Assembly: GCF_964212655.1 (NCBI RefSeq)
Contig: NZ_OZ156465.1
Span: 3,720,001 to 3,784,000 of the forward strand
DNA length: 64,000 nt
DNA from: Candidatus Thiodiazotropha sp. LNASS1
GTDB lineage: Bacteria > Pseudomonadota > Gammaproteobacteria > Chromatiales > Chromatiaceae
Direction of reading: 5' to 3'
Shown here in pieces: positions 1 through 64,000 of the stretch. Every line of letters begins with the position of its first letter. Positions within the stretch are counted from its first letter, which is position 1. Both the position numbers and the translations under genes were made by a program. The notes under the pieces are model-generated. The model was given only the letters and a program-made list of their open reading frames with translations, was not told the origin of the DNA and ran no database searches.

Positions 1-1
1 A

Positions 2-538
2 GGGGTAGAGGACGGTACCGAACTGGCTATCGCCCACAGTGCACCAAGCTCCCGTTTCGCCGAGAACGAGACCCTCTACCGGTTGAGTAAGGGTCACGGT
101 GGGTTGATGTGCCAGGCCTGCCACGGCAGCACCCATGCCATATTCCCCAATCCTATGCCGAACGCCAACGACAATGTGGCTTCCAATCAGCTGCAGGGCC
201 ATGCCGGCACCATCGTCGAATGCGATACCTGCCACGATCCAAGCACCTTTGAAAATGGCGGATCGTTGGAACTGACCATGAACGGTCCTCATGGCATGCA
301 TCCAGTCGGCTCCTTCCGTTGGAATAAGTCTCATAAGGAGGCACGCAACAGCGGCGGTCAGAATTGTCGTGCCTGCCATGGCGCCAATGGCGAAGGCACG
401 GTACTTTCGGCCATGTCCACCGATCGCATGCTGTTGTGTAAGGATGAGAAAGGAACGATGTGCAGCAACGATGACTACGCCCTCTTTCCCAAGGGGCATG
501 AAGTAGGCTGCGCCGACTGTCATGAGAAGAAACTCTGA
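2..538 (+). CDS. Multihaem cytochrome c, C-terminal part (5'-truncated by window)
   Basis: The reading frame is open from the first bases of the window to the stop at 536-538, so the gene begins upstream. The visible 178 residues carry four CxxCH haem-c attachment motifs: CQACH, CDTCH, CRACH and CADCH. Between them are further histidines that could be distal ligands (for example in the MHP and KGH contexts). This makes it a periplasmic or membrane-exposed multihaem electron carrier or oxidoreductase. The fragment lacks the N-terminus, so total haem number, signal peptide and any catalytic family (octahaem reductase type or other) cannot be decided. The tail ends four residues after the last haem motif. 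A hairpin without a T-tract follows at 572-596. Confidence 0.85.
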   Translation, partial: GVEDGTELAIAHSAPSSRFAENETLYRLSKGHGGLMCQACHGSTHAIFPNPMPNANDNVASNQLQGHAGTIVECDTCHDPSTFENGGSLELTMNGPHGMHPVGSFRWNKSHKEARNSGGQNCRACHGANGEGTVLSAMSTDRMLLCKDEKGTMCSNDDYALFPKGHEVGCADCHEKKL

Positions 539-886
539 TCGACAGGTCTTTGCCGGATGGTTGTTTTGGTTTGCCCATTCCATGACGGAATGGGCAGGCC
601 CCATGTTACCCCGGTACTACCGAAAGATGTATAAGCGCGACGGGTTTCGTCAGTTACATAATTTTCCCTTGACCTTCTCTTTGTGAGCATGCATGCTCAA
701 CTTCATGAACAACATCCACCAGACAAAGATGACCATTAAGCACCGCCGTCTACCCGTATGGGCAGTCGCCGTTTCATCTGCGTCCGGGAGTTTGATGCGA
801 AGTTAGCAAACACCTAAACAAGTTTTTTTTTACAAGGCCGCAGATGACATCATCTGCGGCCTTTTTCGTTATAGGAGGTAAATAAA
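539..886. other. Intergenic gap after the cytochrome gene
   Basis: No convincing gene. It holds a perfect 10-bp hairpin (572-596, loop ATGAC) shortly after the cytochrome stop, a T-run at about 822-831, and a strong intrinsic terminator (834-866) only 20 bases before the EamA start. The placement of a terminator this close to the next start, far from the upstream stop, suggests either a small untranslated transcript ending here or a leader that can be attenuated. No known riboswitch core was recognised. Confidence 0.5.
834..866 (+). terminator. Strong rho-independent terminator just upstream of the EamA gene
   Basis: A 14-bp perfect inverted repeat (834-847 pairs with 850-863, two-base apex) is followed directly by a T-tract on the + strand. 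The stem is GC-rich. It lies about 295 bases after the cytochrome stop and about 10 bases before the ribosome binding site of the next gene. Confidence 0.85.
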
Positions 887-1795
887 ATGTCCGTGCCGGC
901 CGCCTATCTTGGGATCGTGCTGATTTGGGGTACCACACCGCTTGCCATCAAGTGGAGCGGTGAGGGTGTCGGCTATCTGTTTGGCGTCACCGGCCGTATG
1001 GTGATCGGCGTCATCCTGGCGTTGTTGGTGCTGCGCATGATCGGTCAGCCTCTGGTATGGCATAAGCGTGCGCGACACACCTATCTGGCGGCGGGCCTGG
1101 GCATATTCATCGCCATGACGGCTGTCTATTGGGCATCCCAGTACATACCTTCGGGATGGATTTCAGTGGTTTTCGGATTGTCGCCGATCTTCACAGGTCT
1201 GATGGCGAGGATATGGCTGCAGGAGCCGGGGCTCGATCTGCAGCGCTTTATGGCGGTATTGATAGCGCTGGCCGGGTTGGCAACGATCTTCAGCGTGGGT
1301 GTTGAGCTCGGTGTAAGCTTTGTCATGGGGCTGAGCGGTGTAATGATCTCGGTGGTCACTCACTCTGCCAGTGCGGTATGGGTGAAGCGTATCGATGCTC
1401 AGCTGCATGGCTTGGTGGTGGCGGCCGGGGGGCTGCTGGTGGCGGTGCCTCTGTTCCTCCTGAGTTGGTTCCTGCAGGGCCAGGGTTGGCCTGTGGTTAT
1501 CGAACAGCGAGCCCTGACATCGATTGTCTATCTCGGTGTCGTCGGTTCGGTACTTGGGTTTGCCCTCTACTTTTACGTTTTGCGATATGTGGAGACAACC
1601 AAGGTTGCGCTGATAACACTCATGACACCGATAATCGCACTATTGGCCGGGAAGTGGCTGAACGCGGAGCAGGTGGAGACAAACGTATGGGTAGGCACAG
1701 CGCTGATTATGTTGGGACTGGCAGGGTTTGAATTGGGTGGTCGGTTACGTACTCAATTGCGATCGAGCAGGGCCAGCGAGAGTGTCGGCCAATAG
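887..1795 (+). CDS. EamA/RhaT-family (DMT superfamily) metabolite exporter
   Basis: 302 residues, the usual length for a ten-helix DMT transporter made of two EamA repeats of about 140 residues. The first helix carries the typical LIWGTTPLAIKW start and the C-terminal half repeats the pattern (YLGVVGSVLGFALYFYVL). Likely an inner-membrane exporter or importer of amino acids or other small metabolites; the substrate cannot be read from sequence. The ATG is preceded by a strong AGGAGG site. The gene begins right after a strong terminator, and its last 43 bases overlap the end of the oppositely oriented dctM gene, so both reading frames use the same DNA for their C-termini. Confidence 0.9.
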   Translation: MSVPAAYLGIVLIWGTTPLAIKWSGEGVGYLFGVTGRMVIGVILALLVLRMIGQPLVWHKRARHTYLAAGLGIFIAMTAVYWASQYIPSGWISVVFGLSPIFTGLMARIWLQEPGLDLQRFMAVLIALAGLATIFSVGVELGVSFVMGLSGVMISVVTHSASAVWVKRIDAQLHGLVVAAGGLLVAVPLFLLSWFLQGQGWPVVIEQRALTSIVYLGVVGSVLGFALYFYVLRYVETTKVALITLMTPIIALLAGKWLNAEQVETNVWVGTALIMLGLAGFELGGRLRTQLRSSRASESVGQ

Positions 1796-3027
1796 GTGAT
1801 AATCAATACCGCGCCAAACAGAAGGGCAAACCAGGGAAGGGTGGCGCGGTATATTTCGGCGATGGGTTTATCGAAACGATAACTGGCAATGAAGAGATTC
1901 ATGCCAACCGGTGGGGTGAAATATCCGATCTGCATGTTTGCCAGAAAGATGATTCCCAGATGGACCGGATCGATTCCGTATTCAATAGCTACAGGCAATA
2001 ATAGCGGGACCATTAACACCAATGCAGAGAAGATATCGAGCAGGGTGCCGAGTACCAGCAGAAAGAGGTTCAGCAGTATCAGGAATGTGAGCGGGTCTTT
2101 GACCCGCTCATTTAACCATTCGAAGAATTGGTTCGGAACATCCGCATCGATAAGGTAGTTGGTGGATGCCATCGAGAGTCCCAAAATGATCAGGATACCG
2201 CCCACCAGCAACATCGCCTCACGCATCACCTTGGGCAGCTGTTTGAGTGGTATCTCTCTGTGGATGAAGACCTCGACGACAAGCACGTAGACCGCGGTGA
2301 CAGCGGCGGCCTCGGAGAGCGCGAAATAACCGCTATAGATTCCGCCGAGAATAATGATCGGCAGGGGGATCTCCCAAACTGCCTCGCGTGTGGCCGCTCT
2401 TGCCTCGGTGAGGGTGAATTCGTTCAGCGGCAGGTCCCGACCTGACCAGAGCCCCCAGGCAAGGAGTATCAACAGCATCAAAAGACCTGGAAGAAGACCC
2501 GCGAGAAACATGTCGTCCACAGTGATGGAACCGCCGATCCCCAGCTGCTGGGCCACCACCGCATACAGGATCAGCGGCAGGGCCGGGGCGAACAGCAGCC
2601 CCAGACTGCCGGATGTGGTGACCAGTCCAAGACTGAAACCCTGCCGATATCCAGCCTCCCGCAGGGCGGGATAGAGCAGGGCGCCCAGCGCCACGATGGT
2701 GACACCTGAAGCGCCGGTAAACGCCGTGAACAGGGCGCATGCCACCAGGGCGACAAAGGCCATGCCTCCGGGAACCCAGCCAAGCAGCGCCTGGGTTAGT
2801 CTTACCAGGCGGTGGGGGGCGCCGCTCTCACTGAGTAGATAGCCGGCAAAGGTGAACAGCGGGATAGCCAAAAGTACCGGCATCTCTGCCAGTCGAAAGA
2901 ACTCTATGACCACAACCGACAGATCGATATCGGACCGATAGAAGCCCCACAGGGCGCTGGCGCCGACAATGGTGAAGAGTGGCGCACCAAACAACGCCAA
3001 CAGGATAAGGCCCGCTGCAATTATCAT
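1753..3027 (-). CDS. dctM: TRAP transporter large permease (DctM)
   Basis: 424 residues of almost continuous hydrophobic helices, the normal size of the 12-helix DctM subunit that carries the solute and Na+ in tripartite ATP-independent periplasmic transporters. Typical features are the Gly/Pro/Phe-rich N-terminal motif LLAIPLFTFAGYLLSESG and the C-terminal IIFLANMQIGYFTPPVGMNLF. The start overlaps the stop of the small permease gene by 4 bases, showing translational coupling. The last 43 bases overlap the convergent EamA gene. The substrate is unknown; C4-dicarboxylates, other organic acids or compatible solutes are the usual TRAP cargos. Confidence 0.95.
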   Translation of the reverse strand: MIIAAGLILLALFGAPLFTIVGASALWGFYRSDIDLSVVVIEFFRLAEMPVLLAIPLFTFAGYLLSESGAPHRLVRLTQALLGWVPGGMAFVALVACALFTAFTGASGVTIVALGALLYPALREAGYRQGFSLGLVTTSGSLGLLFAPALPLILYAVVAQQLGIGGSITVDDMFLAGLLPGLLMLLILLAWGLWSGRDLPLNEFTLTEARAATREAVWEIPLPIIILGGIYSGYFALSEAAAVTAVYVLVVEVFIHREIPLKQLPKVMREAMLLVGGILIILGLSMASTNYLIDADVPNQFFEWLNERVKDPLTFLILLNLFLLVLGTLLDIFSALVLMVPLLLPVAIEYGIDPVHLGIIFLANMQIGYFTPPVGMNLFIASYRFDKPIAEIYRATLPWFALLFGAVLIITYWPTLSLALLDRN

Positions 3028-3512
3028 TCAGCGTCCTTTTGCAGCAGTTGCAGGGGGATGTTGAACAGGAAACGAAGCGTCATGATGCCGAAGCCTATCG
3101 GTATGATGATCTCGCCCAGCCAGGCCGGCAGACTGGCGAACAGTTTGACGCCATCCAGCCATTCCATGTAGACGAAGCGTATGGCGTGCCAGGTGATGAT
3201 GCCGCAGATAAAGGCGCTGAAGAGGTTGTTGATGAGCGACACCGCAAAACGACTCCGCTTCGAAAATCTATGAGAGAAGAGATCGATTCGGATGTGACGA
3301 TCCTCCCGGGTGGCGGCGATAGCGCCCAACAGAGCAAGCCACAAAACCATGATGCGTAAAGTAGGATCGGCCCATATCAATCCACTGTCGAACAGATTGC
3401 GCAGTATGATCTGGCTGGCTGCAAGCAGAATCGTGGCGCTCAAAAGGATCGCCATCAGGCCATCTTCGAAAAGCAGTATCAATTGTTTTATGCGCTTCAC
3501 GGTGAGTAACAT
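3024..3512 (-). CDS. dctQ: TRAP transporter small permease (DctQ)
   Basis: 162 residues with four predicted membrane segments and the DctQ signature in the middle (LALLGAIAATREDRHIRIDL). DctQ pairs with DctM in the inner membrane. It lies immediately upstream of dctM with a 4-base ATGA overlap. No strong ribosome binding site is visible before the ATG, but coding sense begins at this methionine. Confidence 0.93.
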   Translation of the reverse strand: MLLTVKRIKQLILLFEDGLMAILLSATILLAASQIILRNLFDSGLIWADPTLRIMVLWLALLGAIAATREDRHIRIDLFSHRFSKRSRFAVSLINNLFSAFICGIITWHAIRFVYMEWLDGVKLFASLPAWLGEIIIPIGFGIMTLRFLFNIPLQLLQKDAE

Positions 3513-3607
3513 GGTGCTTGCTCGTCTATCGATTGGCTAGGGTTGATTTGTCCGTGAATGATTGCCCGGGTTGCATCAATCCTGTCTGAACAGTTATCCA
3601 GTCTGAG

Positions 3608-3910
3608 TTATAGAATATGAATGGCAAGCCATATGCAGTGGGGCTGATGGCTGGTGGTCAAAACCCTGTGAGCGGTATTGGCCGGTATCAGTACACTATC
3701 TCCCCGATAGAGGGTGATCTCCCGATCATCCATTTCCAGTTTTGCGCTCCCCTGTAACACGCAAACCCATTCGTCGTGGTGCTGTTGCGATACTTCAGTG
3801 ACGGTGTCAGGCGGGCTGAGTATGCGCTCAACTGTGACATTCTCGCTTTCCAATATGGTCTCGAAAGTCTCCTTTACTTCTACTGCCTTGTCGGGTTTGA
3901 AGAGATTCAT
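3608..3910 (-). CDS. Small single-domain cupin protein
   Basis: 100 residues forming one cupin barrel. Motif 1 is visible as QQHHDEWVCVLQG and motif 2 as GDSVLIPANTAHRV, giving the usual His/Glu/His metal ligands. An AAGGG site stands five bases before the ATG. It sits inside the leftward TRAP transporter cluster between the solute-binding protein and the small permease, so it may act on the transported compound or sense it; that is inference. Cupins of this size include isomerases, dioxygenase-like proteins and non-enzymatic binders, so the activity is not assigned. Confidence 0.85.
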   Translation of the reverse strand: MNLFKPDKAVEVKETFETILESENVTVERILSPPDTVTEVSQQHHDEWVCVLQGSAKLEMDDREITLYRGDSVLIPANTAHRVLTTSHQPHCIWLAIHIL

Positions 3911-4096
3911 ACAGGCCCTTGTTTATGCTTGTGGTCAGATGCCTGAAAGACAGTCCAGTTGGATCGAATCGAGCTTGTGCGTTGCAAGCTTGATTGCACT
4001 GCAAATATTGGGGGATACAGTGTGGACCATGGACTGATGTGTTCGTGCTGATTGATCTCTAAGTGTAGTTCATATTGAGCAGTATCGGAGGAGAAT

Positions 4097-5110
4097 CTAA
4101 TGGGTCAATGCGATCTGTCGGTACTGCTGAATCAGGGATTGCATCCTGTTCAACATGTGTTCGCTAAAGATACTCTCTTTACTGAGTTTTTGCAGTGTCT
4201 TACCGGCATGGGCTTCCCACGCCTGTTGTTGGACTGTACTGGGACTGATGAATTCGACCCCCTGTCTTTTCAGGGCAATCATGGCTTGTTCATTGTCGGT
4301 GCGATTTTGACGGTCAATCCTGTCGAAAGCGGATTCGAGAATCTGTTTTACTATGGATTGGTCCGATTGCCGGAGCTTGTTGAATGCATTCTCCTTCAAA
4401 ACCAGTGTGGCATAGAGATAGGCGAGCGGTACCTGTGTCAGATAACTGACCCGGGTATGCCATTGCAGTGCGATAGCCCCGATGGGAGCGCTGGCAATGG
4501 TATCGATGAGTCCGGTTTGCAGCCCGGTAAGCACATCGGTCAGGGGTAGGGGGACCGGTGATATGCCCAATTCCTGAAACATGGAGGCATTGATCTGATC
4601 ACCTTCAGGAATCCAGATTTTTAAATCCTTCATGTTTTCTGTGGATGTCACCGGTGAATTCGAGAGCAGATAGGCAAATCCTCCCTCACTCAGGCCGAAG
4701 CTGATATATCCCTGCTTCTTGATGCCTTCGATGATCTGGGGGTCCATCACCTGACGGACTGCATCGACTTCCTGAAGATTGCGGAACTGAAATGGAAGGG
4801 TATATACCTGGGCGTCTTTGTAGATACTGCTCAGGCCGCCACCGGTAATGGCTCCGCCATGCAGTTGACCGATGCGGATCTTGCGCAGGACACTGCTGTC
4901 ATTGCCCATGACACCGCCAGGATAGAAACGGATCTTGACTCTGCCGTCGGTCTGCTGCTTGATCTGTTTCGCTGCCGCCCGCATCTCTTTCATCCAGTTT
5001 GTACCATCCGGCGCCAGGGTGGCGATTTTCAAAGTGGTGCCCGCCTGGCTTATGGGATTCAACAGCAGCAGTAGCAGCAGTAGCAGCAGTGTGATGATCA
5101 AACGGAACAT
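4097..5110 (-). CDS. dctP: TRAP transporter solute-binding protein (DctP family)
   Basis: 337 residues. A signal peptide with ten consecutive leucines precedes the mature start near TTLKIATLAPDG, the usual opening of DctP proteins. The conserved region around NMKDLKIWIPEGDQ and the later PLTDVLTGLQTGLIDT match the family. It binds the substrate in the periplasm and delivers it to DctQ/DctM. An AAGGA site lies seven bases before the ATG. The leucine run is encoded by a triplet CTG/CTA tract (5060-5089). The neighbouring TatT lipoprotein suggests the TatPT type, in which a TPR-like trimer holds the solute-binding protein. Confidence 0.93.
   Translation of the reverse strand: MFRLIITLLLLLLLLLLNPISQAGTTLKIATLAPDGTNWMKEMRAAAKQIKQQTDGRVKIRFYPGGVMGNDSSVLRKIRIGQLHGGAITGGGLSSIYKDAQVYTLPFQFRNLQEVDAVRQVMDPQIIEGIKKQGYISFGLSEGGFAYLLSNSPVTSTENMKDLKIWIPEGDQINASMFQELGISPVPLPLTDVLTGLQTGLIDTIASAPIGAIALQWHTRVSYLTQVPLAYLYATLVLKENAFNKLRQSDQSIVKQILESAFDRIDRQNRTDNEQAMIALKRQGVEFISPSTVQQQAWEAHAGKTLQKLSKESIFSEHMLNRMQSLIQQYRQIALTH
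5060..5089 (-). repeat. Triplet microsatellite encoding a poly-leucine signal peptide core
   Basis: Ten successive leucine codons (mostly CTG, with CTA at two places and one TTG) lie in the hydrophobic core of the DctP signal peptide. Slippage here would add or remove leucines without a frameshift. Confidence 0.8.
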
Positions 5111-5357
5111 GGCGCATTCCTTATTACGATTTCGGCGGTGTGATCAGTGTCCATCAAATATACAGCTTTCATTACAAGGCTGTTCTTGAAAATATACAGT
5201 TTTATGTACGTTGTCAGACCGCAAATGGACGCAAAGTTTCTGAGCCTGATCTCACTTGCCCATTCTCCCTGAATTTGCGTGGGGTATCGGAGCCGACCGT
5301 GGTTAACGTGAACCGGTTCCATCCCGGTTGCAATAACGGTGAGTGTCAGAATCCGAA
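5111..5357. repeat. Gap with degenerate copy of a dispersed intergenic repeat
   Basis: Bases 5135-5154 resemble 28275-28292 (GCGGTG..ATCAGTGTCCAT), and 5219-5236 (CCGCAAATGGACGCAAAG) is an inverted relative of the same unit. The arrangement, two inverted ends about 65 bases apart between tatT and dctP, parallels the larger copies near 28.1 kb and 45.5 kb. Confidence 0.5.
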
Positions 5358-6227
5358 CTAAAAATAGTCATCTTCAAGCAGCTGTCTGGCCTGTTGTTGA
5401 GCCATGACATTACTCAGGGTAAGCCCGGGTTTTATCGGATCTGCCTCGATGATTTCGTTTAACAGTCTATCGTGAAGTGTTTTATCAAAAACCAAGCGGG
5501 CATAGTGTCGAGCAAATTCCAGTTTTACAATCAGGTCATCTCCCGCAGAGTAGTCTAAGGCCTGTTCGAAATGGTGGCGGCCGACCTCTGGTCTACCCCC
5601 CAAGGCTGGAGGAATCTGACTCTTGATCACGCCGAGATAGAGCTGAGCCCGTCCACGTTCATAGCCCGGCTCAATAGAGATTATGTGTTCCAGCATGGCC
5701 TGGGCTTTGGCGAGGTCGGCAATGGCGTTCCAGTCATCGCTATGGGCCTGAATCCAAGCCGCCCAGCTGGTGGCGTAGAGATAGAGCCCCTGCAGGTCCC
5801 CGTTGCCTGCCTCATGAATTCCCTGCTTAAACTGAGCATAGGGCCCGGTTGCCTTTTCACAGATGCCGGGTCTTGTCTGGCACAAACCGCGACCGGCGTA
5901 TTCCAAAGCCTTCCGGGTCAGGATTTTTTGCCGATTGGGGTCAGTCACCAATCCACCGGCGTAGGCACTGTAGAGTCTAGCGCCGGCATATAACAGTGAT
6001 TGATCATCGGGATCCTCTTCAATCAGTGAGTCGAGGAGAAGGAGGTAGGCGGGCGCGCCGGATCGCACTATTTCAGGGTCCGTCTGATTGAGCATTGCAT
6101 TGGAGAGATTGGCGGCCAGCCGATCCGTGGCCATGGAGACGCAGCCACTTAATATGGATAGTGAAATCACAAACAGAATCAGCAGAAAAACCCGTCGGCC
6201 AGATATACGGCACACAGGGGTTGTCAT
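5358..6227 (-). CDS. TRAP transporter accessory lipoprotein, TatT family
   Basis: 289 residues from the chosen start. The N-terminus has a hydrophobic segment ending in a lipobox (SILSGC), so it is an outer- or inner-membrane lipoprotein. The rest is helical and repeat-like, with the pattern of TatT (TRAP-T-associated TPR) proteins: LLYAGARLYSAYAG, an LEHIISIEPGYERGRAQLYLG stretch and a C-terminal DPIKPGLTLSNVMAQ. An upstream in-frame methionine at 6341 would add 38 residues before the signal peptide, which is unlikely. The gene lies upstream of dctP in the same direction. In known TatPT pairs this subunit trimerises and caps the solute-binding protein. Confidence 0.85.
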   Translation of the reverse strand: MTTPVCRISGRRVFLLILFVISLSILSGCVSMATDRLAANLSNAMLNQTDPEIVRSGAPAYLLLLDSLIEEDPDDQSLLYAGARLYSAYAGGLVTDPNRQKILTRKALEYAGRGLCQTRPGICEKATGPYAQFKQGIHEAGNGDLQGLYLYATSWAAWIQAHSDDWNAIADLAKAQAMLEHIISIEPGYERGRAQLYLGVIKSQIPPALGGRPEVGRHHFEQALDYSAGDDLIVKLEFARHYARLVFDKTLHDRLLNEIIEADPIKPGLTLSNVMAQQQARQLLEDDYF

Positions 6228-6347
6228 GCGCTGCAGGGTCAGATTAGTTGTAAATCGTCCGTACACACCGGTACCTGACTTGTGGGTAAATAGAAGCGTG
6301 GAATGTTCGACAGCCCGAGCCGGTTTGAATAAAAAGCCCAATCGGTA

Positions 6348-6710
6348 TCAGCGGTGTTTTTTGCCTACCTGCTCCATGTGGTGCAGCCAGTTATTGAACA
6401 TGACACCAATGGAACCGCTACCGGCACGGCGCCCCTTGAAGGTATGGAAACAGCTCTCATCCTCATCGGCGAAACGCGCAGCACCGATGTTCAGACACAT
6501 ATAAATGATGAAGATATCGAACAGCAGCAGGGCCATTGCGATCGGCACATGGATAACGGCATCTTTTTTCAGCCAGCTGACAATCGGTGTATGGTAGGCC
6601 AGGACAATGTAGAGGGTACCGAACAAGAGCGCTACTGCAAGCAGAGAAAAGATATCCGCCAGACGTTCATGTTTCCGGGTGTACCCTTTGAGACTTTTAC
6701 AGACTGACAT
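6348..6710 (-). CDS. Small two-helix membrane protein, unknown function
   Basis: 120 residues with two clear membrane helices (about 22-43 and 53-73) and a charged C-terminal tail with FHTFKGRR and the terminal KKHR. It stops 120 bases before the chosen tatT start, in the same direction, so the two may share a transcript. No family was recognised and no ribosome binding site is evident. The opposite strand is also open through most of this stretch, but that reading lacks protein-like composition, whereas this one gives clean transmembrane segments. Confidence 0.65.
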   Translation of the reverse strand: MSVCKSLKGYTRKHERLADIFSLLAVALLFGTLYIVLAYHTPIVSWLKKDAVIHVPIAMALLLFDIFIIYMCLNIGAARFADEDESCFHTFKGRRAGSGSIGVMFNNWLHHMEQVGKKHR

Positions 6711-7038
6711 GGGTAGAATCCAAACACGAGTTGAGTAGAGATATCGAGAGATTAACCGGCAACACGCATGATCTCAAGTCGATTTTGCAACAGATCGAGG
6801 TTTCTTTTTGAATTCAGTAACCTGGGGTGTGTATAGTGGGCTGTGTGAAGGCTGAATTCCTGTAGCGTATAGTCTGTGAAGGTTCTGGTTCCGTAGATCA
6901 GGCTTGTGGGTGTGCAGTTTAAGTCAAGGAGTTGGCTTTACGGGAATCGTTATCAGTCGTTGGATATGCCCTTACCGGTATGGGGTGACTTTTAATAAAC
7001 TTCTGATATCAAAAGCAAAAAATCGAGGGGTGTGAAGG
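6711..7038. other. Divergent intergenic region before the AGCS symporter
   Basis: 328 bases, AT-rich toward the symporter, with no gene seen on either strand. Because AGCS symporters are often controlled by glycine riboswitches, I looked for that core and did not find it. The last 15 bases include the AGGGG site used by the symporter. Confidence 0.5.
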
Positions 7039-8391
7039 GTGGAAAGTCTGATTGAATTGATTAAGGGCCTGAACAGCATAGTTTGGGGTCCATTGATGCT
7101 GGTGTTGATTCTGGGCACCGGACTGTTTCTCATGCTTGGTCTGAAGCTGATGCCTCTGGCTAAGCTTCGGTATGGCTTTCGCATGCTGTGGCAAGGCCGA
7201 GAGGGGAGGGGCGCGGGTGAAATCAGCCCGTTCAATGCCTTGATGACATCGCTCTCCGCGACCATAGGAACAGGCAATATCGCCGGCGTGGCGACCGCCA
7301 TCGCCCTGGGTGGGCCTGGTGCGTTGTTCTGGATGTGGTGTACAGCCCTGGTCGGCATGGCGACCAAATACGCCGAAGCGGTACTTGCGGTGCGGTTTCG
7401 CGAGGTGGACGAGAACGGTAACCATGTGGGCGGCCCGATGTATTACATCAAGAACGGATTGGGCGCAAAATGGGCCTGGCTTGGTGGCCTGTTTGCCATT
7501 TTCGGCGCCCTGGCCGGTTTCGGCATCGGCAACACGGTACAGGCCAATTCGGTGGCTCACGCCTTGTCAGAGAATAGCGGACTTCAGATCGCCCCCTGGG
7601 TGACCGGGTTGGTGATGGCGGTATTGGCCGCTTTGGTGCTGATCGGCGGTATCCGCCGTATCGCAGAGGTGGCGGGTAAGCTGGTGCCCTTCATGGCCAT
7701 AGCCTATCTGCTTGCCGGCGTGGTGGTATTGATGCTCAATGCCGGCGCCGTACCCGGCGCGGTGGTGGAGATTGTCAAGCAGGCGTTTACCCCAACAGCC
7801 GCCACCGGCGGATTTGCCGGCGCGGCAGTGTGGGCTGCGATTCGCTTTGGTGTGGCCCGCGGTATCTTCTCCAACGAGGCCGGCCTCGGCAGCGCCCCCA
7901 TCGCCCATGCTGCGGCAGCGACCGACAACCCGGTGAGACAGGGCACGGTGGCCATGCTCGGTACTTTCATCGATACCCTGATAGTCTGTTCCATCACCGG
8001 TCTGGCTATCATGGTGACCGATGCCTGGACCAGTGGCGAAACCGGTGCGGCGCTCTCATCGCTGGCCTTCGAGCGGGCACTCCCGGGTATCGGCGGGTAT
8101 GTAGTCTCCTTCGGGTTGGCGATATTCGCCTTTACCACAATACTTGGCTGGAGCGTATACGGTGAACGTTGTGTGGAATATCTCTTCGGCGTCCGCTCCA
8201 TCACCCCCTTTCGTGTGGTCTGGGTGGTGATGATTCCGATTGGTGCCGTTGCCCAGGACCAACTCAATTTTGTCTGGTTGATCTCGGATACCCTGAATGC
8301 CCTTATGGCGATCCCCAACCTGATAGCCCTGTTATTGTTGAGCCCGGTAGTGTTCTCTCTGACACGGGATTACTTCAGCCAGCGTGACTGA
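7039..8391 (+). CDS. Sodium:alanine/glycine symporter (AGCS family)
   Basis: 450 residues, a normal AGCS length. Family signatures are clear: the SATIGTGNIAGVATAIALGGPGA region (residues about 72-95), FGIGNTVQANSVA, and FSNEAGLGSAPIAHAAA near residue 280. The protein imports alanine, glycine or related amino acids with Na+ at the inner membrane. Translation starts at GTG with AGGGG eight bases upstream. It is followed 49 bases later by the DegS-like protease gene in the same direction. Ion and substrate specificity are inferred from the family only. Confidence 0.93.
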   Translation: MESLIELIKGLNSIVWGPLMLVLILGTGLFLMLGLKLMPLAKLRYGFRMLWQGREGRGAGEISPFNALMTSLSATIGTGNIAGVATAIALGGPGALFWMWCTALVGMATKYAEAVLAVRFREVDENGNHVGGPMYYIKNGLGAKWAWLGGLFAIFGALAGFGIGNTVQANSVAHALSENSGLQIAPWVTGLVMAVLAALVLIGGIRRIAEVAGKLVPFMAIAYLLAGVVVLMLNAGAVPGAVVEIVKQAFTPTAATGGFAGAAVWAAIRFGVARGIFSNEAGLGSAPIAHAAAATDNPVRQGTVAMLGTFIDTLIVCSITGLAIMVTDAWTSGETGAALSSLAFERALPGIGGYVVSFGLAIFAFTTILGWSVYGERCVEYLFGVRSITPFRVVWVVMIPIGAVAQDQLNFVWLISDTLNALMAIPNLIALLLLSPVVFSLTRDYFSQRD

Positions 8392-8440
8392 GTATCCTCC
8401 AGGTCTGGAGTCATGAGGAGAAGTTGAGGTATGCGGTCTC

Positions 8441-9565
8441 TTGAGTGATCCGAGTCTGCGGCGTATTCAGCTGATCTTCGGCGGTCTGCTGCTGCTGATA
8501 TTTGCCTGGACCTTCCTGCCGCAGATCGAGCAGTGGCTGGCGGGGCTTACCTCAGAACCGCGCCAGGTCACACCACGAGGCGATTTGGCGTCAGATGAGC
8601 AGGCCACTGTGGAGATATTTCAGCAGGCGAGCCCCTCGGTGGTCTATATCACCACCCTGCAACGGGTGCGTAATCCCTGGACACGGGATATCTTCAGCGT
8701 GCCTCAGGGGACCGGCTCGGGCTTCATCTGGGACGATCTCGGTCATCTGGTGACCAACCACCATGTGATCGCCGAGACAGCGCAGGCCAATGTACGACTC
8801 AACGATGGACGCAGTTATCAGGCAGTGCTGGTCGGTAGCAGTCCCGATCACGATCTGGCTGTGCTGCGGATCCGGGTCCCTTTTGACCGGCCGCCGCCGG
8901 TGCCCGTCGGCAGCAGCAGCGATCTGAAGGTAGGGCAGAAGGTGTTTGCCATCGGTAACCCCTTCGGGCTTGACTACACCCTGACAACCGGCGTGGTGTC
9001 GGCCCTCGACCGCTCTCTTCCCGAGAGTCGCAGCGGAGTTGCCGTCGATCATCTGATCCAGACCGATGCCGCTATTAATCCGGGTAACTCCGGGGGACCC
9101 CTGCTCGACAGTGCCGGCCGGTTGATTGGGATCAACACGGCCATCTACAGCCCTTCTGGGGCCTATGCCGGGATTGGTTTCGCAGTGCCTGTGGATACGG
9201 TAAACCGGGTGGTGCCGGAACTGATTGCCAAGGGGCGCTATGTAAGGCCATCACTTGGGATCTCGGTGGACGAGGATATCAACCGCACTATCCTGAGCAA
9301 ACTCGATCTGGAGGGTGTGCTGGTGTTACAGGTGACCGCCGGTACCGCGGCCGAGACAGCGGGTCTGCGCAGTACCTTTATCGATCCCAATGGGGATCTG
9401 GTGCTGGGTGATGTGATTCAGGCGATCGGTGGCCGTTCAGTGACCACGGTCAATGAACTGTTGGGTCGGTTGGACGATTTTCATATCGGCGATCAGACCA
9501 CCATCTCTATATGGCGCAACGGTGAAGAACTTGAATTGACAGTGGTGTTGCAGCAGGGCAAGTAG
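8441..9565 (+). CDS. Membrane-anchored HtrA/DegS-like S1C serine protease
   Basis: 374 residues: an N-terminal membrane anchor (about 11-27), a trypsin-like domain and one C-terminal PDZ domain, the architecture of DegS/AlgW. The catalytic triad is visible as H108 (TNHHVI), D138 (DHDLAVL) and S217 (NPGNSGGP). In such proteins the periplasmic protease cleaves RseA/MucA when the PDZ domain senses misfolded outer-membrane proteins, releasing sigma-E; applying that here is inference because no rseA is in view. The start is TTG: the nearby ATG at 8431 reads into a stop after five codons in its own frame. The gene ends 8 bases from the convergent bolA. Confidence 0.92.
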   Translation: MSDPSLRRIQLIFGGLLLLIFAWTFLPQIEQWLAGLTSEPRQVTPRGDLASDEQATVEIFQQASPSVVYITTLQRVRNPWTRDIFSVPQGTGSGFIWDDLGHLVTNHHVIAETAQANVRLNDGRSYQAVLVGSSPDHDLAVLRIRVPFDRPPPVPVGSSSDLKVGQKVFAIGNPFGLDYTLTTGVVSALDRSLPESRSGVAVDHLIQTDAAINPGNSGGPLLDSAGRLIGINTAIYSPSGAYAGIGFAVPVDTVNRVVPELIAKGRYVRPSLGISVDEDINRTILSKLDLEGVLVLQVTAGTAAETAGLRSTFIDPNGDLVLGDVIQAIGGRSVTTVNELLGRLDDFHIGDQTTISIWRNGEELELTVVLQQGK

Positions 9566-9573
9566 GCTCGAGT

Positions 9574-9894
9574 TCAACCCCGATTCGAACCTCCAAGGCA
9601 AGGTGGTGAGTCCGCTACCTTGCCTCCCTGGTCAAACCAGTCTTCCGGGGTTAGGGTGTGGAGCGCGAGGGCGTGTACACCCCCCTGCAACTCCTCCGTC
9701 AGCACTTTGTTGACTTGCCGATGACGGTTGATCAGCTTCTCTCCCTTGAAGGCTTCACTGACGAGCACAACCTTGAAATGGGATTCCGAGCCCTCCGGCA
9801 CATTGTGCATATGGCTTTCGTTGACAACCTCGAGATGCAGCGGTGCGAAAGCGGACGCCAGTTTAGTCTGTATAGTCTCCTGGATGGTTGTCAT
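9574..9894 (-). CDS. BolA-family protein
   Basis: 106 residues with the BolA signature: FAPLHLEVVNESHMHNVPEGSESHFKVVLVSEAF followed in the family by an RHRxVN element, present here as NRHRQVN. BolA proteins bind [2Fe-2S] clusters with monothiol glutaredoxins and influence cell shape and stress responses. His residues of the loop and the invariant His of RHR are kept. The C-terminus has an extra GGSNRG tail. It lies downstream of hda in the same direction, separated by 110 bases containing a hairpin (9969-9990). Confidence 0.93.
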   Translation of the reverse strand: MTTIQETIQTKLASAFAPLHLEVVNESHMHNVPEGSESHFKVVLVSEAFKGEKLINRHRQVNKVLTEELQGGVHALALHTLTPEDWFDQGGKVADSPPCLGGSNRG

Positions 9895-9968
9895 ATCACT
9901 ACCTCGGTCATCGTTATGTATGGAGAGTATGGTCAGGCTGGCCCTAGCCCTTAAGATGCAGCAGGGCC

Positions 9969-9990
9969 GGCTGTAACAGTGTTTACAGCC
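9969..9990. terminator. Hairpin between hda and bolA
   Basis: Eight-base perfect stem GGCTGTAA/TTACAGCC with a six-base loop. There is no T-tract on either side, so it may be a weak terminator or an mRNA stability element. Confidence 0.35.
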
Positions 9991-10004
9991 CCAGTATACT
10001 CCAT

Positions 10005-10685
10005 TTACAGTTTCAGGATTTCACGTACAAATGGTATGGTCAGCCGCCTTTGAGCGGCCAGGGATGCCTGGTCGAGCCGTTCAATGAGCAAGGTCAGAAA
10101 GTGGATGTCCCTGGGTGTACGCTGCAGCAGAAAGTTGGCGATCTCCACACTCATGGTCATACCCCTTCGCTCGGCATTGCTGATCAACAGCTCCAGGCGC
10201 TCGTCATCATTCAGGGGAAACAGTTGGTAACAGGGTCCCCAAGTCAGTCTTGAGGCCAGATCGGCGAGTTTCAGCGGCAGTTTTGCGGGTGGGCGGTCAC
10301 TGGTGACGATCAGTTTCGCTGCTCTCTCCCGTAGTTGATTGTAGAGATTGAAAATCGCCAATTCCCAATCGTCTTTACCCGCCAATACCTCAAGATCATC
10401 GAGGCAGACCATGGAGAATGCCTCGAGTCCCTCCAACATGGCCGGCTCAAGACCATGCTCGGATTTGAATGGCAGGTAAGCGGGTTGACCTTGCTCCTGT
10501 TGTGATTGATGGCAGCAGGCCTGGAGCAGATGGCTCTTGCCGCAGCCTGATGTACCCCATAAATAGATAAACGGGTCCGATCCACTGCGCAGGCGGGATA
10601 CCACCTCACCATTTCGTCCGCTGATGAAGCCGGAGAAATCAACGCTGGGTCGGATGCTGAGGCTTAATGGAAGCTGGGCTGGCAT
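10005..10685 (-). CDS. hda: DnaA regulatory inactivator Hda
   Basis: 226 residues, a DnaA-like AAA+ protein without a DNA-binding domain. The N-terminal AQLPLSLS is the clamp-binding motif used to dock on DNA polymerase III beta. Walker A is GTSGCGKS at 44-51, Walker B is MVCLDDLE, and the sensor region includes VTSDRPP. Hda with the sliding clamp stimulates DnaA-ATP hydrolysis after initiation. The gene starts 4 bases after the wrbA stop, so the two are co-transcribed. Confidence 0.95.
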   Translation of the reverse strand: MPAQLPLSLSIRPSVDFSGFISGRNGEVVSRLRSGSDPFIYLWGTSGCGKSHLLQACCHQSQQEQGQPAYLPFKSEHGLEPAMLEGLEAFSMVCLDDLEVLAGKDDWELAIFNLYNQLRERAAKLIVTSDRPPAKLPLKLADLASRLTWGPCYQLFPLNDDERLELLISNAERRGMTMSVEIANFLLQRTPRDIHFLTLLIERLDQASLAAQRRLTIPFVREILKL

Positions 10686-10689
10686 GGGT

Positions 10690-11304
<615 letters not shown>

Positions 11305-11339
11305 CTATACGGTCGGTATTTAATTCAGCCTGTTTCTGT

Positions 11340-11687
11340 TTATAGAATATCCAGGACCTTTTCAGGTGGCCTGCCGATTGCGGCCTTGCCGTTTTGAATG
11401 ACAATCGGGCGTTCAATCAGTTTGGGATTGGCGATCATTGCGTCAATCAACTGGTCCCGACTCAGGCTCGGGTTGTCCAGTTGCAGTGCCTTGTATTCCT
11501 TCTCCTTTGTACGCATAAGCTCCCGTGGCTCCAATCCGAGCATATCGAGAATCTGCCCAAGAGTGGCCTTGTCCGGTGGCGTTTTCAGATATTCAACCAC
11601 ATCAGGATCGATACCCTGGTCCTGTAACAGTTGCAGGGTCTGTCTGGATTTGCTGCAGCGCGGGTTGTGGTAGATCTCAACACTCAT
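11340..11687 (-). CDS. arsC: Arsenate reductase (glutaredoxin-type ArsC)
   Basis: 115 residues from the chosen start. The active-site HNPRCSKSR (catalytic Cys11) and the later LIERPIVI with the arginine that binds arsenate match the glutathione/glutaredoxin-linked ArsC family. The start at 11687 is preceded by a GAGG site; an upstream methionine at 11735 would add 16 unrelated residues. No arsenite pump lies nearby, and this gene commonly sits with wrbA and hda in gammaproteobacteria, so a role other than arsenic resistance is possible. Confidence 0.92.
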   Translation of the reverse strand: MSVEIYHNPRCSKSRQTLQLLQDQGIDPDVVEYLKTPPDKATLGQILDMLGLEPRELMRTKEKEYKALQLDNPSLSRDQLIDAMIANPKLIERPIVIQNGKAAIGRPPEKVLDIL

Positions 11688-11858
11688 AATCGATGACCTC
11701 CTGCTAGGCTTCAGTTGCGTCTGGCAATGCACCACCCTTCAATAAACCGGCGTGGCGGTTTGCCTCAAACTTAATTTGCCGTCATTGTATCCATACAGAG
11801 AGGATGGCTCCAGAAGCGGTTCCATAGAATCGATATTGAAAAAACGTGGAATTCAGTG

Positions 11859-13091
11859 ATGAACCAGAAAGATTTCAGTGATAGGGGTTTCTCGGCGATC
11901 CGGCATATCAACTCATTCCTGCGCCTGTGGCTGCACCATTTCAGCCATGATGGGGGAATTCAGCATGTGGCTGCATTGACCTATACCACACTTCTCTCAC
12001 TGGTGCCGTTGATGACGGTCATGTTTGCGCTGTTATCCATATTTCCCGTCTCTGACAGAATCTCGGAGCAGATCGAAAACTTCCTGTTTCAGAATTTCGT
12101 CCCCGCAGCCGGTGAAGCTGTACAGCAACACCTTAAAAATTTCAGTCAAAAGGCAGCTCAGCTTACCGGTGTTGGTTTTCTGTTTCTGATTTTGGTGGCG
12201 CTGCTGCTGATGAGTAACATCGACAAGGCGTTCAACACTATATGGCATGTCAGGCGAAAACGTTCGCCGCTTGCCAAGTTTACCGTCTATTGGGCAATTC
12301 TCTCGCTGGGGCCGATATTGATCGCGATTAGCGTCGGTGTGACCTCTTATCTGGTCTCGATTCCCTTCTTCAGTGAGGCTGAAGCAGTGGTGATGGTGCG
12401 CACAAGGTTGTTGAGTATGATGCCGGTCATGATTTCGGCACTCGCCTTTACGTTGTTATATGCCCTGGTCCCCAACCGGTCTGTGATGCTGCGCCATGCA
12501 CTCGCAGGAGGAATCATAGCTGCACTTCTGTTTGAGGCTACAAAAAGGGGGTTTGCACTCTATATCACGACCTTTCCTACCTATGAGGCGATCTATGGAG
12601 CGCTTGCCGTAATTCCCATCTTTCTAATCTGGGTTTATCTGTCCTGGCTGGTTACCCTGTTGGGGGCGGAGTTCAGCTATTGTCTGGGTATCTACCGTCA
12701 TGACTGGCGTGAAAGAATGGGGCAGCGTGGGGACAGGTTTTTACTTGCGGTGAAAATACTCCACCAGCTACGCGAAGCTCAACACCAGGGTGTGTCGACC
12801 ACAACTCGCCAGTTGCAGGGGCAATTGCAGCATGCTACCGAAGAACAATTGGACTCTATACTCCTCTCATTGCAGAGAGCCCGTCTGGTATTGCATACGG
12901 ATGATAAGGGTTGGGTGTTGGCGAGAGACCTAAGGGAAGTCACTGTGGCCGAGTTTTACAATTCCGATGCCTATGTGTTGCCGGATGACAGCCAATTGAA
13001 AATGGCCCCGGATACCCTGGGGAAATTGATTACAAAGATCAATTGCGATTTACAACAGACAATGAATTTGCCATTGGACGATTTGCTATAG
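11859..13091 (+). CDS. YihY/BrkB-family inner-membrane protein
   Basis: 410 residues. The first 280 contain six membrane helices with the YihY/BrkB signatures HVAALTYTTLLSLVPLMTV and IYGALAVIPIFLIWVYLSW. The C-terminal part (about 290-410) is cytoplasmic and winged-helix-like, as in the long form of this family. Older annotations call it ribonuclease BN, which is now considered wrong for E. coli YihY. The start is ATG 11859, one codon after an in-frame GTG. Function unknown; a transporter-like role is often proposed. Confidence 0.9.
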   Translation: MNQKDFSDRGFSAIRHINSFLRLWLHHFSHDGGIQHVAALTYTTLLSLVPLMTVMFALLSIFPVSDRISEQIENFLFQNFVPAAGEAVQQHLKNFSQKAAQLTGVGFLFLILVALLLMSNIDKAFNTIWHVRRKRSPLAKFTVYWAILSLGPILIAISVGVTSYLVSIPFFSEAEAVVMVRTRLLSMMPVMISALAFTLLYALVPNRSVMLRHALAGGIIAALLFEATKRGFALYITTFPTYEAIYGALAVIPIFLIWVYLSWLVTLLGAEFSYCLGIYRHDWRERMGQRGDRFLLAVKILHQLREAQHQGVSTTTRQLQGQLQHATEEQLDSILLSLQRARLVLHTDDKGWVLARDLREVTVAEFYNSDAYVLPDDSQLKMAPDTLGKLITKINCDLQQTMNLPLDDLL

Positions 13092-13220
13092 CATTCTTTA
13101 AAAGTGGGAATAAACCCCCTATAGTGTGATCTGTAGGTAGATTGCACTTCAATATGGCTTGTATGTCTGCCGTTGCATTGATCGACCTATTCCGCAGCTT
13201 TCGGCAGGCATGCAGTCCGC

Positions 13221-14876
13221 ATGTCAAATCAATGGATGATATGTCCCATGACAGTACACACAATTGTCAGCGAAGAAGGTCCGTTTTATGGGGATGGCGT
13301 TACCACAACATTCCCGTTTTCCATCGCACTGTTCGATTCCGGGCAACTCAGGGTAACCAAAATTACCAGAGTGGGTAATGAAGAAGTCTTGACGGAGGGA
13401 GTTGACTATACGGTTAATCTGAACGCGGATCAGCAACTCAATCCAGGCGGGGAGATCGGGTGGACAGGTATAAACGGCCCATTACTCAGTGATGAGGCGT
13501 TGCATATCAAGCGTGTGGTCGATCTGTTGCAACTGACGGATCTTCAAAGTCTGGGAAGTTACGCACCCGCGGAGATCGAGCGCTCCCTGGATAAATTAAC
13601 CATGATCGCGCAACAGTTGAGCGATGATGTGGCAACTTTAAAGAAGTCACTTGCCGTAACTGAGACCGTTAAATTCGCCGTCTTAGGGGCCAGTGAGACA
13701 GTTTTTCCGTGGCGACAGACATGGGTGGACCTTATCGATGACGCATTCAAATCCGAAGGTCTTAAGGTTGATTTCTTTCATTCCGGGACCGGCGCCCTGA
13801 CACATCATCTGGCGATGACGCAACCCGATGCTTTAACCGGAGAGACCCGGGCCGAGCTGACGAGTGAAAGCGATCCTGACGTGATCATAATGGAATTGGG
13901 GATAAATGACGCCATACTTTCCTTCGGAAATCGATCGCAGACTGAGATGATTGCAGACGCCAGGGCGTTGTATGGGTTTTTTAGGGATAACAATCCACGA
14001 GCATTGATTCTCTATTCCAGGCTGGTGCCCTATGATGAGGAAAAGCATCGTCAGGTTGCGGTAGAGAACATAAAGAAAAAATATTGTGTGCCGTTTCTGC
14101 ATCAGACCTCGGGAATGCCGGGTGAAGAGAACTTATATACCTCCGAGCTTGCCGAAGTCGACAAGATAATTTCACCCGAGATGCAGGGTAGGCTCGATAA
14201 CTGGCGAACCTTGGATGCCGAGTGTCAAGCGTTGGCGGATGTCTCAATCGATACTAGCTATTTTCAAGTGGCGAGATTGGGTCTGCTTTCTCATGATCGT
14301 TTTCATCCTACATCACTGGGCCATTACTTTATCATGAGTCGTGTCTGGGATGCTTTTCAGAGAGATGCAACGATCAGGGCGGCAGTTCCCGAACTTGGCA
14401 GGATCAGAGTTCTGGGAGACTTCACTAACTTTGAACTGTTATGGAGGTCTGTGCTCAAAGCGGACGCGGAACGGGATGGTTACGTCGTTGACCCGACCTT
14501 TCTGTCGGGATTTGAATATCCGATGTGGATGAACATCTACGGTGATACCAATCTGATCTACTACATAGAATATTGGGCAAATCAACAGCGACCTACAATC
14601 GATGTGACGAATACTATCGATAAATCCGGCAACAACGTGTTTCTGGTGATGATGAATGATCTATGGCCGAACCTTGAGATCGAGACTAAGTTATGGATCG
14701 AGGGTGATAGTGAACCCTCTGTATGGAACAGGGCTTCGCCCAGACAATTAACATCTTCAACAGGCGGTCACATCAGTTCCCAGCAGAATATCAACCTGCC
14801 CATTGGCAATTGGAAAATTAAGTATAAAGTCGGCAACGATGTATTTGGACCGTTTAGCGTTGCCATTACCGGTTGA
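13221..14876 (+). CDS. Phage tail-fibre-type N-terminus fused to SGNH hydrolase
   Basis: 551 residues in three parts. Residues about 15-140 match the pattern of phage tail-fibre/tailspike N-terminal domains: a YGDGVTTTFPF opening, a GVDYTVNL turn, ALHIKRVVDLLQLTDLQ and a coiled APAEIERSLDKLTMIAQQL ending. Residues about 150-390 form an SGNH/GDSL hydrolase: nucleophile block VLGAS (Ser158), GIND (Asn229) and DRFH (Asp359, His362). Residues about 400-551 form a probable beta-rich domain. Such chimeras usually deacetylate or cleave host surface glycans from a virion or tailocin. Here no other phage gene is adjacent. The start could also be ATG 13248. Neither start has a strong ribosome site. Composition is slightly more AT-rich than its neighbours. 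Confidence 0.75.
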   Translation: MSNQWMICPMTVHTIVSEEGPFYGDGVTTTFPFSIALFDSGQLRVTKITRVGNEEVLTEGVDYTVNLNADQQLNPGGEIGWTGINGPLLSDEALHIKRVVDLLQLTDLQSLGSYAPAEIERSLDKLTMIAQQLSDDVATLKKSLAVTETVKFAVLGASETVFPWRQTWVDLIDDAFKSEGLKVDFFHSGTGALTHHLAMTQPDALTGETRAELTSESDPDVIIMELGINDAILSFGNRSQTEMIADARALYGFFRDNNPRALILYSRLVPYDEEKHRQVAVENIKKKYCVPFLHQTSGMPGEENLYTSELAEVDKIISPEMQGRLDNWRTLDAECQALADVSIDTSYFQVARLGLLSHDRFHPTSLGHYFIMSRVWDAFQRDATIRAAVPELGRIRVLGDFTNFELLWRSVLKADAERDGYVVDPTFLSGFEYPMWMNIYGDTNLIYYIEYWANQQRPTIDVTNTIDKSGNNVFLVMMNDLWPNLEIETKLWIEGDSEPSVWNRASPRQLTSSTGGHISSQQNINLPIGNWKIKYKVGNDVFGPFSVAITG

Positions 14877-14917
14877 TGCACCAGGACCGATTGGATTAGT
14901 GTTAACAGGCCCTGGGA

Positions 14918-16531
14918 TTAGGCGTTCTTGATTCGGTATCTTTCGAATCTTGATGTCGTCTCAAGCAGTTGTAAAGGTGTTACGCTGGGTGCCGGGATCA
15001 TCTCTTCAACACGGTATTCATGGCCGATGACGAAGAAATTTTTCGGCACGATAAGAGAACTGCGGTGAGTATGACCCTGATCGATAAAGATGGCCGCTCG
15101 ATCCTTTAACGGTTGCGATGTTTGTTGTTGGTTTGTCCGGCGCAAGGTAATAGGTTCGATCTTCCCGAGAATAAACTGTATCCCTATCTCCAACAGATTA
15201 TCGTTACAGTTCAATGCACGCTTTATAATGCCGATTTTCCACTCATTCTCATGTCTTTGCTGGTGAGTGGAAAACAATACCAACTCACCGACAAGGGGCA
15301 TATTGACGCTGCTTTTTGAGACCTTGAGCGCCACACCGGAACGGCTTTGATTTGTGCGTATCGCCGTGAATTGATGTGTGGTACTTGAATCTTCTCCACG
15401 TTGAATGCCGATGAATTGAGTCATATCGATCTCTTCATCATCGGTCTGCGACGACACGCTTTTTCCTGTGAGGTAAGCGTATATAGCGTCAATACCAATC
15501 CATATCATAACCTGTCCGGCGGTGGAGTGACGCTCACTGTCGCGTTTCAGGCGGATGTGCCAGGACTTCAGCATTCGCGCCATCAGATTAGTGGATTCCT
15601 GCATGCTCAATTTCACCAGGGCATCCGGTTTTCCCTGTTCAGATCTTTCCATCTGCCTGAGTTTCTGGTGCAGCCGTTTACTGACAGGAGTGAGATCGAA
15701 CAGGGTAAAACGGGGTTGTGTCAGATTGTTCAGACACTCAGGTTGGAAAAGGTAGGGAGGTACCTCGCCCAGTCGGTCGATGACATAGTGTCCAGTAGAT
15801 TCCGTCTCTTGGGTTGGGGCCGAGATAAGAGCATTTCCAGCCAGTGTATTCAGATACTCGAAACACAACCGCGGCTCACTCTCCTGCAGATGGCAGGGGT
15901 CGAGCAGTAACAACAGGAGAAAACGACTGTACTGATGGGATATGGTGGCATATTCCGGTTGTTCCTGATCCGCGTCTTCGATTTGATTGTGTTGGATCTT
16001 TTGCTCTTCAGCGTAGGTCACCAAACGCGTTACATCCCGGTACACTCTCCCGCTTCTGCAGTCGAAATCCTCGCATGCAAGCAGGTACTCCTGGACGAAA
16101 TACTTGACCGCATAGTAGATCGTATGGCTGAGGCGTTGCAGGTTTTTCCTACTGGCCTTGTTGCTGACACATTCATTGGCGATATGGCAATGTCCATAGG
16201 CCATCTCCAGTATTACCTGGCGTATCAGGTGAACTGGTGCTTCCGACTTACGCTGCGCATGACTATGGGCCAGTCTTATGCAGGGCGTTGTGTAGACCTC
16301 CATCAACTCATCACGCTTTTTGACCTGTCCCGGATACCGGTTGAGACGGCTTAGACTGGTGAGTACCGTTTCCGCCAACTGTGTTTGGTTGGCAAAGGGT
16401 AATGCCGTGGCCCATTGGCGAAGCAAGGCAGGATCGGTTTCCACCAGGGGATTTTCAAACGGATCCTTTTGAGGCACAAAAAACAGTACCTGGGAGGGTG
16501 ATGCGCTCCTGTGGGAGAAAAAATCAAACAT
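14918..16531 (-). CDS. Large cytoplasmic protein with PilZ-like C-terminal domain
   Basis: 537 residues, no signal peptide or membrane helix. Residues 1-390 are helical and unrecognised. From about 395 a PilZ-like region is suggested by FTAIRTNQSRSGVALKVSK (an RxxxR then N/DxSxxG-like element), then LVGELVLF and a WKIGIIKRALN...LEIGIQ strand pattern. If real it would bind c-di-GMP, which fits the many GGDEF proteins in the window. The start is uncertain: ATG 16531 opens on MFDFFSHRS; an in-frame GTG at 16573 would add 14 residues. Convergent with the tail-fibre/SGNH gene. Confidence 0.7.
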   Translation of the reverse strand: MFDFFSHRSASPSQVLFFVPQKDPFENPLVETDPALLRQWATALPFANQTQLAETVLTSLSRLNRYPGQVKKRDELMEVYTTPCIRLAHSHAQRKSEAPVHLIRQVILEMAYGHCHIANECVSNKASRKNLQRLSHTIYYAVKYFVQEYLLACEDFDCRSGRVYRDVTRLVTYAEEQKIQHNQIEDADQEQPEYATISHQYSRFLLLLLLDPCHLQESEPRLCFEYLNTLAGNALISAPTQETESTGHYVIDRLGEVPPYLFQPECLNNLTQPRFTLFDLTPVSKRLHQKLRQMERSEQGKPDALVKLSMQESTNLMARMLKSWHIRLKRDSERHSTAGQVMIWIGIDAIYAYLTGKSVSSQTDDEEIDMTQFIGIQRGEDSSTTHQFTAIRTNQSRSGVALKVSKSSVNMPLVGELVLFSTHQQRHENEWKIGIIKRALNCNDNLLEIGIQFILGKIEPITLRRTNQQQTSQPLKDRAAIFIDQGHTHRSSLIVPKNFFVIGHEYRVEEMIPAPSVTPLQLLETTSRFERYRIKNA

Positions 16532-16939
16532 GGTGATCTGAATGAGTGTTCCTTCGAGCCCTTGCTCAGACACCCACTATATCATCCCGGTTGAGACGCG
16601 GAATAGTCCTCATCTGGTTAATTTTATGGTGCCCTTGATCAAGGATGCCTTCAGGAGAGGTGGAGGTTGTTGATATGTTTTAAATTAATTCAATAAATAC
16701 AGTTGCATAGGTTGCGTTATAGGGAAAATGTTCTGGTGAAAAAGGGCATTCAATGAGATGAGATCCGGAATACCGGTCAAATGAGGGGGGTTTTACGATG
16801 GATTCCGTAATATTGTGGTTTTCATGAATTGCACTTCCTGGAATTTACCCTGAGAATGCAGGTCAGAGAAAATTACCGGGTCCTGTGTGTTGTATTCGAG
16901 CCCGGCAGGCCGGTCATTGATACAAATATGGAGAGTAAT
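16532..16939. other. Divergent intergenic region, 16.5-16.9 kb
   Basis: About 400 AT-rich bases between the PilZ-like gene (leftward) and the thioredoxin gene (rightward). An open frame reaches upstream of the thioredoxin start from 16829, but it lacks a ribosome site and would bury the signal peptide, so I treat it as untranslated. No repeat or RNA gene seen. Confidence 0.5.
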
Positions 16940-17422
16940 ATGTCCCTGATGAGTCCGTCGCTGCGTGCGCTGGGTATCTTTGCGTTATCGCTTTTATCGA
17001 TCACAGCAACGGCGGAAACGGTGGATTTCGAATTGCAGGGATTGGATGGTAAAAGTTATCGCCTCTCTGACTACAGGGGTAAATGGGTATTGGTGAATTA
17101 TTGGGCGACCTGGTGTCCTCCCTGCCGTGAGGAACTGCCTGAACTGGAAGTTTTTCATAATAATCATAAGGATAAGGATGCGGTCGTCCTGGGTGTAGCC
17201 ATGGAACGTATCGAAAAGCCACGATTGAAGGCCTTCGTCGATGAACAGTTTCTCAGCTATCCCATTCTCATGGCTGAGCCGGCGGCACGGACAGAGCTGG
17301 GAAGGGTGCCGGGTCTGCCCACTTCCTTTCTGGTCAGTCCTGAAGGTGAACTGGTCGCCCGTCAGGTGGGACCACTGACCATGGAAGATATCGAGAGTTT
17401 TATCGATACCATGCGCGAGTAA
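16940..17422 (+). CDS. Periplasmic TlpA/ResA-type thioredoxin-like protein
   Basis: 160 residues: a signal peptide ending near ATATAETV, then a thioredoxin fold with the active site WATWCPPCREELPEL. The cis-proline region is GLPTSFLVSPEG. TlpA/ResA proteins reduce disulfides in the periplasm, for example for cytochrome c or copper-site maturation. The start at 16940 is chosen because GGAG stands six bases upstream. It heads a rightward run with another thioredoxin-fold protein 11 bases downstream, so the pair likely acts together. Confidence 0.92.
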   Translation: MSLMSPSLRALGIFALSLLSITATAETVDFELQGLDGKSYRLSDYRGKWVLVNYWATWCPPCREELPELEVFHNNHKDKDAVVLGVAMERIEKPRLKAFVDEQFLSYPILMAEPAARTELGRVPGLPTSFLVSPEGELVARQVGPLTMEDIESFIDTMRE

Positions 17423-17433
17423 GGAGAAAACAG

Positions 17434-17973
17434 ATGTCACGGTATCTCATTTCAATTGCCTTACTGCTGCTTCCCTTCGGTGATATTGCCGCCGCAACAC
17501 GGGATCCGGGAGACTATTTTTTCGACCAGTCGTTAGGTAATTTCAGTGACGAACTGGAGATGGCGAGGGATGAGGGCAAAAAGGGGGTGCTCATCATGTT
17601 TGAGATGGACGAGTGCCCGTTCTGCCACCGAATGAAGACCCGGGTGCTCAATCAGGTCCAGGTTCAGGACTATTTCAAACAACATTTTCTCATCTATACG
17701 GTAGACATCGAAGGAGATGTTGAGATCGCTGACTTTCGCGGCAACACCATGAAGGAGAAGGATTTTGCATTCAAGCAATTCAGAGTCAGGGCAACCCCGG
17801 TATTTGGTTTTTTCGATCTGGAAGGGAAGATGATCGCCCGGTTTACCGGGGCTACGAATGATGCCCAGGAGTTTATGTGGTTGGGAGAGTTCGTCGTCAA
17901 TGATCACTACAAGACGACCAATTTTTCGCGTTACAAGCGTGAAAAGAGAAGAACGCTCCGCAAAGTTAGATAG
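17434..17973 (+). CDS. Periplasmic thioredoxin-fold protein with CPFC motif (SoxW-like)
   Basis: 179 residues: a signal peptide (about 1-21, ending GDIAAATR), then a thioredoxin fold with MDECPFCHRMKTRVLNQ, the active site of the SoxW/DUF255-like group, and a cis-proline segment RATPVFGFFD. The tail is strongly basic (RYKREKRRTLRKVR). An AAGGAG site precedes the ATG. Proteins of this type reduce the SoxY carrier or similar thiol partners in sulfur oxidisers; assigning that role here is inference because no sox genes are in the window. Confidence 0.85.
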   Translation: MSRYLISIALLLLPFGDIAAATRDPGDYFFDQSLGNFSDELEMARDEGKKGVLIMFEMDECPFCHRMKTRVLNQVQVQDYFKQHFLIYTVDIEGDVEIADFRGNTMKEKDFAFKQFRVRATPVFGFFDLEGKMIARFTGATNDAQEFMWLGEFVVNDHYKTTNFSRYKREKRRTLRKVR

Positions 17974-17976
17974 GTA

Positions 17977-19311
17977 ATGTTTTATTGCATGCTGATGAGT
18001 GGGAAAATTCCTTCGCCACCTATGCGAATGGTGAAATCACTGCTGCTCATGCCATCTTTGTTGCTAGGCCAACTTGCTCATGCATTGGAACCTCTACCCT
18101 CACCGCTGACCCTGCAATACGCCTTGGAACTGGCCGATCACGCACATCCCGAACGAAGCTTGATAGAAGCCGATCTTGCACAAGCCCGGGCTTTCGCTGA
18201 ACAGGTTGCCGCAGATGACGATGCCCATCTCGCATTGACTGCGGAGTTGCGAGTCATCGATCCGTCTGACATTGCAGCAGACGATTCCAGAAACGACAGC
18301 CTGGCCCGACTCAATCTGAGCAAACTGCTCTATGACTTCGGTCGCACCAGTCACGCGCAAGAGGCGGCCGAGGCTGGATTGACGTCCCGGCAATGGCAAT
18401 TACTCCAGGTCAGACAGCAGCGCAGACTGGATGTAATGGCAAGATTTTTCGATGTCCTGCTGGCTGACCTGGAGTTTGCCAGAGATAACGAAGCACTCGC
18501 CATCGACTACATACGCTTCGACAGGGCGCGTACGAAAAATGAGTTGGGAAAGGTATCCGATATTGACATGTTGGAGCTCGAATCCACCTATCAGCAGTCG
18601 CTACGCAAGATGACGGCAAGTCAGAACAGGCAACGCATCACTCGCTCGCAGCTGGCGATCAGCTTGAATCGGCCGCTGGATCTGCCGGCCGAATTGGAGT
18701 CTCCGCAGTTTGGCTCATTGGGGGAACTGCCTGAGATAGAGACACTGGTTGAAAAGGCGTTGCGGGAGAATCCGAAAATCAGGGCCCTACAAGCCGAGCT
18801 GCGGGCGGCGAAGAAACAGCTCCAGGCCAGTGAGGCGGAAGACAACCCGGTATTGCGCGCCGAATTGGAGGCGGCTGCATACCAACGTAGGCTGGGGGGA
18901 CGCAATCCTTTGACTGCGGCCCTGGTGATCGAACTACCGCTCTATCAAGGTGATCGGGTTGCATCGGATATTGCGGTACAGCGGGCGCATGCAGATAGGA
19001 AACAGGCCGAACTGGCAGCTTATGAACTCGTTTTGCGGCAACAACTCTTGGACTTCTGGATGGAGCTGCAGAGGTTGAAGGTTGAACGCCAGGGATTGCG
19101 GGTGACAGAAGATTTTCGCGATCTCTCCCTGGATCGTAGCCGCACCCTGTATGAACTGGATATGGCGGCCGATTTGGGTGATTCCATGTCCCAGATTGCC
19201 GATATACAACTGCAGCGGGCAAGAAATGATTATCAGATCCATTTGACCCATGCCCGTATCAAAGCGCTTACAGGCGATCTTTTGATGTCGCCTGAAAATA
19301 AGAGTGAGTGA
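17977..19311 (+). CDS. TolC-family outer membrane efflux protein
   Basis: 444 residues with the duplicated TolC/OEP fold: two long coiled-coil halves, each opening with alternating Ala/Leu/Glu helices (SLIEADLAQARAFAEQ; NPKIRALQAELRAAKKQL), and the NRPLDLP and IELPLYQGDR beta-strand parts. A signal peptide is predicted after an in-frame methionine at 18025, so translation may start at 17977 or further in. The gene follows the CPFC protein by 3 bases and overlaps the region of the adaptor's start, so the set is one transcript. It would form the outer-membrane channel for the adaptor. Confidence 0.88.
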   Translation: MFYCMLMSGKIPSPPMRMVKSLLLMPSLLLGQLAHALEPLPSPLTLQYALELADHAHPERSLIEADLAQARAFAEQVAADDDAHLALTAELRVIDPSDIAADDSRNDSLARLNLSKLLYDFGRTSHAQEAAEAGLTSRQWQLLQVRQQRRLDVMARFFDVLLADLEFARDNEALAIDYIRFDRARTKNELGKVSDIDMLELESTYQQSLRKMTASQNRQRITRSQLAISLNRPLDLPAELESPQFGSLGELPEIETLVEKALRENPKIRALQAELRAAKKQLQASEAEDNPVLRAELEAAAYQRRLGGRNPLTAALVIELPLYQGDRVASDIAVQRAHADRKQAELAAYELVLRQQLLDFWMELQRLKVERQGLRVTEDFRDLSLDRSRTLYELDMAADLGDSMSQIADIQLQRARNDYQIHLTHARIKALTGDLLMSPENKSE

Positions 19312-19325
19312 ATGGGGAGATAAGG

Positions 19326-20132
19326 ATGATGAAGGGTATGCTTAAAGTCCTGAACACGGCTTATATGACGGCCGGAATCATATTGATATGTCTGTTATTC
19401 AGCGGCCAGTTGATGGCACGGGACCTGGAGGCGGTCATCGACTGGAATAACAGGACAGAGCTGACTACCCTGGTCAGCGGTATGGTGGGCCGTGTGAATG
19501 TGGACGTGGGTGCCTCCGTGAAGCGTGGGGAGGTGCTTCTGGAACTCGATCAGCGTAGGTATCAATCAAGGCTCGCCGCTGCGGCATCACGCCTTGAAGC
19601 AGCATCTCAGCAGAATGAAGAGGCAAAACGAGAGTTGGACCGGGCATTGGAACTATACGATCGAACCCTGCTGTCGGATCATGAGCGGAAGCAGGCTGAA
19701 ATTGCCGCGGCCAGTTCAGATGCCGCCTATCGTGAAGCGGAAGCCAAATTGGTCAAGATCCGCTTGCAACGGGAGTACAGTCGGATAACCGCGCCTTTTG
19801 ATGGCGTTGTAGAGTCTATTCACGTGCAACCCGGTCAAGCGGTAATCAATCGGTATTCGGCCATGCCTCTGATGACACTGTTTGACAACAGCCGAATGAA
19901 GGCGCTTGCCGAGCTCGATGAGCATACAGTGAATGGTTTGAAGCAGGGTATGGGCGTACAGGTGGGCATACATGGGCAATGGTTGGAAGGGACGATCCAC
20001 AGGCTGGGTATGCATCCGATAGCGCGGGATGCCAATGGTTCAAAGTATCTGCTGGAGGTAGTGTTTTCCCCTGCCTCAGATAGGGTGATTCGTGCCGGTG
20101 AGAAGGCGGTTGTGAGGCTGAGTGATGAGTGA
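19326..20132 (+). CDS. HlyD-type periplasmic adaptor (membrane fusion protein)
   Basis: 268 residues: signal peptide, a lipoyl half-motif (GMVGRVNVDVGASVKRGEVL), a short coiled hairpin (about 85-150), the second lipoyl half (ITAPFDGVVESIHVQPGQAV) and a beta-barrel. It is shorter than most RND adaptors and lacks a membrane-proximal domain of normal size. ATG 19326 follows GGGGAG. It overlaps the downstream acylphosphatase by 8 bases. No RND, ABC or MFS inner-membrane pump follows, so with TolC it forms an incomplete pump set; the partner must be encoded elsewhere. Confidence 0.88.
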   Translation: MMKGMLKVLNTAYMTAGIILICLLFSGQLMARDLEAVIDWNNRTELTTLVSGMVGRVNVDVGASVKRGEVLLELDQRRYQSRLAAAASRLEAASQQNEEAKRELDRALELYDRTLLSDHERKQAEIAAASSDAAYREAEAKLVKIRLQREYSRITAPFDGVVESIHVQPGQAVINRYSAMPLMTLFDNSRMKALAELDEHTVNGLKQGMGVQVGIHGQWLEGTIHRLGMHPIARDANGSKYLLEVVFSPASDRVIRAGEKAVVRLSDE

Positions 20133-20421
20133 AAGGGCTGACAATGGTAGTGCGAAGATCTGTGTCCGCTGTCATGTGGCGGGACGGGTGCAAGGCGTCT
20201 TCTACCGGGCGACAACTCGGCATGAAGCCCGGCAATTGGGTATCAAAGGCTATGCCAAAAATCTCCACGACGGTCGTGTGGAGGTTGTGGCATGCGGTAG
20301 CGTAGAGGCGATCGAGGCCCTACAGTCCTGGCTAAGCAAAGGTCCGGCGGATGCCAGAGTGACCGGTGTCTCCTGCGAGGCAATCGATTATCGTGATTAC
20401 CAAAGCTTCACCATCGCCTGA
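20125..20421 (+). CDS. Acylphosphatase
   Basis: 98 residues with both acylphosphatase signatures: AGRVQGVFYRATTRHEA, which supplies the phosphate-binding arginine, and GYAKNLHDGRVEVVACG, which supplies the catalytic asparagine. It hydrolyses acyl phosphates such as carbamoyl phosphate or 1,3-bisphosphoglycerate in the cytoplasm. The ATG overlaps the end of the adaptor gene and is preceded by GAGG. Its presence at the end of an efflux operon has no known functional logic. Confidence 0.95.
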   Translation: MSERADNGSAKICVRCHVAGRVQGVFYRATTRHEARQLGIKGYAKNLHDGRVEVVACGSVEAIEALQSWLSKGPADARVTGVSCEAIDYRDYQSFTIA

Positions 20422-20432
20422 GTCGTGGTGAA

Positions 20433-20457
20433 CCTAGGGCCTGTTTACTGGCCCAGG
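20433..20457. terminator. Hairpin between convergent acylphosphatase and secreted-protein genes
   Basis: A GC-rich stem (CCT.GGGCC with GGCCC.AGG, one bulged base) fills the 40-base gap between two convergent genes. It has no T-tract, so its strength as a terminator is unclear. Confidence 0.35.
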
Positions 20458-20461
20458 AATG

Positions 20462-21130
20462 CTATTCCGAAAATCCCGGCTTATCCAGGGGCCTGAATTT
20501 CATTTGACTCTCCTGTGTGCCATATTGCGCCTCCGGGCTTGGTTTATAACTCTGTTGCATGGTTTGCACGCCTTGAGTGCCGGCGGTCTGACCGGCCGGT
20601 TGCCGAGCGGCTGGATAGCCTAAGGGTGCAGGGGATTGCGGGGTTACAGTTGCGGGTATCTCTGCACTATCCGTTGACCGCTCACCGCTGTTCAAGGGGC
20701 GGAAACGGAATCCCTCGCCATGGACAGGTTGATCCGAAACTGTGGATCCATAGCCTGACACGGGTGGAGCTTGAGGGGGCTTCACATCGACTGCAGCTGT
20801 CGGAGTTTGCTGCGTTGGAGTGTTTGCAGGATGGCTGCCGGCGTGCGGTTGTGGCTGATAGCCCGGGTATACGGGCGGATAACCGTAAGCCGCACCGGGG
20901 TAGCCGTAGCCCGGGTGATAGCCCGGGGGTGGGGTATGCCTGTAGTTGTAGTAGTCATCAGAATATCGGTTTGAACCGCCAAAGAAATTACGCATCGGGT
21001 TGAACATGCCACCCATCATATTTCCCGGGTTCACGTTATATTGCCTGTTGCTATAGTCGGAATCGTCTGCCTGAAGATGGGTGGAGATCAATAATGTGCC
21101 GCTGATTAACAGCCATATCTTTGATTTCAT
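20462..21130 (-). CDS. Secreted low-complexity Pro/Gly/Tyr/Gln-rich protein
   Basis: 222 residues: a clear signal peptide (about 1-22, LLISTHLQADDSD), an NPGNMMGGMFNPM segment, a Tyr/Pro/Gly-rich stretch (PGYHPGYGYPGAAYGYPPV), then Gln/Pro/Thr-rich sequence. Two short copies of an FRPL element occur (FRFRPLNSG near 143; MKFRPLDKPG near the end). No enzyme fold is visible and the composition suggests an intrinsically disordered envelope or extracellular protein. GAGGGAG precedes the ATG. Function unknown. Confidence 0.75.
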   Translation of the reverse strand: MKSKIWLLISGTLLISTHLQADDSDYSNRQYNVNPGNMMGGMFNPMRNFFGGSNRYSDDYYNYRHTPPPGYHPGYGYPGAAYGYPPVYPGYQPQPHAGSHPANTPTQQTPTAAVDVKPPQAPPVSGYGSTVSDQPVHGEGFRFRPLNSGERSTDSAEIPATVTPQSPAPLGYPAARQPAGQTAGTQGVQTMQQSYKPSPEAQYGTQESQMKFRPLDKPGFSE

Positions 21131-21273
21131 TTTCAGCTCCCTCGCTGCATAGGTCGTTTGATTCGTTAGTTCTGAAACTACGAATTTTAGTTATGTAATA
21201 TGTGTGTATTGGAAGAAGCATATACGTTATCAACTGCCATAAAATCGTAATAATGAAATAATACACGATCACT

Positions 21274-21984
21274 ATGCAACTACCACCGCTTACCAATGGA
21301 AGAATCCTCAGGCGCTATAAGCGGTTTCTCGCGGATATAGAATTGCCTGAAGGCAAGGTCGTGACCGCACACTGCCCGAATACCGGCAGTATGCTCGGTT
21401 GCTGGCAACCCGGTGCGTCGGTGCAGATCAGTCACAGCGACAATCCAAAACGGAAGCTGGCGTGGACACTGGAGAGAGTGGATATGGGGCAAGGCTGGGT
21501 TGGTGTACATACCGGTCGCACCAACCCGGTCATCGAGGAGGCGATCAGGGAGGGGCGGGTGGATGATCTGTGCGGTTACCGTTCCGTACGTCGAGAAGTC
21601 GTATTCAGGCATAAGGATGAGAAATCGAGGTTCGATCTCTACCTTGCCGAGGGTGACCGCGCCAACGCCTGGGTGGAGGTTAAGAACGTGACCCTGTGGC
21701 AGGGAACCGCATTGAGTTTCCCCGATGCAGTGACACTACGAGGCCGCAAACACCTGATGCAGCTTGCCGAGGCCTGTCGGCAAGGATACAGGGGGATCAT
21801 GGTCTACGCGCTGAATCGCCCTGAGGGCGACTACTTTAAGCCTGCCGACGAAATCGACCCGGACTATGGAGCGACGCTACGCCGTGTTGTCCAGGAGTTT
21901 GGTGTAGAGATCCTTGCGCTGCGAATCGAGCACGGCAAGAACAGCATGCGGGTAACAACATCCGTAGAAGTTGTCTTGGACTGA
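21274..21984 (+). CDS. sfsA: DNA/RNA nuclease SfsA-family protein
   Basis: 236 residues with SfsA signatures: a RRYKRFLADIEL opening, AHCPNTGSM, WVGVHTGRTNPVIEEAI, and the nuclease-like core FDLYLAEGDRANAWVEVKNVTL followed by FPDAVTLRGRKHL. The family was first named for sugar-fermentation stimulation and contains a restriction-endonuclease-like core. Monocistronic, divergent from the secreted-protein gene, with the intervening 143 bases holding both promoters. Confidence 0.95.
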   Translation: MQLPPLTNGRILRRYKRFLADIELPEGKVVTAHCPNTGSMLGCWQPGASVQISHSDNPKRKLAWTLERVDMGQGWVGVHTGRTNPVIEEAIREGRVDDLCGYRSVRREVVFRHKDEKSRFDLYLAEGDRANAWVEVKNVTLWQGTALSFPDAVTLRGRKHLMQLAEACRQGYRGIMVYALNRPEGDYFKPADEIDPDYGATLRRVVQEFGVEILALRIEHGKNSMRVTTSVEVVLD

Positions 21985-22011
21985 ACTGTTTATACTTCCG
22001 CTGGCCGCTGA

Positions 22012-22851
22012 TCAATACCCCATGGAAGCGAGATCGAGTCCCGATGGGATTTTCGGCAGTGAGTTGAGGCCCGTCCGGATAGTGCCGTCGGGTTGCAGGC
22101 TCATCCATCTGTAGCCTGGCGGAATGGCGTCGATGGCGAAATCGTCGACCCTGGGAATGAACTGCACGCAGGTCGAGGGTGAACCCATCAGGCGTACACC
22201 TCGGTATTCGGTGTCGAATGCCTGATGGATATGTCCGCAGAGGACCGCCTGGACCTGCGGATTGGCATCAATCAATTTGAAGAAGGCGTCCGGGTTCTCC
22301 AGCACCATGGTATCCATCCAGCGACTGCCGACAGGAACCGGATGGTGATGCAGGCAGATCATGGTGTGTTTGTCGGCATGGGCCCGCAACAGCACTCCCA
22401 GTAGTTCCAGTTGATTCTCATCGATACGGCCGCTGTCACTATTGGCTATGGTCGAATCGAGGAATATCAAGGACCAGCCTTTCGCCTGCACACTCGGAAT
22501 ACAGTGTACATTGTCCTGATTCAGGATCTGTTTCATCTTGCCCGGTATATCATGGTTCCCGGGCAGGCAGTATGTGGGGATTTCGGTCAGCTGTAATCTG
22601 CCCAGCAGCCGTTTATAGCCTGAGTCAGAGGCATCATGCACCAGATCGCCAGTGGCCAGAATGAAATCCGGATTGCCGGTTTCCTGCAGTGCCTGGGCAA
22701 GCACATGGTCAAATGTTTCTAAGGTATTGATTCCCAAAAGGCAGCGCGAAGGGTCGGCATAGAGGTGACTGTCCGTCAGTTGCAGCAGGTTGAGACTCTC
22801 AGCGGGGAGCTGCTTGAAATTTGGCGGCTGATTGTCAGGACTGCTGCCCAT
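22012..22851 (-). CDS. cpdA: 3',5'-cyclic-AMP phosphodiesterase CpdA
   Basis: 279 residues from the chosen start. The calcineurin-like metal motifs appear in order: TDSHLY, GDLVHD, GNHD, CLHHHPVPVGSRWMD and GHIH. This is the class III cAMP phosphodiesterase that lowers intracellular cAMP and so tunes CRP activity. An upstream in-frame methionine at 22968 adds 39 basic residues unlike the family and is not used. It is convergent with sfsA, 27 bases away, and divergent from oxyR. Confidence 0.9.
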   Translation of the reverse strand: MGSSPDNQPPNFKQLPAESLNLLQLTDSHLYADPSRCLLGINTLETFDHVLAQALQETGNPDFILATGDLVHDASDSGYKRLLGRLQLTEIPTYCLPGNHDIPGKMKQILNQDNVHCIPSVQAKGWSLIFLDSTIANSDSGRIDENQLELLGVLLRAHADKHTMICLHHHPVPVGSRWMDTMVLENPDAFFKLIDANPQVQAVLCGHIHQAFDTEYRGVRLMGSPSTCVQFIPRVDDFAIDAIPPGYRWMSLQPDGTIRTGLNSLPKIPSGLDLASMGY

Positions 22852-23088
22852 AGAACGGTTCGCTTTTCTGTTTTTTAGTCTGACGAGCAATTTATCTCTC
22901 CACGCCCCATCAGGACCCTTGTCATATTGCCATAATATTAGAACAGGATTTGCTAAAGCAAAAACCACTTTTTTACTTCTTTGCCCTATGCTTAGGGATT
23001 ATTCCATATTCTCCTTCGATTTCTGTTGAGGGGTTAACATTTTTTAAGCCAATTAGTTTTTTCTATCTTAGCGGCTACACTATAGGTT

Positions 23089-24039
23089 ATGACACTTAAC
23101 GAACTCCGATACATCGTGGCAGTGGCGCAGAAACGCCACTTTGGACATGCTGCAGAGGCCTGTTACGTTAGCCAGCCGACCCTCAGTGTGGCAGTGAAAA
23201 AACTGGAGGAGGAGCTGGGTGTTGGGCTTTTTGAACGTGGTCAGGGGGAGGTGAGTCTGACAGCGGCGGGTGAACGCATCGTAACCCAGGCTCAGCGGGT
23301 GTTGGAGGAGGCCGGCATGATACGCCAACTCGCCAGCCAGAGTGTGGACCAGCTGGTGGGTCCTCTGCGGGTGGGAGCCATTTACACGGTAGGGCCCTAT
23401 CTGTTTCCTCATTTGGTACCGCAACTTAAACAACTGGCAAGTGATATGCCCCTGGTGATCCGGGAAAATTACACTGCCGTACTGACAGAACAGTTGAAGC
23501 AGGGGGATTTGGATGTGATCCTTATCTCATTCCCCTATGACGAACCAGGGATTGTTACCCGCCCACTCTATGATGAATCCTTTTCCGTACTGTTACCCAT
23601 GAAGCATCCGCTGACCGAGTTTGAAACAATCACCATACAGCAGCTTCAGGAGGAGAATGTTCTACTGCTCGGTGAAGGCCACTGTTTTCGCGAGCAGGTT
23701 AAGCAGATCTGTCCGGGCTGTGTGAATAAAGGCAACGGTGATGCCAACCAGCAGGAGAATCTGGAGGGGGGCTCATTGGAAACGATTCGCTATATGGTGG
23801 CCAGCGGAATCGGCATCACAGTACTACCCGATACGGCGATTGGAACCGAATATCTGCGCTGGGACCTGCTTACCACCAGGCATCTGGCGGTGAAGTCGCC
23901 TCAGCGCCGTATTGGTCTGGCCTGGCGGAAAAGCTTTCCTCGCCCCCAGGCGGTAAACCTGCTTTGGGAATCGATTCGCACCTGCCAGTTGCATGGAGTG
24001 AATCTGGTATCGGAACCTGCCCAGCTGGCTGTCGGCTGA
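23089..24039 (+). CDS. oxyR: LysR-family hydrogen peroxide sensor OxyR
   Basis: 316 residues. The N-terminal winged helix (about 1-60) is typical LysR. The sensing cysteines fall at positions 199 (GEGHCF) and 208 (KQICPG), the same numbers as in E. coli OxyR, with a third cysteine at 211. Peroxide forms the Cys199-Cys208 disulfide and switches the activator on for catalase, peroxiredoxin and iron-storage genes. A probable -10 (TACACTAT, about 23074-23081) sits only a few bases before the ATG, so the transcript may be nearly leaderless. Confidence 0.95.
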   Translation: MTLNELRYIVAVAQKRHFGHAAEACYVSQPTLSVAVKKLEEELGVGLFERGQGEVSLTAAGERIVTQAQRVLEEAGMIRQLASQSVDQLVGPLRVGAIYTVGPYLFPHLVPQLKQLASDMPLVIRENYTAVLTEQLKQGDLDVILISFPYDEPGIVTRPLYDESFSVLLPMKHPLTEFETITIQQLQEENVLLLGEGHCFREQVKQICPGCVNKGNGDANQQENLEGGSLETIRYMVASGIGITVLPDTAIGTEYLRWDLLTTRHLAVKSPQRRIGLAWRKSFPRPQAVNLLWESIRTCQLHGVNLVSEPAQLAVG

Positions 24040-24112
24040 CTGCTGATACTCCCTCTTTATCTCTCCGGCGGTCAAGGCTCTATGCCTGGTGCCAGCGTGC
24101 GATAGCTGGCGT

Positions 24113-26080
24113 CTAAATCACCCGGTCATTGCCGCCATCCACCGGTATCTGTGCGCCAGTGGTCTTGCTGAATCGCTGATCACAAAGCTCCGATGCCAGT
24201 TCTGCCACATCTTTACTGCTGATTTCACACTTCATCAGATTGCGTTTTTTATAGTCGGCGATGCTGATTCCATAGTGACTTGCCCTGGCGGCCAGGACCT
24301 CTTCTGTCCAGATGCCGGTGTCGAAAACGGCATCGGGATGGAGTGTATTGATGCGAATGGCATCACTCGCCCACTCCAGTGCAACCACCCTTGCCAACTG
24401 TGTCAGCGCGGCCTTGGATGCGGAATAGGCGGCTGCTCCCTGGCCAGGTGCGGGTACGTTTTTCGATCCGATGACGACGATCCTGCCGCCGTGGGGTGCA
24501 CGTTTCAGATAGGGATGGCAGGTCCGCAGCAGGCTCAGGTTTGCATCCAGATTGATGCCCATGACCTGACGCCACTGGTCATCCTCCAGTTCCGATACAG
24601 GGCAGCCACCTGGGAAGATACCGGCGTTCAGAACCAGCATATCGACACCCCCAAAACGCATTACTGCCTGTTCCAGAGCCGCTTTTACGCTGTCGATGTC
24701 GCTGATATCACAGTGCAGCCCAAGGAAATCCGCATGTGTTTGTTGATCGACGATATCCGGTGTTTTATCCAATCCGACGACTGCGGCGCCACGTTGCAGC
24801 ATCGAATCGACGCAGGCCCTGCCGATTCCCGAGGCAGCACCGGTGATTAAAGCCACCTCCCCCTGGAAAGGGGGAGACTGACTGTTTTTAAGCAGTTTTG
24901 CCTGCTCGAGTTCCCAGTACTCCACATCGAAGATGGCCTGAGTCTGTAGGGCCTGCCAGCCGCCCAGCAGCTCGGCCCGCTGGATGATTGCCATGGTGTG
25001 CCGGTAGATATCGGCCACGATGCCTGCATCACGGCTGTTTTTGCCGACACAGAGCATGCCGAGTTCCGGATCGAGTATGACTCTGGGGGCCGGATCCAGC
25101 ATCTCCACAGGGGTTCTGGAGGAAGGGGCGTGATGTTCAAAGTAGCGTTGATAGTCTGCGACGTATTCGATGACATCACGGCCCAGCATGGGCAGCTGTT
25201 TGGTGCGAATGACATGATCGGGTGTGGCCGGTCCGCGCTGGGAGATTTTTGCAAGGTCTTGGCGTTGGCAGAATGCAAGCTCAGCATGCTCCCGATGACT
25301 CTGCAGGATAACCGGAAAGCCTGCAACATCGGAGATCTCCTTGCGCAGGTCCGCCAGCAGCTGAGGCTTAATTTCATGTTCTGTGCATTGCTGAGGGAGT
25401 TCCCAGGCCCCGGATTGCTGTATATGGCGCTCGGCTTCGTCAACCAGCTGGATCATGCGTTCATAGCACAGTTGCGCAGTGTCGCCAAAGGTAAACAGGC
25501 CATGGTTCATCAACACCATGCCGATGGTATCCTGATGGGCATTGCACGGAAACAGTGTCGCCACAGATTTCGCCAGATCAAAACCCGGCATCACATAGGG
25601 AATGACCACCACCCGGTCGCCGTAGAGTTCACGAATGATCCGCTCCCCTTGCGGCGTGTTTGTCAGTGTTACGATGGCATCTGCATGGGTATGATCCACA
25701 TATTTGAAGGGGAGAACCGCATGCAGGATCGCCTCTACCGACGCCGTTGGCGCGGCGGCCAGGGTTTGCTGGGTTTTCAACTGGTTGATCATTTCGCTGT
25801 CACTGAGTGACTCGAGCTGAGCCAGTCGCAGCAGATGGTCCATGCGGACGGGGGTGAAACCTTCACGTTCGATTGTTGCCAAGTCCCAGCCACTGCCCTT
25901 GACGTAGAGGACCTCCTGCTGCTCACCGAACAGGTTTGGTTCGCTGATTTTTACCGATGTGTTGCCGCCCCCATGCAACACCAGCGATGGATCTGCACCG
26001 AGCAGGCGGGAGCTGTAGACGCGTAGATCCAGTTCACTCTCGCAGGCTGCTGCTTCGACGTCATTCCAAAGGCTTTTCAT
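24113..26080 (-). CDS. Bifunctional class II aldolase / short-chain dehydrogenase (RhaD-type)
   Basis: 655 residues in two domains. The N-terminal 400 residues are a class II aldolase: HGGGNTSVK, a VDHTHADAIV zinc site and a later LMNHGLFTFG histidine. From about 405 comes a Rossmann short-chain dehydrogenase: ALITGAASGIGRAC (GxxxGxG), NAGIFPGG, and catalytic Ser...YSASKAA with Tyr and Lys. The architecture matches rhamnulose-1-phosphate aldolase/lactaldehyde dehydrogenase fusions. No other rhamnose gene is nearby, so the true sugar phosphate is uncertain. ATG 26080 is preceded by a weak site. It is separated from nupC by 74 bases, same direction. Confidence 0.9.
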   Translation of the reverse strand: MKSLWNDVEAAACESELDLRVYSSRLLGADPSLVLHGGGNTSVKISEPNLFGEQQEVLYVKGSGWDLATIEREGFTPVRMDHLLRLAQLESLSDSEMINQLKTQQTLAAAPTASVEAILHAVLPFKYVDHTHADAIVTLTNTPQGERIIRELYGDRVVVIPYVMPGFDLAKSVATLFPCNAHQDTIGMVLMNHGLFTFGDTAQLCYERMIQLVDEAERHIQQSGAWELPQQCTEHEIKPQLLADLRKEISDVAGFPVILQSHREHAELAFCQRQDLAKISQRGPATPDHVIRTKQLPMLGRDVIEYVADYQRYFEHHAPSSRTPVEMLDPAPRVILDPELGMLCVGKNSRDAGIVADIYRHTMAIIQRAELLGGWQALQTQAIFDVEYWELEQAKLLKNSQSPPFQGEVALITGAASGIGRACVDSMLQRGAAVVGLDKTPDIVDQQTHADFLGLHCDISDIDSVKAALEQAVMRFGGVDMLVLNAGIFPGGCPVSELEDDQWRQVMGINLDANLSLLRTCHPYLKRAPHGGRIVVIGSKNVPAPGQGAAAYSASKAALTQLARVVALEWASDAIRINTLHPDAVFDTGIWTEEVLAARASHYGISIADYKKRNLMKCEISSKDVAELASELCDQRFSKTTGAQIPVDGGNDRVI

Positions 26081-26154
26081 CAAATAAGTTCCGGGTTATT
26101 TCACTCGGTTGTTGCAAGCATACACAAGCCCTGAAGAATCAGAACTTCTTTCAT

Positions 26155-27399
26155 TCACCATATCAGACCGACCACCGTACCGGTGAGCAGGGTAGCCAGT
26201 GTGCCGGCGACAATCGACTTGATGCCCAAAGCAACAATCTCGCTGCGACGTTCCGGTACCATCGATCCCAGTCCACCGAGCATGATACCCAAGCTGCCGA
26301 AATTGGCGAATCCGCAAAGGGCGTAGATGAGAATCAGGCGGCTGCGCTCACTCAAGGCGTCCGCCGGTAAGCGGATAAGATCAATATAGGCCAAGAGTTC
26401 ATTGAGGACCGTCTTGGTACCCAGCAGTGAACCGGCGGTGATCGCCTCCGACCAGGGGATGCCCATGAGCCATGCCAACGGGGCCATCAGCCAGCCCAGG
26501 AGGCGTTGCAGGCTCAGTGGCTCCCCTGCGATATCCGGCAGCAACTCAAGCATCTGGTTGAGAAGGCTGACCAGAGCGACCAAGACAATCAGCAAGGCGA
26601 CAATGTTGGCCAGCAGTTTCAATCCCTCGATGGTTCCATTGGTGATCGCCTCCATACCGCTGCTGAACGGCTGCAAATCGAGCAGCTCACCAGCCGTGCC
26701 GGGCTGGGTTTCGGGCACCATCAGCCGGGAGATCATGACGGCTGCGGGTGCGGAGATCAACGAGGCGGTCAGCAGATGCCCGACGGGATTGTCTATAACG
26801 CCCTCGAGGAGGCTGGCGTAGAGTACCAGCACGGTGCCGGCGATGGTTGCCATACCGAGGGTCATCAGGCTGAAGAGTTCGCTACGTGTGAGTTTGCTCA
26901 GGTAGGGGCGGATCAACAGGGGCGATTCCACCATGCCGACAAACACATTGGCTGCCGCGCCCAGGCCCAGGGCGCCTCTGATACCCAGGCTCTTCTGCAG
27001 CAGCCATGAGAAGAATCTCACTACCAGCGGAAGTATCCGCCAGTAGAAGAGCAGGGCTGAGAGGGCGCTGATCACCAACACCAGCGGGAGGGCGCGAAAA
27101 GCGAGAACGAAGCTGCTACCGCCATCGCTCGCCAGAAAAGGGGATTCGGCGCCACCCAGATAACCGAACACGAAGCCGGTACCCGCTTCTGTCGCCTGCT
27201 GCAGTGACAGCAATATCTGATTGAGTTGGATAAACAGTGCCTGGAACAGGGAGAGTTTCAGCAACAGCAGTGCGAGAATCAGCTGAAGGATCAGTCCGGC
27301 AACCGGCACGCGCCAGTGGAAGGCCTGTCTGTTTTCACTGATCAACCAGGCCAGCAGGGGGATGAGGAACAGACCGGTCAATCCCTGCAACATGGCCAT
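26155..27399 (-). CDS. Concentrative nucleoside transporter (CNT/NupC family)
   Basis: 414 residues, mostly helical, with CNT signatures: GLGAAANVFVGMVESPLLIRPYL and the C-terminal FANFGSLGIMLGGLGSMVP. It imports nucleosides with H+ or Na+. It starts 12 bases after the fabA stop in the same direction, so it can be read from the fabA promoter, an unusual pairing. Downstream lies the aldolase/dehydrogenase gene. Confidence 0.93.
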   Translation of the reverse strand: MAMLQGLTGLFLIPLLAWLISENRQAFHWRVPVAGLILQLILALLLLKLSLFQALFIQLNQILLSLQQATEAGTGFVFGYLGGAESPFLASDGGSSFVLAFRALPLVLVISALSALLFYWRILPLVVRFFSWLLQKSLGIRGALGLGAAANVFVGMVESPLLIRPYLSKLTRSELFSLMTLGMATIAGTVLVLYASLLEGVIDNPVGHLLTASLISAPAAVMISRLMVPETQPGTAGELLDLQPFSSGMEAITNGTIEGLKLLANIVALLIVLVALVSLLNQMLELLPDIAGEPLSLQRLLGWLMAPLAWLMGIPWSEAITAGSLLGTKTVLNELLAYIDLIRLPADALSERSRLILIYALCGFANFGSLGIMLGGLGSMVPERRSEIVALGIKSIVAGTLATLLTGTVVGLIW

Positions 27400-27411
27400 C
27401 GGCCGGAAGGA

Positions 27412-27927
27412 TCAGAAATTGTCGGTGGAGGTGAAGAGACCGACACGCAGGTCCTTCGCGGAATAGATCTCACGGCCATCGACCTTCATCACCCCGTCGG
27501 CCACACCCAAAACCAGCTTACGGGCTATCACCCGCTTGATGTTGATGTGGTAGGTAACCTGCCTGGCAGTGGGCAACACCTGGCCGGTAAACTTCACTTC
27601 ACCGACGCCGAGCGCCCGACCGTGTCCCGGATTACCAATCCAGGCGAGAAAGAAGCCCACCATCTGCCACATGGCATCGAGTCCGAGGCAGCCCGGCATC
27701 ACCGGATCACCGGGAAAATGGCAATCGAAGAACCACAGATCGGGTTGGATATCGAGTTCGGCCAGGATCTCGCCCTTGTTGAATTCCCCGCCGTCATCCG
27801 TGATTTTGATGATACGGTCCATCATCAACATATTGGGTGTCGGCAGCTGAGCATTGCCTGGACCAAACATATCACCATGGCCGCAACTCAACAGCTCATC
27901 GCGGTTGTAAGCGTTTTGTCTGGTCAT
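27412..27927 (-). CDS. fabA: 3-hydroxydecanoyl-[ACP] dehydratase/isomerase
   Basis: 171 residues, one shorter than E. coli FabA. The hot-dog fold catalytic His is in [22 protein letters not shown] and the catalytic Asp is in the same helix (GLDA). It introduces the cis double bond during unsaturated fatty acid synthesis. The start at ATG 27927 matches the family; upstream in-frame residues to 27978 do not. The partner fabB is not in the window; the next gene downstream is nupC instead. Confidence 0.95.
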
Positions 27928-28311
27928 CTTGGTTCTGCCTCTCTGTGAAATCGCCCGGTGCGGGTATAAAAGCGGCATAGTTTCCCCGCTTCAGCGGTAA
28001 GCTGTCAAATCCCCGTCCCTGTTCTTTGCGGTAGTCCTATAGTTATTACTCCGCAAAACCGCTAAGGGACGCCGATCACCGCCAATGAACGCAAATGTTA
28101 TCCCATGTTCAGGTTCACTGAGTCTCCGCCTGTTCTGAAAAACCTTCAATGGATAGCTGGCAACGCATATCAAAGGATCCAGACCTCTAACCGAAGTTAA
28201 GTGCCAATCCTATTGATCTATAAACCGCACGCTAAACAATTTTTTTCACGTACTTTGGCTTTTGTTGTTTGTTTGCGGTGATCGGTGTCCATTCGTGGGT
28301 TGATTTATATC
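27928..28311. repeat. Intergenic repeat element with inverted ends between proS and fabA
   Basis: 384 bases without a gene. Bases 28067-28082 and 28275-28290 are inverted copies of each other with 15 of 16 bases matching (GCGGTGATCGGYGTCC). Next to the left copy is CCAATGAACGCAAATG, related to CGTTCATTTGCGG found in other gaps. The 224-base unit between the ends is AT-rich and holds no open frame. This may be a non-autonomous mobile or decayed repeat, or a structured RNA at the proS 3' end. Confidence 0.55.
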
Positions 28312-30024
28312 TCATCGATCAAGGATGAATCCGACAATCTCCTCGAGGGGAATAAAGCTGTTCTCACTCTCCTGGCGTCCCCGGTACTCCACCTTGCCTC
28401 CGTCGAGGGATTTTTCACCTACCACGATGCGGTGGGGGATGCCGATCAACTCCATGTCGGCGAACATGAAACCGGGGCGCACGCTGCGGTCGTCGAGCAG
28501 TACCTGGATGCCGGCGGCCTGCAGATCGGCGTACAGCTTCTCCACTGTCTCCCGCACCCGCTGGGATTTATCCATCTTCATGGGGCAGAGGGCGACCTGG
28601 AAGGGGGCCAGGGCGGTAGGCCATGCGATACCCTTGTCGTCGTGGTGCTGTTCAATGGCGGCTGCCACCACACGGGTGACGCCGATGCCGTAGCAGCCCA
28701 TGGTCATTACCACCGCCTTGCCATTCTCGTCGAGAACGGTGGCATTCATGGCGTCGCTGTACTTCTTACCGAGCTGAAAGATGTGGCCCACCTCGATGCC
28801 ACGGGCGATAGTGAGTATGCCCTGACCGTCGGGGCTGGGATCGCCCTCCCGCACGTTGCGAAGATCGGCAATCTCCGTCGGCTCCGGCAGGTCGCGGCCC
28901 CAGTTGATACCGAAGTAGTGTTTGCCGTCCTGATTGGCGCCGGCGCTGAAGTCGGCCATCTTGGCCACCGTGCGGTCGACGATATAGGGAATCGGCAGCT
29001 TGACCGGACCGAGGGAGCCGGGGCCGGCACCGATGGCGGCGCGGATTTCCGCCTCCTCGGCGAACTGCAATGGGGAGGCCGCCTGGGTCAGCTTGTCCGC
29101 CTTGATCTCGTTCAGGTCGTGGTCGCCACGCACCAGCAGGGCCACCAGTTCGGTATCCATCTCCTCCGATGCTTTTACTACCAGGGTCTTGACTGTCTTC
29201 TCGATGGGCTGGTCGAACTGTGCCACCAGCTCCTGGATGGTCTTGGCGTCCGGGGTGTCGACCAGGGTCATCTCCATACCGGGTGCCGGACGCTCCCCCA
29301 CCGGTGCAACCGCCTCGGCCAGCTCCACGTTGGCGGCGTAGTCGCTGATGGTGGAGAAGGCGATGGCGTCCTCGCCCGATTCGGCCAGCACGTGGAACTC
29401 ATGAGAGCCGCTGCCGCCGATGCTGCCGGTATCAGCCGCCACCGGGCGGAAATCGAGGCCGCAACGGCTGAAGATGCGGGAGTAGGTTTGGTGCATCACC
29501 TCGTAGGTCTGCTGCAGGGAGTCCTGGTTAAGGTGGAAGGAGTAGGCGTCCTTCATGAGGAACTCGCGGGCGCGCATGACGCCGAAGCGGGGGCGTATCT
29601 CATCCCGGAATTTGGTCTGGATCTGGTAGAAGTTGACCGGCAGTTGTTTGTAACTGCGCAGCTCGTTTCGCGCCAGCTCTGTGATGATCTCCTCGTGTGT
29701 GGGGCCGTAGCAAAACTCCCGCTGGTGGCGGTCGTGCAGGCGCAGCAGCTCAGGGCCGTACTGCTCCCAGCGGCCCGATTCCTGCCATAGTTCGGCGGGC
29801 TGCACTGTCGGCATCAGCACTTCCAGGGCACCGGCCCGGTCCATCTCCTCGCGCACGATGTTCTCCACCCTGCGCAGTACCCTCAGGCCCAGGGGGAGCC
29901 AGGTGTAGAGACCGGCCGCCAACTTGCGGATCAAACCGGCACGCAACATCAACTTATGGCTTGCGGTCTCGGCATCGGCGGGTGTCTCCTTGACGGTGTG
30001 TAGAGGGAAGTTTGAAGTACGCAT
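28312..30024 (-). CDS. proS: Proline--tRNA ligase (bacterial type)
   Basis: 570 residues, the long bacterial ProRS form. Class II motifs are visible: motif 1 around [27 protein letters not shown], motif 2 [25 protein letters not shown], and motif 3 [20 protein letters not shown]. Between them (about 220-400) lies the editing INS domain that clears alanyl-tRNA. The C-terminal anticodon-binding domain ends at IVGFILDR. It charges tRNA-Pro in the cytoplasm. The opposite strand has a long open frame that is only the shadow of this GC-biased gene. Confidence 0.96.
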
Positions 30025-30143
30025 GGGTCTGGCTCGGCCTGGTAGTGAAAAGGCGTGATTCTATCCCGCTTCGGGTGGCGGGTCACGGCCGGAGAGGTAT
30101 TTGAGTGTGTATGTGGGCGAATAAATCGAACCGCCGACGGTCC

Positions 30144-30488
30144 TTAGAAGGTCGAGGAGTTCCAGCCCCATTGATGGCGTTCAGCGGCGCTGAACTCTAT
30201 GTAAACCCTGTCGGGAGATATGGACAGTTGCCGCTCCATCAGCTGACATAAGGCGTTGGATATCTGCCGTGTCTGATCATCCGGAAGGCCAATGCTTTTC
30301 AGCTCCAGATAGGCCAGCGCGTCACGGCTGCCCGCAAACAGCATTTGAGGGTTGTGTTCGATGCTGACCATGACATACCGCTCGGGTTTACCAAGGACGG
30401 CTGCCACTGATTCAGAGGCATGCTTAAGCAACTGGTCCAGCCTGTCCTGGTCGATAGGCTGATTTGTGGTGATCTTGAGCAGCGGCAT
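30144..30488 (-). CDS. MIF/phenylpyruvate tautomerase-related protein
   Basis: 114 residues of the tautomerase superfamily. The initiator Met is followed by Pro2, the catalytic base after Met removal (PLLKITTNQPID). Family strand YVMVSIEHNPQMLFAG and C-terminal SPDRVYIEFSAAERHQWGWN match macrophage-inhibitory-factor-like proteins, including the Gly-Trp-Asn close. It would catalyse keto-enol tautomerisation; the natural substrate is unknown. It begins 6 bases after the stop of the DUF4124 gene, so the two are co-transcribed. Confidence 0.9.
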   Translation of the reverse strand: MPLLKITTNQPIDQDRLDQLLKHASESVAAVLGKPERYVMVSIEHNPQMLFAGSRDALAYLELKSIGLPDDQTRQISNALCQLMERQLSISPDRVYIEFSAAERHQWGWNSSTF

Positions 30489-30494
30489 CTATGG

Positions 30495-30938
30495 TTACCT
30501 TTTGCAGTGCTCTTTGATCTGTTCCCTCGCCTGCTGCATCTTCTTTTGGCGATCCTCCTCGGTCAGGCGGACATAGCCATCCTCAGTCTTGTACAGACGG
30601 TTCCCCAAGGCCGTGAGCTGCTCCAGATTCTTTCGGGCAGTATTACAGTTTTTCCTGTTTTCAGCTTTGATTTCAGCCTGCTCTTTCTTCTGCGCCTTTT
30701 TCAGTGCCCTGTCTTCGGCACTGTCTGCCAGTCTTTGCCGCAGTTCTTCAAGTTGCTTTTTTGAATCGAAGCCACTGCCCGCGGGTGTAGTCCTTATCTT
30801 CACGGTTTCAGCTTTGACGTCCGGTGGTGGTGATTGTGAGTAGGTTACCACGCCCTCTTCGTTGACCCAGCGATAGGTTTCAGCGGAAGCGACGGTTAAA
30901 AATGGAAGTAATAGCGCGAGTAAAAGTGTCTGTTTCAC
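30495..30938 (-). CDS. DUF4124-domain periplasmic protein with coiled coil
   Basis: 147 residues from a GTG start. A signal peptide (about 1-19, ending TVASA) leads to the DUF4124 motif ETYRWVNEEGVVTYSQSPPP, a small beta domain. Then follows a long Lys/Glu/Gln-rich helix (about 60-147) likely to be coiled coil, ending EHCKR. AGGGA stands eight bases before GTG 30938; an upstream methionine pair at 30965 lacks a ribosome site and lengthens the N-region. Function unknown. Confidence 0.85.
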   Translation of the reverse strand: MKQTLLLALLLPFLTVASAETYRWVNEEGVVTYSQSPPPDVKAETVKIRTTPAGSGFDSKKQLEELRQRLADSAEDRALKKAQKKEQAEIKAENRKNCNTARKNLEQLTALGNRLYKTEDGYVRLTEEDRQKKMQQAREQIKEHCKR

Positions 30939-31048
30939 GGATTGGATCCCTGTGTCATACATCATTGATCAGGATCATTATGGAGCATGTTACCCGAATG
31001 GCAAGTAATGAGAGAAGCTGAAAGTACAAAATGAGAGGGGATATCCGC

Positions 31049-31077
31049 TTGACCTATAAAGGTAGTATTAGTATTTT
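31049..31077 (+). promoter_or_regulatory. Candidate sigma-70 promoter of ilvBNC
   Basis: TTGACC (31049-31054) and TATTTT (31072-31077) are separated by 17 bases, about 60 bases upstream of the chosen ilvB start. The spacing is ideal and both hexamers are close to consensus. Confidence 0.6.
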
Positions 31078-31136
31078 GCACTGTTTCTATAAGTTTAGTG
31101 TCCGAAAAGACAATCGGCGCAATTGGAGGCCTCAAG

Positions 31137-32855
31137 GTGGAACTCAGCGGTGGCGAGATCATCGTTCAATGTTTGAAAGATGAGGGTGTGGAGCATGTGT
31201 TCGGTTATCCGGGCGGTGCTGTACTGCATATCTACGACGCTATTTTCAAACAGAAGGATGTGAAACATATCCTGGTGCGCCACGAACAGGCGGCGGGACA
31301 CGCGGCCGACGGCTATGCGCGCGCCACCGGCAAACCGGGCGTCGTTCTGGTGACCTCCGGCCCGGGGGCAACCAATGCGGTGACTGGCATTGCCACGGCC
31401 TTCATGGACTCAATCCCGATGGTAATTCTTACCGGCCAGGTCCCGACGCCGGTGATCGGCAGTGATGCGTTTCAGGAAGTCGATACGGTTGGCATTACAC
31501 GCCCCTGCGTGAAGCACAACTTTCTGGTCAAGCGGCTGGAAGATCTGGCCGAGACCATCAAGAAGGCCTTCTACATCGCCACCAGCGGCCGTCCCGGGCC
31601 GGTCGTGGTCGATATACCCAAGGATGTGACGGATCCTGGGATCAAGATTCCCTATAAATATCCCAACAAGGTCAAGATGCGCTCCTACAATCCGGTGATC
31701 AAAGGCCATCTTGGGCAGATCAAGAAAGCGGTCAAGATCATGATGGAGGCCGAGCGCCCGGTCTTCTATACCGGTGGCGGGGTGGTGTTGGACGATGCCG
31801 CCAAACCGCTGACCGACCTCGTGGACAAGCTGGGGTTTCCGATCACCCAGACCCTGATGGGATTGGGGGCCTATCCGGGTAGTGGCAGGAACTTCCTCGG
31901 TATGCTCGGCATGCATGGCACCTACGAAGCGAATATGGCGATGCACGAGACCGACGTGCTGATCGCTGTCGGCGCCCGTTTCGATGACCGGGTCACCGGC
32001 CATGTAAAACAGTTTTGCCCGGATGCAACCATCATCCATATCGATATCGATCCTTCATCGATCTCCAAGAACGTCCGTGTCGACGTACCCATCGTGGGTC
32101 CGGTCAAACAGGTGCTTCGGGACATGCTGAAGGTGGTCGACGAAGGTGATGTGCAACCCGGGAAGCAAGCCTTGAAACAGTGGTGGGAGCAGATCGAAAA
32201 ATGGCGCTCTATGGATTGTCTGAAGTATGACCAGAAGAGCGAGCAGATAAAGCCGCAGCATGCGGTCGAGATACTGCACAAGGTCACCAAGGGAGACGCC
32301 TATGTGACTTCCGATGTGGGTCAGCACCAGATGTTCGCAGCGCAATTCTATCGTTTCGACAAGCCGCGACGTTGGATCAACTCGGGAGGGCTCGGCACCA
32401 TGGGTTTCGGCCTGCCCGCGGCGATGGGGGTTCAGATGGCCTTTCCGAAGGCCGAGGTGGCGGTGGTCACCGGCGAATCGAGTATCCAGATGTGTATCCA
32501 GGAGTTGGCGACCTGCCTTCAATACGAGCTGCCGATAAAGATAATTTTGCTGAATAACGGATATATGGGCATGGTGCGGCAGTGGCAGGAGTTTTTCTAC
32601 GAGAGCCGCTACTCCCAGTCCGGCATGAGCGTGACACCGGATTTCGTCAAATTGACCGAGTCCTACGGTCACGTGGGCATGCGTGTTGATAAAACGAAGG
32701 ATCTGGAGGGAGCGATGAAGGAGGCCTTCTCTCTCAAGGACCGGCTGGTCTTCCTGGATGTGGTGGTCGATCCCTCGGAGAATGTCTATCCGATGATTGC
32801 GGCAGGCAAGGGGCATCATGAGATGTATCTGTCACCCGGGAGTGAGTTGGTCTGA
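31137..32855 (+). CDS. ilvB: Acetolactate synthase large (catalytic) subunit
   Basis: 572 residues from GTG 31137, matching the usual length and family opening ([27 protein letters not shown]). GGAGG stands seven bases upstream; an in-frame GTG at 31098 would add 13 residues. The ThDP-activating glutamate lies in [16 protein letters not shown]. The ThDP/Mg site is GESSIQM...[15 protein letters not shown] replaces the common GDG, as in the acetohydroxyacid synthase family variants GDASF/GDGSF, and should be noted. The enzyme makes acetolactate or acetohydroxybutyrate for valine, leucine and isoleucine. The stop overlaps the ilvN start. Confidence 0.95.
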
Positions 32856-33346
32856 TGAGACATATCATATCTATTCTATTGGAGAATGAGTCCGGCGCAC
32901 TGGCACGGGTGGCAAATCTGTTCTCAGCGCGCGGCTACAACATCGAATCGTTGACGGTGGCGCCCACCGAGGATCTGAGTCTCTCCCGCATGACCCTGGT
33001 AACCAGCGGTAGTGACGAGATCATTGAACAGATCACCAAGCAGTTGAATAAGCTGATCGACACGGTAAAGCTTGTCGATCTCACCGAAGGCAGCCATATC
33101 GAACGTGAGATGATGATGATCAAGCTGCGGGCGGAACGTACCCAGCGTGAGGAGATCAAGCGCCTGGTGGATATATTCCGCGGCAAGATCATCGATGTCA
33201 CCGACACCAGTTACACCGTCGAGCTGACGGGTGCGGCGAGCAAACTGAATGCCTTTATCGAAGCGGTGGACGAAGATCTGATCATCGAGGTGGTGCGCAC
33301 CGGTCCCTCGGGCATCGGCCGCGGACCGAAGGGGCTGGGGCTCTGA
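32855..33346 (+). CDS. ilvN: Acetolactate synthase small (regulatory) subunit
   Basis: 163 residues: an N-terminal ACT domain ([30 protein letters not shown]) that binds valine for feedback inhibition, and a C-terminal half that contacts the catalytic subunit (RTGPSGIGRGPKGLGL end). The ATG overlaps the ilvB stop (TGATGA), giving coupled, balanced production of the two subunits. Length and sequence match IlvH/IlvN of gammaproteobacteria. Confidence 0.96.
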   Translation: MRHIISILLENESGALARVANLFSARGYNIESLTVAPTEDLSLSRMTLVTSGSDEIIEQITKQLNKLIDTVKLVDLTEGSHIEREMMMIKLRAERTQREEIKRLVDIFRGKIIDVTDTSYTVELTGAASKLNAFIEAVDEDLIIEVVRTGPSGIGRGPKGLGL

Positions 33347-33378
33347 GGATAGTTTGTCATCTGCGACTTTCCAGATGC

Positions 33379-33396
33379 GGTGCGGCAAGCCGCACC
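33379..33396. repeat. Hairpin with stem GGTGCGGC between ilvN and ilvC
   Basis: A perfect 8-bp stem with an AA loop (33379-33386 with 33389-33396) in the 116-base gap. The same stem recurs after ilvC (34502-34522). Right after it, 33405-33417 is CGTTCATTTGCGG, a 13-base match to 45540-45552. Confidence 0.6.
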
Positions 33397-33435
33397 GTGT
33401 ATGACGTTCATTTGCGGCGTAAGACCAGAATATAA

Positions 33436-34479
<1,044 letters not shown>

Positions 34480-34501
34480 TCCATATTCAAGTATCCGGGT
34501 G

Positions 34502-34522
34502 GGGTGCGGCTCTGCCGCACCC
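34502..34522. repeat. Hairpin with stem GGGTGCGGC after ilvC
   Basis: A 9-bp perfect stem (34502-34510 with 34514-34522, loop TCT) lies between convergent ilvC and the DUF533 gene. It shares its GGTGCGGC core with the hairpin before ilvC. A second smaller hairpin (CGTACGA...CGTACG) follows at about 34538-34557. No T-tract. Confidence 0.55.
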
Positions 34523-34565
34523 TGAACCATACGAGCCGTACGAGCTTTCGCGTACGAAATTGCTT

Positions 34566-35345
34566 TCAGGTTCTATAGATGGATGGTGCGCCAAACTGTT
34601 CATGGATTTGATTGCTGACCTGAGGCGAGATTCGGATCGCCTGGGCAAGACTGTGCAGATATTGAGCTTCCGCCTGACTGTCTAGATCTATGGCCATCAG
34701 CGATATGGCATAGACTTGTTGCTCCAACCCTTGCGGTATGGAGCGAACGAATCCCTCCAGATCCAACGGCTGTGCAAGTTCATTGCGAACGAACTCGATC
34801 TCGTCCTGGGTAACCTCACCGAGCTTACCGAGAATCTTCTGCTGTTCTTCCTTGTCGACCTTGCCGTCGGCCTTGGCGGCATTGATCATGGCGCGAATCA
34901 TCAGGGCCGCCTGATCCGTCGCCTGCTGATAATCCATACCCTGGGGCAGATGATCGCTGGACTTGAAGTGGGTCACAGGCTGGGCGCCCTGCTGTCCGCC
35001 GAATTGGGACATGGCGGCACCCAGCAAACCTCCCAATCCCGCGCCTCCGGCGCCACCGCCAAGCAGACCGCCAAGCAGATCGGTGAGATCACCGCCGCCA
35101 GGCTGGCTGGATCGTGTCCTGCTGCCACCGCCCAGCAGGTCTCCGAGACCACCTGTTCCCGTTTGAGCACCCCCGCCACCCAGAACGCTGCCCAGGATAT
35201 TGCCGAGTCCACCACCAGTCGAGGTTTGGCCGCCTCCCATCATGGATCCGATAACCGAACCCAATATGTTGGAGCCGGAACCGCGGGACAAGACACCGCT
35301 GTTGAGTATGCTGCCAAGCAATTTAATCGCATCTATGTTAGCCAT
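34566..35345 (-). CDS. DUF533 / TerB-like protein with Gly-rich N-terminus
   Basis: 259 residues. The first 125 are strongly Gly/Leu/Ser-rich (GGGLGNILGSVLGGGGAQ and similar), a possible membrane-active or disordered region. The C-terminal half is the helical DUF533 domain, related to TerB: ATDQAALMIRAMINAAKADGKVDKEEQQKI, which resembles an acidic metal-binding loop. The family is widespread in proteobacteria, including E. coli YebE, and its role is unknown. Confidence 0.88.
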   Translation of the reverse strand: MANIDAIKLLGSILNSGVLSRGSGSNILGSVIGSMMGGGQTSTGGGLGNILGSVLGGGGAQTGTGGLGDLLGGGSRTRSSQPGGGDLTDLLGGLLGGGAGGAGLGGLLGAAMSQFGGQQGAQPVTHFKSSDHLPQGMDYQQATDQAALMIRAMINAAKADGKVDKEEQQKILGKLGEVTQDEIEFVRNELAQPLDLEGFVRSIPQGLEQQVYAISLMAIDLDSQAEAQYLHSLAQAIRISPQVSNQIHEQFGAPSIYRT

Positions 35346-35688
35346 TATTCATCATCCCATTTGTAGCTGTCATTACTCAGGTGGTTTCCGATATGCACAG
35401 TAAACGAACTGAGGCTGTAGCGACTGTATAATAGTACCCTGAAACCATGAAATAACGCTGATGCCGGTTATAACCGAAGTGAAATTCTCGAGAGCCTGTG
35501 AGCAAAGCCTTGGGTCGCTCCGCATCAATTCATTGATATACGATACACCTTGCCGTGTTGTGAGTCCCAGGGTGACATCAAAGTTAACAATTTAGCGCGT
35601 CTTGTCGATGAAATAAAACCCGCCTGGGCAAGGGTTTATGACATTCCGCGCTTAACGCGGGGAGATGATGAAAGTCTGGGGATTTTGA
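35346..35688. other. Gap between the DUF533 gene and the NarX-type kinase
   Basis: 343 bases. A 67-codon frame on the + strand (35550-35753) runs into the end of the kinase gene and is not protein-like enough to call. A short hairpin CCGCG...CGCGG occurs near 35647-35661, just before the kinase 3' end. Nothing else seen. Confidence 0.45.
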
Positions 35689-36450
35689 TCAAATGTCGCA
35701 GAGTGTCATTGTTCGAAGTGGAAAATACGCCTGAATTTCGACTCCCGAATTGACGGCGGTAGCGATTTCCAGTTTGCCGTTCACCGATTCCACCCTTTCG
35801 CGCATGCTCATTAATCCCAGGCCAAGCCCTTTGTGGATAGAGGCAATGTCGAATCCTATGCCATTGTCAATGACACTCAAGTGGACCGATTCATCTTGCA
35901 GGGAGAGTGTGACTCCGATTCGGCTTGCACGGGAGTATTTCAGGGCATTGTTTAATGATTCCTGTACGATGCGGTAGATTGCTGTTCTGTAAGCAACGGG
36001 TATCTGGTCCTCTTCAATCCTGTAATCGGTCACAATCTTTAAAGATGGGGAGGCCTGAGAGATCTGCCTGCATTGCCAGGAGATGGCCGCCAGGACACCG
36101 AGGTCATCGAGGATGGAGGGTCGAATGGCGCTGCATATGGACCTGACTTCACCAATCGCTTCTTTCACCATCGTTGAAATCTGTTGTAACGAGGCTTTGT
36201 GGTCATGTGGTGACAGGCTGGGGAATGAATTGCTGTCGTAATGATTCAGGCATTGTTTTACCTGCAATCCTATCGTAGTCAAAAGCTGCCCCAAGCCGTC
36301 ATGCAACTCTCGCGATAGTCTTTTTCTCTCCTCCTCTTCATTGATCGAAGATGAAGAAGAACTCTTCTGCCGCGTAGGAATTTTGTTTGTATCCGGTAAT
36401 TGAGAGTGAGTGAAGGCGTCACGAATTGTATTCTTTTTAGCTACCGACAT
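35689..36450 (-). CDS. Soluble NarX/NreB-type sensor histidine kinase
   Basis: 253 residues without membrane segments. After a 45-residue N-terminus with a six-serine run comes the HisKA_3 phosphoacceptor block RLSRELHDGLGQ (His50). The ATPase domain follows with the N-box QESLNNALKYS, the G1 box DNGIGF and the G2 box GLGLMSMRERV. There is no PAS, GAF or membrane sensor, so input must come from a partner protein or the N-terminus. No LuxR-type regulator, the usual partner of HisKA_3 kinases, is adjacent; the divergent REC-TPR regulator is the closest response regulator. Confidence 0.92.
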   Translation of the reverse strand: MSVAKKNTIRDAFTHSQLPDTNKIPTRQKSSSSSSINEEEERKRLSRELHDGLGQLLTTIGLQVKQCLNHYDSNSFPSLSPHDHKASLQQISTMVKEAIGEVRSICSAIRPSILDDLGVLAAISWQCRQISQASPSLKIVTDYRIEEDQIPVAYRTAIYRIVQESLNNALKYSRASRIGVTLSLQDESVHLSVIDNGIGFDIASIHKGLGLGLMSMRERVESVNGKLEIATAVNSGVEIQAYFPLRTMTLCDI

Positions 36451-36565
36451 TTTTTTCTCTTATTAGCGAACTTGAGCGGATCTACAGGTTCGAGGGTATT
36501 GCAATCCAATATATCCATTGGTTGATCAAATACTCTTTAACATGATGGATATAGCGTTTGTCCAT

Positions 36566-36589
36566 TTAACAGCTTGAGTGATCTGTTAA
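36566..36589. promoter_or_regulatory. Perfect dyad TTAACAG-N10-CTGTTAA
   Basis: Seven-base arms separated by ten bases, the size of an operator for a dimeric regulator, about 115 bases upstream of the kinase start. The regulator is unknown. Confidence 0.4.
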
Positions 36590-36701
36590 GTTAATTCCTT
36601 AAACAGGGCCGATGTTATGATCTGCTTATTGGTAAAGGTATTTTGGTGTTTAGTGTTGAGGAGTATTGGTAATAGAAATAGTCATCTTATTCGTAATCTA
36701 A

Positions 36702-36715
36702 TTGATCTAAATCAA
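36702..36715. promoter_or_regulatory. FNR/ANR-type binding site
   Basis: TTGATCTAAATCAA is an exact match to the consensus TTGAT-N4-ATCAA used by FNR, ANR and DNR. It lies about 112 bases before the REC-TPR start and about 250 bases before the divergent kinase start, so either operon could be controlled by oxygen or nitric oxide. Confidence 0.7.
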
Positions 36716-36827
36716 GAGAGTTTACAATTTCGTTTAAGCGCGTACAGGTTTACGCGATATGAGAATTATGTACCGAGGCGCTTTTCCTAGAGCCTCTCAT
36801 GCTTAACCAAGGGATAGATATATTCTC

Positions 36828-38468
36828 ATGGAAGAACTGCGGCAAAACCTCAACTACCTGATAATCGACGATTTTGACCAGATGCGGGTCTCCTTTAAGG
36901 GGATGCTTACCAGTTATGGCGCAACCGATGTTACAACCTGTGCTTCGGGTGAAAAGGCTCTGAAGCTGCTGGCAAACAACAGTTATGACGTAGTGATATG
37001 TGACTATAACCTGGGTGATGGAAAAGACGGGCAGCAGGTTCTTGAAGAGGCGAGGTATCTCGGGTACCTGGGTCATGCGGCCACCTTTTTCATGATCACG
37101 GCAGAAAGCAATATGCCGATGGTGATGAGCGCATTGGAGCATCAGCCTGATGACTATATGGTGAAACCGATTAACCGGGAGGTGTTGCATCATCGTTTGA
37201 CAGTGGCCTTAAACAGAAAACGTCAATTGAAGGCGATTGATGATGCACTTATTCGTGATGACAAATTGTGTGCCATAGATCTATGTCGGGACCGCTGCGG
37301 TAAGGATCTCAAACAGCGACTCTATCTGGCTAAGCTTCAGGCAGAGCTGTGCTTGGATATCAAGCGTGTTGACGAAGCCGAAAAGATCTATCAAGAGATT
37401 TTGGCGATTCGTGATTTTCCCTGGGCTCGTTTCGGATTGAGCAAGATCGATTTTCTGAAAGACAATCATCACCAGGCGGAGGAGGAATTCAGAGCGCTGA
37501 TTGAACAAAACCATCTCTACCTCGAGGTCTATGATTGGCTGGTACGGCTGTTGGAGAAGAGAGGGGATACCGAAGAGGCGCAACAGCTGTTGCAAGAGGC
37601 GGTTGATTTATCCCCCAAAGCGGTTGTCAGGCAAAGGAAGCTTGGACAGCTGGCGGAGTGCAACGGCGATGCCGTCAGGGCCGAGAGGGCCTATCAGGCT
37701 GCCGTACGCTGGGGAAGAAATTCGTGTTTTGCCAGTGCTCAGGAATATAGGTGCTTGGCGAATATCTACCAAAACACTGGCCGCAGACCGAAGATGGTAA
37801 AGTTGCTCAGTGAAGGGCGTAAACGCTTCAGTCATCAGCCTGCAGACCGTATCCAAATGCTATGCGGCCAGGCGCTGGCGCAACATCATCAGGGCGTGAT
37901 GAAAGGTCTTGAAATCTATCTTGATGAGATAGTACGCCTGGTTGATGAGCATAAAAGGGATGTTACAGCCCATCATTTACTGGATGCTGCCGATGACCTG
38001 TTTCAATTGTCAAAATCCGATGAGGCGCAGGAGCTGTTAAAAGTACTGCTCGGCAATCACCATGATGATGAACGCTGGATAGACCGTGTCCGACAACTGA
38101 TGCTGCAGCATGGCAGGGATCATGCTATTGAAGAGTTGGTTTCTATAGCCAGGACTGAATTGCAGCAGATACATATAAAGTGTACCGAACTGCTACGTTC
38201 AGACAGACTGAAGCAGGCGATTACTTTGCTGAACGACACCATTGAGCGTTATCCAAGGAATAGAACGCTGATGTTGATGGCGGCGGGTGCAATGATCAAT
38301 TACATGCGTGTTAACGGTATTGATCCAGGTTACCATTTCAGGTGCCGATTCTCGCTTAACCGATTGCTTGAAAGGGATCACCAGGATACAGATGCGGGCC
38401 GCTTTCTTGATATGTTGAATAAGATTACACCGGTTTCAGTTGAGGAGGGTCTTGGTGGACAGAATTAA
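36828..38468 (+). CDS. Response regulator with TPR effector region
   Basis: 546 residues. The receiver domain (about 8-125) is complete: acidic pair Asp14-Asp15, phosphoacceptor Asp59 (ICDYNLG), a Thr in MITAES and a Lys in VKPI. From about 150 to 520 the protein is made of TPR-like helical pairs (DEAEKIYQEILAIRDFPWARFGLSK; DTEEAQQLLQEAVDLSPKAV), with no DNA-binding or enzymatic domain. It would work by protein-protein contacts that change on phosphorylation. It overlaps the next kinase gene by 14 bases. Confidence 0.9.
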   Translation: MEELRQNLNYLIIDDFDQMRVSFKGMLTSYGATDVTTCASGEKALKLLANNSYDVVICDYNLGDGKDGQQVLEEARYLGYLGHAATFFMITAESNMPMVMSALEHQPDDYMVKPINREVLHHRLTVALNRKRQLKAIDDALIRDDKLCAIDLCRDRCGKDLKQRLYLAKLQAELCLDIKRVDEAEKIYQEILAIRDFPWARFGLSKIDFLKDNHHQAEEEFRALIEQNHLYLEVYDWLVRLLEKRGDTEEAQQLLQEAVDLSPKAVVRQRKLGQLAECNGDAVRAERAYQAAVRWGRNSCFASAQEYRCLANIYQNTGRRPKMVKLLSEGRKRFSHQPADRIQMLCGQALAQHHQGVMKGLEIYLDEIVRLVDEHKRDVTAHHLLDAADDLFQLSKSDEAQELLKVLLGNHHDDERWIDRVRQLMLQHGRDHAIEELVSIARTELQQIHIKCTELLRSDRLKQAITLLNDTIERYPRNRTLMLMAAGAMINYMRVNGIDPGYHFRCRFSLNRLLERDHQDTDAGRFLDMLNKITPVSVEEGLGGQN

Positions 38469-39159
38469 GAGTGACAGGGATGGGGTCGATCTAAAATCGG
38501 CTTTTGCAATGGTGTCCCATGACATAAAAAACTCACTGGGAATATTACTCAAATTCATCGGTACGATTTCAGAGAGCAGTGAGATGGCAGGGTGTGCCGA
38601 AATTCGACAATGCGCTGATATGGAATATGAGGTGCGCAGGATCAATAACAATCTGGTTAAGTTGTTGACCCTGTTCAAGGTCGAGGAGGGGGTGTATCTG
38701 TTGAATGTGGATGCCCATTCAGTCAAGGATTTTCTTGACGAGGCACTGCTGGAGCATGCTGTCATAATGAGGCAAAAGGGGATCGAGTACGATATCGAGT
38801 GTGACCACGACCTGTATTGGTATTTCGACAGAAATCTGATGATGGGTGTTATGGGGAATGCGATCAGCAATGCCTTGCGTTATACCGGTGATAGAATTCG
38901 ACTGACTGCGGATGCGTCGCCCCATGGTTTGACTATTGGGGTCGAGGACAATGGCGAGGGATTTCCCAGTAATATGCTGGCACAACAAAGCGGATTCATG
39001 AATCCTGAGTCGGGCTTTATCACCAATAATACCGGCTTAGGACTCTTTTTTACCCAGACTGTGCTGGATCTACATCAGCATGACGGAGTTCGTGGCCGTG
39101 TTGAGTTGGCAAATCGTGCAGATCCTGGCGGAGGCGTCTTCTCAGTACTGTTACCCTAG
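38455..39159 (+). CDS. Soluble histidine kinase coupled to the REC-TPR regulator
   Basis: 234 residues from GTG 38455, which follows a GGAGGG site. The phosphoacceptor block is AMVSHDIKNSLGILLKF, the N-box is GNAISNALRYTG, G1 is DNGEGFP and G2 is NTGLGLFFT. There is no sensor domain or membrane helix. The 14-base overlap with the regulator gene indicates coupled translation and makes the pair cognate partners. It differs in subfamily from the divergent HisKA_3 kinase. Confidence 0.92.
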   Translation: MDRIKSDRDGVDLKSAFAMVSHDIKNSLGILLKFIGTISESSEMAGCAEIRQCADMEYEVRRINNNLVKLLTLFKVEEGVYLLNVDAHSVKDFLDEALLEHAVIMRQKGIEYDIECDHDLYWYFDRNLMMGVMGNAISNALRYTGDRIRLTADASPHGLTIGVEDNGEGFPSNMLAQQSGFMNPESGFITNNTGLGLFFTQTVLDLHQHDGVRGRVELANRADPGGGVFSVLLP

Positions 39160-39213
39160 GGATTCGTAGATGATTGGTGGCTGATCACTCAACGCTGGAA
39201 GTTCAGCCCGTTA

Positions 39214-40488
39214 CTAACCGGGTTGTTTGATTTTATCCTGTAACTCCTCTATTTCCGACGAGGTGCTTGCATTATGGTCATGGGCGTCATATTCAATGCG
39301 GTTTCGTCCCAGCTGCTTACTACGGTAAAGTGCGTCGTCAGCCCGCTTGATTAATTTATATTGGGATGGATAGTCATGAACCTCGGTGGCCACTCCAATG
39401 CTCAGGGTAAGATGTTCACCGACAGGCGAGTTGGGATGAGGTATGGCTAAGGCGGCAATTTCCTGTTTGATGCGCCTGGCAACTTTTTTTCCGCCGCTTA
39501 AATCCGTATTGGGTAGAATGATAATGAACTCTTCTCCCCCGTAGCGCGCGCACAGATCGCCGCCACGTTGTAGTGACGAATGGATTGATTTCGCCACTTT
39601 TACAAGACAGTCATCACCCTCCAAGTGGCCGAGGGAGTCATTGTAAAGCTTGAAATAATCAATATCACAGATCATCAGTGTCAATGGGGTTGAGTTGCGG
39701 CTGGCGCGACGGTATTCGGCAAGTAGTCGATCGATAAAATGACGGCGGTTCGGAATGCCGGTCAGCGCATCGATGATTGATTGCTGATGCATTTTTTTGT
39801 AGCTTGCGGATAGCTTTTGAGAGAGATTGGTGATTAACGCTATGCCGATCATGCCTATAACGATGTGGCCAATAACCAATCCCCAGATTGGAGCTGTATT
39901 GACATCGGGAATTGTGACGCTGATACCCCCGCGTATTTCTCCTTCTTCATACCCCTGCTTTTCATGACAGCGAAGACAAGCGCGAGTGGTAACCAAGGGG
40001 GCCATGTAGAAGAAACGCAATCCGTTTTGATCCTCAATCAAGTGGCTGTATTCTTGTGTGTCACCGGTCTCGAACATGAGAAGCGCTTCCCGTTCCAGGT
40101 CGGTGGGTTGGTTACTTGGGCGGATCGGGTTAAGACTGGTGATGTGTAACTGGATGCCGTTGTTATGCGCAGCGAGTTCCGATATTTGCCGGGTCATATA
40201 GGCTGGATTGATCAGGGTTAAGGTCAGTTCATCGCTTACCGCAATATCCCGGTTATCGATATCGAGATATTCGTTGGGCGGGGTGGATTCGGAGACGGGC
40301 ACATAGACACCGCCATGACTGGCACTCCAATCTCTGACCAGCTTGATATGGTCAAACATCAGGCGAGCGGCATCTTTCAGAAAATGGTGATGTTCATCTT
40401 GAGTGTGTTTGACGTTCCAGCCGAGAGAGATCAGCACCACCAAGCTCCAAGCGGTCAGAAGGATGATAGCTAATCTTTTAGAGTTCAA
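39214..40488 (-). CDS. Haem-c sensor (DUF3365/Tll0287-like) diguanylate cyclase
   Basis: 424 residues: an N-terminal membrane helix (about 6-24), a periplasmic DUF3365 domain with one CxxCH motif (CLRCH, 171-175), a second helix (about 200-222) and a cytoplasmic GGDEF domain. The active site is RYGGEEF, with the inhibitory I-site RGGD five residues upstream, so an active, feedback-controlled cyclase is expected. DUF3365 proteins bind covalent haem and likely sense redox state or a gas. The tail is Ser/Glu/Lys-rich. It is convergent with the kinase gene. Confidence 0.92.
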   Translation of the reverse strand: MNSKRLAIILLTAWSLVVLISLGWNVKHTQDEHHHFLKDAARLMFDHIKLVRDWSASHGGVYVPVSESTPPNEYLDIDNRDIAVSDELTLTLINPAYMTRQISELAAHNNGIQLHITSLNPIRPSNQPTDLEREALLMFETGDTQEYSHLIEDQNGLRFFYMAPLVTTRACLRCHEKQGYEEGEIRGGISVTIPDVNTAPIWGLVIGHIVIGMIGIALITNLSQKLSASYKKMHQQSIIDALTGIPNRRHFIDRLLAEYRRASRNSTPLTLMICDIDYFKLYNDSLGHLEGDDCLVKVAKSIHSSLQRGGDLCARYGGEEFIIILPNTDLSGGKKVARRIKQEIAALAIPHPNSPVGEHLTLSIGVATEVHDYPSQYKLIKRADDALYRSKQLGRNRIEYDAHDHNASTSSEIEELQDKIKQPG

Positions 40489-40592
40489 AAGCTTTCGCCG
40501 TTAGCGCTATTCAGTGCACAGATGAAAATTGAGGGGCGAGTCAGGTAGAGTATAGCAGCTAATAAGTCTTTAATTTTAAGATGTTATTTGGT

Positions 40593-40606
40593 CGAATATG
40601 TATTCG
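40593..40606. promoter_or_regulatory. Candidate ARG box upstream of argG
   Basis: CGAATATGTATTCG is a perfect palindrome with GAAT-N4-ATTC spacing, close to the ArgR half-site pair. It lies about 53 bases before the -10 element TATAAT (40659-40664). Confidence 0.5.
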
Positions 40607-40658
40607 CCGTCCGCACCTGTCGGGTGCTTCGCGACATATCATCTGATTCAAGATGGGT

Positions 40659-40664
40659 TATAAT
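40659..40664 (+). promoter_or_regulatory. -10 element of argG
   Basis: TATAAT, identical to consensus, 38 bases before the argG ATG. No strong -35 is visible at the proper spacing. Confidence 0.5.
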
Positions 40665-40701
40665 GGGCTGTTTCAAAAGCATCTTTTCTGGGAGATAGCA
40701 G

Positions 40702-41922
40702 ATGTCGAAAGATGGCATTAAGAAGGTGGTTCTGGCTTACTCGGGCGGTCTCGATACATCGATTATCGTCAAGTGGCTGCAGGATGAGTATCAGTGTGAG
40801 GTGGTGACCTTTACTGCGGATATCGGGCAAGGTGAGGAAGTCGAGCCAGTGCGCGCCAAGGCTGAGGCGGCAGGTATCAGGGAGATCTACATAGAGGACC
40901 TGAAAGAGGAGTTTACCCTTGACTATGTGTTCCCGATGTTTCGCGCCAATGCCATCTATGAGGGTGAGTATCTGCTGGGGACCTCCATAGCAAGGCCTCT
41001 GATCGCCAAGCGCCTGATAGAAATCGCCAACGAGACCGGAGCAGACGCCATCTCCCACGGCGCCACTGGCAAAGGCAACGATCAGGTGCGTTTTGAATTG
41101 GGCGCCTATGCATTGCGGCCCGATATCAAGATCATCGCGCCATGGCGTGAGTGGGATCTAAATTCCCGGGAAAAGCTCTTGGCCTATGCAGAGGCCAATG
41201 GAATCTCAATCGAGATGAAGCGGGAGGGCAAGAAATCACCCTATTCGATGGATGCCAATCTGCTCCACATCTCCTATGAAGGGTATGACCTTGAAGATCC
41301 GTGGAATGAGCCCGGCAGCGATATGTGGCGTTGGACGGTCTCCCCGGAAGAGGCCCCTAACCGGACAACCTATGTCGAGATCGGGTTTGAAAACGGTGAC
41401 CCGGTCTCCATTGACGGCGAGAAGCTTTCCGCGGCGGCACTGTTATTGAAACTCAACCAGTTGGGCGGTGAGAATGGTATCGGGCGAGCCGATATTGTGG
41501 AGAATCGCTATGTGGGCATGAAGTCGCGCGGCTGTTACGAGACACCCGGTGGTACGATTCTGCTCAAGGCGCACCGTGCCATGGAGTCGTTGACCCTGGA
41601 CCGGGAAGCCGCGCATATGAAGGATGAGCTGATGCCCCGGTACGCCAAGCTGGTCTACAACGGTTACTGGTTCACGCCGGAAAGGGAGATGTTGCAGGCC
41701 GCTATCGATCACACCCAACAGGTGGTCAATGGTGTGGTGAGAGTCAAGCTCTACAAGGGCAATGTGGACATTGTCGGGCGTCGCTCCAATACCAATAGTC
41801 TGTTCGATGAGTCGATTGCCACGTTTGAAGACGACGCCGGGGCCTACAACCAACAGGATGCGGAGGGGTTTATCAAGCTCAATGCCCTGCGCCTGCGGGT
41901 AGCCGCCTCGAAGAAAAAGTAG
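40702..41922 (+). CDS. argG: Argininosuccinate synthase
   Basis: 406 residues with the N-type ATP pyrophosphatase loop [15 protein letters not shown] and the family stretches [22 protein letters not shown] and [14 protein letters not shown]. It joins citrulline and aspartate to argininosuccinate in arginine synthesis. GGGAGAT precedes the ATG. It stands alone between a convergent-oriented cyclase and the peroxidase gene, with its own promoter, candidate ARG box and terminator. Confidence 0.97.
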
Positions 41923-41945
41923 CACCCTGACCTGTCTTCATGAAT

Positions 41946-41979
41946 AAGGCCGGGTATTATCGAATACTTGGCCTTTTTT
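41946..41979 (+). terminator. Rho-independent terminator of argG
   Basis: A 13-base stem AAGGCCGGGTATT with AATACTTGGCCTT (two G-T pairs), four-base loop, followed by a T-tract, 23 bases after the argG stop. Confidence 0.85.
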
Positions 41980-42318
41980 ATTTATTTCAGAGCGTTGTGG
42001 CTGTGGTTGCCGCAGTTCCCACCTTCGTATGTAAATTCCATTCAATGCGGAGATTGCCAATACCGGGGGAGGCTCACTGTCCATTTGGATACCCTCCCGC
42101 AAGATGCCGTGCATAGAATCACTATGTGGAGCCTGTATAACAATTTTACAATTCATTTTGCAGAGTGGGCTGTATACCAACAAAATCAATCATCTACGAA
42201 AAGAGCAGAGTGGCCGCTGGTTTAAGAAACCGTAGTCTCAGCCGATACCACTGGGTATGTCGTTTCGACTCCCGTTGTCAATTTGGGGGGGGAATCAATC
42301 AATGATCGGAAATATTCG
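41980..42318. other. Intergenic region before the peroxidase gene, with a G8 run
   Basis: About 340 bases with no convincing gene. It ends with eight consecutive G (42285-42292) in the 5' region of the peroxidase gene, 26 bases before the chosen ATG. The run is near the promoter or leader and could alter expression by slippage. Confidence 0.5.
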
Positions 42319-43260
42319 ATGCCGAGAGTATTTATACTAAGTATCCTCTTGCTGGCATCGCACCTGCTCAATCAGGCCATGGCCCTGCAACCCCTGCAGC
42401 CATTGCCTCAAGAAGTGGCCTATGACGAAGGCAAGGCACGATTGGGCAAGCGCCTGTTTTTCGATACCCTGCTCTCCAAGGACCGCAGTGTGTCCTGCGC
42501 CACCTGCCACGACCCCGATCACGGCGGCGCCGAGCCACGCCAGGTCTCCATTGGAATCGGAAACCAGAAGGGCACACTGAATGCGCCGACGGTTTACAAT
42601 TCATATTACAATTTCAGGCAGTTCTGGGATGGCCGCGCCCTTGACCTGAAAGAACAGGCAGCCGGTCCTCTGCACAACCCTATAGAAATGGCTATGACGG
42701 CTGAGGAGGTAGTGCAGCGTCTCAACGATCATGCCGAATATCCGCTGCTTTTTTCACGCGTCTATCATCAGTCTCGCGTCCGGTTCGAAGATGTCACCGA
42801 TGCCATCGCTGAGTTCGAGAAGGCCCTGTTTACACCGGACAGCCCTTTCGATCGCTACCTGAGAGGTGAAATTGAACTGGCGGCAGATGAAAAAGAGGGT
42901 TATCTGTTGTTCAGAACCATGGGTTGCGTCACCTGCCATAACGGTATCAATCTGGGTGGGAATTCGTATCAATATATCGGTGCGGTCAATCCGCTTGAGA
43001 AAGACGTTGAAGCCGGTGACCTCTATGCCCGTACCGGCGATCCCTTCGATCGCAACCGGTTCAAGGTGCCGAGCCTGCGCAATATTGAACTCACCTCACC
43101 CTATCTGCACGACGGTAGCAAAAGCACTCTGGGCGAAACGCTGGCGACCATGGCCTTCCACAATCTGGGGTTTGATCTCACAGCGGAGGAGAACCGTCAG
43201 CTGACCGCTTTTCTCAAGACGCTGACCGGCAAACGCCCTGCGATACTGGAGTCGCCGTGA
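42319..43260 (+). CDS. Dihaem cytochrome c peroxidase (CcpA/MauG-like)
   Basis: 313 residues: signal peptide (about 1-22), then two haem-c motifs, CATCH (60-64) in the low-potential domain and CVTCH (203-207) in the second domain. Family signatures RLGKRLFFDTLLSKDRS, LNAPTVYNSYYN, FWDGRALDLKEQAAGP and VPSLRNIELTSPYLHDGS are present. It reduces hydrogen peroxide to water in the periplasm with electrons from a c-type cytochrome. ATG 42319 is preceded by CGGAAA. Its stop overlaps the GTG start of the GGDEF-EAL gene. Confidence 0.92.
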   Translation: MPRVFILSILLLASHLLNQAMALQPLQPLPQEVAYDEGKARLGKRLFFDTLLSKDRSVSCATCHDPDHGGAEPRQVSIGIGNQKGTLNAPTVYNSYYNFRQFWDGRALDLKEQAAGPLHNPIEMAMTAEEVVQRLNDHAEYPLLFSRVYHQSRVRFEDVTDAIAEFEKALFTPDSPFDRYLRGEIELAADEKEGYLLFRTMGCVTCHNGINLGGNSYQYIGAVNPLEKDVEAGDLYARTGDPFDRNRFKVPSLRNIELTSPYLHDGSKSTLGETLATMAFHNLGFDLTAEENRQLTAFLKTLTGKRPAILESP

Positions 43261-45347
43261 GGCTTCAATTCAAGATCTATGTGGCATTGATTCTCGCCCT
43301 GCTGGCGGGATTGACCTTTTTTTATTCCAAGTCACGAACTGATGCGCTGCTGTCAGGTCATAATCAGGTTATCCATAATCTGGCAGAGATGGAGCTGATG
43401 AACAAGCGTGTGGACGAAGAGATATGGAGTACCGCCTACCGTCTCTATCACAATTATGATGAAGTGCACCGACTGATAAAGGAGATCAGGAATTTGGGGG
43501 GGGAGATACATGTCCTGGATTTCCTCGCCTCAGCGGAATACCGACCTTTCTGGGAAAAGCTAGACAAATTCAACCAGCTGTTGGAACAAAAGGAACAGGA
43601 CATCATCCGTTACGCCACACTCAATTCCCTGGTCAAGAACTCGGTCTCCCATGTACCGGGACTGACGCATCGCTACATAAAGAATTTCGTCAATGAAGAC
43701 CAGACGTACGTAGAGGACCTGTCGCAAGCGACCTCCCTCGTGTTTCTTGCCAGCAACGCTATGGATGCCGAGCTGCTGACCGGATTCAAGGAGGTGCTGC
43801 AAAGGCTGCAAGACAAGGAATTTGCCGATCCGGATAGAAAACGATTCAATCGGGTGTTTCTGTCGCATGCCCGAATCGTCGACAGATACCTGGCTCAGTA
43901 CGTACCGGTTTTTACGGGGATTCTCGATATCCCCATCGATAAAGCCCTGCATGGCGCCAGTGAGCTGTTTCTCGATATCAGTAAACGGCAGGCAGAGAGT
44001 GTCCATCTTTGGTCACTGTTGATCACGCTTGCTTTCATCGGATCCCTGGGCATGATCGTCGTTTTTTTGATCAACCTGGACAGGCGGCACAGGGAATTGT
44101 CGGATTTACATACCGCACTTGAGCAGGGTGCGACCATCGACCGTCTGACCGGTTTACAAAACCGTTTCGCTTTCGAGCGTTCACTCAAGACTGACACTGA
44201 GCAGGCGCTTATCATTATCAACATCGATGGCTTCAAACATATTAATAACTTTTACGGTCATGAGGCCGGAGACAGTATTCTTGTGCAGATGGCAGCGGTT
44301 TTACAGTCTGCCCTAGCCCCGTTGGGGCATGGATTGTTCCGCCTCGGCGGTGACGATTTCGGTGTTCTTGTCGAAGGTGGAACGGATGATCCGGAAATGC
44401 TCGCTCGTAAACTGATACGGACAATGGAGCATGCGCTTTTTAGCTTTGACGACAATCCGGTACCGATCAATGTGACTGCCGGCCTGTCAACAGTCGCCCC
44501 GCTACTGGAAACGGCCAATCTGACACTCAACCAGATCAAGCGTACCCGGATGAAGTTTCTCGCCTACGATCCTGATGTGGGTCAAAAGGCCAGGATGAGA
44601 GACAACCTGAGTATGATCCGCGTATTGAAAGAGGCGATCAACAATGACGCGGTCATACCCTATTTCATGCCGATCATGAATAATCGCAGTCAGTGTATTG
44701 AGCATTACGAATGTCTGGTTCGCGTCATGACCGAGGATGGTACGCTTCTACTGCCCGATGAATTTCTGTCTGTTGCGAGAGAGGGGCGTCTGAATGCGGA
44801 TCTGACACGGATCATGATTGAAAAGAGCTTTAAGGCATTTGCCGATACTGAGCTTGAGTTTTCGGTCAATCTTGCAATTGAGGATATTCTTGATCCGGAG
44901 GTGACAGAATTCCTGTTCCATCGACTTGAACAGTCACCCGGTATAGGACGGCGTCTGACTCTGGAGATACTGGAGAGTGAAGAGGTCAAAAGCTACGAAG
45001 CGATTGCGGATTTCGTCAGACGCTCGGCAGACTACGAATGCAGGATAGCTATCGATGATTTCGGCAGCGGTTACTCAAACCTGCGCCATCTATTGGAACT
45101 GAATATTCATACGCTGAAAATCGATGGATCGCTGATACGGAACATCATGGAGGATCCGCATGCCGCGCAGGCCATTCAGGCAATCACCACGCTTGCGCAT
45201 AAAATCGGCATCACTTCGATAGTTGCAGAATATGTATGCTCAAAAGAGATCCAGGCTCGGGTCAGCGAAATGGGGATTGAGTATTCACAGGGATTCCATA
45301 TCGGCCAGCCCCTGCCTCATTTACTTGAGCTGTCGAAGCTGGATTGA
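43257..45347 (+). CDS. DAHL-like sensor with GGDEF and EAL domains
   Basis: 696 residues: a membrane helix (about 6-24), a large helical periplasmic sensor (about 25-255) with a DALLSGHNQVIHNLAE pattern like the DAHL domain, a second helix (about 258-278), then GGDEF and EAL. The GGDEF motif is LGGDDF and lacks the RxxD inhibitory site. The EAL motif is ECLVR, and other phosphodiesterase residues are kept: NLAIED, LEILES, DDFGSGYS, LKIDGS, AEYV and QGFHIG. It likely degrades c-di-GMP. The GTG start overlaps the peroxidase stop (GTGA). An eight-G run lies in the coding sequence at 43496-43503. Confidence 0.9.
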   Translation: MRLQFKIYVALILALLAGLTFFYSKSRTDALLSGHNQVIHNLAEMELMNKRVDEEIWSTAYRLYHNYDEVHRLIKEIRNLGGEIHVLDFLASAEYRPFWEKLDKFNQLLEQKEQDIIRYATLNSLVKNSVSHVPGLTHRYIKNFVNEDQTYVEDLSQATSLVFLASNAMDAELLTGFKEVLQRLQDKEFADPDRKRFNRVFLSHARIVDRYLAQYVPVFTGILDIPIDKALHGASELFLDISKRQAESVHLWSLLITLAFIGSLGMIVVFLINLDRRHRELSDLHTALEQGATIDRLTGLQNRFAFERSLKTDTEQALIIINIDGFKHINNFYGHEAGDSILVQMAAVLQSALAPLGHGLFRLGGDDFGVLVEGGTDDPEMLARKLIRTMEHALFSFDDNPVPINVTAGLSTVAPLLETANLTLNQIKRTRMKFLAYDPDVGQKARMRDNLSMIRVLKEAINNDAVIPYFMPIMNNRSQCIEHYECLVRVMTEDGTLLLPDEFLSVAREGRLNADLTRIMIEKSFKAFADTELEFSVNLAIEDILDPEVTEFLFHRLEQSPGIGRRLTLEILESEEVKSYEAIADFVRRSADYECRIAIDDFGSGYSNLRHLLELNIHTLKIDGSLIRNIMEDPHAAQAIQAITTLAHKIGITSIVAEYVCSKEIQARVSEMGIEYSQGFHIGQPLPHLLELSKLD
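43496..43503 (+). repeat. G8 homopolymer inside the GGDEF-EAL coding sequence
   Basis: Eight G encode part of Leu-Gly-Gly-Glu at about residues 80-83. The surrounding AATTTGGGGGGGG repeats the run upstream of the peroxidase gene (42285-42292). Loss or gain of one G would truncate the protein early. Confidence 0.75.
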
Positions 45348-45693
45348 ACACTCTCGGCTATCCACTCTACCTCTCCCCAGCAGTGGGCCTTGTAAAAGCA
45401 AGCCGCTAACAGACGTAAATCTTAATCAGTTCGCAAATGAGCGCAATTTCTGTATTTTTTATCTATCCCATATGGAGCGGCAGGTTAGGGGCTGTGTTGA
45501 AACATGTTGTACAGCAAATAGATATCTTACGTTTATTCGCGTTCATTTGCGGACATGAAAAACATTCGCGAGTATTCGCGGTTTACTAATACCACTCGCT
45601 ATCGCCAGGTCACCGATTCAGTGACTGAATATTGTGAGTAATCAGGAGTTATTTTGTATCGGTTGCGACAATTCAGCAGTTGTCAGATCAATA
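45348..45693. repeat. Intergenic repeat element between the GGDEF-EAL gene and leuA
   Basis: 346 bases. Bases 45403-45450 (CCGCTAACAGACG...GCAAATGAGCGCAA) resemble the left end of the 28.07 kb element, and 45531-45586 (ATTCGCGTTCATTTGCGG then ATTCGCGAGTATTCGCGG) is its inverted counterpart. Bases 45540-45552 match 33405-33417 exactly. No gene seen. Confidence 0.55.
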
Positions 45694-47382
45694 CTATCCT
45701 GTCATGCCGATATTCATCGCGCGTTCCTGTGCGATCTGATAAAGATTCAGTGCCGATATAAGGGATTTAAGTGAAGCGCTGACACTATCCTGATCAAATG
45801 CCGCTCCGGCGAATGATTGGCCATCTATATCAAGCAGTACATAGGCAACAGCTTCCGCGTCGGTACCCTCACCGATCGCATGTTCATGATAGTCAAGAAC
45901 CCGCGCCTGTGTGTGAAAGGCTTGAGTCCAGGCGTCCATAAATGCAGAGATTGCCCCCTCACCCTGTCCGTGAATAGTCCTGGCTTGGTCGTTGTCTGAC
46001 AGCTTGACATCGATCACGTCACTTCCCTGGTGGGAGTCAAGGCGGTAGCCTTCCAGCCTGGTGGGACGGATGTCGGCCACAAAGTGGTTTTGAAAGAGTT
46101 CAAAGATGGTTTTACTGTCGACCTCACCCTCACATGATTCGCTTGTCCGTTGCACAATGGCGGACAATTCCGTCTGGATCCAGCGCGGCAACATCAGAGC
46201 GTAATCCCGTTCCAGGACGTAGGCCACCCCTCCCTTGCCCGACTGGCTGTTGACCCGGATTACCGCCTGATAATCCCGGCCGATATCCTGTGGGTCGATC
46301 GGCAGATAGGCGACCTGCCAGGGTTCGTCCGATTGCTGGCGATGCAGACATTTACGAATAGCATCCTGATGGGAACCGGAGAAGGCGGTATACACCAACT
46401 CCCCCACCCAGGGGTGTCGCGGGTGCACCGGCAGGCCTGTGCACTGAGCATAAATCTGAATAATCTCGTCAGGTCTGGAGAGGTCGATCTCCGGATCAAT
46501 ACCCTGACTATAGAGATTCATGCCCATTGTAATCAGGTCCATGTTGCCGGTTCGCTCACCATTGCCCATCAATGTACCCTCAACCCGATCGGCGCCGGCA
46601 AGCAGGGCGAGTTCTGCGGCGGCTATCGCGCATCCACGATCATTATGGGTGTGAACAGAGACGATTACCGATTCGCGGTTCTGCAGATGTCGGCAGAAGT
46701 ATTCAACCTGGTCTGCAAACAGATTTGGGGTGCTGCTCTCTACCGTGGCGGGCAGGTTGATAATACAGGGATCATCCGGTGTGGGCCGCCAGACATCGAT
46801 GACCGCCGCGCAGACCTCCACGGCGTAATCCCATTCGGTATTTGAAAAACTCTCCGGTGAATATTGAAACACCCATTCGGTTTCAGGGTGGTTGGCGGCC
46901 TCACTTTGCAGCATTTCTGCTCCTTGAACAGCGATTTCCCTGATACCGTCGCGATTACGGTCAAAAACCCTTTCACGCTGCACCGTGGAGGTGGAATTGT
47001 AGACATGTACAATTGCCCGGTGTACGCCCTTCAAGGACTCAAAGGTCTTGCGGATCAATGTTTCACGGGCTTGCACCAGAACCTGGATCGTGACGTCGCG
47101 TGGAATCTGATCCTCTTCGATCAGCCAGCGCACGAAGTCATAATCGGTTTGGCTGGCGGCGGGGAAACCGACTTCTATCTGTTTCAGACCGAGCTTCACC
47201 AGGAGTGCCCACAAACGGCGTTTCTGTACCACATTCATTGGTTCAAGCAATGCCTGGTTGCCATCGCGTAAATCGACGCTGGCCCAGATCGGAGCGCTAT
47301 CGATCGTCTGGTTTGGCCACTGGCGGTCATGCATCGGCACGGCCTGCATAGGACGGTATTTACGGTGGTCAAATCGGTTCAC
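45694..47382 (-). CDS. leuA: 2-isopropylmalate synthase
   Basis: 562 residues, the long LeuA type. The catalytic TIM barrel has WASVDLRDGNQAL (metal Asp, catalytic Arg), VSVHTHNDRGCAIAAAELAL (metal His pair) and GTLMGNGERTGNMDL (metal Asn). A linker and the C-terminal leucine-binding regulatory domain follow. It condenses acetyl-CoA with 2-oxoisovalerate, the first step to leucine. GTG start with AGGAG eight bases upstream. It is transcribed divergently from an Lrp-family gene across a 332-base AT-rich region with dyads. Confidence 0.95.
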   Translation of the reverse strand: MNRFDHRKYRPMQAVPMHDRQWPNQTIDSAPIWASVDLRDGNQALLEPMNVVQKRRLWALLVKLGLKQIEVGFPAASQTDYDFVRWLIEEDQIPRDVTIQVLVQARETLIRKTFESLKGVHRAIVHVYNSTSTVQRERVFDRNRDGIREIAVQGAEMLQSEAANHPETEWVFQYSPESFSNTEWDYAVEVCAAVIDVWRPTPDDPCIINLPATVESSTPNLFADQVEYFCRHLQNRESVIVSVHTHNDRGCAIAAAELALLAGADRVEGTLMGNGERTGNMDLITMGMNLYSQGIDPEIDLSRPDEIIQIYAQCTGLPVHPRHPWVGELVYTAFSGSHQDAIRKCLHRQQSDEPWQVAYLPIDPQDIGRDYQAVIRVNSQSGKGGVAYVLERDYALMLPRWIQTELSAIVQRTSESCEGEVDSKTIFELFQNHFVADIRPTRLEGYRLDSHQGSDVIDVKLSDNDQARTIHGQGEGAISAFMDAWTQAFHTQARVLDYHEHAIGEGTDAEAVAYVLLDIDGQSFAGAAFDQDSVSASLKSLISALNLYQIAQERAMNIGMTG

Positions 47383-47714
47383 GGTGAATCTCCTGCAGCA
47401 GGTTTATTGGCTAACTATGTGAGCTCTTCCTGGCAACCGGGATGTCGCCACCGGCCATAACCAAATCCCTGGTCTTTATATGGCGATGAGGACTCCCCTG
47501 TGCAAACCCTTATGGGGTGATTGCCCCGTACCCGGAACTTGTGATTCCGGATCTTAATGAGTACGGCTTGTGGCCGATGGTGAAAGATTAATGCAGAATG
47601 ACCGGCAATGGATTGCGAAATATACTTTAATATTTGCAAAAAAAATAAAATAATAGCTAAAATATATAAAATAACGCAATAAAATAGCGAAATATTTGAC
47701 GATAGGGCAACTTG
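47383..47714. promoter_or_regulatory. lrp-leuA divergent regulatory region and leuA leader
   Basis: The half next to lrp is extremely AT-rich. The half next to leuA is GC-rich and, read in the leuA direction, contains two small hairpins: CCGGAA...TTCCGG (within about 47533-47551) and GGGG...CCCC (about 47514-47527). A further CCGG...CCGG pair lies near 47437-47454. The leader is over 100 bases long and has no obvious leucine-rich leader peptide. It may be a structured leader of unknown type. Confidence 0.5.
47613..47639. promoter_or_regulatory. Near-palindromic AT-rich operator, Lrp-like
   Basis: TTGCGAAATAT, six bases, then ATATTTGCAA: an inverted repeat with one base missing on one arm. 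A related GCGAAATATTTGA occurs at 47687-47699, close to the lrp start. Spaced AT-rich dyads are typical of Lrp/AsnC targets. Confidence 0.5.
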
Positions 47715-48176
47715 ATGAATCTGGACCGCTACGATCGACACATACTAGATGAACTGCAGCGGGATGGACGTATCAGTAATCAGGACCTGGCCGAACGGAT
47801 CGGTCTTTCTCCCTCGCCCTGCCTGCGTCGGGTACGCGCGTTGGAGGAGTCCGGCATCATCACCGGATATAGGGCCCAACTGGATGCGGGCAAATTGGAT
47901 CTCAAACTGATGGCGCTGATACACATCGCCATGGATCGCCATACCCCCGAGCGTTTTGAAAATTTCGAACATAAGATCAAAAATCTGCCGGAGGTTCTGG
48001 AGTGTCTGCTGATCACCGGCCAAGATGCGGACTATCAAGTCAAGGTGGTAGTGCGGGATATGGAGGCCTATCAGGCCCTTTTATTGAATAAGATCACACG
48101 TATCGAGGGGGTAACGGGTGTCCACTCCAGTTTTGTCATGCGCAAGGTAGTGGATAAAAGGGCGTTGCCGGTTTGA
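47715..48176 (+). CDS. Lrp/AsnC-family transcriptional regulator
   Basis: 153 residues: an N-terminal winged helix (about 1-60; ISNQDLAERIGLSPSPCLRRVRALEESGII) and a C-terminal RAM/effector domain with ITGQDADYQVKVVVRDMEAYQ. Lrp proteins bind amino acids and act as feast-famine regulators. AGGG lies eight bases before ATG 47715. Divergence from leuA with dyads between them suggests autoregulation and control of leuA. Confidence 0.94.
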   Translation: MNLDRYDRHILDELQRDGRISNQDLAERIGLSPSPCLRRVRALEESGIITGYRAQLDAGKLDLKLMALIHIAMDRHTPERFENFEHKIKNLPEVLECLLITGQDADYQVKVVVRDMEAYQALLLNKITRIEGVTGVHSSFVMRKVVDKRALPV

Positions 48177-48251
48177 GGCGGCGATCTACAATCAATTATT
48201 GATGGGGCCGGCATCTATTGCCCCGCTGAGTCCCACAACCTGATCCTTCGT

Positions 48252-48749
48252 CTATGCGCTGTTTTGCGCCTCGGTCAGTAATGGGGTCTGATAAAAGTGT
48301 TGGGACAGCCAGTTGACCGCCTCTTCCTCATCATAGAAGGACTTTACCGGGATATCCTTGAAATAGGTATTGGCCGCAATGCGCGTCATGATCACATCCT
48401 TGTGATCCCGTTCTATGAAGGCAACTGCCTTCAAGCGCCGTTTCGTCTGCTGAAGCATGGCTATCTGCACTGGAATTGAGATAGCGTAGCGCCCCTTTCT
48501 TACGATCAGTGTGGGAAGTGGGAGAGTGAACCTGTCCAAATAGTCAGTGACGGGTTTGATATCCTGTTCTGCCAGTTCTCCATTCGTATAGATGACAGCA
48601 TGCAGATAGCGACCATCTTCTATACAGAGGGAGACTTTTCCAGTGTCAAGCGGTTCCATGCATATGATTATAGCCGATCCCGCACGACTGTATGTGTCCG
48701 AAATTTTCGGCTGTAAAAAATTAAGTCGCGTTGCTGTTTGAGTGTTCAT
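48252..48749 (-). CDS. SpoIIAA/STAS-like protein, unknown role
   Basis: 165 residues from ATG 48749, which is preceded by GGAAA. The body (about 40-155) has alternating strands and helices ending in a VKSFYDEEEAVNWLSQ helix, the usual closing of SpoIIAA-like (STAS fold) proteins. Internal methionine at 48659 is an alternative start that removes a poorly conserved-looking N-terminus. No catalytic motif is seen. Convergent with the Lrp gene. Confidence 0.65.
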   Translation of the reverse strand: MNTQTATRLNFLQPKISDTYSRAGSAIIICMEPLDTGKVSLCIEDGRYLHAVIYTNGELAEQDIKPVTDYLDRFTLPLPTLIVRKGRYAISIPVQIAMLQQTKRRLKAVAFIERDHKDVIMTRIAANTYFKDIPVKSFYDEEEAVNWLSQHFYQTPLLTEAQNSA

Positions 48750-49183
48750 GTAGCTGTTTCCATGCATTTGCACAGGCCCGATATGAGGTATGAGAACTGC
48801 CCCGTATCGAGGCTGTTAATCGCTCCTCTCTCTATTACGCAGGTGTCTATGATTGAAATTTGGGCCGGCGGCGGAGTCGCCACCACGAAAGGACATCGAT
48901 TTGGCGCAGATCATCGGCTGTCAAGTGGGAGTCACCTTCCCTTCATCACTGCCATTCATGTCGTGCCGGTATGGGTGTAATCATAAATAATATCTTTATA
49001 TTCAGTAGCTTAAATATTTTTTTCCATGGTAGTGTCTTAAGCAAATATTAATAAAAATCCACTTGAATAATTTTGGATTCGTCATATACTTTCTTCTGAA
49101 AATGGGAAAAATATCCCAAATTATCCACATACGACTATATACAACGCATTTGCCTGGGAATGTGTGTAGCGGAGGATATGTTA
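48750..49183. other. Intergenic region before the DUF5666 lipoprotein
   Basis: 434 bases. The middle (48860-48960) is GC-rich with a small hairpin GGCGGCGGA..TCGCCACC and a frame (to 48980) whose peptide is not recognised; I do not call it. The last 170 bases are AT-rich, including a GGGAAAAATATCCC dyad (49103-49116), and probably hold the promoter. Confidence 0.4.
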
Positions 49184-50638
49184 ATGAATCAGTCTAAATC
49201 AGTAATGTTTGCTTCTACCTTTCTTATCGCTTTACTTGGGGCCTGTGGTGGTGGTGGGAGCGGTGACAGCGCTACCAGCAGCGGTGGTGATTTCATCACC
49301 GTTGGCAGGATCGACGGGTTTGGCAGTGTTTATGTCAATGGCATCAGGTTCGATACTTCACATACCCAATATCGGGTCGACGACGAACAGGGCTATGACG
49401 ATTCATCGCTGGCGGTGGGAATGAAGGTGCGGGTGGAAGGATCAGTGAATCGGGATGATATGACGGGTGTTGCCGATGTCATTACCTATGATGATGACCT
49501 GGAGGGCCCGATAGATAGCGGATCTCTTGTGAAAAACAGTGAAGTGGCCACTTTTACCATCTTAAGGATGGCTGTCATGGTGGATGCCAACAGTACTGTG
49601 TTCGATGACGGGGCATCGTTTGAAGGCCTTGCCGAGGGACAAGAGATCGAAGTCAGTGGCTTTTTCGATGGCAGTCAGATTGTCGCATCCCGGCTTGAAC
49701 TGCAAAACGATAATGATAGCGATTATGAGATAAAGGGAACGGTCACCAGCTATGACGGCAGTGAGATCACGCTGGTTTTGCAGAACGGAGTGGTAGCCGG
49801 GCCGTATCCCATCAGTTTAAATGTCGATTTGGATATACCTGCCGATCCTCTCGGCCTGTTTGTTGAGCTGAAGCTTGACAGCAGCGGGGGGCCTGCAGAG
49901 GTTGTTCGCATCGAGAGCGATGACATCGATCTTCTCGATGATGATGACGAGGATGTCTCACTGCGCGGGATTCTTTCAGGCGACGGAAATGGTGGATTTT
50001 CAGTGAATGGGGTCCAGATCGAAATTTCCCCGGTTACACGCTATGAACCCGATACACTTGAGGGCAACCTCGATGCAGGGATGGAGGTGGAAGTCGAAGG
50101 TCATATGCAGGGTGACATCTTGATCGCCGAAAAGATAGAGGCTGAAGACGGCGAGATCGAAATTGAAGCCCGGGTGAGCGGTGTTCAAAGCGTCGACGCG
50201 AAGAATGGTACGGTTAGCCTGGACCTGGGTAACAGTCAGAGTCTGAATATTGTGACCGATAACTCGACACTGTTTGAGGATAGTTCCGATTTTGATCAGG
50301 ATGACGATGGCAGCTTCAATCTCGATGAGTTGATGGATGGAGATTATGTTGAAGTGGAGCTTAAGCGCATGGGTGATCAGTATATTGCCATCAGTATAGA
50401 GCGGGAGGATGAGTCGTCAGCGACAAAAGTAGAGGCACCGATCGATGCATTCAGCAGCCAGGTTTCTGTCACCCTGGTCGGCGCTGTATTCACTGTGTAT
50501 GAAGCTACGGAATACAAGCTGGATGATGATCTGACAGACGCTGACTCATTTTTCAGTCAGTTGAATATCGGCGAAAGGGCCAAGATAAAGGACCGGGACG
50601 GGGATGCTTCCGTCGAAGAGATTGAATTGGAACGATAA
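49184..50638 (+). CDS. DUF5666 repeat lipoprotein with an EF-hand loop
   Basis: 484 residues, strongly acidic. A lipoprotein signal (LIALLGAC, Cys21) is followed by a Gly/Ser linker and by five or six repeats of a DUF5666 beta-barrel module: GFGSVYVNGIRFDTS, LAVGMKVRVEGSV, then LAEGQEIEVSGFFDGSQIVASRLE and so on. At residues 371-382 an EF-hand loop with Asp at 1, 3 and 5, Gly at 6 and Glu at 12 (DQDDDGSFNLDE) is inserted. GGAGG lies eight bases before ATG 49184. Probably an outer-membrane or cell-surface calcium-binding protein; its partner is unknown. Confidence 0.85.
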   Translation: MNQSKSVMFASTFLIALLGACGGGGSGDSATSSGGDFITVGRIDGFGSVYVNGIRFDTSHTQYRVDDEQGYDDSSLAVGMKVRVEGSVNRDDMTGVADVITYDDDLEGPIDSGSLVKNSEVATFTILRMAVMVDANSTVFDDGASFEGLAEGQEIEVSGFFDGSQIVASRLELQNDNDSDYEIKGTVTSYDGSEITLVLQNGVVAGPYPISLNVDLDIPADPLGLFVELKLDSSGGPAEVVRIESDDIDLLDDDDEDVSLRGILSGDGNGGFSVNGVQIEISPVTRYEPDTLEGNLDAGMEVEVEGHMQGDILIAEKIEAEDGEIEIEARVSGVQSVDAKNGTVSLDLGNSQSLNIVTDNSTLFEDSSDFDQDDDGSFNLDELMDGDYVEVELKRMGDQYIAISIEREDESSATKVEAPIDAFSSQVSVTLVGAVFTVYEATEYKLDDDLTDADSFFSQLNIGERAKIKDRDGDASVEEIELER

Positions 50639-50958
50639 GGTTTTTCGGAGCCATTAGCCTATACTTTTTCACTGTATCAATGTTTTGCCAGAGCTTGGCG
50701 GCAGATGCTTCGATAAGAGGCGTCTGCTGTCATTTTTTTGTGAGTGACTTGAGGCCATGCAAATATACTGCTCATGCATTGATCAACTCCTTTCGAGTAC
50801 AATGGCGTCAGGTAAGCCAATACTAAAAGGCTTTGGTATTTGCCTGTGTAATTAGTGGTTGTTTGGCTTGTTGACCGGTGCTTGTTGTAAATGCGCCCTT
50901 TGATATATGCTCGTATAAATAAACAAGATTGGGGTCTCCTGACCCATTGGAACAGGCC
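50639..50958. other. Gap before the degenerate GGDEF gene
   Basis: 320 bases with no gene seen. An imperfect stem (CAGGTAA.. with ..TTGCCTG, about 50809-50853) is present. The region just before the GGDEF start is AT-rich. Confidence 0.4.
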
Positions 50959-52128
50959 ATGTCGGTATTCAGATCGTTTATTCAACATCTCGGTGATAAC
51001 TCCCGCATCTACTCGATAGGTGAACTGGATAAACTCATTTCCTCGGATGAGCATCCGGCGTATATGCGTAAGCACCGCGCTGAGCTGTTGCTTGAACGAA
51101 TACGCTTTATCGCTTCGCTGTTATCAATCTTGATTCCCCTCTGGCTGGTCATCGACTTCTTGCTTCTGCCATTAAATCTGTTTTGGCCAATTGTGGCGAT
51201 CAGGTTGTTGTCGACTGTACATTTTGTCTATCTGGCACGTTATCGTACAGAACAGGCCACGCTAAAAACGAGCCTGCTCCTGCTGGCAGGAATGCTGATC
51301 AATCTACCGCTGACATTCTTCGCCTCGGCTCACTATTTGGCGATGGTTCCACCAGAAAGTGTTTATCATCTTCCGATGGCGCTATATACACTCTTGCCCT
51401 ACATCGCAGTTGGCCTGTTGGGATTGTTTCCACTGACACTCCTGGAGTGTGCGGTATTGGCACTGCTGATAGCCATGTTGACTGTGACAGGTTGGAGTTA
51501 CTATGCGACTGTACCGGCATTGGAGCTATTGCCGACCTTGTGGCTGCTGATAATCATTCTGGGGATTGTGTTATTCACATCCACGATTCAGTTGCAGTAT
51601 ATGATCTCAATGATAACACGTACGGATCACGATCCCGTGACGGGTGCGCAGACCAGAAAGTCCGGAGTGCAGAGTCTGGCAAAAGCCTTTCAGCAGGCTA
51701 AATTACAAAATGAATTTCTGAGTATCGCGCTTGTTGATCTCGATAATGTGCAGAATATCATCGCAGAATTTGACTACGCGACTTATGACCATGTCGTACT
51801 GGAAGCGGCCGATATATTATCCGATGGCCTGCGCCACAACGATATGCTGGTCCATTGGGGGGAAAAGGTTTTTATGATGATTTTGCCGGGCACGGATTGC
51901 AAGGGGGCAAGGATTATTGCGCAACGAGTTCTCAATCAGGGCCTCGGCACCCTGCCTGATGGGCGTCCGGTCACGGCCAGTATCGGGGTTTGCGAAAGAT
52001 CAGCCGATGAAATTGAGGAATGGTCCGGCATGTTGGAACTGGTTGATAACCGCAGAGATGACGCGAAGAGACAAGGTAAGGACCGGTATATCATTTGCAA
52101 TGAAGAAATAGGAATGGCTGCAGAATAG
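50959..52128 (+). CDS. Membrane protein with degenerate GGDEF domain
   Basis: 389 residues: an N-terminal cytoplasmic helix region, six membrane helices (about 50-220), then a GGDEF fold. The catalytic motif is WGEKVF in place of GGDEF/GGEEF, and the substrate Asp region reads ALVDLDNVQNI. The inhibitory RxxD site is absent. The domain is therefore probably not a cyclase and may act as a GTP or c-di-GMP binding or docking module. ATG 50959 is chosen over an in-frame TTG at 50929. Confidence 0.85.
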   Translation: MSVFRSFIQHLGDNSRIYSIGELDKLISSDEHPAYMRKHRAELLLERIRFIASLLSILIPLWLVIDFLLLPLNLFWPIVAIRLLSTVHFVYLARYRTEQATLKTSLLLLAGMLINLPLTFFASAHYLAMVPPESVYHLPMALYTLLPYIAVGLLGLFPLTLLECAVLALLIAMLTVTGWSYYATVPALELLPTLWLLIIILGIVLFTSTIQLQYMISMITRTDHDPVTGAQTRKSGVQSLAKAFQQAKLQNEFLSIALVDLDNVQNIIAEFDYATYDHVVLEAADILSDGLRHNDMLVHWGEKVFMMILPGTDCKGARIIAQRVLNQGLGTLPDGRPVTASIGVCERSADEIEEWSGMLELVDNRRDDAKRQGKDRYIICNEEIGMAAE

Positions 52129-52282
52129 GTTATTGTCTTTAAACCAGGCTTCAATCTTATCGGCGGAGCCGGGTGTGCAACAAAGCCAGCCCCGCGCAGC
52201 CTGGTATCCTTTCGTAAAAGTTGGTTTGTCGATCTGTTGTTACGCCTCATGCAGCAGGATGCTGAGGCGAGAAACCCATTGT

Positions 52283-52423
52283 TTATTGAAGCTTTAGAAA
52301 CTCCGGTATAAGCCAGGGATCTCCCAAAACAACGCTCACATGGTTAATGATCAACAACATAAAGCCCATTAACAGCAGGGTATAGCCGGTTAGGCGCTGG
52401 AGGTCCGCTACTGCCTCTGTCAT
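52283..52423 (-). CDS. 46-residue small membrane protein
   Basis: Begins at ATG 52423 after a GAGGAG ribosome site with ideal spacing and ends TAA at 52283-52285. A soluble MTEAVADLQRLTGY start is followed by one membrane helix (LLLMGFMLLIINHVSVVLG) and a short LIPEFLKLQ tail. It is clearly bounded by good signals and composed like a real single-pass protein. It lies leftward, downstream of argA in the same direction, 136 bases away. Function unknown. Confidence 0.7.
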   Translation of the reverse strand: MTEAVADLQRLTGYTLLLMGFMLLIINHVSVVLGDPWLIPEFLKLQ

Positions 52424-52558
52424 GGTTGTCTCCTCATCTGTTTTCAGATCACGAAACTATTATTAGCAGGAGATCCATGAATATAACAGAGTATTTTAGT
52501 AGGGAAATGTGCAGCCGCCCTGGAACTTCCCGGTGTGGCCGTTCTGAGAATGGCCGGC

Positions 52559-53887
52559 TCAGATCTTCTTCATGAAGACTTTTGCGTTACGACGGTAGTT
52601 GTAGAGTGCCTGTTTGCGCATTGGCAGGTTACGCAGATCGGCCTGTACAAAACCCCGTTCCCTGAACCAGTGAGCGGCTTGGGTGGTCAATATGAAAAGC
52701 TTATCTATCCCATTCTGCTGCGCTTTCCTTTCCATATAAGCCAACAGCCGGTCACCCCGATCACTGCCCCGATAGTCGGGATGTACCACCACACAGGCCA
52801 GTTCGGCCATCGCCTCCTTGGGATAGGGGAAGAGTGCGGCACACGCAATCGCCATGCCATCCCTCTCCATTAGGGTGAAACCGTCGATCTCTGTCTCCAG
52901 CAGCTCACGGGAACGACGAACCAGAACACCTGTCTTCTCAAGCGGCTCAATCAGTTCCAGCAGGCCGCCCACGTCATCGATACGGGCAGTACGGGTCTCT
53001 TCATAGGGCTCGGCGGTGATAAGCGTACCGATACCGTCCCGGGTGAAGAGCTCTTTCAACAGCGCCCCGTCTCGCTTACGGTTGACGATATGGATGCGCT
53101 TGACGCCACTGCGGCATGCATAGACGGCAGCCTCTAGATGATGCCTGAGATCATCCGGTAACTTTTTACGCCGTTGCAGTAACGCATCAACCTGTTTTGG
53201 AACAATATTCGTGATCAGTTGGTTGCGCGAGTCAGTCACCCCTTTGGCTTCGACAAGAGAGATCAGTTTTTCGGCGCCCAATGCAACTGCCACCGATGCG
53301 GCGACATCGGCGGAACTCAGATTGAATACCTCGCCTGTAGGGGAGTACCCCAGCGGCGGTACAATGGCGATGGCCCCTGCCTGTAGCCGTTGTTCCAGCC
53401 CTGTTGCGTCCACACGACGAACCTCACCGGTATGACAGTAGTCGATGCCGTTCCTGACACCGATCGGCTTGGCGGTGACAAAGTTTCCCGAGGCAGCCCG
53501 GATGCGGACACCCGCCATGGGCGAGTTTGCCAATCCCATCGACAACAGGGCCTCTATCTCCACCCGTACCGATCCGGCAGCCTCTTTTACACAGGTCAAT
53601 GCAGCATTGTCGGTGACGCGCAGGCCTTCGACATATGCTGTTTTCACACCCCGGGTCTTGAGTCGTTCCTCGATTTGAGGACGGGCGCCGTGAACCAATA
53701 CGAGGCGTATTCCCAAACCATGCAAGAGGGCGATGTCGTGTATCAGGTTGGCGAATCCGGCATCCACAACCGCCTCTCCCCCGAAGGAGATGATGAAGGT
53801 ACGGCCTCGATGGGCATGGATATACGGGGATGAGTCCCGAAACCAGTCGACGAAGCTGTCTGGAACGTTGTTCGTGGGTTTTGTCAT
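52559..53887 (-). CDS. argA: Amino-acid N-acetyltransferase (N-acetylglutamate synthase)
   Basis: 442 residues: an N-terminal amino-acid-kinase-like domain that binds arginine for feedback inhibition (FIISFGGEAVVDAGFANLIHDIALLHGLGIRLVLVHGARPQI) and a C-terminal GNAT acetyltransferase domain (ACVVVHPDYRGSDRGDRLLAYMERKAQ, the acetyl-CoA loop). It makes N-acetylglutamate, the first step of arginine synthesis. It starts 17 bases after the argE stop, so the two form an operon. Confidence 0.96.
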   Translation of the reverse strand: MTKPTNNVPDSFVDWFRDSSPYIHAHRGRTFIISFGGEAVVDAGFANLIHDIALLHGLGIRLVLVHGARPQIEERLKTRGVKTAYVEGLRVTDNAALTCVKEAAGSVRVEIEALLSMGLANSPMAGVRIRAASGNFVTAKPIGVRNGIDYCHTGEVRRVDATGLEQRLQAGAIAIVPPLGYSPTGEVFNLSSADVAASVAVALGAEKLISLVEAKGVTDSRNQLITNIVPKQVDALLQRRKKLPDDLRHHLEAAVYACRSGVKRIHIVNRKRDGALLKELFTRDGIGTLITAEPYEETRTARIDDVGGLLELIEPLEKTGVLVRRSRELLETEIDGFTLMERDGMAIACAALFPYPKEAMAELACVVVHPDYRGSDRGDRLLAYMERKAQQNGIDKLFILTTQAAHWFRERGFVQADLRNLPMRKQALYNYRRNAKVFMKKI

Positions 53888-53904
53888 ACAGTTTAACCCA
53901 TTGT

Positions 53905-55050
53905 CTATAAACAGAATTGCCTGATCAGAGACTGTATCAGGTTGATCGCGGGTTGAATATGTTTTAGCGGCAGATATTCGTCCGGCTGGTGGGCCTGTTC
54001 GATGCTGCCAGGGCCGCAGATAACAGTCTGCATTCCCATGCTGTTGAAAAAGGGGCCTTCAGTACCGAAGGCAACCGCTCCCGACTCGGCGCCGGTGAGC
54101 TGTTCCACAGCTTGGACAATTGCAGCCTCCTGCGGCGTCTCCATTGCCGGGATGCCGTCGAAGACCGGCGTCAACTCCCAGTTCAAGTCGGCGTCATGCA
54201 GGCGTTTACTCAGCCTTTGTCTCAATTCACCACGCAGATTATTCAGGGACATCCCGGGCAATGGACGAAGATCGAACTGCAGTTCACACTGACCGCAGAT
54301 CCGATTTGGGTTGTCTCCGCCATGGATATGGCCCAGATTGAGCGTCGGAAACGCGACCTTGAAGGCCTGGTTTTGATAACGCTGTTGCAGTTCGCTTCGC
54401 CATTGTATGACTTCGCCAAGGACCTGGTACATAGCATCCAGGGCATTCACTCCGAGGGAGGGATCACTTGAGTGCCCCGACTTGCCAATGATCCGAATCG
54501 ACTCCATGGAGATACCTTTGTGCAGCCTTACCGGTTTCATGTCGGTTGGCTCGCCTATAATCGCATGACGTCCCAGCCGGCGATGCAGATCGGTGAGTGA
54601 CTTAGCGCCACACATTGTACTCTCTTCATCCGCTGTGGCGATGATGACCAGAGGCTGTTTCAGTTGCTGCAGCGGCACTTCCCGAATCGCTTCGAGTATC
54701 ACGGCAAAAAAACCCTTCATGTCAGCGCTTCCCATACCGTAGAAACGCCCGTCCCTTTCTTGCAGTTTCAGCGGATCACTGTGCCATTTCGCTTCATCGA
54801 AGGGAACGGTATCGGTATGGCCCGAAAGCACCAGACCCTCATTCCCCTGGCCGGCGCTGGCGATGAGATTGAATTTGTCAGGATGACCGGGAATGGTGAG
54901 TACTTCGGTCCTGAAACCCAAGGCATCGAACCAGCTCTCGAGGTGCTCGATGACCTCCCGGTTGCTCATATCCCAGGCAGGGTTGACGCTGCTGACTGAA
55001 GCGGCGTTGATCAGGCAGCTTAGCGTGCCTTGTAATGTCATTCTTTTCAT
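53905..55050 (-). CDS. argE: Acetylornithine deacetylase
   Basis: 381 residues of the M20 metallopeptidase family. Metal sites are LVLSGHTDTVPFD (His, Asp), ADEESTMCGAKS (catalytic Glu pair) and FGTEGPFF (Glu, Gly). The lid domain is in the middle (about 180-290). It hydrolyses N2-acetylornithine to ornithine. The gene is 17 bases upstream of argA; this argE-argA order puts both ends of the acetylated pathway in one transcript. Confidence 0.95.
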   Translation of the reverse strand: MKRMTLQGTLSCLINAASVSSVNPAWDMSNREVIEHLESWFDALGFRTEVLTIPGHPDKFNLIASAGQGNEGLVLSGHTDTVPFDEAKWHSDPLKLQERDGRFYGMGSADMKGFFAVILEAIREVPLQQLKQPLVIIATADEESTMCGAKSLTDLHRRLGRHAIIGEPTDMKPVRLHKGISMESIRIIGKSGHSSDPSLGVNALDAMYQVLGEVIQWRSELQQRYQNQAFKVAFPTLNLGHIHGGDNPNRICGQCELQFDLRPLPGMSLNNLRGELRQRLSKRLHDADLNWELTPVFDGIPAMETPQEAAIVQAVEQLTGAESGAVAFGTEGPFFNSMGMQTVICGPGSIEQAHQPDEYLPLKHIQPAINLIQSLIRQFCL

Positions 55051-55242
55051 GGCTCAGATTCTGTGGTCATGGATGACATCTTGCAACCCGGTTAAGCAGG
55101 GTGACAGGCCTTTCATTCCGAATTGACTGCAATACTTCACGAAAAAAGGATATGGATCTGAAGAGTCACATTAACAGTCATAGTGAATTTCATCGTAACT
55201 TGCAAAAATCCGCTTCCTTTGCTTTTGTTATAACCAGGATTA

Positions 55243-55278
55243 TGATAACAGGAGTTGTTCCCGCTAATTGTGTTATCA
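55243..55278. promoter_or_regulatory. Dyad TGATAACA-N20-TGTTATCA before the PilZ gene
   Basis: Perfect 8-base arms separated by 20 bases, 42 bases upstream of the PilZ start. Possible operator or hairpin; nothing more can be said. Confidence 0.35.
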
Positions 55279-55319
55279 GAATTTGCCACAGTCCTGGATT
55301 GTGGTGAGAAAAAACAGAA

Positions 55320-55727
55320 ATGCGCCTATATATCCGACATCCGACTGATGTGCCGATCGATTTCCAGATTGGTGGGCAAGCCTCCACCAATCGCGAAACC
55401 TTGACTAACTACAGTGAAGGCGGGCTCTGTTTTATGTCCGATGTGAAGATAGATGCCGGCACCGAGATCCATATCGCTATCCCCATTACACCGCCACAAT
55501 TTCACGCCACAGGTATCGTGGTATGGTGCCATAAGGAACGGGACAATTATCTTGTAGGCATCAAATTCTCTGAGGAGGAGACTGCCTATGCGGTACGCAT
55601 GGTAGAACAGCTCTGTTATATCGAACACTATAAGCAAAGCATAAAACAGTCACAGGGACGCGATCTCACGGGAGAAGAGGCAGCCCTGGAATGGATCGAT
55701 AAATATGCCGGTGATTTTCCCACATAA
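55320..55727 (+). CDS. PilZ-domain c-di-GMP-binding protein
   Basis: 135 residues. A PilZ domain begins with RLYIRHPTDVPIDF, with the second ligand element NYSEGGLCF (N/DxSxxG). The arginine-rich RxxxR stretch is shortened here to RHP-, so the affinity may be reduced. The C-terminal 40 residues are helical (QSQGRDLTGEEAALEWIDKY). Likely a cytoplasmic c-di-GMP receptor. Confidence 0.9.
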   Translation: MRLYIRHPTDVPIDFQIGGQASTNRETLTNYSEGGLCFMSDVKIDAGTEIHIAIPITPPQFHATGIVVWCHKERDNYLVGIKFSEEETAYAVRMVEQLCYIEHYKQSIKQSQGRDLTGEEAALEWIDKYAGDFPT

Positions 55728-55841
55728 GACGCTTTGTTTGTCTGATGGTTGTTCCAATCCCGGGGATCATCGGCCTATCACGCAGTGTGTCGATCCTGCC
55801 TCCGCATGCGGGGGATGCTGTTGCACATAGGCGTATCGGCC

Positions 55842-56159
55842 CTATTTCATCAGAACGGCTGCCGCGAATGCGCCAATACTCAACAGAAAGAATACCGCGG
55901 CGGAGGGTTTCCACATCGTATAGTTCAATGTCTGTGCATTGCTGTTGTGCATCACAATCGTTAGAATCCCGGCGATCAGAAAGATCCCGCCTGCGGCGTA
56001 GGCGATTACCTGCAGGTATTCGATCTTGACCCGGGTCGAGCCTGAGACGCCTCCGCCGATGGTTTCGAATTTGTTGGCCAGGAGGGGCGCCGAGAAAAGG
56101 AGCGTCAGAAACAGGCTCCGTGCCAGGTATCTTATATAGCGAACAGGTCCAAGAGTCAC
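55842..56159 (-). CDS. Small membrane protein, unknown function
   Basis: 105 residues from GTG 56159, preceded by AGGG. Three hydrophobic segments: an N-terminal LARSLFLTLLFSAPLLA (possible signal peptide), YLQVIAYAAGGIFLIAGILTIVMH and AAVFFLLSIGAFAAAVLMK. A FETIGGGVSGSTRVKIE linker separates the first two. No family recognised. Convergent with the PilZ gene. Confidence 0.6.
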   Translation of the reverse strand: MTLGPVRYIRYLARSLFLTLLFSAPLLANKFETIGGGVSGSTRVKIEYLQVIAYAAGGIFLIAGILTIVMHNSNAQTLNYTMWKPSAAVFFLLSIGAFAAAVLMK

Positions 56160-56438
56160 TGTGATAGCCCTCAATTAAACATTATCAAGTGTAGTCATTC
56201 CAGTTGTCGGCAGTAGGCTCTATTTCTTCACTCAGCACCCCATGGCCATGCCGATCGGATATAGGCCAAGATTGCCTGTATGAATCGGCCAAGTCAGGTC
56301 AACGGCTCCAACGACGGGAAGGAACACATAATTCTCATGGGGCCTATTTGGCGTTTATCAATGCTATCCTCGGGTAGTTTACGGAGCATTGTCTGCCACA
56401 ACGAATGTGTCTAAGCATATATATACAAGAGGTGTTTA

Positions 56439-56822
56439 ATGTATAGCTTTAAAACCAGTGTTGAAGGTGATCTGGAACGGGTTGAAACTCGGGTCGTGGA
56501 GGCCCTGAAAAATGAAGGATTCGGGGTGCTGACGGAGATTGACGTCCAGGCGACGATGAAAATGAAGCTGGGTATCGATAAACGTCCCTATAAGATATTG
56601 GGCGCCTGCAACCCATCATTGGCGAATCAGGCGATCGATGCTGAACCGGATATCGGCCTGTTATTGCCCTGCAATGTAGTCATTCGTCAGGAGGAGGACG
56701 GTGGTATTACAGTTGCCTTCATGGATCCGGTTGCCGTGTTGCAACTCGTGGAAGGAGAGAAAATCGCGGATATGGCAAGGGATGTAAAAAGCCGCCTGGA
56801 AAGGGTGCGTGATGCACTATGA
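56439..56822 (+). CDS. DUF302-domain protein
   Basis: 127 residues of DUF302: the YSFKTSVEGDLERVETRVVEALKNEGFGVLTEIDV opening, KILGACNPSLANQAI and the LLLPCNVVIRQE core with a single conserved cysteine. Small cytoplasmic fold of unknown chemistry, sometimes near thiol or metal stress genes. Its last 6 bases overlap the end of the convergent AraC-family gene. Confidence 0.92.
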   Translation: MYSFKTSVEGDLERVETRVVEALKNEGFGVLTEIDVQATMKMKLGIDKRPYKILGACNPSLANQAIDAEPDIGLLLPCNVVIRQEEDGGITVAFMDPVAVLQLVEGEKIADMARDVKSRLERVRDAL

Positions 56823-57737
56823 CCCGGTTTCGCTCTGGTTTGGCGGTTTGTTTTTCCGCGCCACTCCCGGGCCATAGCCAAACTGTCTTTTAAACGCCTT
56901 TGCGAATGCGGCTTCCGACTGGTAGCCGGAGAGTGCCGCAACCTGAGCCACAGAGTGGTTTCCGGTCTGAAAGAGTTGATGAGCCTGGGTCATGCGCCAG
57001 CGGCTCAGATAGTGCATTGGCGACAACCCGACTAGGTGGTTGAAACGTCCGGAGAATGCTGAACGCGACATACCGGCAACTTGCGCCAGGCGTTCGACAT
57101 TCCAGTTATGGGAGGGTGATTCGTGAATTCTGCTCAAGGCCTTGCCTATCTTCTCATCGGCCAGTGCGGCGACGAATCCCACATCGCTGCTGTTATTCAA
57201 GTAATGTCTTATCGTATTGATAAACATGACCTCCGACAGTTTATCGATCACCAACGCTCCACCAAGCTGAGTGGCCTCGATCTCATGAATCAACAGCTGC
57301 CGTAATGAATGGGAGAAGGGAACGCCAGTGGTGCCGTCATTACGGATGATCATGACAGCCGGCAGCGCGTCGACGAGTGGATTCCAACTATCCCGGTCAA
57401 AGTCGAAATAACCGCAAATCAAAGTGACACCGGGACCTGTGGATGACTCGTCGGGCAACTGATTGCGGGGAAAGTCCTCGGCAACCGGGTGTTGGCTGTT
57501 ACTGATGGTATGTTGGGCGTCGTGTGGAAAAACGATCAGGTCATCGCCGGCTAGTGCAATCGGCTCCTCCCGATCAGGCATGTGCAGCCAGCACCCTCCG
57601 CTGGCCACCAGGTGGAACGTGGCGCGACGCTGGCCTGAGGTGTCCACTGCCCAATCGCCACGAAAACAGGCATGTAGAAAAACGCTCGCCTTGAGGTGCA
57701 GCGATTGTAATATTTCGCTCAGTACATCCATGTCCAT
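56817..57737 (-). CDS. AraC-family transcriptional regulator
   Basis: 306 residues: an N-terminal cupin-type effector domain (about 1-180; FRGDWAVDTSG, ALAGDDLIVFPHDAQHTI) and a C-terminal double helix-turn-helix (about 210-300; WNVERLAQVAGMSRSAFSGRF, VAQVAALSGYQSEAAFAKAF). The AraC_binding_2/Cupin_6 type often controls oxidoreductases. ATG 57737 precedes MDMDVLSEI; an upstream frame to 57779 is not protein-like. It is divergent from the glutaredoxin gene across 111 bases, the likely target region. Confidence 0.93.
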   Translation of the reverse strand: MDMDVLSEILQSLHLKASVFLHACFRGDWAVDTSGQRRATFHLVASGGCWLHMPDREEPIALAGDDLIVFPHDAQHTISNSQHPVAEDFPRNQLPDESSTGPGVTLICGYFDFDRDSWNPLVDALPAVMIIRNDGTTGVPFSHSLRQLLIHEIEATQLGGALVIDKLSEVMFINTIRHYLNNSSDVGFVAALADEKIGKALSRIHESPSHNWNVERLAQVAGMSRSAFSGRFNHLVGLSPMHYLSRWRMTQAHQLFQTGNHSVAQVAALSGYQSEAAFAKAFKRQFGYGPGVARKNKPPNQSETGS

Positions 57738-57848
57738 AAATTTAGCAAATTTATACGAATAGACATAAAAAAAACACAAATAGTCATAGTTTGTCTTTTA
57801 AGTAAGCTTAATAATAGCCTCCGTGTTAACTAATAGCGGAGAGATTAA

Positions 57849-58112
57849 ATGTCTGACGTATCCATTTACACCAAGCCGAATTGTCCCTATTGCAGTCATG
57901 CAAAGGCGTTGTTGGCGTCGCGCGGTATCGCCTATGAAGAGCTGGATGTCACTGAAGATCCCGGGATTCTCACCGAAATGGTTGAGCGTACCGGCGGCAG
58001 GACCTTCCCGCAGATTGTGGTGGGTTCCCAGGCAATTGGCGGTTATGACGACCTGCGAAAGCTGGATGGCAACGGTCAGTTACTGCCGCTGTTACAGTTC
58101 CAAGCCGCGTAA
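57849..58112 (+). CDS. grxC: Glutaredoxin 3 (GrxC type)
   Basis: 87 residues with the dithiol active site CPYC (YTKPNCPYCSHAK) and the GRTFPQIVVGSQAIGGYDDL loop that binds glutathione. It reduces disulfides using glutathione. GGAG precedes the ATG. Divergent from the AraC-type regulator, which may control it. Followed by a bidirectional terminator. Confidence 0.95.
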   Translation: MSDVSIYTKPNCPYCSHAKALLASRGIAYEELDVTEDPGILTEMVERTGGRTFPQIVVGSQAIGGYDDLRKLDGNGQLLPLLQFQAA

Positions 58113-58270
58113 TCCCGATAGACGAGGAGGGCGACGGTTACCTGGCGGCAATGTTCAATTTTCGCTATATGGCGAATGCGGTATGGAACACTGATAAGAC
58201 CGTAAAACGGATTGCAGCAGTTGGGCAATCGTCTGCTTGGGCGAAAAAAACCTGAGTGGATGTACGATGG

Positions 58271-58307
58271 AAAGCCGTGGTCGGGACCGTCCGGCCATAC
58301 GGCTTTT
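58271..58307. terminator. Bidirectional hairpin between grxC and the DUF427 gene
   Basis: Outer stem AAAGCCGT/ACGGCTTT and inner GGTCGG/CCGGCC around a GACCGT loop, with T-rich sequence on both strands. It sits 150 bases after grxC and directly before the end of the DUF427 gene. Confidence 0.65.
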
Positions 58308-58309
58308 CA

Positions 58310-58591
58310 TCACTCGGTGACCTCCACACCATGCCAAAATGCCACATAGTTCTTGATCTCCGCGGCGGCCGATGAAGGTGAGGGGTAGTACCAGGCCGCA
58401 TCACGATTGATCTTATCGCCGACACAGATTGTGTAATAGTTGGCCATGCCTTTCCAGACACACAGTGACGTCGTATCACTGTTTCTGAAGTACTCTCGGT
58501 TTAATGAATCAGGCGGGAAGTAATGGTTGCCCTCAACGATCAGTGTTGTGTTGCTTTCTGCCAGTAATCCGCCATTCCATATCGCTTTCAT
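58310..58591 (-). CDS. DUF427-domain protein
   Basis: 93 residues, a complete small DUF427 protein: MKAIWNGGLLAESNTTLIVEGNHYFPP opening, then CVWKGMANYY and DAAWYYPSPSSAAAEIKNYVAFW. It has a six-bladed small beta barrel of unknown function; a nucleotidyl or sugar-binding role has been suggested for the family. Monocistronic. Confidence 0.92.
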   Translation of the reverse strand: MKAIWNGGLLAESNTTLIVEGNHYFPPDSLNREYFRNSDTTSLCVWKGMANYYTICVGDKINRDAAWYYPSPSSAAAEIKNYVAFWHGVEVTE

Positions 58592-58732
58592 ATTTGTACC
58601 ATTGTGTGGGGTAAAGCATACAATCCAAGATCATAATGACAATGAGGTATTCAAAGAGTGGTTGGGTATATCCATCGTGTAGCCGGAAGCTATATAAGTG
58701 GTATTTTCAGAATCGGCGTGCACCAAGATTGA

Positions 58733-59407
58733 TTATGCGAGATCCATGATATCTATCAGCTCTTTACTGGATATGACGTGGCAATAGATCATATTGATAA
58801 TTTCCAGCTCCCGATAGTGCAGTTCATCAGTACCTGCCGCGCAGCAGTCTTCAACAACCACTACATTAATGCTCTCGTCTGCAAGGCTTCTCACAGTGGA
58901 AGAGACGCATTGGTCTGTAAATATACCGCACATGATGACATTTTCGATTCCCATGTTGTGCAGCACTAATCTAAGGTTGGTGCCGGTAAGCGCGCTGTCT
59001 GTTGTTTTGCTTACCACGATCTCTCCTGCTGCAGGGCTTAACTCAGGCACTATTTGCGAGTCTTCCGAATTTGTCGGCAGCAGCAGGTAGTTCCAGCCCG
59101 GTTTCTTTTGACTGAGTGACCGGTCGCGCCCGTCATCGAGGAGGCAGGCAATCCTGGCATGGAGAACATCCATCTCTTTTCGGCGAAAGCGGTCCTGCAG
59201 ATCGCGGGTGGCGGGAATGACAATCTCATTCATTCGCTTTCTAAAAGGTGCCCAACGTGCTCGTTCAATTGGGTCTTCAGCAGGTTTCATGTAAATATTC
59301 TGTATGTCTATGGTCAGCAATGCGGTGTTTTGATAGCGAAGATCGAGGTCCTGAGGGTCAGGTGCGCCTTCATAGTAAAAAGAACGATATGCCTGTTTCC
59401 AGTTCAT
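58733..59407 (-). CDS. Isochorismatase-like cysteine hydrolase
   Basis: 224 residues. Catalytic triad: Asp in LLTIDIQNIY, Lys in VVSKTTDSALTGTNL and Cys in CGIFTDQCVSSTVRSL. A cis-peptide after the Lys is typical. Such enzymes hydrolyse isochorismate, nicotinamide, biuret or related amides; none can be chosen here. ATG 59407 is preceded by GGAGGA. Monocistronic. Confidence 0.92.
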   Translation of the reverse strand: MNWKQAYRSFYYEGAPDPQDLDLRYQNTALLTIDIQNIYMKPAEDPIERARWAPFRKRMNEIVIPATRDLQDRFRRKEMDVLHARIACLLDDGRDRSLSQKKPGWNYLLLPTNSEDSQIVPELSPAAGEIVVSKTTDSALTGTNLRLVLHNMGIENVIMCGIFTDQCVSSTVRSLADESINVVVVEDCCAAGTDELHYRELEIINMIYCHVISSKELIDIMDLA

Positions 59408-59842
59408 CTCTCCTCCCAAAAAAATTGTCAGGACACGAGCGATAATTCAATGATGGCGACCCGTCAGAGGAAATCGGGATGCCGGATCTGATTTAAATTG
59501 TAGCGGAATGGTGCGTTGAGTGCCGATTGAGCGTATGCGGTTGGGAAGAGGCCTGTCCTATGCTGTATCGAGACCAGTAAAAGGACCAGGCGGATATTGA
59601 AGGTTTATACTGAAAATATGGTGCAGTCAGCCGTGATGAGGCCGTCGTAAATGGTGAACAAACGTTAATATCAGTTAAAAATGATAAGACAATATTATAT
59701 CGTAAAGTTTTAATTTGAAGGTGTCATCAATAGCAGGCTCGGTCTTGTTGTAGTGTATTGAGTCTGTCCTGATATAGTGTCATTGTTAATGATTGAATAT
59801 CGAATGATGCTTCTATGAACAGTTTCGAAATAAGGATTGAAT
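59408..59842. other. Intergenic region before mscS
   Basis: 435 bases, AT-rich near 59660-59840. No gene or repeat recognised. AAGGA (59832-59836) serves the mscS GTG. Confidence 0.4.
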
Positions 59843-61024
59843 GTGGCCATGGCAAGTGAAAACGAAGATACAGAGATATTGGAAACCGGCGAGCCAGTGG
59901 AGTCGGCATTGAAGTCTGGCATGGAGCAACTGGTTGATAAGATAGATGTACCTGATCAGTTAGAGCCGTTAATAGCGTTGTTCGGCAATCACCCATGGGT
60001 AAAGGGTCTGATTGTATTACTGATCTTTATTGTTTTGGCCAAGGTGGTTGAGTGGATCGTGATGCCGTTGGTCAGAAGGCTTACTTCCCATACTTCAACC
60101 CATATCGATGACCTGATAGTACAATATCTGCGCAGTCCGTTGTTCTGGACATTGGCCCTGATCGGTGTTGTGGCATCATCTTCAATGGTGGGGATCGAAG
60201 AGAGTATTCGCAGTACACTGGTATCCTTCGTTCTTTCTGTTCTGATACTGGTATGGATGCTGTTCGTTGTCCGGATTTCAAAACTGCTGCTGTCTGAAGC
60301 CAGTCGCAGGGCTAAACCGAATGCAATGGTGAGACCTCAAACGCTTCCTCTCTTTACCAATATCGCAGCCATAACCATTATTGTATTCGCCGTTTATTTC
60401 ATGTTTCAGTCATGGCATGTAGATATGACGGCGTGGTTGGCGTCTGCGGGTATCGCGGGTATCGCCATTGGTTTTGCAGCGAAAGATACTCTGGCCAATC
60501 TGTTTTCCGGTGTCTTCATTATGGCGGACTCACCTTATAAGATCGGTGATTACGTTGTCCTGGATGATGGGGGTGGCATACGGGGCAAAGTCACCCACAT
60601 TGGGATTCGCAGCACACGCCTGCTTACTCGGGATGATGTTGAGGTGACGATACCGAATTCAATTATGGGCAACTCGAAGGTCGTCAATGAGTCAGGTGGG
60701 CCGCATGTAAAATACCGTATCAGAGTTGCGGTGGGTGTCGCCTATGGCTCTGACATTGACCAGGTGCGGGATGTTTTAATGTCTGTGGCTCATGAGTCGG
60801 AGACGGTTTGCGATCAACCTGAGCCGCGTGTGAGGTTTAGGGCTTTCGGCGCCTCTTCCCTGGATTTTGAACTGCTCTGCTGGGTTGACAATCCTGAATT
60901 GCGTGGTCGTGTGCTGGATGCCCTCAATTCAGCTGTTTATAAACGGTTTTTAGTGGAAGGGATAGAGATTCCCTTTGCGAAACAGGATCTCTATATCAAA
61001 GAAATGCCGGACAATGCTGTTTGA
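59843..61024 (+). CDS. MscS-family mechanosensitive ion channel
   Basis: 393 residues: an N-terminal cytoplasmic extension, three or four membrane helices (about 55-75, 95-115, 125-150, 180-200), the pore helix (WLASAGIAGIAIGFAAKDTLANLFSGVFI) and the cytoplasmic vestibule (DYVVLDDGGGIRGKVTHIGIRSTRLLTRDDVEVTIPNS). It opens under membrane tension to relieve osmotic pressure. GTG 59843 has AAGGA six bases upstream; TTG 59837 and ATG 59849 are alternatives. Confidence 0.93.
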   Translation: MAMASENEDTEILETGEPVESALKSGMEQLVDKIDVPDQLEPLIALFGNHPWVKGLIVLLIFIVLAKVVEWIVMPLVRRLTSHTSTHIDDLIVQYLRSPLFWTLALIGVVASSSMVGIEESIRSTLVSFVLSVLILVWMLFVVRISKLLLSEASRRAKPNAMVRPQTLPLFTNIAAITIIVFAVYFMFQSWHVDMTAWLASAGIAGIAIGFAAKDTLANLFSGVFIMADSPYKIGDYVVLDDGGGIRGKVTHIGIRSTRLLTRDDVEVTIPNSIMGNSKVVNESGGPHVKYRIRVAVGVAYGSDIDQVRDVLMSVAHESETVCDQPEPRVRFRAFGASSLDFELLCWVDNPELRGRVLDALNSAVYKRFLVEGIEIPFAKQDLYIKEMPDNAV

Positions 61025-61099
61025 TCTGCCGTGCACGAGTATATCGCAGACAAAAACGGCTGTTGATTACATCAACGCATGGGCATATCTTATTGTTGA

Positions 61100-62506
61100 A
61101 TGGGAATCAAGAGTTACAGTTTCATGGATGTATCAATCAGCCGGTTGCAACTTTTAAGACACACACCGACGCCTGTATGTGAACATGCATTGCAATTTTC
61201 GGCATTTTTTCTATTGCTCGCTTCACTATTGACTGCATGTGTCACTGATAGGAATGATGTAAACAGCGATACCCTCCCGGATGCTTCGACTGACTGGTCC
61301 AGGGACATCTTACATACCAGCCTGAATATTGATCTGCAAACAATGACGGGAATTGCCGACCTGGTGCTGTTGGGTTCACTATTATCATCAGCTGCCTCTT
61401 TTGAGATTGGTGATCTGACGATCATTAATATTGTTTCAAATGGGGATCAGCTGAAGTTTAATGTAACGCAGGGACAGCTAGATGTGGGTATACCTTTGTC
61501 GGCTGAGCCGCAGACGATAACAATAGAGTACTACTTTAACCTGCATGATAACTTTGATGGCATACTTGCCAGCGGTGTAACTTTCACCTGGCCATATCAC
61601 TGCGGCAATATTTTTCCATGCAAGTCGCAGCCAGCTGAAGGGAGTGGTTTTGAATTGGTGGTTAATGGGATACCGGACGGCGAGGTCAGTATACATCCTG
61701 AATTGATTACTGCCGATGCCCCATCATATATGTTGGCTTGGGCAGTTGGTGATTACGATTACAGCATGCTTGGTGTAACGGCAGACGGTACCGAGGTGGG
61801 TATCTACTATTTTCCGGATGAGGAAGAAAGTGCTTTAAATGGAACCCGGTATCTGAGAGATGTCTTCGACTGGTACGAACAGACATACGGCCAATACCCC
61901 TTCGGTGAGAAAGTCGCTAGTGTCTCTGTCAGATGGCCTGCAGGCGGGTTTGGCGGCCTGGAACATCATCCATTTTGGCATATAGCTGGTGAATCCTTAA
62001 ACGATCCGGTGGTACATGCGCATGAGGCCTCTCATGGCTGGTTTGGCAATGGTGTTCGTATCGGATGCTGGGAGGATTTCGTGTTATCTGAGGGTATTGC
62101 ATCCTATCTTGCGGCTCGGGCTCTCAATGAGGTTGCGGGCGAAGAATATGGTAAGCAAATTTGGGTATCATATGAAAACAAACTCGATCAATTGCAAAAC
62201 AGCGATGAGAATAAGATTGCCTGGCCAGAGGGTTGTAATGAGATAGATATCCTGGAGGATGGCCTGTATGGCGCTGCGCCCTATATGAAGGGTGCATTCT
62301 TCTTCAAGCACCTTGAGTACAAGTTGGGAAAAGAAGTGCTGGACAGGTTGCTGAGAGACTTTTTCATTATGAACAGCGGACATGCCGTTAACATGCAAAT
62401 GTTAATCACAGCAATAAAAGAGGGCAGCACATACGACCCTACGGCCTGTGCCCAGGCGTGGTTGCGTATGGAGTCTGTTGTGGATACTGATGCCTGCATC
62501 TACTGA
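61100..62506 (+). CDS. M1-like gluzincin lipoprotein
   Basis: 468 residues with a lipobox (LLTAC, Cys47). A beta-rich N-terminal half (about 55-240) precedes a catalytic half with the exopeptidase-like GGFGGLEHHPFW, HEASHGWFGN (308-312) and the third zinc ligand E331 in LSEGIASY, spaced 18 residues as in M1 aminopeptidases. The substrate-binding GAMEN is changed to GGLEH. It is shorter than M1 enzymes (usually over 600 residues) and lacks their C-terminal domain. Probably a periplasmic or surface metallopeptidase. Start could be ATG 61124. Confidence 0.85.
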   Translation: MGIKSYSFMDVSISRLQLLRHTPTPVCEHALQFSAFFLLLASLLTACVTDRNDVNSDTLPDASTDWSRDILHTSLNIDLQTMTGIADLVLLGSLLSSAASFEIGDLTIINIVSNGDQLKFNVTQGQLDVGIPLSAEPQTITIEYYFNLHDNFDGILASGVTFTWPYHCGNIFPCKSQPAEGSGFELVVNGIPDGEVSIHPELITADAPSYMLAWAVGDYDYSMLGVTADGTEVGIYYFPDEEESALNGTRYLRDVFDWYEQTYGQYPFGEKVASVSVRWPAGGFGGLEHHPFWHIAGESLNDPVVHAHEASHGWFGNGVRIGCWEDFVLSEGIASYLAARALNEVAGEEYGKQIWVSYENKLDQLQNSDENKIAWPEGCNEIDILEDGLYGAAPYMKGAFFFKHLEYKLGKEVLDRLLRDFFIMNSGHAVNMQMLITAIKEGSTYDPTACAQAWLRMESVVDTDACIY

Positions 62507-63117
62507 GTATATGTTAATGTGTTTCTAGTGCGAATGCTTCCCGTATGCGAGCCAGACGAATACCATATCGATATGATTCTCAATTCAGTTACGCTGTACA
62601 CTAATCCAGACAAAGTCGGCCTTGATTGATAAATCAAAGATCTGAAGTATGCAAGATCCAAACAATAGGATCTCGAACGTTAAGCGCCAAAGAACCCATT
62701 CCAAACCCTCTCTTCGCCGGGCTATCGATAGATTATCCTCGGTGTAATTGTTACAGGATTGTAAACTTTCATTACACTACCGGCCAATTATCAGGTAACG
62801 GGTTGTTATAACCCGATTTTCGGTATATTTATAGGTTGCGTTAAGCAGTGTTCATAAAAAGACAAAAACCGGAGCTTTGAATCAAAGACAGCGTTTGCCC
62901 GCTTTTATGGTTGAATCGTAAGGATCTATATAATTATTCAGATGAACAGAAAGGGTTAGGGTCCAGGAAACAACGCGTTGGTCTCGGGACTTTTCATGCT
63001 GTGAACCAGGATTGATCTATAACAAAACTTCACTATCGCCAGTCGAAAGACAATGAATGGTTTTGTGCATACTTTAAGGACAGAAGAAGTGAAAATAGTA
63101 AATAATAAATAAATTAT
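62507..63117. other. Long intergenic gap before the REC-GGDEF gene
   Basis: 611 bases without a convincing gene on either strand. It contains a perfect palindromic dyad TTGATT-GATA-AATCAA (62622-62637) and a hairpin CGGGTT-GTTAT-AACCCG followed by ATTTT (62799-62820), which may be a weak terminator for the preceding gene. The last 100 bases are AT-rich and probably carry the promoter of the next gene. Confidence 0.5.
62799..62820 (+). terminator. Weak intrinsic terminator candidate
   Basis: Six-base stem with a five-base loop and a short T-run. It lies 293 bases after the peptidase stop. Confidence 0.35.
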
Positions 63118-64000
63118 ATGCAGAAATATAATATCGTGTTAAAAGAAGCACAAAAATCAGGATATGAACTATCGAATGCGCAATTGCTTATAATTGATAA
63201 TGACGATGAAAACATCCCAGTCTTAAATCGATTACTTAAGAACGATTACAATACTACGTGCGCCAGTTCCGTTGATGATCTGAAATGTCTGTTAAGTCGA
63301 CAGCAATATCCGGATCTTGTTATATTCGATCCGTTTAAATGCGCAGATGATGGTCTTGATGTCTGCCGGACACTAAAGGAAAATCCGAATACTGCCAACA
63401 TTCCAGTGGTGCTGATTGCCAACAGGCAGGATCCAAATCATGAGATTAAGGCGCTATCTTCAGGGGCGGTAGACTTTATAATAAAACCATTCAGCCTTTC
63501 TGTTATAAAGGCTAGAATCAATAGCCACCTTACCGCCAAATATAGAGCGGATCTGTTGGAACAACTCTCAAATATTGATCCGCTGACTCGTATACCCAAC
63601 CGTCGCAGGTTTGACAATACACTTGAGCTGGAGTGGAGACGAGCAATACGCGGGGGATCGTATATTGCGATACTGATGATCGATTTGGATGGTTTTAAAG
63701 TATATAACGACATGTATGGACACAGTATAGGTGATGAGTATCTGAAGAAGGTGGCTCACTGTCTGTCGGGGTTATTACAGAGGCCGGGTGATATAGTAGC
63801 GCGCTATGGTGGTGAGGAATTTGTTGTTTTACTTCCAGAATGTAACCTGCAAAACGCTTTTAAGATAGCTGAACGTTTCCGCTCGGCTGTAGAACACATA
63901 TCAAGGCAGAACAAAGAAACCGACCAAAAGAATCTAGGCACTGCCAGTATTGGTTGTGCTGCCATGAAAGCCACAATTAACCAATCCGCCAGACAACTCA
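63118..64000 (+). CDS. REC-GGDEF diguanylate cyclase, 3'-truncated by window
   Basis: About 294 residues are visible with no stop before the window edge. The receiver domain (about 20-140) has the phosphoacceptor Asp71 (LVIFDPF) and the Lys of IIKPF, but the acidic pair is D27-N28 and the usual Thr/Ser is Ala (VLIAN), so phosphorylation may be weak. The GGDEF domain has ARYGGEEF and the inhibitory RPGD five residues before it. It resembles PleD/WspR-like soluble cyclases. ATG 63118 is the only sensible start; the region before it is AT-rich. Confidence 0.92.
   Translation, partial: MQKYNIVLKEAQKSGYELSNAQLLIIDNDDENIPVLNRLLKNDYNTTCASSVDDLKCLLSRQQYPDLVIFDPFKCADDGLDVCRTLKENPNTANIPVVLIANRQDPNHEIKALSSGAVDFIIKPFSLSVIKARINSHLTAKYRADLLEQLSNIDPLTRIPNRRRFDNTLELEWRRAIRGGSYIAILMIDLDGFKVYNDMYGHSIGDEYLKKVAHCLSGLLQRPGDIVARYGGEEFVVLLPECNLQNAFKIAERFRSAVEHISRQNKETDQKNLGTASIGCAAMKATINQSARQL

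Follow-up and report, generated by a model that had tools for sequence, protein, structure and literature searches.

A stand-alone gene on the chromosome of Candidatus Thiodiazotropha sp. LNASS1 is a podovirus-type tail-spike gene, whose product combines an N-terminal virion-anchoring (adaptor) domain, an SGNH domain and a C-terminal β-rich domain. In one part of the genus the spike has diverged together with its chromosomal site, under purifying selection over its whole length. The best explanation overall, plausible if somewhat short of probable, is that a spike of this type, either stranded in an ancestral chromosome or copied there, was kept as useful to the bacterium, acting in trans. The gene lies in a stretch of 64,000 nucleotides, the window (bases 3720001-3784000 of one 4,746,093-base contig), and was compared across a genus sample of 22 genomes of Candidatus Thiodiazotropha, symbionts of lucinid clams. 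The genome that holds the window is referred to as the home genome.

The open reading frame 13221-14876 (plus strand, 551 codons) is present as the sequence-only reading gave it, but its start is most likely the ATG at 13248, Met10 in the earlier numbering, rather than 13221. This correction follows from the phage profiles, which mostly align from that codon (the best pairs residues 10-137 of the earlier numbering with profile positions 1-121), from the homologues in stretches L020, L021 and L089, which open with MTVHT, and from an in-frame stop two codons upstream in L020 and L021. The parts of the gene and its neighbours are given in Table 1. The YihY identity proposed earlier for the upstream neighbour was borne out, while nothing in Pfam backed the 'PilZ-like' label of the downstream one. 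The sequence CTATAGTGTGA is found upstream of the spike in G163, G015 and G020 as well; the promoter scan was no richer than shuffles (5 found versus a mean of 3.7).

Table 1. Features of the spike gene, its neighbours and partial giant-protein genes; positions are those of the window unless another stretch or contig is named.
Feature	Position	Strand	Basis or remark
Orphan tail-spike gene, probable coding region	13248..14876	+	542 aa
N-terminal virion-anchoring (adaptor) domain, residues 1-135	13248..13652	+	phrog_1640, Dpo31, G163 podovirus spike
SGNH esterase domain (predicted)	13653..14411	+	PF13472 below cut-off; AlphaFold2 model; Foldseek and VIA-align matches
Catalytic Ser codon, Ser149 (earlier numbering Ser158)	13692..13694	+	Invariant in 14/14 rows of alignment A6; DNA read
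Block III Asn codon, Asn220 (earlier 229)	13905..13907	+	Thr or Ile in 8/14 rows of A6
Catalytic block V codons, Asp350...His353 (earlier 359/362)	14295..14306	+	Invariant in 14/14 rows of A6
C-terminal β-rich domain	14541..14873	+	Secondary structure of model; aligned in 14/14 rows of A6
Possible own promoter, TTTAAA-17-TATAGT	13097..13125	+	Weak
Upstream core neighbour, YihY/BrkB family	11856..13091	+	PF03631, E 2.9e-62; in 22/22 genus genomes
Downstream convergent core neighbour, 551 aa	14918..16573	-	No Pfam match at E <= 1
Partial phrog_9880 proteins	L126 9212-18662; L129 up to 7399; G016:C21:31339-34749		

The sequence-only reading took the N-terminus for a phage tail-fibre domain, and the profile search that it proposed agrees. 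At E <= 4.6e-6, approximately residues 10-137 (earlier numbering) are matched by 12 PHROG families, of which seven carry a tail-protein annotation; phrog_1640 is the best (E 1.8e-17), and the solved tail spike Dpo31 also matches the adaptor (E 1.4e-16). Dpo31, from Cobetia phage Carin1 (28lx, 8ck1), has an N-terminal domain homologous to that of the window protein, with an adaptor identity of about 37-39%; this domain, D1, is reported to fix Dpo31 to the tail of the phage, and Dpo31 carries a β-helix depolymerase (PMC13317679). The window protein instead carries an SGNH domain, and its gene stands alone on a chromosome whereas Dpo31 is encoded by a phage. The tail protein Bbp9 of BPP-1, a Bordetella phage with a diversity-generating retroelement, has a related adaptor, but its C-terminal part differs, Bbp9 has no Pfam match, and it sits in full phage context, unlike the window gene. 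Among phage records 72 match the adaptor, none with 80% coverage, and none of the 40 matches listed extends past residue 183. Within the home genome the adaptor type is unique to the window gene. Four further genomes in a sample of 369 from the class, all of other genera, carry the adaptor. One of these, G408, has a giant virion protein upstream of the adaptor gene; in the short flanks examined of the other three this protein was not seen, and further orphan spikes are therefore possible. The window protein has the N-terminal virion-anchoring domain of podovirus tail spikes, but its gene, flanked by core genes, does not directly follow a giant virion protein, and five queries from the C-terminal parts of giant proteins found no match in window bases 9001-19000.

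Assignment of the second domain to the SGNH/GDSL hydrolases rests on predicted fold and catalytic triad; the domain is a putative esterase. Pfam scores are sub-threshold, with Lipase_GDSL_2 (PF13472) at 24.8 bits against a cut-off of 32.9 and PF00657 at 18.9 against 23.6. An AlphaFold2 model containing the domain (pLDDT 74.6) matched the peptidoglycan O-acetylesterase 4k3u_A (Z 11.9, rmsd 3.5, 189 aligned) and TesA (5tif; Z 11.7, rmsd 2.8, 176 aligned), and the best Foldseek match was a family 3 carbohydrate esterase, 5b5s (E 2.6e-5). The carbohydrate and acetyl esterase matches from Foldseek and VIA-align span model residues 5-257, and the viral structural matches include tail spikes of phages Possum, PP99 and PPWS4. 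A first model, covering the full-length protein and built from 10 rows, had a poor pLDDT of 49.1 and was set aside. The Ser158, Asn229, Asp359 and His362 named by the sequence-only reading are all in place. The Ser, Asp and His of the triad are invariant in the 14 rows of A6, and the block III Asn is kept in six, including the window protein, with Thr in seven and Ile in one. These replacements, together with the lack of a Pfam match in the related spike of a G163 phage described below, indicate that catalysis may not be the trait that is kept everywhere. Receptor-binding proteins of Klebsiella prophages often contain SGNH domains, and two such proteins have been shown to be active acetyl esterases (PMC13123978). 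Those proteins and the deacetylating spikes of Pectobacterium phages Possum and PP99 are, as here, SGNH-headed tail spikes, but they sit in prophages or phages whereas the window spike stands alone.

The SGNH head is present in 15 of the 22 genus genomes. Wider searches found it in 15 of 210 genomes of the order and two of 369 of the class, every one from the same genus. A search of genome_contigs, in which the use of just two peptide patterns means that distant relatives could be missed, returned 12 SGNH relatives, 11 in lucinid-symbiont records and one in a 'Chromatiales' MAG. Scans of IMG/VR found no full-length relative, one scan giving four matches to approximately the adaptor (residues 1-155 at most), and a plasmid search that used the SGNH portion of the spike from the G163 phage yielded no relative. 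Two Vibrio phage matches to that spike seemed to extend into the SGNH part, but pairwise comparison assigned them to adaptor similarity; beyond the adaptor there is weak continuation in one protein and none in the other, and neither has a Pfam match. The head is apparently restricted to the genus, as no outside sequence relative was found in the searches made.

Both flanking genes adjoin the insertion point, site A, in all 22 genus genomes. The spike lies between them in seven (home, G163, G009, G015, G020, G003 and G001) and site A is empty in the other 15. The core flanks, with other phage genes not found beside the spike, uphold the earlier view that it lies outside any prophage. The comparison of related strains suggested at that time shows retention in place in part of the genus, not throughout it. 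Conservation in one place in many bacteria without phage homologues would speak against the sequence-only reading; seven genomes do keep the spike in place, but a full-length phage homologue exists. The spike of the home genome is 82, 95 and 70% identical to those of G015, G009 and G003, respectively, compared with 86, 97 and 76% for the YihY protein and 81, 96 and 70% for the 551-aa neighbour. Among the site A copies the SGNH tree approximates that of four flanking genes except in the order of home, G163 and G009, where the SGNH tree joins home and G009 first (support 0.87) and the flank tree joins home and G163 first. Three genomes (G011, G005 and G019) fall inside the carrier clade yet lack the spike at site A. 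One gain followed by losses is the simplest reading of this pattern; two gains are possible.

For the home genome against G163, G009 and G015, respectively, dN/dS is 0.11, 0.19 and 0.11 over the whole gene and 0.07, 0.19 and 0.14 over the adaptor, compared with 0.04-0.19 for the flanking genes; the G009 values cover the 448 codons ahead of a frame break. Purifying selection is supported in these comparisons by Fisher p values from 0.012 down to 2e-64. Two copies are damaged, the G009 spike being broken into two frames and the G001 spike having its adaptor separated from its head by a stretch of ~0.3 kb. This insert (L021 9961-10255) is G+C-rich and has no Rfam match at E <= 0.1, and a 67-base piece of it recurs in G014 (L103) at 88% identity. 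The spikes of G003, G001 and G006 have an extra C-terminal domain of ~155-160 aa (L020 10868-11341, L022 8607-9068) that is absent from the window protein.

The SGNH head also occurs at two other loci, B and C, in a further eight genomes. At locus B, in six genomes, the head gene is adjoined in every case by a homologue of the window reading frame 43257-45347. The N-terminus of all six proteins matches tail-fibre family phrog_8469, which is unrelated to the site A adaptor and absent from the home genome. All six reading frames are intact (500 aa), and over 15 pairs dN/dS is 0.07-0.23 in the adaptor and 0.06-0.15 in the head. Locus C comprises two genes, in G006 and G019, the latter without an adaptor. 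The G006 N-terminus is 51% identical to the locus B one of G002, and tail fibres in 15 phage records match it. Among these records, eight are of Burkholderia phages, such as BcepIL02, DC1 and BcepMigl, which are Bcep22-like podoviruses, and two are of Pseudomonas phage Itty13, where the protein is annotated once as a baseplate wedge subunit. Stand-alone spikes have therefore been retained more than once in the genus, virion plugs included, and so are neither simple prophage debris nor ordinary exported esterases.

The sequence-only reading had offered, among other options, a recruited envelope glycan esterase. In its fuller form a phage-derived esterase would serve the bacterium's own surface or the animal host, being freed by lysis or another route, deacylating glycans and using its adaptor solely as an oligomer holder. 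The closeness of the predicted fold to carbohydrate and peptidoglycan O-acetyl esterases is consistent with such a role, as are the lower dN of head than adaptor in 14 of the 15 locus B pairs and the retention in G019 of a head without its adaptor. Recruitment of this kind is possible but unlikely, however, as no signal peptide was seen on inspection, leaving export unexplained, the virion adaptor is also under purifying selection, and the block III Asn has been lost from all six locus B rows and from G019.

The type of phage from which the orphan derives is illustrated by G163, a genome labelled as the same species as the home genome, which has a second, distant spike copy on contig C16. This contig (5,934 bp) and C46 (42,012 bp) share an exact 249-bp overlap at both ends and therefore form a circle of ~47.4 kb, which encodes an integrase, a head-tail adaptor, a major head protein, two tail proteins and an endolysin-like protein. 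Here the spike directly follows a giant virion protein (phrog_9880), separated from it by 66 bp, an order that is also found in BPP-1 (bbp10, bbp9), a Manatee Spring podovirus and Carin1. In their C-terminal parts the giant proteins of these phages are related to the G163 one, with E values of 2e-21 (BPP-1), 8e-21 (Manatee Spring) and 4e-69 (Carin1, 47% identical). Over 549 aligned columns the spike of the G163 phage shares 41% identity with the window protein, rising to 52% in the adaptor. As it has no Pfam match of its own at E <= 0.01, its SGNH nature rests on homology to the window protein. The circle junction holds the 3' end of a tRNA-Met, with an exact 34-base match in 21 of the 22 genus genomes, and this tRNA-Met is the probable attachment site. 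The chromosomal tRNA-Met of G163 runs on into ordinary sequence, so the phage DNA is free, present in some cells only, or from a neighbour cell. The podovirus is a temperate one of BPP-1 type, although its MAG contigs could also come from another cell; it shows the source type of the orphan, not its direct parent. The home genome has no match to phrog_9880, the BPP-1-type giant virion protein family, and an adaptor-compatible phage is therefore documented for the sister genome G163 only.

Several observations touch on this phage and its attachment site. Directly after the spike the podovirus encodes a 181-aa protein (L089 2807-3352, minus strand) that by inspection has an apparent signal peptide and CxxCH motifs; it resembles a haem c protein, an unusual podovirus cargo, and has no PHROG match. 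The distance from the tRNA-Met to the orphan spike, which may be chance, is ~15.6 kb in both G015 and G020, ~22 kb in G003, ~23 kb in G001 and ~27 kb in G009. In the home genome it is 55.6 kb, including an island of ~35 kb (~3677650-3712970, L161-L162) upstream of the window and directly behind the tRNA-Met, which by inspection contains several CxxCH cytochrome-like genes and is absent from this place in G020, G015 and G163. Three genomes (G002, G007 and G016) encode a protein of ~1,290-1,350 codons with part of the phrog_9880 family (E 2.8e-243 to 1.1e-238). The G002 gene has neighbours that, from their reading frames, resemble an integrase, a primase and a terminase small subunit, which may point to a phage satellite. 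In G016 the tRNA-Met end recurs in three exact copies on the same strand (G016:C7:325119, 358633 and 367933), with a sheath gene between the first two, which suggests that two elements integrated at this tRNA.

The occurrence of the spikes at three loci, with two adaptor types, within a single genus, and the position of the probable attachment site 15.6 kb from the site A spike in G015 and G020, could reflect repeated gain, in which phages deposit spikes at hot spots and selection is exerted in the phages, not in the bacterium. This is quite improbable given that the site A spikes diverge at about the rate of their flanks and with nearly the same branching, while the sole full-length phage copy recovered is much more distant from the home spike (41% identity) than the other site A copies are (70-99%). 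Of the options offered earlier, a cargo fibre moved between tail modules comes nearest, in that a gene derived from phages stands by itself here, but there is no sign of movement between tail modules.

There is little more to be said for a neutral remnant, an old spike in slow decay whose low dN/dS would record mostly past constraint, and we consider it improbable. The broken copies in G009 and G001, and the empty sites of G011, G005 and G019 inside the carrier clade, would be accounted for by such decay. Against it, even the closest pair shows a deficit of nonsynonymous changes (6 versus 15 synonymous; fewer than expected, p 2e-6), and the dN/dS of 0.11-0.19, similar to that of the core neighbours, is not the relaxed selection of a prophage remnant, despite two broken relatives. 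In addition, all six locus B copies are intact, and intergenic DNA of the home genome, G003 and G001 has no tblastx match (E <= 0.01) to eight phage stretches. The 'decayed prophage remnant' of the sequence-only reading is thus disfavoured by low dN/dS, vertical inheritance and the failure to find other phage genes. A role as the spike of an unseen particle whose genes lie elsewhere in the genome (a tailocin, gene-transfer agent or injection system) would explain why the docking domain is kept, and sheath genes occur in 7 of the 22 genus genomes, including G001 and G003, but this is very unlikely since five of the seven site A carriers (home, G163, G009, G015 and G020) have no sheath and the site A adaptor is of podovirus type; for the home genome a tailocin or injection-system fibre was rejected, as the contractile sheath PF04984 was not found there.

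These considerations return us to a spike retained for action in trans, the single gene having presumably remained behind in an ancestor's chromosome, or been copied there, and then been kept for its usefulness to the bacterium. Selection on two unrelated docking domains, as estimated from the sequences, is the strongest hint that docking matters, and the lack of a contractile sheath in the five site A carriers points to infecting podoviruses as the natural partners. On both grounds action in trans on the progeny virions of such phages is the mechanism that we tentatively prefer. The spike protein would stay in the cytoplasm, as suggested by inspection, which showed no signal peptide. When an adaptor-compatible podovirus infects, host-made spikes, their docking domain presumably intact, would compete for spike sockets on the progeny, and virions would leave with a wrong or inactive receptor-binding enzyme, damping the epidemic. 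The SGNH head, as in other phages, would remove acyl groups from the symbiont's surface polysaccharide. Counting against this explanation are the broken copies in G009 and G001, the gaps in the carrier clade (G011, G005 and G019), the adaptor-less copy of G019, the sheath genes of G001 and G003, the restriction of a documented compatible phage to the sister genome, and the replacements of the block III Asn. Host- or prophage-encoded spoiling of the tails of invading phages is described as a defence for Tab (PMC10884400) and Tai (PMC11364771), which show that such a principle can work. These systems are work-alikes only, being different proteins that are not tail spikes, and the window spike is not claimed as a member. 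The symbiont of Lucinoma kazani is reported to have a small number of defence systems, to lack CRISPR-Cas and to carry prophages that are partial and inactive (PMC11171427). A more far-reaching view, which is doubtful, is that bacteria keep host-controlled stand-alone spikes whose plugs match the attacking podoviruses, a defence by swapping of receptor-binding proteins in which the plug follows the prevailing phage. The genus-bound head would then be constant and the plug exchanged, being of BPP-1 type at site A and taken from a different tail-fibre type in G006 and at locus B.

SGNH tail spikes are already known from phages and prophages. New here are that the gene stands alone on a chromosome and has long been retained, that a second plug exists and that the SGNH head is apparently confined to the genus; the literature searched held neither a lone chromosomal spike with a selected docking domain nor a second lineage with an unrelated one. 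A by-product of the analysis is a temperate podovirus of uncultured clam symbionts, together with its probable attachment site. If it is true that the spike protein enters virions in trans, hosts would be able to edit the receptor binding of their phages.
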